DNA of 35,577 bases, taken from NCBI GenBank assembly GCA_005792635.1, contig SXRF01000023.1:1-35577 (forward strand). The letters run 5' to 3'. Every line of letters begins with the position of its first letter. Position 1 is the first letter of the stretch. This DNA comes from Rickettsiales bacterium (GTDB taxonomy: Bacteria; Pseudomonadota; Alphaproteobacteria; Rickettsiales; SXRF01). The translations under genes and the position numbers were made by a program. This document shows, in pieces, positions 1 through 35,577 of this stretch. Below the pieces are notes generated by a model, which made no database searches, was not told the DNA's origin, and saw nothing but the letters and a program-made list of their open reading frames with translations.

Positions 1-542
1 ACCGCTAGCATATAGGTCGGCGTGCCATCGGAACGCAGCAAAATCATGTCGTCTAGCTCGGAATTTTTGATGCTTACGCTGCCTTGTACTTTGTCATTAA
101 TAGTGGTTTCGCCCTCCAATGGGGCTTTGATGCGAATAACCGCAGGCACACCCGCAGACGCAGGTCTGTAGCCATTCCTATACGGGCTGCGAAATTTTGC
201 GTTAGGGTTTTTAGCGCGGAAATCCTCCAGCTCAGCTTGCGTGGTATAGCAATAAAAGGCTTTGCCCTGCGCCACCATTTCATGCGCGACTTCTGCGTGG
301 CGCGGGCTGCGGGCGAATTGATAGACGATTTCGCCGTCATGTTCTAGCCCCAGCCATTTCATGCCGTCAATAATTGCTTGCGTTGCTTCTGGCGTGCTGC
401 GCGCGCGGTCGGTGTCTTCTATTCGCAAATAAAACTTGCCGTTCGTGTGCTTGGCATATAGCCAGTTAAAAAGTGCGGTGCGTGCGCCACCAATATGCAA
501 AAAACCAGTGGGCGAAGGGGCAAAACGAGTGATTACGGTCAT
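1..542 (-). CDS. gltX: Glutamyl-tRNA synthetase, N-terminal part (gene runs off the left edge)
   Basis: Reverse-strand translation from CAT at 540-542: [49 protein letters not shown]..., with the class I HIGH-type motif (FLHIGGART). Open to position 1. Confidence 0.95.
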
Positions 543-577
543 GATGAGTATTTTTGACTTTGAGTTTTTTTTAGGTC

Positions 578-643
578 GTCATACCGACGAAGGTCGGTAT
601 CCAGCTTATTTATCGTCTGGATACCAGCTTCCGCTGGTATGAC
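578..643. repeat. Palindromic 'dumbbell' repeat, copy 1 (two hairpins bounded by GTCAT...ATGAC)
   Basis: GTCATACCGACGAAGGTCGGTATCCAG...CTGGATACCAGCTTCCGCTGGTATGAC. Two local hairpins, with outer GTCATACC/GGTATGAC complementarity. Same architecture as 14637-14724 and 34518-34591. Confidence 0.8.
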
Positions 644-661
644 AAGAAATTTGATTTTGAC

Positions 662-925
662 CTATACCAAACTATCCATGTCAAATCCATACTCATCTTT
701 CATTTTTTTTAGCACTCTTTCGGATGGTGTTTTGCCATAACCAGATTCCAATATTTTCCCGAAATCATTAAGGTTAAAAGTCGGATCGGAGTGGTTTTTT
801 AGGCGTTTCATTTTTTCGGGTGTGGAAAGCACAAAATAATAGCAATCCCAATCTGCCATGTCTTTGCAGGTGATAAAATAAATCGGCGAATTGCCCGATT
901 TTATTATTTTACTGGCGAAGGACAT
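662..925 (-). CDS. Hypothetical protein (87 aa)
   Basis: ORF starting 2 bp after the stop of the upstream 102-aa ORF (TAA-AA-ATG spacing), suggesting coupling. No family recognised. Confidence 0.55.
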   Translation of the reverse strand: MSFASKIIKSGNSPIYFITCKDMADWDCYYFVLSTPEKMKRLKNHSDPTFNLNDFGKILESGYGKTPSERVLKKMKDEYGFDMDSLV

Positions 926-927
926 TT

Positions 928-1236
928 TTAGCGGACTTGCTCTTTTGATGGCTCTGGAACAATTTGTATTTGTTCTGTTCCTTTTCTGCCAATTCCTTCT
1001 GGCTTTGTTTCTGGCTCTACTTTTTCTGGTTTGGGGAGGGGGTTATCTATTCTATTGTCATCAATCCAATTTTTCGCTACTTCTCCCTGCAAAAGGGTTT
1101 CTGTAACATTTCCAGTTGCTTTTAATCTTGCGACATTTTCTGGCTTAAACATTGCATTTAAGACATTGTCTGAGATTATTTTATCTTCTTCTGCGGTTGA
1201 TAGTATATTGTTACTCGCATTTTTTTCATCACCCAT
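928..1236 (-). CDS. Hypothetical protein (102 aa) with Pro/Glu/Lys-rich C-terminus
   Basis: ORF track. Tandem arrangement with 662-925. No family recognised. Confidence 0.55.
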   Translation of the reverse strand: MGDEKNASNNILSTAEEDKIISDNVLNAMFKPENVARLKATGNVTETLLQGEVAKNWIDDNRIDNPLPKPEKVEPETKPEGIGRKGTEQIQIVPEPSKEQVR

Positions 1237-1334
1237 ATTAAATATCCTTACTTGCGCTATATATTGTTTTTAGTATGTTTTTCACCATAGCATATAACAA
1301 TAACAAAGAAAAGTTAATAATTATTTGAAAAATA

Positions 1335-2384
1335 TTATTCTGCCTCGTCAATCAGCGGAAAACTGGCGATTTGGGCGGGTGGTTTCAGCCCGAGATGGGC
1401 GAAGCAAGCGGCGGTGAGCATTCTACCCCTTGGTGTGCGCTGGAGAAAACCCAGTTGCAGCAAATATGGCTCAATAGTTTCCTCAATCGCGTCGCGCTGT
1501 TCGGAAAGCCCCGCAGCGATGGTCTCCACGCCCACTGGCCCGCCCTGATAATGGTCAGCGATGTAGCGCAAATAGCGGTGATCGGCTGAATCTAGCCCGC
1601 CAGCGTCCACCTCCAAGCGTTTCAGGGCGTGATCCGCCAGTTTCGCATCAATCGCAGGCGCATCACTAGCATGAGCAAAATCGCGCACACGGCGCAGCAA
1701 ACGCAGGGCAATACGCGGTGTTCCACGGCTGCGGCGGGCGATTTCAAACGATCCGTCCTTGCTGATGGCGATGGAAAGAAGGCTAGCGGCGCGTTCTATC
1801 ACTTTTTGCAGGTCTTTAGTGTCGTAAAAACGCAGGCGCAGAGGAATCCCGAAGCGATCGCGCAGCGGGTTGGAAATCAGCCCTAGCCTCGTTGTCGCGC
1901 CGACAATGGTAAATTGCGGAAGGTCAATGCGGATGGTGCGGGCGGCGGGGCCTTCGCCGATCATCAGATCCAACTTATAATCCTCCATCGCGGGGTATAA
2001 AATCTCCTCCACAGCTGGGTTAAGGCGGTGGATTTCATCAACAAACAGCACATCGCCCGCTTGCAGGTTGGTAAGCACCGCCGCGAGGTCGCCCGCCTTG
2101 GTAAGTATCGGCCCTGAAGTTGGGCGAAAACCAACGCCCATTTCCTTGGCGATAATCTGCGCCAGAGTAGTTTTGCCAAGACCGGGAGGGCCGTAGAGCA
2201 ACACATGATCCAGCGCATCCGAGCGCGACTTTGCCGCCTTCACAAAAACCTTCAGATTTTCGCAAGCCTCCGCCTGCCCTGTGAATTCGTCGAGCGATAG
2301 CGGGCGCAGCGCACCCTGCGCCAAATCATCCTCCGCAATGGCTGGGGAAGTTAGGCGGTTATCTAGTTGTTGTGCAGTTTCCAT
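1335..2384 (-). CDS. ruvB: Holliday junction branch migration DNA helicase RuvB
   Basis: [12 protein letters not shown], Walker [15 protein letters not shown], Walker [31 protein letters not shown]-terminal winged helix. Confidence 0.98.
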
Positions 2385-2442
2385 GCGATGAGTTTAGCAA
2401 GCTTTCGCAGCGTATCAAGATACTTCTATAATTAGATAGTAA

Positions 2443-3456
2443 TTAAGCCTCAACAAAGCGAATGCTATCGCCAATTTTAATATTCATGGCAGTGGCGGTT
2501 TCGTGGTCAATTGCCACCTCTGCGCCCTTCTCCTCCAACCGCGCCAGTCCAACGCGGAAATCTGATAGCTTGCCGCTGGCGATCATAAATTTTTCTGCAT
2601 TTTCCAGATTTTTTATTGCACCAACCGTTGCTTTCCTGCTTTTGCGAACGCTGCGAATATCCGCCAGCTGCGCCTGCACTGTTGGCCCGCCGTCAAACAC
2701 ATCAATATATCCCTGATAGCGAAATCCCTCCGCCTCTAAAAACGCAAGGGCAGGCTTGGAAGCTGCCAGCGGCACCCCAATCACCGCCTGCGCCCGCGCA
2801 TCCAGCAAATTCACATAAATCGGATATTTGGGCATTAAATCGCTGATAAACTGCCCGCCGCGAGTGGCATTGATGAAATCCGCCATCTTAAAATCCATCT
2901 GGAAAAAATGCTCAGCAAGATTGCGATAAAACGGGGAATTTCCATCGTTATCCTGCACCCCACGAATTTCGGAAATCACTACATCGGAGAATAATTCAGG
3001 AAACTCCGCGAGCATAAGATAGCGCGAGCGCGACAAAAATTTTCCAATCCCATCACGGCGATATGCTTCCTGCAAAAACAGCGAGCCAATTTCGCTTGCA
3101 CCAGTATAATCATTCACCATGTGCAGAACGCGCTGCTGTGAATACACACCAACATCTTTTGATGCCTGTACAATTGTGGAAAGTTTATAGGAATAAAACG
3201 GGTCTTTCAGCCCGACATGCGCGACAATTCCCGTTGTTCCCACCAGTTTTCCTGTCGCACTATCCTCCAGCGCGAATAAAAAATGCTCATCGCCGCGCTC
3301 GCTTGCTTCGCCCACAAAACTTGCCGCTGCTCGCTCAATTTTTGACTTCAGCACCAGTGAATCCGCGGGTAGCGAGGTCATGCCAATGCCCGCCTCCTGC
3401 GCGAGATAAAGAATCTGCTCGTGGTCAGCAATGCGGACTGGACGAATGAGCATCAT
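2443..3456 (-). CDS. astA: Arginine N-succinyltransferase (AstA family)
   Basis: MMLIRPVRIADHEQILYLAQEAGIGMTSLPAD... SLFLQEAYRRDGIGKFLSRSRYLMLAEF...FDGGPTVQAQLADIRSVR, characteristic of AstA. Confidence 0.9.
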   Translation of the reverse strand: MMLIRPVRIADHEQILYLAQEAGIGMTSLPADSLVLKSKIERAAASFVGEASERGDEHFLFALEDSATGKLVGTTGIVAHVGLKDPFYSYKLSTIVQASKDVGVYSQQRVLHMVNDYTGASEIGSLFLQEAYRRDGIGKFLSRSRYLMLAEFPELFSDVVISEIRGVQDNDGNSPFYRNLAEHFFQMDFKMADFINATRGGQFISDLMPKYPIYVNLLDARAQAVIGVPLAASKPALAFLEAEGFRYQGYIDVFDGGPTVQAQLADIRSVRKSRKATVGAIKNLENAEKFMIASGKLSDFRVGLARLEEKGAEVAIDHETATAMNIKIGDSIRFVEA

Positions 3457-4143
3457 CTAAAAAAACCTTCCGAAAAAATCAGTTATTGGGTTGCCCCAAA
3501 TGTCATGTTGCGGTGCGCTCCAAAAATGGGCGGACGCGCTTTCCTGTTGCGATGCTTGTTGCAGTTGTTGCTGCTTTTGCATCTCCTGCATCTTGCGCTG
3601 ATTAATAAGAAACGGGCTATTTTTGGTGATTGCTTGCTCAAGAGCGTTTTTCATCAGATATGATTTTGCCTTATACATACCGATAAACTGCCCATAGCTG
3701 GTGGTTATCTGTCCGTTTTTCAAATTCACCTTGGCGACCATATTCCCCGCCGTGTCATAGACTCTGCCCTTGGCATCAATCTTACCATTACCCAATCTCT
3801 GCGCCTCCACTGTCACCGCTTTGCGCTGTTTTTTCGCCTCTTTTTGTATCTCCATTTGCTTGAGCATTTCCATAGCTTTTGCCGCCCTACTGCCCGTGCG
3901 TTGCTGCGTTGGAGCAGTATTGCCAATCATGGAAAAATTGCGTTTTCCCTCGCCCGCTGATTTGAATTTTGCCTCAAACATTTTTTTTTCCAGCATTTTT
4001 TTCTGGATTTCCGCCATGTTCAGCGTGCCATTTTTGCCCGCGCCTTTCCTCAGCTGCTCGCGCAGATATGAGCTGACAGAGCTAGACTTATTGCCACCAT
4101 CCCGTGACCCGCTGAAAAATCTTACGCCCATTTTTTTTCTCAA
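3457..4143 (-). CDS. Hypothetical protein (228 aa), Lys/Gln-rich, with an internal GKIDAKGRVYDTAGNMVAKV...GQITTSYGQFIG motif
   Basis: ORF track. Stop directly abuts the astA start (3456/3457), implying translational coupling. Confidence 0.7.
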   Translation of the reverse strand: MRKKMGVRFFSGSRDGGNKSSSVSSYLREQLRKGAGKNGTLNMAEIQKKMLEKKMFEAKFKSAGEGKRNFSMIGNTAPTQQRTGSRAAKAMEMLKQMEIQKEAKKQRKAVTVEAQRLGNGKIDAKGRVYDTAGNMVAKVNLKNGQITTSYGQFIGMYKAKSYLMKNALEQAITKNSPFLINQRKMQEMQKQQQLQQASQQESASAHFWSAPQHDIWGNPITDFFGRFF

Positions 4144-4334
4144 TATGAAACTGTGAATATGAGGTTATTATAACAGATAATTGTTACAGTTTCATTACCG
4201 CTTACTGCTTTAAGCCATTTTTTAGCTTTTTTGTAAAAATTAATCAGAAAATCCTCTCCCAGAGCTGATTTTTCTGTGCTATGGTTGGCTTTGTGGTGTC
4301 AGAATATGCAGAAGAAGAAAGGTCTTTTTTTGAC

Positions 4335-4355
4335 TGCAATTGATAATCGTTATCA
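4335..4355 (+). promoter_or_regulatory. Candidate Fur-box-like operator upstream of ribD
   Basis: TGCAATTGATAATCGTTATCA contains the near-palindromic 7-1-7 core TGATAAT-C-GTTATCA. It ends 33 bp before the ribD ATG. Confidence 0.6.
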
Positions 4356-4387
4356 GGCTAGTAAGTTAAACTATTGAATTATAATAA

Positions 4388-5377
4388 ATGTCTAAATACG
4401 AACAATATATGCAAGTTGCCCTGTCGTTAGCGCGGCGGCAAGCGGGGCGCACCCACCCAAACCCGAATGTCGGCGCGGTTATTGTGCGAGATGAGCAGAT
4501 TATCGCCGTGGGCGCGACGGCGGACGGCGGCAGGCCACACGCGGAAACCATCGCCATTGCGAATGCTGGCGCAATGGCACGAGGGGCGACGCTGTTTGTA
4601 ACTCTTGAGCCATGCTCGCACCATGGCAAAACGCCGCCCTGCACTCACGCAATTATTGCAGCGGGAATTAAAACTGTGGTGATTGCTTGCCGTGATAAAA
4701 ATCCGCTGGTGGCGGGCAGTGGCATCGCCGCGCTACAAGCGGCGGGCATAGAGGTGGTAGAGAATATTTGTGAAGGCGAAGCGTTAGAGGTAAATCGCGG
4801 GTTTTTCTCGCTTATAGAAAAAAAGCGTCCGTTCATTTCGCTAAAAATCGCCACCTCACTAGACGGAAAAATCACCTCGCCAAACGGCAGATGGCTGACT
4901 GGCGAAACGGCAAGGAACTATGGGCATTTGCTGCGGGCGCAGCATGACGCAATCCTCACAGGCAGCGGCACGGTTATCGCTGATGACCCACTGCTCACCT
5001 GCCGCCTTGCTGGGCTGGAGCATCGCTCGCCAGTGCGCGTTGTGCTGGATAGAAACCAGCGAGTTGCGCCGACAGCAAAAATATTTAGCCAACAAGAAAT
5101 TTTACCGACATGGCTGCTCACCGAAAAAACCATCGAGGAAACAGTAAAAACCTTAGGCGAGCGCGGCATAACCAGCGTTATGGTGGAGGCAGGCGCGAAG
5201 CTCACCACGGCATTTCTGGAAAGCGGGCTGGTGGATATGCTTTATTGGTTTCGCGCCCCAATTATCGTTGGAGAAAACGGGCTGTGCATAGCTGGCACAC
5301 TCGGCAAACTGGCAACGCTAAAACCAACAGAACATATAAAATTAGGAAATGACAGCCTGACGATTTTTACTCTTTAA
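4388..5377 (+). CDS. ribD: Bifunctional diaminohydroxyphosphoribosylaminopyrimidine deaminase / 5-amino-6-(5-phosphoribosylamino)uracil reductase
   Basis: Deaminase zinc motif HAETIAIANAG...TLEPCSHHGKTPPCTHAI, plus reductase domain ISLKIATSLDGKI... Confidence 0.97.
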   Translation: MSKYEQYMQVALSLARRQAGRTHPNPNVGAVIVRDEQIIAVGATADGGRPHAETIAIANAGAMARGATLFVTLEPCSHHGKTPPCTHAIIAAGIKTVVIACRDKNPLVAGSGIAALQAAGIEVVENICEGEALEVNRGFFSLIEKKRPFISLKIATSLDGKITSPNGRWLTGETARNYGHLLRAQHDAILTGSGTVIADDPLLTCRLAGLEHRSPVRVVLDRNQRVAPTAKIFSQQEILPTWLLTEKTIEETVKTLGERGITSVMVEAGAKLTTAFLESGLVDMLYWFRAPIIVGENGLCIAGTLGKLATLKPTEHIKLGNDSLTIFTL

Positions 5378-5939
5378 CATCCGCCGCAACTTGCATTTTA
5401 ATAATCTTGTCAGGCTCAGAAACCGCACCATTGTTAGCCTTGTCGCCTTTTTTGATGTTGTCCACAAGCTCCATACCCTTGGTCACTCTACCCCAATAGG
5501 TATATTGCCCGTCAAGGAATGTCGCACCAGCAAGGCAGATAAAAAATTGGCTATCCGCACTGTTTGGATCACCAGCCCGCGCCATAGAAACCGCGCCGCG
5601 CAGATGATTCTCTCTGCTGAATTCAGCCTTTAATTTTTGCCCAGAACCGCCCATGCCCGTTCCCGTTGGGTCGCCAGTTTGCGCCATAAAACCTTCAATA
5701 ACGCGGTGGAAAACCACGCCATTATAAAAACCTTGGCGAACCAATTCCTTGATGCGCTTCACATGTTTTGGCGCAAGGTCAGGACGCATCTCAATCACCA
5801 CGCGCCCATCTTTCAAGTCAAGATATAAAGTATTTTCCAGATCGCCAGCCTTGGGAGCTTGCGCTTTTGCCGATTTTGCCATGAAATTTGCTCCAAAAAT
5901 TATAGAAATAACTGCTAGGGTAAGAAATATTATACGCAT
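5367..5939 (-). CDS. Peptidyl-prolyl cis-trans isomerase, cyclophilin type, with signal peptide
   Basis: FYNGVVFHRVIEGFMAQTGDPTGTGMGG...AVSMARAGDPNSADSQFFICLA. The likely start MRIIFLTLAVISIIFGANFMAKSAKA at 5939 gives a signal sequence. Confidence 0.93.
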   Translation of the reverse strand: MRIIFLTLAVISIIFGANFMAKSAKAQAPKAGDLENTLYLDLKDGRVVIEMRPDLAPKHVKRIKELVRQGFYNGVVFHRVIEGFMAQTGDPTGTGMGGSGQKLKAEFSRENHLRGAVSMARAGDPNSADSQFFICLAGATFLDGQYTYWGRVTKGMELVDNIKKGDKANNGAVSEPDKIIKMQVAADVKE

Positions 5940-5961
5940 AGAAAAACCTTCCCCAAAAATT

Positions 5962-6453
5962 TTATACCTGCGTCTCCAGATACGCCGCCAAACCCATGCT
6001 GTCAACCAGTTTAAGCTGTTCATTGATAAACTTTATATGCGCGGTTTGATTTGCCTGTATCTGGCGCAGAATATCCGCGCTGGCAACATCCGCCTCAGCC
6101 TCACAAAGCGCAATAGCAGCTTGCAGCTCGGAAGCACCAGCCGATTGCAAATCCAAGTCACCTTGCAAAATTTCATTCGCAGCATCACCTATAAAAAGCT
6201 TGCCCAAATCCTGCAAATTAGGAACGCCGCCAACAGCCAGAACGCGCTCCACCAAGCGGTCGCAGTTGCGCATCTGCTCAATAGATTCTTTATATTCAAC
6301 ATCCGCCAGCTTCATATAGCCAGCATGTTTTAACATCCGCGCATGGAGAAAATATTGATTAATCGCCGCCAATCCATGCCGCAAAACCTCGTTCAAAGAC
6401 GAGATTATTTCACTGCTATTATCAATCGGTAGTTTAGCGGCACTAGCGGTCAT
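5962..6453 (-). CDS. bfr: Bacterioferritin-family protein (heme-Met-containing, ferroxidase-degenerate)
   Basis: SLNEVLRHGLAAINQYFLHARMLKH...DVEYKESIEQMRNCDRLVERVLAVGGVPNLQDLGKL. Start at 6453 chosen because GGAAGA lies just upstream; the track ORF extends to 6489. Confidence 0.92.
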   Translation of the reverse strand: MTASAAKLPIDNSSEIISSLNEVLRHGLAAINQYFLHARMLKHAGYMKLADVEYKESIEQMRNCDRLVERVLAVGGVPNLQDLGKLFIGDAANEILQGDLDLQSAGASELQAAIALCEAEADVASADILRQIQANQTAHIKFINEQLKLVDSMGLAAYLETQV

Positions 6454-6552
6454 AAATCTTCCAAAATTAAGCCGAATTATACGAAACACAGAGGATTATT
6501 ACACAAAGCTATGCCCTAGCAATTGATACAAGTCAATAGGGCGAGAAGAAGA

Positions 6553-7902
6553 TTACCCCCACACAAACACCGTATCACCGCCCACGATGGTTCGGCGGGT
6601 TCTGCCTTTAACTGGGTAGTCGTCAAACGGTGAATTTAGCGATTTGCTTTTGAAACTTTTTGGGTCAATGCTCCACGCAATATCCAAATCAATCAGCGAC
6701 AAATCCGCCCGCGCACCTTTTTTCATCCGCCCTGCGGGAACATTAATAATATCCGCTGGTTTATAAGTCATCGCCGCCATAACATCTCGCAAGCTCATAA
6801 TCCCATTATGGTAAAGCGCGAGCGAAAGCGGGAGCATGGTTTCCAGCCCGACAATGCCAAATGCGGCAGAAGACAGCGGAACACGCTTGCTTTCTTGATC
6901 ATGCGGCGCGTGGTCGGTGGCGATTGCATCAATTGTGCCATCGCGCAAACCCTCAATAACCGCCAGCCTATCTTTTTCCGTGCGAAGTGGCGGGCTCATC
7001 TTGCTAAAGGTGCGATATTCAAGCACTGCTTCCTCGGTCAGCGCGAAGTGATGCGGCGCAGCTTCCGCCGTCACTCGCAAACCCTTGGCTTTAGCGCGGC
7101 GCACCGCGTCCACCGCCTCGGCGGTTGATATATGCATAACATGATATTGCCCGCCAGTAAGCTCGGCGAGGATAATATCGCGCTCAACCATCACCGCTTC
7201 CGCCGCGTTGGGCATTCCAACCAAGCCTAGCTGCGCGGAAACCCGCCCTTCATTCATACAACCACCGCAGGAAAGATTTGAATCCTCGGCATGTTGCCCG
7301 ATGGGAACACCAAGCTCCCGCGAGTAAGCCAGTGCTTTACGCATCACGCCTGCGTTCATAACGGGAAGACCGTCATCAGTAAAACCAACCGCGCCCGCCT
7401 CTTTCAGCAAGCCCATTTCGGTTATTTCCGCACCATTCATGCCTTTGCTAATCGCTGCGTAGGTGCGGACATTGATATATGCCGTTTCCCGCGCCCGTTT
7501 ATGCACAAAGGCAACCACAGAAATATCGTCAATCACAGGCTTGGTGTTGGGCATACAGGCAACAGTGGTCACCCCGCCTGCCGCCGCCGACATGCTGCCA
7601 GTGGCGATGGTTTCTTTATATTCTTGGCCTGGTTCGCGGAAATGGACATGAATATCCACCAAGCCCGCCGACAGCAGATGCCCGCCACAATCCACCACCT
7701 GAACACCTTCTGGCACTCCATCGTTAAATAGCCCTGCGCCCATATCAGCGATGCTATCCCCCACGGTCAATAAACTGCCCTTGGTGTCTAGCCCGCTTTC
7801 CGCGTCAAACAGCCGCGCATTGACATACGCGACTTTTTTATTCTGGTCGTTTTTATGGGTAGGCAGGGTGAATGTTGCTTTTTCTATTGGTTTTTCTGGC
7901 AT
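6553..7902 (-). CDS. pyrC: Dihydroorotase (class I)
   Basis: VDIHVHFREPGQEYKETIATG, ATDHAPHDQESK, GIVGLETMLPL. Start ambiguous: the track ORF extends to 7947. Confidence 0.93.
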   Translation of the reverse strand: MPEKPIEKATFTLPTHKNDQNKKVAYVNARLFDAESGLDTKGSLLTVGDSIADMGAGLFNDGVPEGVQVVDCGGHLLSAGLVDIHVHFREPGQEYKETIATGSMSAAAGGVTTVACMPNTKPVIDDISVVAFVHKRARETAYINVRTYAAISKGMNGAEITEMGLLKEAGAVGFTDDGLPVMNAGVMRKALAYSRELGVPIGQHAEDSNLSCGGCMNEGRVSAQLGLVGMPNAAEAVMVERDIILAELTGGQYHVMHISTAEAVDAVRRAKAKGLRVTAEAAPHHFALTEEAVLEYRTFSKMSPPLRTEKDRLAVIEGLRDGTIDAIATDHAPHDQESKRVPLSSAAFGIVGLETMLPLSLALYHNGIMSLRDVMAAMTYKPADIINVPAGRMKKGARADLSLIDLDIAWSIDPKSFKSKSLNSPFDDYPVKGRTRRTIVGGDTVFVWG

Positions 7903-7962
7903 TTTTAGCTCTTTTTTTGGTTGAGATGAGCAATCTTTAACAGCCAAATGGATTTATATCAA

Positions 7963-8001
7963 TAAAAATGCCGCGGGAATTTCACATTCCAACGCGGCAT
8001 T
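7963..8001 (-). terminator. Intrinsic terminator downstream of rpsD
   Basis: On the minus strand: AATGCCGCG-TTGGAATGTGAAATTCC-CGCGGCATT followed by TTTATTG. GC stem plus T-rich tail. Confidence 0.75.
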
Positions 8002-8025
8002 CGATAACTAAAGACTAACGACAAA

Positions 8026-8646
8026 CTACCTCGAATAATATTCGATTACGAAGTTTGGCTCCATCACCACAGGATATGGCACTTCTGCGAGTTTTGGCGC
8101 ACGGATGAATTTTGCTTTCATCTCGTTTTTGTCAAATTCGATATATTCAGGAACAGTACGGTCTGGATTTTGCACCATTTCCAAGATTACTGCGATTTGG
8201 CGAGATTTTTCGCGCACTTCAATCTCATCACCTTCAGAAACGATATAGCTAGGGATATTCACTTTTTTGCCATTAACGCGGATGTGACCATGGCTAACCA
8301 GCTGACGGGCAGCAAAAGGAGTTGCTACCAACCCCATACGATAAACCACCGTATCCAAACGGCTTTCCAGCAAACCAATAAGGTTTTCGCCAGTATCACC
8401 CTTTAGGCGAGCTGCTTCTTGATAAATCTTGCGGAACTGGCGTTCAGTGATATTGCCATAATAGCCGCGGAGTTTCTGCTTTTCACGAAGCTGAGTGCCG
8501 TAATCAGACGGTTTTTTGCGCTTTGCAGCTGCACCATGTTGCCCCGGAGCATATCCGCGTTTATTGAACGGGTCTTTGTCATTGCCCCACAAGGAAACAC
8601 CAAGGCGGCGGCTGATTTTATATTTGCTATCAAGTCTTTTCGTCAC
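8026..8646 (-). CDS. rpsD: 30S ribosomal protein S4
   Basis: RRLGVSLWG...[10 protein letters not shown]...[19 protein letters not shown]...[11 protein letters not shown]4 RNA-binding domain. Confidence 0.98.
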
Positions 8647-8785
8647 GATTATACCTTATCAGTTATATAGTAAGTTATGGAGGTGGCAATATATAAAGAA
8701 ATTTGCCCATGTCAAATAAATAATAACATAAAAAACGCTGTTTTTTGGTTGTTTTTGTATTATAGCCTCCTTATAACTTAAGCTT

Positions 8786-9448
8786 ATGAGAAACATTAGA
8801 ATAGCCCCGTCCATACTTTCTGCGGATTTTGCTCGTCTTGGCGAGGAAGTATCAGCTATTACGGCGGCGGGCGCGGATTATATACATGTTGATGTGATGG
8901 ATGGGCATTTTGTGCCAAATCTGACCATTGGCGCGGGTGTGGTTGCCGCCATCAGGTCGCATAGCAAACTTACTTTTGATGTGCATTTGATGATTGAGCC
9001 AGTTGACCAGTTCATTGAGTCTTACGCAAAGGCTGGCGCGGATATTATCACCGTTCACGCCGAAGCCACCAAACATCTACACCGCACTTTGCAAGTAGTA
9101 AAATCCACTGGCAAGAAATGCGGCGTTTCGCTAGTCCCCACCACTCCCGCCTCCGCGCTGGAATTTGTTATGGATGAGGTGGATTTGATATTGGTGATGA
9201 GCGTCAACCCCGGTTTTGGTGGGCAGTCTTTCATCAGCTCGCAACTCAAAAAAATTGAGCAAATACGCGCTATGATTGATAAATCTGGGCGCGATATTGA
9301 CCTTGAAGTTGACGGCGGAATCAATGCGACCACCGCAAAACAAGCAATTTCGGCGGGTGCGAATGTTCTGGTTGCGGGTAGCGCAGTATTCGCAGGCGGC
9401 GCGGCGAATTATGCTAAAAATATCAGTGCCTTACGCTCTAGCGTTTAG
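8786..9448 (+). CDS. rpe: Ribulose-phosphate 3-epimerase
   Basis: [55 protein letters not shown]. Confidence 0.98.
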
Positions 9449-9881
9449 CAACAAATTCCTGTATCTTTGAGGAATTTTTTGCGGATTTTTCAGCGGCTTT
9501 CTCACTATAAAAGCCTTTATAGAAATCCTTTTCTATATTGAACTCATACTCGCCTTTTTTATTCTTCGCTATTTTCTTGCACAGATGCTTGATGTCAAAA
9601 TTCGGGTAATAGGTCATCACGGGCAGCTTCATTAGCTTTTTGAGGACATAGCCTTCCTCATATTCATCAAGCGTTTCCTTGATTTTTTTGTCAATTTTCC
9701 ACAGTTCGCCAACCACCACATCTTTTTTATTTCCAGTGTGGTAAAGCAGAGGATAAGTCTCGTCAGGCGCGAGATACAAAACATATCCAGAGATTTTCTT
9801 CTCTTTGATATATTTTGCACCCTTCATATATTTATGCAAAATCCCCTCTTTTTTGAGAGTTCCATAAGCAAATATTTTCAT
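9438..9881 (-). CDS. Gamma-glutamylcyclotransferase-like (GGCT/AIG2 fold) protein
   Basis: [22 protein letters not shown]...[23 protein letters not shown], matching the YGTLk...G...LDxYEG pattern. Confidence 0.8.
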
Positions 9882-9883
9882 TT

Positions 9884-11110
9884 TTATACTCCTAAACCTA
9901 AACTAGCTTCTGATGTTTGAGTTGCAAAATCCATATGCGTTCTTTGGCTAGACTGCGCTTCTTTTATGATGCTCTGCACAACGCTCATAAAGCGTTTTTC
10001 TGGTGTTTCCAATTCTTCTGGCGTTTGCCTATCCGCTTCTTTGGCTTTTAGCAAGTTGTTTGTATCAATGCCAAATTGCTGGAAAACCTCGTGTGATGGC
10101 TGCCCGCTTTTTATTGCCGCTGCGGCGATTTTCACATCACGCATATCAATTGATTTACTCGCCAGCTCAACAAAAGCAAGGCTCTCTGGAAATTTATCCA
10201 GCAAACCAAAACCAATCAGATAGTTGAATTTACCTATGGTGAAGTGAACATTATCTGTATTCGGCGTGTTGTTATAAGTTTGGTTCAATAAATCCGCAAC
10301 TCGCGTGGAAAGGGCTTGCTCGTTTTTCCACTCCACAAGGTCAGCATCAGGCAATTTATAATTTTTATCCAAATGATTGCGGTGTAATATCAATAGGCTG
10401 GTGATATTTTTTGGTTGGATTACTTCATAAGTTTTATTATCAGCGTGATGAAGGGCTGTACTCGCCAGCTTCTGCCACGCATCAAAAAATGATGGGTCGC
10501 GCAGGAACGCTTCACCAAATAAATAAATACCTATCGCACCCAGCCCAGCATCCGCATTAGCAAGATATTCTGGCTGGTCAGCTTTAATCCCTCTGAATTT
10601 ATGCCACGGCACTAGAAAAGCCAGCCCAGCCGCCACCCGCCCCATTGTGCGGCGGATGTAAGCACTGCGCGTCACTTCCAAAGCCGAATTTTGACTTTTG
10701 GAGAATATATCATTAAGCGTCACATCTTCCGTTTTTTTACCCAGCTCATAGCCCACAGATTCAGCATAAAGCGAGCGTATGTCGTCCAAAGTGTTTTTGC
10801 TATATAGCCCGATGATGCTTAAAAATGTTGCCCCCATCCCCAGTGCGGCGAAATTGCGCGATACATAACCCTTTAAGCCAGAACTCTGGTTAATGGTATT
10901 TCCCGCGCTCTTACCAAGAAAATTGAAAAAATTGTGTTTCTCCAACGCCAGCCAAGCATAACGCGTGGCAATCAGAGGGGCGAGCAGTAGAAAAAATGGC
11001 GAGTCATAGCGGTGAACCGCCGCTTTAATCGGCAGCTCAGCCTCAGGCGCAGCGGGACTCGCAGCCTGTTTTTGCGTATCGGCTATATTGTTGTGGGCAA
11101 GATCTTCCAT
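9884..11110 (-). CDS. Hypothetical protein (408 aa), probably membrane-associated
   Basis: Long ORF with hydrophobic segments (FFLLLAPLIATRYAWLAL, ALGMGATFLSIIGLY, VAAGLAFLVPW). No family recognised. Confidence 0.75.
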   Translation of the reverse strand: MEDLAHNNIADTQKQAASPAAPEAELPIKAAVHRYDSPFFLLLAPLIATRYAWLALEKHNFFNFLGKSAGNTINQSSGLKGYVSRNFAALGMGATFLSIIGLYSKNTLDDIRSLYAESVGYELGKKTEDVTLNDIFSKSQNSALEVTRSAYIRRTMGRVAAGLAFLVPWHKFRGIKADQPEYLANADAGLGAIGIYLFGEAFLRDPSFFDAWQKLASTALHHADNKTYEVIQPKNITSLLILHRNHLDKNYKLPDADLVEWKNEQALSTRVADLLNQTYNNTPNTDNVHFTIGKFNYLIGFGLLDKFPESLAFVELASKSIDMRDVKIAAAAIKSGQPSHEVFQQFGIDTNNLLKAKEADRQTPEELETPEKRFMSVVQSIIKEAQSSQRTHMDFATQTSEASLGLGV

Positions 11111-11211
11111 ATTACGCAGAATAGCATTTTAGGCTGACAAGATACAGCCAAATAATATGAAGATTTTGTGACAATGGAGTTTTTTATTCAACTTGCTGTT
11201 TTATAAAGAAA

Positions 11212-11235
11212 AACCCCCGCGTTGCCACGGGGGTA
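11212..11235 (-). terminator. Intrinsic terminator downstream of rpsU
   Basis: Minus strand: CCCCCGTGGCAACGCGGGGGTTTTTCTTT. Six-bp GC stem followed by a T-run. Confidence 0.85.
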
Positions 11236-11244
11236 ATTTTCATA

Positions 11245-11439
11245 TTAATCGCCGCTTTTGCGAGCTAGCTTGCGAACCCGTCTTTGCGCCTCCGCTGACT
11301 CACGAACGCGAGCCTCGGAAGGTTTTTCATAATGACGGCGCATTTTCATTTCACGAAACAAACCCTCACGCTGCATTTTCTTTTTAAGTGCGCGTAAAGC
11401 TTGGTCAACATTGTTATCACGAACTACAACTTCTACCAA
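11245..11439 (-). CDS. rpsU: 30S ribosomal protein S21
   Basis: [47 protein letters not shown]. Confidence 0.97.
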
Positions 11440-11523
11440 ATTAACATACCCCCCTTCGAGGAATTCTCTAAATTTACGAAGTGCGAATTTTCACTGTAGC
11501 AAATAAGACACTAACTGTCAAAG

Positions 11524-12354
11524 CTATATTTCAAATGGCTGAACGGTATGATTATGCCACAAAGCACCATGCCCCTGCCCTATATTTGGCGCGGCTTCTA
11601 TGGATTTTCGCACATAAGCACGAGCGCGGGTAACGGCTTCCAGCAAGGGCAGCTTTTGCGCAAGCCCAGTGGCAATGGCAGACGCAAGAGTGCAGCCAGT
11701 TCCGTGGGTGTTTTTTGTGTTTATTCGCGCCTGCGTAAAAATCTCTGTAAAAATCGGCTTTTCGCCTTGCATAACCAGCAAATCCGTGACGATTTCGCCC
11801 TCTAAATGCCCGCCTTTCAACAAAACAGCATTACAACCCAATTCCATAATTTTTTCCGCAGCACAGCGCATATCATCAAGATTATTTATAACCATACCAG
11901 CCAAATATTCCGCCTCTGGAATGTTTGGAGTGATTATTTCTGCACGGGGGATAAGCAAGTTTTTCAAGGTTTCCAGAGCATCAACTGCCAAAAGAGCAGC
12001 ACCCCCCTTAGCGAACATAACAGGGTCTAAAACTAAAGGAATATGCGGATAATCAGCGAGTAAGCGTGCAACAACCTCAATCACACTCGCCTTACTCAGC
12101 ATTCCCGTTTTAATTGCGTCCGCGCCAATATCTTCCAGAACCAATCTGATTTGCTGCGCGATAAAATCCTCTGGAATGTCATGTATTCCATAAACTCCCG
12201 TGGTATTCTGCGCGGTTAGTGCGGTTATTGCCGATGCCGCATACCCACCAAGGCAAGTGACCGTTTTTATATCGCCCTGCACCCCTGCCCCACCGCCAGA
12301 GTCAGAGCCAGCAATGATTAGAACGCGGGGAACATTATTTGTAAGATTTGGCAT
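11524..12354 (-). CDS. thiD: Hydroxymethylpyrimidine/phosphomethylpyrimidine kinase
   Basis: VLIIAGSDSGGGAGVQGDIKT...GGYAASAITALTAQNT...VLDPVM...KNTHGTGCTLASAIA. TAATG overlap with the upstream gene. Confidence 0.96.
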   Translation of the reverse strand: MPNLTNNVPRVLIIAGSDSGGGAGVQGDIKTVTCLGGYAASAITALTAQNTTGVYGIHDIPEDFIAQQIRLVLEDIGADAIKTGMLSKASVIEVVARLLADYPHIPLVLDPVMFAKGGAALLAVDALETLKNLLIPRAEIITPNIPEAEYLAGMVINNLDDMRCAAEKIMELGCNAVLLKGGHLEGEIVTDLLVMQGEKPIFTEIFTQARINTKNTHGTGCTLASAIATGLAQKLPLLEAVTRARAYVRKSIEAAPNIGQGHGALWHNHTVQPFEI

Positions 12355-14528
12355 TATGCTGATGTTTCAGGTAGCAACTTAGCCAGCGCAGGATAATCAA
12401 TTTTTCCTGTGCCAAGGCGCGGGATTTCTGGAATATGGGTAACATGTTTTGGCAGCGCAATATCAGGCAAGCCTTTTTCGCGGGCGGCGGTGATTAGTTT
12501 TTCGCGGGTTAGCTCTTTCCACTCACTATATAGAACGATATGCTCGCCCTTGCGCTCATCAGCAACGGCAATTGAAGCATGAGCAAAATCGGAATTTATA
12601 TGGGTTGCCAAATCCTCGGCAATGGCGAGCGACACCATCTCCCCGCCGATTTTTGCGAAGCGTTTGGCGCGTCCGATAATGGTGATAAAACCATCCTCAT
12701 CAATCTCCACAATATCGCCAGTGTCGTACCATTCGCCTTGCGGCTGTACCACACCGACATTATCGGCTTTGAGATAGCCAAGCATCACATTCGCGCCTTT
12801 AATCAGCAATTTTCCGCCGCGCTCCATACCCGAAACTGGCTCTAGCTTGCACTCAATTTCTGGAAAAGCCCGACCAACGCTGCCTTCTTTATTTGCCAGC
12901 GGCGTGTTGAAGGAAACGACAGGGCTAGCCTCGGTTACGCCGTATCCTTGCAGCAAATTAACGCGGAATTTATCGGCGTAAATGCGGATTGTCGCCTCAC
13001 GAACCTTTTCCGCACCCAAAACCGCAAGGCGCACAGTGTGGAAATCATAAGGATGAGCATAGCGGGCATAGCCGTTAAAAAATGTGTCCGTACCCAGAAT
13101 AATCGTCGCGTCAATGTCATAAGCCAGCTCTGGCACAACGCGGTAATGCAGCGGGCTTGGATACAGAAAAGTTTTGACGCCACGCACCAGCGGCAACAAC
13201 ATGCCAATAGTCAGCCCAAAGGAATGGAACACAGGCATAGCGTTAAACAAAATATCGGCTGGCGTAATGTCAAGCACCGCGCTGGCTTGGTTGATATTGG
13301 CGAGCAAATTGGCGTGCGAAAGTGCGACACCTTTGGGAACTCCCTCCGAGCCAGAGGTGAACAGCACAACGGCGGGCGCGTTCGCATCCGTCCTCGCCAA
13401 AACTCCACGCAGATTTTCCCGCGCAAACACCGCCTGCGCCGCGCCGCACAGCTTGTCAATAATAGTAACACTCGGGCGAATATCCTCCAGATATAATACG
13501 CTGTGAGTTTTTTCCAATTCGGCGATTATATGCTCCAATTTTCCCTTTTCCACAAATGCCCGCGAGGTGAGGACGGTTTTAACCGTGGCGATATGGCAAG
13601 CATGTAAAATATTCGCCGAACCCGCCGAAAAATTAAGCATAGCAGGGATTTTAGCAAGAATATGCAGCGCGACAAATGTCACCAAAACCCCAAGAGAATT
13701 AGGCAGCAAAACACCAACGAATTTATCCTCGCGCAGTTTTTCTTCCAGCTTGTCAGAAAGGACAAATGCGCGGGTAAAAACTTGGCGATAATTAAGCGTA
13801 TCGCGGGAAATATCACTGGCAATTTTGTGGAAATCGCCGTGCCACGCGCTGGCATCCAAAATCGCCGAAAGCAACGGCTGGCGATAGTTTGACGCGGCAA
13901 AAGCGGCATCGGTCAGAATATCATACATCGCCCGCGCTGATATTTTTTCATCTTCTGCATATTTTTTTGGTGGTAAAAATGTGATGGTTATTTTGGGGAA
14001 AAAGCGCGTCCGCAGTTTTCCGCCCATCCTGCTGAATTTAGAATATTCAGCCCCGTCTATATGCGCGGGCAGCAAGGTTGCGCCCGTTTTTTCAATAATG
14101 CGCCCCGCACCATCATATATTTTCATAATGCCGCCGCTGGTGGTTATCCGCCCTTCAGGGAATATCACCAATTTTGTGCCGTTTTTAACATCGGTCATGA
14201 GCCGTTTAAGCGACATCGGCGCGAGTGGGTCAATTTTATAAATCCGCACAAACCACTCAACCCAACAAAAATACCATTTGCGGGCTTGGTGCAGATTCAT
14301 GGCAAAGGCGGGTTTTTCAGGGGTAAAAACCGCAAGGAGCAAGGGGTCGAGGAATGATTGGTGATTGGCAACAATAACCAGCTTATCGCCAGCCGCTGCA
14401 AAATTCTCCGCGCCGCGCACCTCCACACGAAATAAAAGCTTTAGAAAAAAAACTATAGCTGGCTTAAGCAACTGTTTTTCAAGAAGTTGTTTCATTGGCT
14501 TTTTCCTATTCAATGTCCCCTTACACAT
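12354..14528 (-). CDS. aas: Bifunctional lysophospholipid acyltransferase / acyl-ACP synthetase (Aas-like)
   Basis: N-terminal PlsC-like NHQSFLDPLLL and FPEGRITTSG, followed by an AMP-binding domain (VLFTSGSEGVPKGVALSHANLLAN, GYGVTEASPVVSFN, YDTGDIVEIDEDGFITIIGR). Confidence 0.93.
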   Translation of the reverse strand: MCKGTLNRKKPMKQLLEKQLLKPAIVFFLKLLFRVEVRGAENFAAAGDKLVIVANHQSFLDPLLLAVFTPEKPAFAMNLHQARKWYFCWVEWFVRIYKIDPLAPMSLKRLMTDVKNGTKLVIFPEGRITTSGGIMKIYDGAGRIIEKTGATLLPAHIDGAEYSKFSRMGGKLRTRFFPKITITFLPPKKYAEDEKISARAMYDILTDAAFAASNYRQPLLSAILDASAWHGDFHKIASDISRDTLNYRQVFTRAFVLSDKLEEKLREDKFVGVLLPNSLGVLVTFVALHILAKIPAMLNFSAGSANILHACHIATVKTVLTSRAFVEKGKLEHIIAELEKTHSVLYLEDIRPSVTIIDKLCGAAQAVFARENLRGVLARTDANAPAVVLFTSGSEGVPKGVALSHANLLANINQASAVLDITPADILFNAMPVFHSFGLTIGMLLPLVRGVKTFLYPSPLHYRVVPELAYDIDATIILGTDTFFNGYARYAHPYDFHTVRLAVLGAEKVREATIRIYADKFRVNLLQGYGVTEASPVVSFNTPLANKEGSVGRAFPEIECKLEPVSGMERGGKLLIKGANVMLGYLKADNVGVVQPQGEWYDTGDIVEIDEDGFITIIGRAKRFAKIGGEMVSLAIAEDLATHINSDFAHASIAVADERKGEHIVLYSEWKELTREKLITAAREKGLPDIALPKHVTHIPEIPRLGTGKIDYPALAKLLPETSA

Positions 14529-14606
14529 TCATAATCGGCGCAAACTATTTACACAACATCAATTTAGGTTCTGCTCAGAAATTCGCTATTACAGCAAGTC
14601 ATAGAT

Positions 14607-14755
14607 ATAGCTATTAACGAATAGTTAGAGATTATCGTCATTCCGCCGAAGGGCGGAATCTATGCCATAAAATTGCCTATAAAGCTTGTTGTTAGGCATG
14701 GATGCCAGCCTACGCTGGCATGACAAAGTGCTGCTAATTATTCGTTAAGGGCTAT
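14607..14755. repeat. Nested palindrome: a dumbbell repeat inside a ~22 bp imperfect outer inverted repeat
   Basis: Outer arms ATAGCTATTAACGAATAGTTAG (14607-14628) and GCTAATTATTCGTTAAGGGCTAT (14733-14755, reverse complement ATAGCCCTTAACGAATAATTAGC) surround the dumbbell at 14637-14724. Confidence 0.65.
14637..14724. repeat. Palindromic 'dumbbell' repeat, copy 2
   Basis: GTCATTCCGCCGAAGGGCGGAAT...GGATGCCAGCCTACGCTGGCATGAC. Two hairpins bounded by GTCAT/ATGAC. Confidence 0.8.
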
Positions 14756-14866
14756 AACTCGTGACGACACTATCTAGCCCAAAGTGACCGTTATCAACCC
14801 GTTGATAGCTGTATATGGACACAAAATTGAGCCGCTAGTTCGCTGTAGACACCGCCTACGCGGAAA

Positions 14867-14894
14867 ATATTTTGATTGAATATAATCAAAATAT
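14867..14894. repeat. Short perfect inverted repeat ATATTTTGATT-N6-AATCAAAATAT
   Basis: 11-bp arms read directly from the sequence, in the long 14529-15400 intergenic region. Confidence 0.7.
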
Positions 14895-15204
14895 CGCCCT
14901 AAAATCGGCATTTTTTGTCCCTAAAAGTACCGCTTTTTACTTTAACTTCTCGCTGCAACCATTTGATATTCCTGAATTCACAAAAAATATTTTTGGGATT
15001 TTTTGCATTTTTATTATGCCTTAATTTTTTTGCATTTTTCCACTTCCTGACCAATTCCACTGGATATATCATCGGGATATATAGCCATAAACGAATAGCT
15101 CACAGTGCTTTCTCAAACTATGGTTGACTTATGTGCGGAAAAAATAGAGATTTCAGTAAAGAAGTGGTAATAAAACAAGGTGGAAATAAGCAAGGTTTTT
15201 TGCA

Positions 15205-15225
15205 TGCAGTTGATAATCATTCGCA
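15205..15225 (+). promoter_or_regulatory. Candidate Fur-box-like operator upstream of the 420-aa ORF
   Basis: TGCAGTTGATAATCATTCGCA, with 7-1-7 core TGATAAT-C-ATTCGCA. Aligns with the 4335 and 19190 sites. Confidence 0.55.
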
Positions 15226-15415
15226 ACAAATCTATAAGCCACTGAATTTTATAATATAAAATTTGTTGCAAATGAATTGTTTCTTTTTTATTTTACTGTG
15301 ATATAAATGCCGCAAGTTTTAGTGGGATGTGATAAGTGGCGAAAGAGGAAAATTTTTTAATGTCTTATGAAAGATATTAGACTTATTTATAAACACATAG
15401 GTGGAAAGATGTTAT

Positions 15416-16663
15416 ATGGGTGATGGTATTTATTTGTATATAAGATCAATAAACGATTTGACACAATCTTCTGATGAACAAAAAGAAAAGTTATGGTCAC
15501 TAATAAAAAAGGACTTGGAGTCGTCCGATCCTAAAGACACTTCACTGGGCAGCCCTTCTGGAAATGAACTCATATCTAATGCATATAAGCTTCATCAGGT
15601 TTTAGGTGATGAATTTATAAGTTACCTTGAAAAAGCAGTAAGAATTGACCTAGACCCACTTAAAAAAATAGGCATTAACAATACAGATACCATATCTAGA
15701 TTGGGGTATTCTTCTGACTGCGGTCACAGTACAGACCAAAGGATTACAGGATTGGAGACTTTGTGGAGATTGGATGATGTTTTGAGTGTATTAGGAAAAG
15801 ATAAGATGCGTGAGATATTCATTCCTCTTCTTGATACATTAAAAAAAGTTTCCATAGCTGATAAAATATATAACATTCCATCTCTTGAATTAAATGGAGA
15901 GCGATTTCCTTACCAGTACAGTTATGGTGGACATTTTGGCACTGACGCTGCGCTTCTTCCTCAAATTGGAACATTACTAAAATTTCTTAGTGCAGAAGAA
16001 TTAAAGCCAGCGATAGAAAAAATGCTTGAATTAAGTGCTGAGAGAAAAAATCAATCTAATCGCAATATAGGAAGTCCAAATACAATACTAGAATCTGATT
16101 TGTCTGGATTAGTAAATGTTCTGGGAGATGATACAGCAAAGCCAATGATTCTTGATGTCATTAGAAGAGCTGACTATCAAAAAATAGACTCTGAAAAAAT
16201 AATAGAAATAAACAATGTTCTTGGAGATGAAGGAATCTCAGCAATAAAACAAAGAAGTGATTATAAGGAAATAATTTCATTAATATTGTCACATGAATTA
16301 GGCATAACGAATGAAGGAAGTAATGCAAAAACAGGAAAATTCAACTCAATATCAACATTTTATAAATTTGAATCTGGAAAAGCCATGGCTAATGCGCTTA
16401 GTAAGTCCATGGGGGAAAAAGACAATGAGCAATGCATATTAGAACCATTAAAAGCACTTGGAATACTTGAAAGTGGTATTGTATCTGTTGGAAATGCAAT
16501 AGTTTCTAATGAAAAATCTAAGCGACATGAAGAAACAGTTCCTGATGTTCCACGATATCAAAGGTGTAAAGCATCTAGGCTCGTTAAAGTTGAACTACAA
16601 TCAGATTTGTATGGTTACATGAATGACCATCTAGATAAACTATCAAAAATCGCACAGAGATGA
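15416..16663 (+). CDS. Hypothetical repeat-containing protein (~415 aa)
   Basis: Track ORF begins with GTG at 15401. ATG at 15416 is preceded by GGAAAG. Contains degenerate 'VLGDE' motifs. AT-rich relative to neighbours. Confidence 0.75.
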   Translation: MGDGIYLYIRSINDLTQSSDEQKEKLWSLIKKDLESSDPKDTSLGSPSGNELISNAYKLHQVLGDEFISYLEKAVRIDLDPLKKIGINNTDTISRLGYSSDCGHSTDQRITGLETLWRLDDVLSVLGKDKMREIFIPLLDTLKKVSIADKIYNIPSLELNGERFPYQYSYGGHFGTDAALLPQIGTLLKFLSAEELKPAIEKMLELSAERKNQSNRNIGSPNTILESDLSGLVNVLGDDTAKPMILDVIRRADYQKIDSEKIIEINNVLGDEGISAIKQRSDYKEIISLILSHELGITNEGSNAKTGKFNSISTFYKFESGKAMANALSKSMGEKDNEQCILEPLKALGILESGIVSVGNAIVSNEKSKRHEETVPDVPRYQRCKASRLVKVELQSDLYGYMNDHLDKLSKIAQR

Positions 16664-16670
16664 GATTATA

Positions 16671-18056
16671 ATGACCACCGATATCCTTGTTATTGATGAT
16701 GAAAAAGACATCCGCGAGCTGATTTGCGATATCCTTAAGGACGCGAAATACGCCACCCGCACCGCGCATAACAGTGATTCCGCCTTTAAGGAACTAGCGT
16801 CGCGTGCGCCGTCAGCGGTGATTTTGGATATTTGGTTGCAAGGCAGCGAGCTGGATGGTCTTGGAATTCTTGAGTTTATTAAGAAAAAATACCCGCATAT
16901 CCCCGTGGTTATGATAAGTGGGCATGGGAATATTGAAACGGCGGTTTCCGCCATCAAAATCGGGGCTTATGACTTCATTGAGAAGCCGTTTAAGGAAGAT
17001 AGATTGTTGCTGGTTCTGGCGCGGGCTTTGGAAAACGCCAAGCTTAAAAGCGAAAATACCGAGCTTAAAACGCGCGGAAAGCTAGAAACACAGCTAAACG
17101 GCGTATCGCAAGTGGTTTCACAATTGCGGGCGAGCTTGGAAAAAATTGCCCCAACTGCCAGCCGCGTACTCATCACTGGTGGTGCGGGAACTGGCAAGGA
17201 AATGTTTGCGCGGCTGATACATGCGAAATCCGCCCGCGCCAATGCTAATTTTGTGGTGATGAATGCGTCAGGGCTAACTCCTGACCGTTTGGAAGCTGAA
17301 TTATTCGGCGTAGAAGACAGTAATCCAACAGGTGGCGCAGAAAAGCTGGGGCTTTTTGAACGCGCTCATAACGGAACGCTGTTCATTGATGAGCTGTGCG
17401 ATATGCCGCTGGAAACACAAGGAAAAGTGCTTCGTGCATTGCAAGATCAAAATTTCACCCGCCAACGGGGTAATAATAAAGTTGAGGTTGATGTTCGGGT
17501 GATTGCCGCCAGCAACCATGATCTGGAGGCGGAAGTTGCCGCTGGTCGCCTGCGCGGGGATTTATATTACCGTTTGAATGTTGTGCCGATACACATGCCA
17601 TCGCTGAAAGAACGCAGGGAGGATGTGCCAGAGCTTTGCAGCTACTTCCTGAAACGCGCCGCGGAAATGGCAGGGCTTAGCGTTCGCACTCTTTCTAGCG
17701 AGGCTATTGTTATGTTGCAAGCTTATAGCTGGCCGGGGAATGTTCGCCAACTTCGCAATATGATGGAATGGTTGTTGATTATGACCACGGGTAAGAGCGA
17801 GCCGATTGCTGCGGATGAGCTGCCGCCAGAAATCCTTACCTCAAACCCTGTTCTTGCCCGCCCTGAAAGCAATGCGGATATTATGTCTATGCCGCTGCGC
17901 GAGGCGCGGGAATTATTTGAAAAACAATATCTCGCAGCGCAGATTGACCGCTTTGGCGGCAATATTTCGCGCACCTCGGCTTTTGTCGGGATGGAACGCT
18001 CCGCCCTCCACCGCAAGCTTAAGATGCTCGGGATAAATGAGGGCGAAGCCGCCTAA
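16671..18056 (+). CDS. ntrX: NtrX-like response regulator (REC - AAA+ - Fis-type HTH)
   Basis: ILVIDDEKDIRELICDILKDAKY, VILDIWLQGSELDGLGIL, AYDFIEKPF; AAA+ region; C-terminal HTH NISRTSAFVGMERSALHRKLKMLGI. The loop where GAFTGA is expected reads ELFGVEDSNPTGGAEKLG. Confidence 0.9.
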   Translation: MTTDILVIDDEKDIRELICDILKDAKYATRTAHNSDSAFKELASRAPSAVILDIWLQGSELDGLGILEFIKKKYPHIPVVMISGHGNIETAVSAIKIGAYDFIEKPFKEDRLLLVLARALENAKLKSENTELKTRGKLETQLNGVSQVVSQLRASLEKIAPTASRVLITGGAGTGKEMFARLIHAKSARANANFVVMNASGLTPDRLEAELFGVEDSNPTGGAEKLGLFERAHNGTLFIDELCDMPLETQGKVLRALQDQNFTRQRGNNKVEVDVRVIAASNHDLEAEVAAGRLRGDLYYRLNVVPIHMPSLKERREDVPELCSYFLKRAAEMAGLSVRTLSSEAIVMLQAYSWPGNVRQLRNMMEWLLIMTTGKSEPIAADELPPEILTSNPVLARPESNADIMSMPLREARELFEKQYLAAQIDRFGGNISRTSAFVGMERSALHRKLKMLGINEGEAA

Positions 18057-19156
18057 GCCCTATACAACGCCCCACCAGTCACGGCGCGGATTGCGCCTGT
18101 AGTAGTGGGTAGCGATAGAGGTAGTTTTTTCAGTGACCGAACAGCGAGAAAAGCAAACGCCTGCGCCTCAAGCGCGTCACCATTCCAACCAAGGGTTTCC
18201 ACGGGATACACGCGCTCAAACCGTCGCCGTAGCGATGCCATAATCGCAGGGTTAAGCCGCCCGCCGCCCGCCACGAACCATTGCAAAGCTGGCTTCGGGA
18301 AAAACGCTGCCCCCGCCGCAATCGCCGCCGTGGTGAATTCGGTAAGCGTTGCCGCGCCGTCCTGCGCCGATAAATGCGCTAGGCTATCAAAGTTAAAATA
18401 ATTTCTGTCCAGCGATTTGGGCGGATGCTTGGCAAAAAAATCATCCTTCAGCAATTTTTCCACCACCGCCAAATCCGCCTTGCCCGCCATGGCTAGTGCG
18501 CCGTCCACATCCAAATCGCGCCCTGTATGCTTCAAAGCCCATTCATTGAGCAAAACATTCCCCACACCAGTATCAAACGCCAAAATATCCAGTGCCATCA
18601 GCTCATGCGCCGCCGTTTCCGAGCGACCAATCCATGTCACATTAGCAATTCCGCCGATATTCAGCACAGCAACGGGTAGCTCCATGTGCCTTGCGAGTGC
18701 GGCGTGATATAGAGGCACAAGCGGCGCACCCTCGCCACCCGCCGCCATGTCGCGCCTGCGAAAATCGCAAACCACATCTATGCCCGTTTTTTCCGCAAGC
18801 AAGCCGCCACTCCCTATTTGCCACGAAAGATGCTCGGCGGGACGATGCGAAACCGTCTGCCCGTGAAAGCCGATAACCGCGACTTCTTTATTGCTCAAAC
18901 CCGCCTGTTTCAACAGGGTTTTTACCACTTCCGCGTGCTTTAGCGTTATATTCTGCTCGGCAATCAGCATATCGCCGCGCCCATGCACCGCCTCGCGCAG
19001 TGCCGCTTTTTCAGCGTCGCTATAAGGCACAGTCACCCGCGCCCCAAACTCCAGAATATGCTCGCCGTCAGTGCGGATTAGTGCCGCGTCAATACCGTCT
19101 AGCGATGTGCCACTCATCAAACCCAGCGACCATTTTTCTTCTGTTTGTTTGCTCAT
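18053..19156 (-). CDS. anmK: Anhydro-N-acetylmuramic acid kinase
   Basis: LGLMSGTSLDGIDAALIRTDG...IGFHGQTVSHRP...LNIGGIANVTWI...DTGVGNVLLNEW. Confidence 0.97.
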   Translation of the reverse strand: MSKQTEEKWSLGLMSGTSLDGIDAALIRTDGEHILEFGARVTVPYSDAEKAALREAVHGRGDMLIAEQNITLKHAEVVKTLLKQAGLSNKEVAVIGFHGQTVSHRPAEHLSWQIGSGGLLAEKTGIDVVCDFRRRDMAAGGEGAPLVPLYHAALARHMELPVAVLNIGGIANVTWIGRSETAAHELMALDILAFDTGVGNVLLNEWALKHTGRDLDVDGALAMAGKADLAVVEKLLKDDFFAKHPPKSLDRNYFNFDSLAHLSAQDGAATLTEFTTAAIAAGAAFFPKPALQWFVAGGGRLNPAIMASLRRRFERVYPVETLGWNGDALEAQAFAFLAVRSLKKLPLSLPTTTGAIRAVTGGALYRA

Positions 19157-19189
19157 AAAATATTTTCTTTATAATTCAATAGCTAAATT

Positions 19190-19210
19190 TGAGAATGATT
19201 ATTAATTGCA
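19190..19210 (-). promoter_or_regulatory. Candidate Fur-box-like operator upstream of anmK
   Basis: Minus strand TGCAATTAATAATCATTCTCA. Lies 33 bp upstream of the anmK ATG, the same spacing as the ribD site. Confidence 0.55.
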
Positions 19211-19348
19211 AACAAAAAACACCTTACTTAACCTAGCAGCAAGACAACCAATCACCGCCTTTATACCAATGTAGCACGATAAATTCCGCTCTGGTAGTGG
19301 GCAAATCGAAGCCAGAAAAGAATTTTTGCCCAAAAGACCTCGTTCTTT

Positions 19349-20566
19349 CTATCTAATTACTTTTTTATATCCTTTATTTTGTTCTTGACCACATAGCTGC
19401 TTTACAATCATTTGATTCAAATCATTAAAAGATTCGCACAAATGAGTTTCTTGCCATACATCATCATATTCTTGCCCCCTAAAATCGTCTTTTTCTCGGT
19501 AATAATTGATAGCTATAGGTTCAGAAAGCCCCAATGATTTACTTGTCCTATGATTAGAAATCACATCATCACCAATAGCAACAGCGTTTTGCGGAGAAAT
19601 ATCAATGCCCTTATTTTTGAAATATGCAAAAACCTCCTCAAATCCTTTTTCTCTAATAGGATTTGCTGTGTAGAAATCAAAAAATTCATCAGGAGTTTGC
19701 CCTGTGGCTATTTTAAATTGCAAGTTCCTATATTTGTCAAATAATTGATTTGTACCTTCATCAGTCGCAAAACCTCCAGTCGTAACGGAAGATATATTTA
19801 ACGCAAAATTAACACCCATTTTTTTTAATTTTTTCAAAGCAGATAGAGCTTCAGGAACAAAGCCAAAAGGAACAGTAAAAGGCTTAAATACCTTCTCTTG
19901 CCATAATTTATTATTAACTTTTTCTAATCTGCTTTCTCTGTCTTGAAGTTTTTCCTCATAATATAACCCTGCTATTTTTTTATTATCATTTTGTTCACAA
20001 GCATTTATGGCTTCTTGTTGTTTCTCTGTGGATAAATGTTCAAAATAATATTCAGGTTCTGCTGGCATATCGTCTTCGGGAAATCCTAGCGTTTTTTCTA
20101 TTATTTTATCTATAAAAGAAGGATCTCCACAAACATCTTTTATAAAGTCCTCCTTCCCACCTTTCAATTGTATAACACTAGAGTGCAAAGAAAAGACATC
20201 TTGCTCAAAAAGAATTTGTGCTTTTATTATTTTATATAAAGTTTCTAAATCTTTGGCTAATTTTCCTATATTATTTTTGTCTTTTAATCTCTGCCCGCAT
20301 ATGCGCTCACAAACTTCTGTTCCATTAGCTCCAAATTCATAAAAGTTTTTTTCTTTAACAACATTATAATACATCTCTTTCAGAGTGAGTGGCGGTTGAT
20401 CTAAATCATTATCTTCACATAATTTTTGCCAAGCATAATACATCGCCGTAGCATTCTCCGACATTATCAAAGTTCCGTCACGATCAAAAATTACTAATTT
20501 ATTTTCTTGCTTATCATTTTTTTGCGTAGATATGCGCCTTGCGTGCGATGTTCTTTGTTCTGACAT
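19349..20566 (-). CDS. HAD-like hydrolase with a large insertion/cap
   Basis: Motif I LVIFDRDGTLIMSEN near the N-terminus and motif IV-like NAVAIGDDVISNHRTSKSLGL near the C-terminus. Start at 20566 (MSEQRTSH...) has RBS GGAG; the track ORF extends to 20620. Confidence 0.75.
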   Translation of the reverse strand: MSEQRTSHARRISTQKNDKQENKLVIFDRDGTLIMSENATAMYYAWQKLCEDNDLDQPPLTLKEMYYNVVKEKNFYEFGANGTEVCERICGQRLKDKNNIGKLAKDLETLYKIIKAQILFEQDVFSLHSSVIQLKGGKEDFIKDVCGDPSFIDKIIEKTLGFPEDDMPAEPEYYFEHLSTEKQQEAINACEQNDNKKIAGLYYEEKLQDRESRLEKVNNKLWQEKVFKPFTVPFGFVPEALSALKKLKKMGVNFALNISSVTTGGFATDEGTNQLFDKYRNLQFKIATGQTPDEFFDFYTANPIREKGFEEVFAYFKNKGIDISPQNAVAIGDDVISNHRTSKSLGLSEPIAINYYREKDDFRGQEYDDVWQETHLCESFNDLNQMIVKQLCGQEQNKGYKKVIR

Positions 20567-20639
20567 ATTTTCTCCGTAAATAATCCTCGAAAATAAGCTC
20601 CAAGGTATTCGCCAGAACAATATTAATTAATTTTAATAA

Positions 20640-21518
20640 TCATTGCAACATTTTTCCGAGTTCTGCGCCGATTTTTCCGTAATCTTTTATGTCACCGCGC
20701 AGGCTTGCGGTTTTGTGGGTGCTGCCATCAGGGGCGGCGACTAGCCCGCGTAGGAAAATTTCTTGGTTTTGAATGATCGCATAGCCAGAAATCGGGGTAC
20801 GGCACGAGCCGTCCAGCTGGTGCAGGAAAGCGCGTTCGCAATCCACAGCGATTTGCGTTGGCTGGTGGTTGAGCTGTGCCAGTAGCTCGCGGATTTTGCT
20901 GTCGCCAGCGCGGCACTCAATGCCGATTGCCCCCTGCGCGATGGCGGGCAGAAAATCCTCAACGGCCAGCACAACCCCAGCAATATCGCGCATTCCAAGG
21001 CGGTTAAGCCCCGCTTTTGCCAGCATGGTTGCTTGCGCCTCGCCGCGTTTTAATTTTTCCAAACGGCTCTGCACATTGCCGCGAAAAGGAACGATTTGCG
21101 CGTCTGGTCGCTTTATTTTTAGCTGTGCGGCGCGACGCAGCGACGATGTGCCGAATATTACACCATTGGGCAAATCAGCAAGGCTTTTACCCCCCTCGCC
21201 AAGCAACATATCCCGCGGGTCTTCGCGCTCCAGCAATGCGCCGATAATCAATCCATCTGGGAGTTTGGTCGGCATATCCTTCATGGAATGCACGGCGATG
21301 TCTAGCTCACCAGCCAGCAATCCTTCCTCAATTTCCTTGGTGAACAAGCCCTTGCCGCCAATATCGGCGAGTGGCTGGGCGAGGAATTTATCGCCACTAG
21401 TGACGATATGCACAATTTCCACACTAATTTCAGGCGAAAGTGCAAGCAAAAGGCTACGCACCTGATGCGCTTGGGCAAGGGCGAGTGGGCTTTTGCGCGT
21501 TCCGAGTTTTATGTTCAT
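20640..21518 (-). CDS. hemC: Hydroxymethylbilane synthase (porphobilinogen deaminase)
   Basis: IKLGTRKSPLALAQAHQV, IGGKGLFTKEIEEGLL, AVHSMKDMPTKLP, GTSSLRRAAQL, FRGNVQSRLEKL; cofactor Cys in LDGSCRTPISGYA. Start at 21518 overlaps the upstream stop; the track ORF extends to 21608. Confidence 0.96.
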   Translation of the reverse strand: MNIKLGTRKSPLALAQAHQVRSLLLALSPEISVEIVHIVTSGDKFLAQPLADIGGKGLFTKEIEEGLLAGELDIAVHSMKDMPTKLPDGLIIGALLEREDPRDMLLGEGGKSLADLPNGVIFGTSSLRRAAQLKIKRPDAQIVPFRGNVQSRLEKLKRGEAQATMLAKAGLNRLGMRDIAGVVLAVEDFLPAIAQGAIGIECRAGDSKIRELLAQLNHQPTQIAVDCERAFLHQLDGSCRTPISGYAIIQNQEIFLRGLVAAPDGSTHKTASLRGDIKDYGKIGAELGKMLQ

Positions 21519-21901
21519 TTTGGTGGTATTGCGGCTGGTGTTGGTGTCGGTGGTGTCTGTGCTGGTACGGAAGTTGGTTTTATTTCTGGCGGTTTTGGCG
21601 GTTTGCACTGAATAATCATCGTGCGGTTATGGGTGACGGTGGTGTCAGTGGTGGAAACTTCTTTGGTGGCTTTCACCGCCGTTGTCGTTCCCGCTTCGCC
21701 AATTACATCCAGAATATCATAGCCGTTTTTTTCGCATTTATCGCCAGCTTTTTCATAGCACATGCCCCAATGCCGCTCCACACCTGAGCAGTTTATGGCA
21801 TAGCCAACCATGCCCTCCGCTGTATAGGTTTTCGTCGCCGACGCCGACGAACCACAGGCGGTAAGAAGGAATAGGGATAGGATTATATAAGTTTTTGTCA
21901 T
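21515..21901 (-). CDS. Small lipoprotein with proline-rich C-terminus
   Basis: MTKTYIILSLFLLTACGSSASA lipobox (LTAC); C-terminus PKPPEIKPTSVPAQTPPTPTPAAIPPK. 4-bp overlap with the hemC start. Confidence 0.8.
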   Translation of the reverse strand: MTKTYIILSLFLLTACGSSASATKTYTAEGMVGYAINCSGVERHWGMCYEKAGDKCEKNGYDILDVIGEAGTTTAVKATKEVSTTDTTVTHNRTMIIQCKPPKPPEIKPTSVPAQTPPTPTPAAIPPK

Positions 21902-21903
21902 AA

Positions 21904-22488
21904 TTATCTTGTATTCACCCAATCGCTAATTCTTGAGTTGCTGATTTTTTCATGTCGCCTAAATTTATGAAATAAATCAAGCGTATAATCAAGCTCCGTA
22001 GCTAAATTTTTAGGAAGATCTACACCATCATCTTTCATCGCCAATAAAGCCGTCATAATCCATGTTGTCTCATTTATCCTATCTGTTCTTGTGCCAGACT
22101 TGTCTTTTCCCTCTGATTTCCAAGTTTTTGGTGTTTTCAAATCTTCTATACTTCTGAACTCATCACGCAGATGCTCTAACATTAAACTACACTGTCGTAC
22201 AGAGCAAATAAGTCCAGAATAACGACGCATTTCATCAAGTTGTAAATTACGCCACACATCGACCAAAAATGCACCATCCTTATTGCCTTTTACTGATATT
22301 TTGCCGATTTTTGTAAGTTTTGGGTCATCCTCAACCAAAAACAAAACATCAATATCGCTCGTTGGTTTTGGAAATCCATGACGCATAGAGCCATGTATTG
22401 CATGCCCTATTACTTTTACGCCATTATCATTCATCCACTCTTCATTTTCTTTTACTACAGATAATATTTTTTCGCTATAACTGTCCAT
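21904..22488 (-). CDS. Predicted nucleotidyltransferase (Pol beta-like superfamily)
   Basis: GS-X-D-X-D motif in IHGSMRHGFPKPTSDIDVLFLVED. Confidence 0.75.
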   Translation of the reverse strand: MDSYSEKILSVVKENEEWMNDNGVKVIGHAIHGSMRHGFPKPTSDIDVLFLVEDDPKLTKIGKISVKGNKDGAFLVDVWRNLQLDEMRRYSGLICSVRQCSLMLEHLRDEFRSIEDLKTPKTWKSEGKDKSGTRTDRINETTWIMTALLAMKDDGVDLPKNLATELDYTLDLFHKFRRHEKISNSRISDWVNTR

Positions 22489-22497
22489 AAGGGAAAC

Positions 22498-23310
22498 TCA
22501 CTTCAACCTATACGCCCCGCGGAAATTTTCCAGCGGTTCAAAGCGACCTTGCGGGTCAATCAGGCTTTCGGTTGCGCCGAGTATCAATATTCCATTGGGC
22601 GACAGGGTTTTTGCCATTTTTTCGGTTATTTGCGCCTTAATCGGCTCGTCAAAATATATCAGCACATTGCGGCAAAAGACAATATCAAATTTCCCAAGCG
22701 ACCCGTAATCATCCAGCAAATTATGAGTTCCGAATTTAACCATGCTGCGGATAATGTCCTTTAATTGCCACGAGGTATCAGGCAGGGAAGAAAAATATTT
22801 CACCAGCATTTGGATGGGCAGCCCGCGCTGCGCCTCAAACTGCGAATAAATCCCCAGACGCGCCTTATCCACCACTTTTTTGGCAAGGTCAGTCGCCATA
22901 ATTTCAAAGCGAAAGCCGCCAAGTTTTGCTATGTCTTCCTGAATACACATGGAAATAGTGTATGGTTCTTGCCCAGTGGAGCAAGCCGCACTCCAAATAC
23001 GGATATTTTTGGTCATGGCGTTTTTTTGCAGCATCATCGGGAATATGATGTTTCGCAGCGCATCATAGGGCTTTATATCGCGGAAGAACGAGGATTCATT
23101 TGTGGTCATCGCCTCGGTTATCTCAACCAGCAAAGCCTCATTCGGCTTGGTACGCAGCGAATTACAAAGCTGCGCTATGTCATGCAGATTCTGGCTACGA
23201 GCGATGGGAACAAGACGGCTTTCAATAAGATATTCCTTATCATCGGTCAGGGTCAGCCCCGATCGTTTTTTCAGAATATCAGCCAGATATTTGAAATCCT
23301 GCGCTTGCAT
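22498..23310 (-). CDS. cheR: Chemotaxis protein methyltransferase CheR
   Basis: TTNESSFFRDIKPYDAL, IWSAACSTGQEPYTISM, FDIVFCRNVLIYFDEP, LILGATESL. Confidence 0.97.
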   Translation of the reverse strand: MQAQDFKYLADILKKRSGLTLTDDKEYLIESRLVPIARSQNLHDIAQLCNSLRTKPNEALLVEITEAMTTNESSFFRDIKPYDALRNIIFPMMLQKNAMTKNIRIWSAACSTGQEPYTISMCIQEDIAKLGGFRFEIMATDLAKKVVDKARLGIYSQFEAQRGLPIQMLVKYFSSLPDTSWQLKDIIRSMVKFGTHNLLDDYGSLGKFDIVFCRNVLIYFDEPIKAQITEKMAKTLSPNGILILGATESLIDPQGRFEPLENFRGAYRLK

Positions 23311-24422
23311 TATCTGTTTCCCAACTGCCTGATGATATAGCCACCAATTTCCGCTAGCGGCAGCACTGCGCTGGCGAGCTTGTGGTCAGCGATAGCTTTT
23401 GGCATTCCATAAACCACGCAAGAAGCCTCGTCCTGCGCGATTACACTACCGCCATTTTCCACCACCATTTTAGCACCGAGCATTCCGTCCTGCCCCATAC
23501 CCGTCAGCACCACAACCAATAGCTGCCTGCCATATATTTTGCTGAGTGCGCGTAGCATCGGGTCAGCAGCGGGACGACAGAAATTTTCCTGCGCGTCTTG
23601 GTTTATTTTTATCACCACCTGCCCGCCCGCAATTTGCTCTGGTGTCATGTGGTAATCGCCCTGCGCGAGATATATATTACCCCCAGTTACGACTTCGCCG
23701 CCCTTTACCTCAAGGCAATTGCGCCCGCTGGCGATTGAAATATGCTGGGCAAGGACAGTGGTAAAAGTTGCGGGCATGTGCTGCGTAATAAAAATCGGGA
23801 CATTGATTTGCTGCCCTTTCATCGCCTCAAACACCGTCATCAAAGCTTGCGGCCCGCCCGTGGACGACGCTATGGCAATAGCTTTTATCCCACCACTAAC
23901 CCGCAGCGGCATAGGCTGCGATAATGGCATCGCTGGTGCAGGTTTGATAGCTGGATTACTCTGTATTGTAATTGTCGGCGCAATTATTATTGGCGGTGGT
24001 TTTGCAACGCTCATAGTCGCTTTACTGCCACCAAGAGCCTTTATTTTGGCGACGAGTTCGCGGTGAAAATTTACCACATCATTGCTGGTTTTTGCGGTTG
24101 GTTTTGCCAGATAGTCGCTCGCGCCAAGGCTCAAGGCTTTGAAGCTAATCGCCGCGTTGCGCTCGGTCAACGAAGAAGCCATGATGACTTTGCAATTCGG
24201 CGCGGCTTTGAGAATTTCTGGCAGTGCGGTGATGCCGTCCATAATCGGCATTTCAATATCCAGAATAATAATATCAGGCAGCAGCTCGCCCGCCATTTTT
24301 ACCGCCATCTGCCCATTTGCCGCCGAGCCAACAACCTGTATTTCAGGATCAGCAGAAATAGCGTTATTCACCAAGCCGCGAATAACCGCTGAATCATCCA
24401 CTAATAAAACTTTTATCGGCAC
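23310..24422 (-). CDS. cheB: Chemotaxis response regulator protein-glutamate methylesterase CheB
   Basis: REC domain (VLLVDDSAVIRGL, DIIILDIEMPIMDG) plus methylesterase (IAIASSTGGPQAL, ITQHMPATFT, VVLTGMGQDGMLG). Confidence 0.97.
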   Translation of the reverse strand: MPIKVLLVDDSAVIRGLVNNAISADPEIQVVGSAANGQMAVKMAGELLPDIIILDIEMPIMDGITALPEILKAAPNCKVIMASSLTERNAAISFKALSLGASDYLAKPTAKTSNDVVNFHRELVAKIKALGGSKATMSVAKPPPIIIAPTITIQSNPAIKPAPAMPLSQPMPLRVSGGIKAIAIASSTGGPQALMTVFEAMKGQQINVPIFITQHMPATFTTVLAQHISIASGRNCLEVKGGEVVTGGNIYLAQGDYHMTPEQIAGGQVVIKINQDAQENFCRPAADPMLRALSKIYGRQLLVVVLTGMGQDGMLGAKMVVENGGSVIAQDEASCVVYGMPKAIADHKLASAVLPLAEIGGYIIRQLGNR

Positions 24423-24443
24423 GGTATTTTTCCTTATTTTGAA

Positions 24444-24809
24444 TTACAACATGCCAATTTGTTCTAATTTGCCCTTGATGATTTCCGCGTCAAACGGCTT
24501 CATCACATATTCATTCGCGCCGCACTCAATCGCCTTCATGATATGGGTCATATCGCTTTCCGTGGTGCAGAATATAACCTTTGGCTTATCACCATCTGGC
24601 ATCGCCCGCAGGAGTTTCAGAAACTCCAAACCCTCCATGACAGGCATGTGCCAATCAAGCAAAATAAGGTCAGGCTTTTGCGCCGTGCAGTATTCAGTTG
24701 CCTTCTGCCCGTCCTCCGCCTCATCCACAGAAAAGCCAAGCTCCTCCATGATACGGCGTTCCAACTTACGAACTACTTTTGAATCATCAACTACAAGGCA
24801 TGTCGGCAT
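24444..24809 (-). CDS. cheY: CheY-like single-domain response regulator
   Basis: CLVVDDSKVVRK, DLILLDWHMPVMEG, VIFCTTES, YVMKPFD. 121-aa stand-alone receiver. Confidence 0.93.
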   Translation of the reverse strand: MPTCLVVDDSKVVRKLERRIMEELGFSVDEAEDGQKATEYCTAQKPDLILLDWHMPVMEGLEFLKLLRAMPDGDKPKVIFCTTESDMTHIMKAIECGANEYVMKPFDAEIIKGKLEQIGML

Positions 24810-24832
24810 TTTTTTGTCCTTTTGTTTTTCTA

Positions 24833-24900
24833 GTGTCGGTGTCGGTTATCGGTGTCGGTTAGTAAAAAATATTTTTGACACTGACAACCGACACTGACAC
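24833..24900. repeat. Long inverted repeat (24-nt arms, 3 mismatches) between cheW and cheY
   Basis: GTGTCGGTGTCGGTTATCGGTGTC (24833-24856) versus GACACTGACAACCGACACTGACAC (24877-24900). The loop contains TAAAAAATATTTTT. Confidence 0.85.
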
Positions 24901-24902
24901 AG

Positions 24903-25373
24903 CTAGATAGTAAGCATCATCTGCACATCAATTATCACCAGTAACTCACCAGAAAGCTTATAAATCCCCGTTGTTACATCTTTCCACGCGCCGCCAAGGT
25001 TGGTCGGCGATTTTTCAATAGCGTATTCAGGCACAGTCATCACCTCGCTGATGCTATCCACCATCAGGCTAAACAGCTCACCCTTATGCTCCACAACCAC
25101 AAACATGCTTTTTTCGCCATCCTCGCGCTCTGGCAAACGCAAGCGGCGGCGCAGATTTATCACCGTGACAATGCGCCCGCGCAGGTTGAGCGAACCAGCA
25201 ATTTCAGGCGCGGCAAGAGGTATTGGTGTCACTTTTTGCTGGCGCAGAACATCGCGCACATTTTTCACAGGAATGCCAAACAACTGCTTGTCCACCCGCA
25301 TGGTAACAAACATATTCTCCGCCGTGTCATGCGCTGGTGAAACACTAGCCGCGATATGAGGTGAAGCACTCAT
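24903..25373 (-). CDS. cheW: Chemotaxis coupling protein CheW
   Basis: FVTMRVDKQLFGIPVKNVRDVLR...EIAGSLNLRGRIVTVINLRRRL...LMVDSISEVM. Confidence 0.93.
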   Translation of the reverse strand: MSASPHIAASVSPAHDTAENMFVTMRVDKQLFGIPVKNVRDVLRQQKVTPIPLAAPEIAGSLNLRGRIVTVINLRRRLRLPEREDGEKSMFVVVEHKGELFSLMVDSISEVMTVPEYAIEKSPTNLGGAWKDVTTGIYKLSGELLVIIDVQMMLTI

Positions 25374-28117
25374 TAGATTGCCTCCTTATGCGAAACTAGC
25401 CAGTGGGCGACGGAATCGAGCAGCCCCAGCCTGTCGGTTTTGGTGATACAATCATTCATACCCACCGATTTGCTGCGCTCTATCACCTCGTTACTCAGCG
25501 AAGCGGTATAGGCGATAATCGGCGTTCCATTTATTTTAGGAGTTTTGCGGCAAGCAGAGGCAAACTGAAACCCGTCCATCACTGGCATTTCAATATCAGT
25601 CACAATCGCGTCAAATTTCAGATTATCATTGGTCAGCATGTTAAAAGCAATTTCGCCGTTTTCAGCCGTCGTAACTTTATAACCAACGGCGGAAAGCATC
25701 GGCACAGTCAGGTTGCGGAAAAACGGGCTGTCCTCCACCAGTAATATGGTTTTATTTGCGCCATGATTTTTCCCCGATGCACTAACATTTGCCACCGCAT
25801 CATCAACCAAATCTTTCAGCAAATAACCAATATCCACCACATCGGTGGTTTTACCCGCCAGTACCATACTGCCCAGATAGCCATGTTCCTTGGCTTCTTT
25901 CGTGGTTAGTTTTATGTCAAACGGTGCTTTGATAATGTCAATAATTTCGCTAACCACCAAACCAATAACTTTTTTGTCATAGCCAAAAACAATAACATCC
26001 ACCATACCGCTATTAGGCAGTGATAGCTCGTTATCCAGCGTGATGAGGCGCATTAAATCGCCGCGATATTGCACCACAGGTTTATCGCCCGCCACCTCAA
26101 TATCTTTTACATCAATTTCCTCTAGCCGTGAAACCAACTCCAGCGGCACAGCCTTCGGCGAAGCATTACTGCCCAGCGAGAAGCACAGGAAGCTCACCGA
26201 TTTTTCTTCTTCCACCATAACTGCGTTCATATTCTCGGCGCGAGAGGAAACATCCGCGCTGCTGATCGTGCGGGCGATTCCGTTCGGGTCAAGAATCATA
26301 ATCACGCTGCCATCGCCAAGGATGGTATTGCCCGAATATAGCGAGATGGATTTTAATATGTCAGAAACAGGCTTCACCACGATTTCCTCGGTGTCAAAAA
26401 CCCTATCCACCAATATCCCGAAATCATAATTACCAACGCGGCACACCACGACAAAAATTTCTTTTTTCATTAGTTCTGCGTGATCACAGTCAAAACCAAG
26501 AAGCTCCGACATAACCGCCAGCGGCAGCAGCTTATCACGCAGGCGCATAACCAGCGCGTTATTGATGGTTTCCACCTTAACATCCGCCTCAGGCGCAGCG
26601 CGAACCAGCTCCACCACATTTATTTGCGGGATGGCGAATTTCTGCCCATGCGTTTCCACAATCAACACCGACACGATGGCGAGCGTCAGCGGAATTTTCA
26701 CCGCAACTTTTGAACCCTTGCCCCAAGTGGAATCCAGATCCAGCGCACCACCGATTTTTTGAATATTGGTTTTCACCACATCCATGCCCACACCGCGCCC
26801 AGAAACGCTGGTGACGGCTTCGGCGGTGGAAAAACCAGCGGCAAAAATAAACTGCGCGATTTGTTTTTCGCTCATTGCCTCTAGCGATGCTTCGGTCGCC
26901 AAACCATTCGCCAGAGCCTTTTGCTTCACACGCTCAATATTTATCCCGCGCCCATCATCAACAATTTCAATGATGATATGCCCGCCCTCGTGATAGGCGG
27001 AAAGTGTCACCGTTCCCACTTCAGGCTTGCCAGCGGCAAGGCGGTCAGCGGGTTTTTCCAAGCCATGATCACAAGAATTTCGCACCATGTGCGTCAGTGG
27101 GTCTTTAATAACCTCCAGAAGCTGGCGGTCTAATTCCGTTTCCGCGCCGTTCATTTTTAGCTCAATTTTTTTGCCCAATTCCAACGACAAATCGCGGATT
27201 AGGCGCGGGAATTTCGCCCACGCATTGCCAATCGGCTGCATCCGCGTTTTCATCACGCCTTCTTGTAATTCCGAAGTGATATGACTCAATTGTTGCAGCG
27301 GTGTCAGCAATTCTTTGTCGTCTTTAGAGCGCACAATCTGCATAAGCTGGTTGCGCGTTAGCACCAGTTCGCTCACCATCTGCATGAGGTTTTCAAGAAC
27401 ATCAATATTCACGCGGATGGATTGATTGGCAGAGTCCTCTGTTTTTTTATCTTCTGATTTAGCCGCTGGCTCTTTGGCTTTAGCCGCAGGCTGCGGAGCT
27501 GGTTGCGAAGCTGGCTCTGGAGCTGCCTCTATAGCAGCGGCGGCTGGTGCTTGCTCGGCGGCTTTTTTAGCCGCCTCCTCTGCCGCCATTTTCGCCAAGG
27601 CCTCAACCATGAATGGGTCGTCATCACCCTTGAAATGCGAGAATTGATTTTCAGCGGGCGCAGCTTCTGGTGCAGGAGTTTCAACCATTTCTTCACTAAC
27701 ACCCGCACTAGCACCAGCACTGGCACTGGCACTAACTCCACCACTATCGGCAAATTGGTTCAGCCGCCCGATTAATTCGCTATCGTCGCCGTCCTGTTCC
27801 TGCCCGTTAGCACTCAAATAATCCAGTAATTCTTTAATATTATCCAGAGATTCCAAAATCAGCGTAACCGCCTGCGGCGTTGCTTCCATTTTTTTATCGC
27901 GTATTTTGCCGAGGACATTTTCGGAAGCATGCGCCACATGCTCAAGGCGCGGCAGCCCTAGGAAGCCGCAAGTCCCTTTGATAGTGTGCATAATGCGGAA
28001 AATATTGCCAAGAATTCCCTCGTCCTGCGGGTTATGTTCCAGCTTCACCAATTCGGTGTCAAGCATGGCAAGGCTCTCGCCCGTCTCGGTTATAAACTCA
28101 ACAATTAAATCATCCAT
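25373..28117 (-). CDS. cheA: Hybrid chemotaxis histidine kinase CheA (HPt - kinase - CheW - second CheW-like - REC)
   Basis: HPt IMHTIKGTCGFLGL; kinase HMVRNSCDHGLE, DDGRGIN, GRGVGMDVVKTNI; CheW-like ILIVETHGQKFAIPQINVVELV; a second CheW-like segment VIVFGYDKKVIGLVVSEIIDI; C-terminal REC ILLVEDSPFFRNL, AIVTDIEMPVMDG. Confidence 0.96.
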   Translation of the reverse strand: MDDLIVEFITETGESLAMLDTELVKLEHNPQDEGILGNIFRIMHTIKGTCGFLGLPRLEHVAHASENVLGKIRDKKMEATPQAVTLILESLDNIKELLDYLSANGQEQDGDDSELIGRLNQFADSGGVSASASAGASAGVSEEMVETPAPEAAPAENQFSHFKGDDDPFMVEALAKMAAEEAAKKAAEQAPAAAAIEAAPEPASQPAPQPAAKAKEPAAKSEDKKTEDSANQSIRVNIDVLENLMQMVSELVLTRNQLMQIVRSKDDKELLTPLQQLSHITSELQEGVMKTRMQPIGNAWAKFPRLIRDLSLELGKKIELKMNGAETELDRQLLEVIKDPLTHMVRNSCDHGLEKPADRLAAGKPEVGTVTLSAYHEGGHIIIEIVDDGRGINIERVKQKALANGLATEASLEAMSEKQIAQFIFAAGFSTAEAVTSVSGRGVGMDVVKTNIQKIGGALDLDSTWGKGSKVAVKIPLTLAIVSVLIVETHGQKFAIPQINVVELVRAAPEADVKVETINNALVMRLRDKLLPLAVMSELLGFDCDHAELMKKEIFVVVCRVGNYDFGILVDRVFDTEEIVVKPVSDILKSISLYSGNTILGDGSVIMILDPNGIARTISSADVSSRAENMNAVMVEEEKSVSFLCFSLGSNASPKAVPLELVSRLEEIDVKDIEVAGDKPVVQYRGDLMRLITLDNELSLPNSGMVDVIVFGYDKKVIGLVVSEIIDIIKAPFDIKLTTKEAKEHGYLGSMVLAGKTTDVVDIGYLLKDLVDDAVANVSASGKNHGANKTILLVEDSPFFRNLTVPMLSAVGYKVTTAENGEIAFNMLTNDNLKFDAIVTDIEMPVMDGFQFASACRKTPKINGTPIIAYTASLSNEVIERSKSVGMNDCITKTDRLGLLDSVAHWLVSHKEAI

Positions 28118-28146
28118 AACTACGCCTACATGTTATAATTTGTGGA

Positions 28147-28800
28147 TTACTGGTCGCCTGCTGGCTGCACTACCTGCAACAATAACTCATCTTCGGCAAT
28201 GCGCCACTGAATTTTTGCACGAAGATCATCCGCATATTGCTTTGTTAGATAAAGCTGAACATTTTTCGTATTTATTTCGCTAGCGGAACTATCACCAGAA
28301 AGTATTTTTTCACCTTCTGCTTCCCATTTCAAATTTGTACCCTTGGCAGAAATTTTAATGATTTTCTGCGCGAGAGCATCAGTTTCCAAACGCACAGAAA
28401 TCGTGCCGCCGCGAATTAACGCCGCCGATGCGATTATCAGCAAATTATAAATCAACCGCGCCATTTTGATGCTGATGGAAACTGCCGCCGCGTCAGTGTG
28501 TGTTTCTGGCCAATCCAGCGTTATTTTGCTGCCAACGAAATAATCCGTAGCGATTTTCTGCCTTTCGGCAAGATTTGCCTCTCCATGATTTTTTACATTG
28601 CCATACGCCATACGATAAAATTGCAGGCGGGTTACGGCGGAAAACGCACTGCTAACAATCAAATCAACCGCTTGGTTTTGCAAATCAAAACCTTCCTCGC
28701 TTAAAAACTCCGCGCCGTTATTCACCGCACCAATCGGCCCTGTTAGATCGTGACATAGGCGAGTACAAAGTAATTCCGCCATTTGTGTGTTCTCGCTCAT
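28147..28800 (-). CDS. chpT: Histidine phosphotransferase ChpT-like
   Basis: AELLCTRLCHDLTGPIGAVNNGAEFLSEEG has the ChpT phospho-acceptor His context (RLCHDL-GP-GA-NNG). ~217 aa DHp plus degenerate CA fold. Confidence 0.85.
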   Translation of the reverse strand: MSENTQMAELLCTRLCHDLTGPIGAVNNGAEFLSEEGFDLQNQAVDLIVSSAFSAVTRLQFYRMAYGNVKNHGEANLAERQKIATDYFVGSKITLDWPETHTDAAAVSISIKMARLIYNLLIIASAALIRGGTISVRLETDALAQKIIKISAKGTNLKWEAEGEKILSGDSSASEINTKNVQLYLTKQYADDLRAKIQWRIAEDELLLQVVQPAGDQ

Positions 28801-28916
28801 GAGTGGCTTTCTTTCATGTTTGTTGTTGGCAAGTTTTTACGCATACCAATATACTATCACCCATAATTATGAAAAAAGTGTAAATGCCGACAATTTTATT
28901 TACTTACATAACCAAT

Positions 28917-29023
28917 TATACCCAAAGCAGTTCAAGATGTGGCTAGGCAGCCTAGGCGAAGTGTACGCTTTTGTACACGAGACGACGGCTAACAACGCCG
29001 CAGCTTGAAATGGGAAGGGTATA
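28917..29023. repeat. Palindromic repeat element bounded by TATACCC...GGGTATA
   Basis: TATACCC-N7-TTCAAG-aTGtGGC versus GCCGCAG-CTTGAA-N7-GGGTATA. Internal hairpins CTAGGCAGCCTAG and GTGTAC-GCTTTT-GTACAC. Confidence 0.7.
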
Positions 29024-29144
29024 TTACAAAGTAGTAACATTTTATCCATCTATTGGTAGTTGCCAATCGTGTAATATTGTGGAATATATGTGTGTCATAT
29101 ATTCTGTTTCTACCCACAACCTATTTTTATTATAAGGATTATTT

Positions 29145-29654
29145 ATGAAAACCTCAAAAATTCTTGCCTTGCTAGTGGTTACATCTTTTATTTCCGCTTG
29201 CGCTCAACCGAACGGTCGCCCGAATAGCGGCGTTATGCAGGGTGGTGGCTTAAATAAACAAGATGTTGGGACAGTTGCTGGCGCAATTGGCGGCGGAGTT
29301 ATCGGTCATAATATTGGCAGTGGAAAAGGGCAAGTTGTAGCAACCATCGCTGGAACTTTGCTTGGTGCGGCAATCGGTAATAACATCGGCGCATCTCTTG
29401 ATGCTGCGGATATGGCTGCTTATAACGAAACTTCACAACGCGCACTAGAAACCGCTCCTGCTGGCAGGGCTCTGCCATGGAAAAACCCACAAAGTGGAAA
29501 TTATGGCACAGTTACGCCTTCTAACTACTACCAAACCGCTGATGGTCGCTATTGCCGCGAATATAACCAAACCATCGTAATTGGTGGTAAATCGCAAAAT
29601 GGTCATGGCACAGCTTGCCGCGAGCCAGATGGTTCTTGGCAGATTGTTCAATAG
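29145..29654 (+). CDS. Glycine-zipper outer membrane lipoprotein, Rickettsia 17-kDa surface antigen family
   Basis: Lipobox FISACAQ; GTVAGAIGGGVIGHNIGSGKGQVVATIAGTLLGAAIGNNIG; SQRALETAPAG...NYGTVTPSNYYQTADGRYCREYNQTIVIGGK...ACREPDGSWQIV. Confidence 0.93.
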   Translation: MKTSKILALLVVTSFISACAQPNGRPNSGVMQGGGLNKQDVGTVAGAIGGGVIGHNIGSGKGQVVATIAGTLLGAAIGNNIGASLDAADMAAYNETSQRALETAPAGRALPWKNPQSGNYGTVTPSNYYQTADGRYCREYNQTIVIGGKSQNGHGTACREPDGSWQIVQ

Positions 29655-29796
29655 ACTTCCTCATAAACTCATTTTAACTTCAAATCTGCTTGCAATGAAC
29701 CTTCCTCGCTCATGTCAGTTATGTAGAATAACCTCATTTCGCTCGGCTTTCATTGCTTCGCGCTTTTTTGTTAAAATGAGTTTCTAAAGAAGCCTA
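29652..29796. repeat. MITE-like element with 27-nt imperfect terminal inverted repeats
   Basis: Left TAGACTTCCTCATAAACTCATTTTAAC and right (reverse complement) TAGGCTTCTTTAGAAACTCATTTTAAC agree at 23 of 27 positions. ~145 bp. Confidence 0.75.
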
Positions 29797-29836
29797 ATAA
29801 TCCAACAACTAAAACTAAATAGAGCAAAAGGCTATA

Positions 29837-30676
29837 ATGACAGAAACTACAGAACAACAGCCAAAAGTGCCACAAGGAACTCTTATGGCGGGTAAGCGTG
29901 GGCTTATTATGGGGCTTGCCAACGATAAATCAATCGCATGGGGCGTTGCACAATATCTGCACGCGCAAGGCGCGGAGCTAGCTTTCAACTATCAGGGTGA
30001 GGCGTTGGAAAAGCGTGTGCGACCACTGGCGGAGAGCTTGGGTTCAAAGCTTATCTTACCATGCGATGTTACGGATATGGCGAGCATTGATGCTTTGTTT
30101 GCTGAGATTGAAAAATCTTGGGGTCAGATAGATTTTATCGTTCACGCCATTGCTTTCTCCGACAAAAACGAGCTGAAGGGCAAATATGTTGATACCTCAT
30201 TGGAAAATTTCCAAATGACGATGAATATTTCCTGCTATTCCTTCACTGCCGTTGCTAAACGCGCTAGCTTGCTTATGAAAAATGGCGGTAGCATGGTGAC
30301 GCTTACTTACTATGGTGCGGAGCGCGTTGTCCCACATTATAATGTTATGGGCGTTGCCAAAGCTGCTCTGGAAGCTAGTGTTCGCTATTTGGCGATGGAT
30401 TTGGGCGAAAATAATATTCGCGTCAACGCCATCTCCGCAGGACCGATAAAAACCCTTGCTGCTTCGGGCATCGGTGATTTCCGCTATATATTGAAATGGA
30501 ACGAATATAACTCTCCTCTTCGTCGCAACACCACTATTGAAGATGTTGGTGGCTCGGCTGTTTATTTACTTTCCGAGCTAGGACAAGGGACAACTGGCGA
30601 GGTTTTACATGTTGATTCTGGCTATCATGTGGTTGGTATGAAATGTGTTGATGCGCCTGATATTAGTACCGTTTAG
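29837..30676 (+). CDS. fabI: Enoyl-[acyl-carrier-protein] reductase (NADH) FabI
   Basis: GLIMGLANDKSIAWGVAQ, VHAIAFSDKNELKG, Y-X6-K in ERVVPHYNVMGVAKAALE, NAISAGPIKTLAASGI. Confidence 0.97.
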   Translation: MTETTEQQPKVPQGTLMAGKRGLIMGLANDKSIAWGVAQYLHAQGAELAFNYQGEALEKRVRPLAESLGSKLILPCDVTDMASIDALFAEIEKSWGQIDFIVHAIAFSDKNELKGKYVDTSLENFQMTMNISCYSFTAVAKRASLLMKNGGSMVTLTYYGAERVVPHYNVMGVAKAALEASVRYLAMDLGENNIRVNAISAGPIKTLAASGIGDFRYILKWNEYNSPLRRNTTIEDVGGSAVYLLSELGQGTTGEVLHVDSGYHVVGMKCVDAPDISTV

Positions 30677-30715
30677 GCAGCATAATATTTAATCATCAAA
30701 AAACGAGAGTGGTTT

Positions 30716-31288
30716 ATGGCAAAAAAAGAAAAAGCGGCAACTGAAGAAGAAGACAAAAAAGCTACTGGTGATGCTGGGGCTGGCGCAGAAGGCGCGGAAG
30801 GTGCTGAGGGCGTTGCACCGAAAAAATCGAAGAAAAAATTGATTATAATTGCCGCCGCCGCCGTTTTGTTGATTGGTGGCGGAGTTGGCGCATTTCTTAT
30901 GACCTCCAAGGGCGGTGAAGAACACGCCGAAGGCGGCAAGGAAGCTGTTGAGCTTGATGAACATGGAAACCCAATAGTAAATGCCGCAGTATATTACACT
31001 CTGCCAGAGTTTTTGGTTAATCTAAACGGTTCGGGAAAATCTTCAGTTTTCCTAAAAACCACCGTGGTTTTGGAAGTAACCAAACAAACTGATGTCCCTG
31101 CTATTGAGTCGTCTTTGCCGCGCTTAGTGGACGGCATTAACACTTACCTGCGCGAACTGCGCCCGAGCGATGTTGCTGGTTCAGCGGGAATTCAAAGGCT
31201 GCGTGAGGAAATTTTGCTGCGCGTAAATAAAGCGATTGCACCAAAACAAATTAATGATGTGCTGTTTAAGGAAATCGTCGTTCAATAG
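30716..31288 (+). CDS. fliL: Flagellar basal body-associated protein FliL
   Basis: N-terminal charged segment, single TM (LIIIAAAAVLLIGGGVGAFL), YYTLPEFLVNLN...FLKTTVVLEV...LREEILLRVNKAI...INDVLFKEIVVQ. Confidence 0.9.
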   Translation: MAKKEKAATEEEDKKATGDAGAGAEGAEGAEGVAPKKSKKKLIIIAAAAVLLIGGGVGAFLMTSKGGEEHAEGGKEAVELDEHGNPIVNAAVYYTLPEFLVNLNGSGKSSVFLKTTVVLEVTKQTDVPAIESSLPRLVDGINTYLRELRPSDVAGSAGIQRLREEILLRVNKAIAPKQINDVLFKEIVVQ

Positions 31289-31454
31289 GTTCAGTTCATA
31301 AATTCTACTATAGCTTGCTGCAAATGGCAGTTTCCTGCGCGTACCAAAGCTCATGTACTTAGTGTACACTGCGCTACGGTTCTCGGAAACCACCATATTG
31401 GCTTCGCCGCCCTTCGGGTCGCTTGCGCCATAGCGAATTTATGAACTGAACCTA
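31286..31454. repeat. MITE-like element with perfect 20-bp terminal inverted repeats
   Basis: TAGGTTCAGTTCATAAATTC (31286-31305) and GAATTTATGAACTGAACCTA (31435-31454). 169 bp, immediately downstream of fliL. Confidence 0.9.
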
Positions 31455-31491
31455 AGCTTTTACCACTCAAAAATGACAAAAATTATTCTGT

Positions 31492-32601
31492 ATGAGACTT
31501 CCGTGGACATTATCGCGCTATATTGGTAAGCATTTTTTGCTGGCGATTTTGCTTGCTCTTGTCTGCCTTCTCGCCATTACTTTGCTAATTGATATTGTGG
31601 AAATGATCCGCCGCGCTTCGGGGCGCGGTGGTGTTCCTTTTCAAATAATTTTATCTCTATCGCTGCTTAAACTTCCCAGTTTTGCTGAAAAATTGATGGC
31701 TTATGCGGTGCTTATCGGCAGCATGGTGGCTCTTACCCGCCTCACCCGCACACAAGAGCTTATAATAGCGCGGGCATCTGGAGTTTCCGTGTGGCAGTTT
31801 TTATCGCCAGCAATGGCGGTGGTATTCGCACTTGGCGTGTTTATGACCACTATTTTCAACCCATTCTCTTCGGCTCTTATGATGCGAAATGAGCAGTTGG
31901 AAGGAAAATATATCGCAGGAAACACTAGCTTGCTTGCCGTTTCGTCATCTGGTTTATGGTTGCGCCAGATGGAGGATGACAAAAACAATAATATCAGCGA
32001 GCATATAATTCATTCCGCCAAATTGCTGCAAAATGATATGTCATTTGCGAAGGTAATGATTTTTTCTTTTGATAATGATAAAAAATTTGTGGAACGCTTG
32101 GATGCCGACCATGCAGTGTTAGGTGCAGGAGTTTTGCATTTAAGCAGTGTGGTACGCTCTGTGCCTGCCAAGCCTACGGAGAATTTGGCGGAGTATAGCC
32201 TGCCTACCACGCTGACTATGGAGCATATCCAAGATAGTTTTGCCTCACCAGAAACTATGTCATTTTGGCATTTGCCGAGCTTCATAAACATGCTGGAAGA
32301 GGCTGGCTTTTCCGCGCTAAAACACAAGCTATATTGGCATAGCTTGCTCGCCAGTCCGTTTCTTCTTGTCGGCACGGTGTTGATCTCTGCGGTATTTTCC
32401 CTGCGTTCACCACGCCGTGGGAAAATCGGTGTTTTGGTAGTATCAGGCGTTGTCGTCGGGTTTTTATTGCATTTCTGCACAGATATTATCTTTGCTTTCG
32501 GCGCAAGCGGTACGATACCTGTCATCCTTGCGGCATGGACACCAGCAGCAATAGTAATCATGATTGGCGTCGCGCTGCTTCTGCATTTAGAAGATGGCTA
32601 A
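31492..32601 (+). CDS. lptG: LPS export ABC transporter permease LptG (YjgP/YjgQ family)
   Basis: LSRYIGKHFLLAILLALVCLLAITLLIDIVEMIRRA...FAEKLMAYAVLIGSMVALTRLTRTQELIIARASGVSVWQFL; C-terminal TM cluster. Confidence 0.88.
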   Translation: MRLPWTLSRYIGKHFLLAILLALVCLLAITLLIDIVEMIRRASGRGGVPFQIILSLSLLKLPSFAEKLMAYAVLIGSMVALTRLTRTQELIIARASGVSVWQFLSPAMAVVFALGVFMTTIFNPFSSALMMRNEQLEGKYIAGNTSLLAVSSSGLWLRQMEDDKNNNISEHIIHSAKLLQNDMSFAKVMIFSFDNDKKFVERLDADHAVLGAGVLHLSSVVRSVPAKPTENLAEYSLPTTLTMEHIQDSFASPETMSFWHLPSFINMLEEAGFSALKHKLYWHSLLASPFLLVGTVLISAVFSLRSPRRGKIGVLVVSGVVVGFLLHFCTDIIFAFGASGTIPVILAAWTPAAIVIMIGVALLLHLEDG

Positions 32602-32739
32602 GAACCAGCTCATCATCTTCTCTCTAGCTTGCGCGATGAGCCATAGCTCACCTAACAATCTCAAAAACACTTGCATTTTAGAAAATATATTATAGATTTT
32701 TAATATATTTTACAATAATACTTAAAAAACGGCAGTGGT

Positions 32740-33531
32740 ATGATTCAGCTTAATCAACAAGAAATCAATGATAAATTCGAACGATACAAGATAAATTTTA
32801 CCAAATTTAATCCTTCTGTGGAGATTAAACTACCAATCCTAGATTTACCAGATAGCCGTGCCAATCGCCTAGAAATAAGCGATAGGCAGCGCAATTACGA
32901 ATGCCTCCTCCAAGCAAAGAAAGATTACGAAAATCCGCAACATAAGGCAATAAAAGACCAAATGAATTTTGCGAATGGATTTAATGCTTGGATAGAATTT
33001 TCAGATTCAATTAAAGAATATAGGAAAAAATCCTACGAGGTTATAACAAAAGCCTTGTTGGATTCTGGTGATAACATCGATAAATATACCTCATATTACG
33101 GCGGCGATAATATATATGTTAAAAGATACGAGGATACGAGAGCTGGTGTGGTTGGGGTGCATGATATAGTTTTTCAATATGCTGCTGGTAATCAAGAATT
33201 CCCTCCAAATTTACTAACGATACCAGCAATGGGAAAAACTTTTGCGAAAGATTTGAGTAAAAAACTAAAGAAATTGGGGATAGACAATACACTGGTGGAA
33301 GAAATCGTAACAAAACATTCTGTAATAAGACCTGCCATGGTCGTCGTTGACATCTCTACGGAAAAATTTCAAGGCAGAGAGGATGTTAAAGCTTTGTTTT
33401 ATCAAGAAAATAAATTTGAATTAGGCAATATGGATAGCTCTTCTATGGGAGCTGCAATAACTGCTGTTGGGCATGACCAGCACCCTGTAATTAAAGAAGC
33501 TGCTGATAGTAGTAATGTGCGTGAAAAGTGA
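32740..33531 (+). CDS. Hypothetical protein (263 aa)
   Basis: Long ORF, AT-rich relative to the core genes. No family recognised. Confidence 0.7.
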   Translation: MIQLNQQEINDKFERYKINFTKFNPSVEIKLPILDLPDSRANRLEISDRQRNYECLLQAKKDYENPQHKAIKDQMNFANGFNAWIEFSDSIKEYRKKSYEVITKALLDSGDNIDKYTSYYGGDNIYVKRYEDTRAGVVGVHDIVFQYAAGNQEFPPNLLTIPAMGKTFAKDLSKKLKKLGIDNTLVEEIVTKHSVIRPAMVVVDISTEKFQGREDVKALFYQENKFELGNMDSSSMGAAITAVGHDQHPVIKEAADSSNVREK

Positions 33532-33542
33532 GTTAAACAGGT

Positions 33543-35471
33543 CTAAACCTCATCTACTTTCGCGCCTTTCAGAACGCCTGAAATTGCCCTGTCCATCCGT
33601 CTTTCCGCGAATGGTTGTGCGACGCGCCCTAGCTCCTGAACCTCGGCATCAATATAGTCGCGGTCTTCGCCCTCTATGGCGTTGCGAACCACGGCGACCT
33701 GCCGCTCAATCCTGCGCCACTCGCCTTCTTCCAGCAAATCCGCGTCTTGTTTGAGTGCGCTGTCCAGCTCCACGATTGAACGCTGTGCATCCACCCGCGC
33801 TTCCACCAGCAAGCGTTCCATAATGTCGCGCTTGGCGTTTTCCATGCTCTCGCGCAGCATTCGCTCCATGTCTTCTGGCTCAATACCGTATGATGGTTTT
33901 ATGACGATGGTTTGCGTTTTACCCGTGGTTTTTTCCATCGCAGAAACGGTTAGCAACCCGTCCGCATCCACCACGAAATTCACCGCCACCCGCGCAATAC
34001 CAGCAGGAAGCGGCGGAATATCGGTTAGCACAAAATTTGCGAGCGACCGATTATGCTCCGCCATTTCGCGCTCACCCTGCACAATATGAATTTTTATAGC
34101 GGTTTGCCCATCGTTATAGGTGGTAAATTCTTGAGAAACCGCAACGGGAATCGGCGTGTTGCGATATATCAGCTTTTCCGTAAGCCCGCCCATCGTTTCC
34201 AGCCCTAAAGACAGAGGAATAACATCCAGCAGCAGATTATCAGACCCCTCGGTAAGTCCCTGCGCCTGCAAGGCTGCGCCGAGTGCCACCACCTCGTCAG
34301 GATTGACATCTGTCAGCGGTTTTTTGCCGAAAAATTCCTCCACCAACTGCACAACCATCGGCACACGCGTTGAACCACCAACCATCACCACGCCCTTAAT
34401 ATCGGAAACGCTTAGTTTCGCATCCTCCATCGCCTGCTCACAAACGGCAATAGTTTTCTGGACATACGGCGCGATGAGCAACTCAAAATCCACGCGGGAT
34501 AATTTTACCACTAAATTGTCACCCCGCTGCATAGCGGGGTCTGGCTTTCCTTCAATATCCTTACCAGATCCCGCAACAAGTGCGGGATGACAAACTATTT
34601 CTACTTCTTGGCTGCTGGTAAGCGCGTGTTTCGCCTCGCGGGCAATGGCAACCACTTCGCCAATTTTTTCGCTGGAAAGCTGGGCTGCACCATGCCCGAT
34701 TTCTGTGAGCAACCAAGCGGCGATCGCTTGGTCAAAATCATCGCCGCCCAGCGCGGTATCGCCGCCTGTCGCCAGTACTTGAAAAACGCCTTGTTCAAGC
34801 TTGAGCAGTGAAATGTCAAATGTGCCACCGCCAAGGTCGTAAATCGCATATATACCTTGTGCATTTTTATCCAAACCATACGCCAGAGCCGCCGCCGTTG
34901 GCTCGTTCACCAGCCGCAGAACTTCTAGCCCAGCGAGTGCCGCAGCGTCTTTAGTCGCTGCCCGCGCCGCATCATCAAAATAGGCGGGTACGGTTATAAC
35001 CGCTTTGGTGACTGGTTTGCCCAGCGCATTTTCAGCCATGGCTTTTAAGTGTTTCAAAATATCAGCGGAAATCTCTACAGGCGTTTTTTCCTGCCCAGCA
35101 ACTTTCAGCCGCACCATACCAGCATTTTTTTCGCCGATATTTTCCACAATGTCATACGGCAAATTACCAAGGACTTTTTTTATGTCCTCCGCCCCGCGCC
35201 CCATCAAGCGTTTTATGGAGGAAATAACATTTTTCTCGCCTTTGTCGCCACGCGCCTTCGCGCTATAACCAACTTCCACCTTGCCATCCGCCGCGTAATA
35301 AACCACCGAGGGGACAAGCGCGTGACCATGGATATTATGCACCACCTCAACATTGCCAGCAGACGCCACCGCGACCACCGAGTGCGTCGTGCCGAGATCA
35401 ATCCCCACCGCCGCCACATCCGAATGTGGTAAAGGCGTTTGGTTGGGTTCATATATTTGTAGTAGGTTCAT
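33543..35471 (-). CDS. hscA: Fe-S cluster assembly chaperone HscA (Hsp70 family), with an in-frame palindromic insertion
   Basis: [95 protein letters not shown]. Start at 35471; the track ORF extends to 35492. Confidence 0.93.
34516..34593. repeat. Palindromic 'dumbbell' repeat, copy 3, inside the hscA coding sequence
   Basis: TTGTCACCCCGCTGCATAGCGGGGTCTGG...CCAGATCCCGCAACAAGTGCGGGATGACAA is 78 bp (26 codons). It encodes [26 protein letters not shown] in the HscA frame. Confidence 0.85.
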
Positions 35472-35473
35472 AT

Positions 35474-35577
<104 letters not shown>

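Follow-up and report, generated by a model that had tools for sequence, protein, structure and literature searches.

The window (the whole 35,577-nt stretch of DNA analysed) carries fliL and, downstream of it, an LptF/LptG permease gene, and a palindromic, MITE-like element occupies the space between the two (Table 1). A preliminary description had proposed a 169-bp element with perfect 20-bp terminal inverted repeats (TIRs) that begins on the TAG stop codon of fliL, and this proved to be real; the chance expectation for such an inverted pair is ∼3e-7 in the 801 bp scanned. The 169 nt folded far more stably than dinucleotide shuffles on both strands (z −6.2 for the plus strand and −9.2 for the minus strand). 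The Pfam FliL match extends to the last residue of the ORF at 30716–31288. Because it contains an extra inner hairpin of ∼20 bp, the copy is 169 bp long rather than the usual 147–149 bp; the same variant was seen in copies L014, L016, L025 and L029, as well as in L177 of G066, a genome of another genus. No U-tract was found directly 3′ of the hairpin, and Rfam 15 gave zero matches above the gathering score anywhere in the 35,577-nt window. The peptide previously read from the minus strand is present in the translation, but its frame has a stop near the 5′ end and is not open throughout, as had been supposed.

Table 1. Features at the fliL stop codon. For the element, the + orientation is the one that places its left end on the stop of the gene upstream.
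Feature	Position	Strand	Remarks
fliL	30716..31288	+	TAG stop (31286-31288) from the element; orthologues stop at the same codon
Palindromic MITE-like element	31286..31454	+	169 bp; family norm 147-149 bp
Left terminal arm TAGGTTCAGTTCATAAATTC	31286..31305		Perfect 20-bp inverted pair with right arm
Left TA	31286..31287		Putative copy of the target-site duplication; positions 1 and 2 of the fliL stop codon
Apical core CTCATGTACTTAGTGTACACTGCG	31350..31373		Most conserved part of the family; common to subfamilies with different arms
Extra inner side hairpin GGCTTCGCCGCCCTTCGGGTC	31400..31420 (bounds approximate)		Recurrent variant
Right terminal arm GAATTTATGAACTGAACCTA	31435..31454		Perfect 20-bp inverted pair with left arm
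Right TA	31453..31454		With the next base, A, reads TAA, presumably the original fliL stop
LptF/LptG permease gene	31492..32601	+	Downstream of the element; not beside fliL in same-genus relatives

Copies in the host genome and the class

A BLAST search with the 169-bp query returned 51 matches in the 1.95-Mb host genome (G000). Re-counting with a covariance model (R1), built from 35 copies, added further ones, resulting in ∼59 copies, mostly 147–149 bp in length; 59 were examined with their flanks. The subfamilies added by R1 have in common only the apical motif CTCATGTAC..GTACACTGCG and the hairpin layout. Features by which MITEs are recognised (<200 bp, TIRs, dispersed copies) are found here, with ∼59 copies and a 20-bp TIR. 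Together with the TA duplication at filled and empty sites (see below) and a fliL-lptG neighbourhood that is not conserved in relatives, this supports the earlier MITE-like designation; the lack of conservation also speaks against the region being conserved intergenic DNA specific to fliL-lptG. Over all copies, 66 core frames were open on the plus strand versus 26 on the minus strand, and most copies had few or no frames free of stops.

Other repeats were noted in the flanks of several copies. An AT-rich repeat (GGAAGTGGAAAAAA..CAGCGTTTTT..TTAAAGTAAAAA.CGGT) lies ∼80–100 bp to the right of three of them (L012, L020 and L023), another dispersed repeat with the motif GTCATTGCGAG..GCAATCCAG occupies the right flanks of L002 and L005, and the right flank of L018 contains an inverted repeat (GTCATGCCCGCC..CGGGATGACG).

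The family is alphaproteobacteria-wide. The DNA query matched 23 of 57 relatives from many families of the order, and R1 matched 18 of 192 genomes of the class under strict filters. Carriers included plasmids of Sphingobium, Shinella, Agrobacterium vitis, Allorhizobium, Phyllobacterium and Ensifer, along with environmental Alphaproteobacteria/Rickettsiales MAGs, and no element was found in phages. Two very IS-rich genomes of the same order, G021 and G026, gave zero element copies in the DNA search; G026 had >100 IS630-type and 131 Y1 transposase matches.

Hairpin structure and strand polarity

Members of the family form hairpins over their full length; the tip is conserved, and the arms vary in sequence yet remain complementary. 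Among the 35 copies, 32 of the 59 consensus pairs showed double-sided changes, and the arms contained 184 compensatory cells versus 59 in shuffles. The covariation score was 0.246 versus 0.108 when shuffled (0 of 500 shuffles were as high), a comparison biased towards the structure, as the consensus was derived from the same 35 sequences, but slid controls gave ≤0.08. Between genera, too, each of the dissimilar arms TAGGATGTGTGGGG, TAGGATCGAACGCC and TGAAAGTCTGTCCC was paired with its own complement. The two strands are not equivalent. In 135 of 139 copies the strand opposite the stop-hosting gene folded better, by ∼10 kcal/mol, and the minimum free energy (MFE) structures held 607 G-U pairs on this minus strand versus 214 on the plus strand, with some wobbles at fixed positions.

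Location at stop codons

Within the host genome, the left end lay inside the stop codon of an upstream ORF (≥100 codons) in 22 of 59 copies, and the other end in 4. The corresponding background was 2.5%, since 14 of 551 non-ORF TA dinucleotides near the sites belonged to a plus-strand stop (p ∼3e-20 for the left ends). The prediction that further copies would end other genes at TAG is therefore strongly supported. Left and right ends were at stops 9 and 0 times in G066, and 44 and 7 times over all groups (p ∼1e-7). Not all members of the family show this trait: it was weak or absent in G074, G195 and G242, where copies lie mostly beside genes.

Genes hosting a copy at their stop include argC, recR, tldD/pmbA, dgkA, ftsA and those for a HAD hydrolase and the ATPase inhibitor zeta. 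Comparison with relatives indicates that these stop codons are native and that the proteins are probably unchanged. Same-genus fliL orthologues, none with the element, read GTTCAA followed by TAA, TAG and TAA, respectively; recR orthologues lacking it read TTT (or TTC) and then TAA in 3 of 3 cases, and the stops of argC and of a TOBE-domain gene are native by the same comparison. Pfam domains extend to the C-terminus in RecR, TldD/PmbA, DagK and FliL. Furthermore, the protein accession (WP_071206076.1) is identical between A. vitis strains that carry the element and those that do not.

Filled and empty sites

Insertion takes place at TA with duplication of the TA, which answers the earlier suggestion to test for target-site duplications and is clearest at two Sphingobium sites. 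In strain MM7A, L248 reads CCCTT-TA-AGGTTG...CAACC-TA-AAGCGCG, and TYG73 and TYG72 have TT-TA-AAGCGCG without the element (site CCCTT-TA-AAGCG); it is also absent at this position from the more distant TYG65 (80% identity). At L250, the filled C-TA-GGGCCG...CGGCCC-TA-AGGGG compares with an empty C-TA-AGGGG in TYG46. The dgkA site of the host genome (L041), compared with G002, is compatible with TA duplication, and it is from these three sites that the left TA in the window is read as a duplicated target. Clean empty sites are few, the clearest being in plasmids of other genera, and the genomes are drafts.

Other comparisons were less straightforward. In A. vitis, the stop on the left of the element is TGA, a poor fit to simple TA duplication, which may reflect later mutation or deletion; the 'empty' strains may themselves be deletions, as the filled CG78 looks sister to them. 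The Phyllobacterium comparison (L113) was too diverged for placing the junction. In Sphingobium TYG72, TYG73, TYG74, TYG64 and TYG46 (L209–L211, L213 and L217, respectively), remnants of the left arm (TAGGATGTG) are joined to the right flank at differing points. On these grounds we rejected the reading of the 'empty' sites at L115 as arms derived from the target; the remnants suggest repeated, independent deletion of the palindrome. TYG73, TYG74 and TYG64 have another repeat inserted at the same stop codon.

Candidate transposases

No IS with the own-genome element ends (GGTTCTG) was found, and the high-copy IS630-type IS of the host has different ends (TATAGTGACTTT / TATAGTGACTTTATTTAAC). This IS (ends TATAGTGACTTTATTTAACAATTATAC) was found at no fewer than 15 contig ends of G000 (e.g. 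L261–L282), where it probably breaks the draft assembly. IS630-type ends were seen in the G074 subfamily: its elements end in TATAGTCATTCCA / TATAGTCATTCCACTTTAAA and have 13 identical bases with an IS630-type IS of G066 (TATAGTCATTCCAAAACAAA). These ends and the TA duplication lead us to infer that IS630/mariner-type transposases act in trans. The presence of the Y1, RVT_1 (reverse-transcriptase) and DDE_3 (IS630-type) families did not track with that of the elements. PF01797 (Y1) had no match in 7 of 10 element-bearing genomes (G066, G001, G003, G010, G038, G042 and G242), RVT_1 had none in G000 or G066, both of which carry elements, and several element-bearing genomes had no match to IS630, Y1 or reverse-transcriptase families.

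Origin of the element and alternative explanations

Taken together, these data make it probable that the sequence after fliL is a copy of a non-autonomous, palindromic MITE, found throughout the Alphaproteobacteria, that inserts at TA, duplicates it and here entered the TA of the fliL stop. The element would have inserted into a TAA or TAG stop (TA|A), which would give TA-G at the left junction and TA-A at the right one. Its first base beyond the TA is G (or A), so that a stop (TAG) would be remade on the left, with FliL unchanged and the insertion tolerated. TA-specific transposases of the IS630/mariner type would move the element in trans, and its hypervariable outer arms may follow whichever transposase is available. 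Against this account are the missing IS with GGTTCTG ends, the carriers with no IS630, Y1 or reverse-transcriptase match, and the A. vitis TGA. Furthermore, a TA target is symmetrical and does not by itself lead to the 44:7 orientation bias. We favour the hypothesis that the bias arises mainly through selection on the effect of the hairpin on the upstream mRNA. Selection against having the better hairpin in that mRNA is suggested by the ∼10 kcal/mol advantage of the opposite strand and by ERIC, in which destabilisation of upstream transcripts depends on the orientation of the element (PMC2229807). A strand-specific insertion mechanism is possible as well.

The latter is the core of an alternative that we regard as unlikely, namely that a structured minus strand, as RNA or single-stranded DNA, is the mobile form and inserts with polarity at TAR stops by a mechanism unlike that of known TA transposases (HUH/IS200-like single-stranded DNA transposition or target-primed reverse transcription at a nicked stop). 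It would accommodate the orientation bias at stops, the lower energy and more numerous G-U pairs of the minus strand, and the purine (A/G) directly after the right TA, found as well in 24 of 33 copies away from stops (p 0.014). However, Y1 and RVT_1 are missing from carriers as listed above, and TA duplication is the product of TA-specific DDE transposases. If insertion were aimed at stops, evolution would have provided the element with a harmless place to land at almost every gene end.

A conserved, functional 3′-end RNA element (a terminator or mRNA stabiliser) that is kept in place rather than mobile is much less probable, even though the frequent 3′-end location and the strong base-pair covariation would fit it: same-genus orthologous genes lack the element, gene neighbours differ, filled and empty sites occur between close strains, and the hairpin has no U-tract after it.

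Membership of the Rickettsia palindromic elements (RPEs), whose hallmark is in-frame insertion into coding sequence, had been suggested from the appearance of the minus-strand peptide, and size and palindromic form are indeed similar. A search for in-frame copies was also rewarded once: L148 (G000:C7:3818-3965) forms an in-frame insert of ∼51 residues in an ORF of 725 codons whose product is an O-antigen-ligase-like membrane protein (assigned by inspection), and the insert is missing from the orthologues in G001, G002, G003 and G007. Homology is nevertheless very improbable. NCBIfam RPE profiles did not match the translated peptides at E ≤10, RPE1 had zero matches in the genome, tblastn of the peptide gave zero matches in the plasmids, and no long ORF continues through 58 of the 59 copies. 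The family does once what RPEs do often, and is not filed as an RPE.

Least credible is that copies truncated their upstream genes, with TAG arising incidentally where the element inserted at random into the 3′ ends of coding sequences; six own-genome copies do end their gene at +13 to +17, inside the arm and in other frames, but orthologues stop at the same codon and the four Pfam domains named above extend to the C-terminus.

Comparison with known repeats

The open-access literature searched, with subscription papers mostly outside the search, held no description of the element. Its unusual traits are oriented residence in native stops, a covarying hairpin found across the class, and strand polarity. 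A mobile hairpin that occurs across the class and prefers native stops in a measurable and oriented way offers a natural experiment in how selfish DNA spares its host. Arms that change quickly yet stay complementary make it a testable question what reads the structure (a transposase, RNase or RNA partner), and some orphan hairpins and unusual C-termini annotated in Alphaproteobacteria may be due to the element.

Rhizobial intergenic repeats such as RIME1 are likewise palindromic and alphaproteobacterial, and RIME1 copies exist on pSymA and pSymB of Sinorhizobium meliloti 1021. R1 found zero copies on those two replicons, a possible difference at the level of model matches. CIR is also an alphaproteobacterial intergenic repeat with long stem-loops, but has GANTC (CcrM) methylation sites and no terminal arms, whereas GANTC is depleted in the 59 own-genome copies (0.10 per copy versus 0.55 expected, with none in 54 of 59). 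REPs are palindromic extragenic repeats as well (GTAG-type, REP/RAYT) and are moved by Y1 transposases, whose presence does not track the elements here. REP units are also shorter, at 20–40 bp (PMC3733652). RPEs are palindromes of ∼150 bp in Alphaproteobacteria that insert in-frame in genes (PMC10969869); the present family differs in lacking a profile match and in having 1 of 59 copies coding, versus a large share in Rickettsia.

The enterobacterial ERIC (IRU/RU-1) resembles the family: it is a palindromic MITE of 127 bp that lies between genes, has TA at its ends and duplicates TA, occasionally forms in-frame fusions at the C-terminus and affects upstream mRNA according to its orientation (PMC2229807, PMC2759123). 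It differs in its core; the family had no match among 20,395 E. coli records (blastn, E 0.01), and the excerpts of these papers do not report a systematic stop-codon location for ERIC. The pneumococcal RUP is a small element with a TA target and ends common with IS630-Spn1, by which it was proposed to be moved in trans (PMC2229807), a situation comparable to that of the G074 subfamily. In the host genome, however, the element ends are unlike those of its IS630-type IS, and the arms are long and covarying. In its behaviour, this palindromic bacterial MITE comes nearest to ERIC and RUP.
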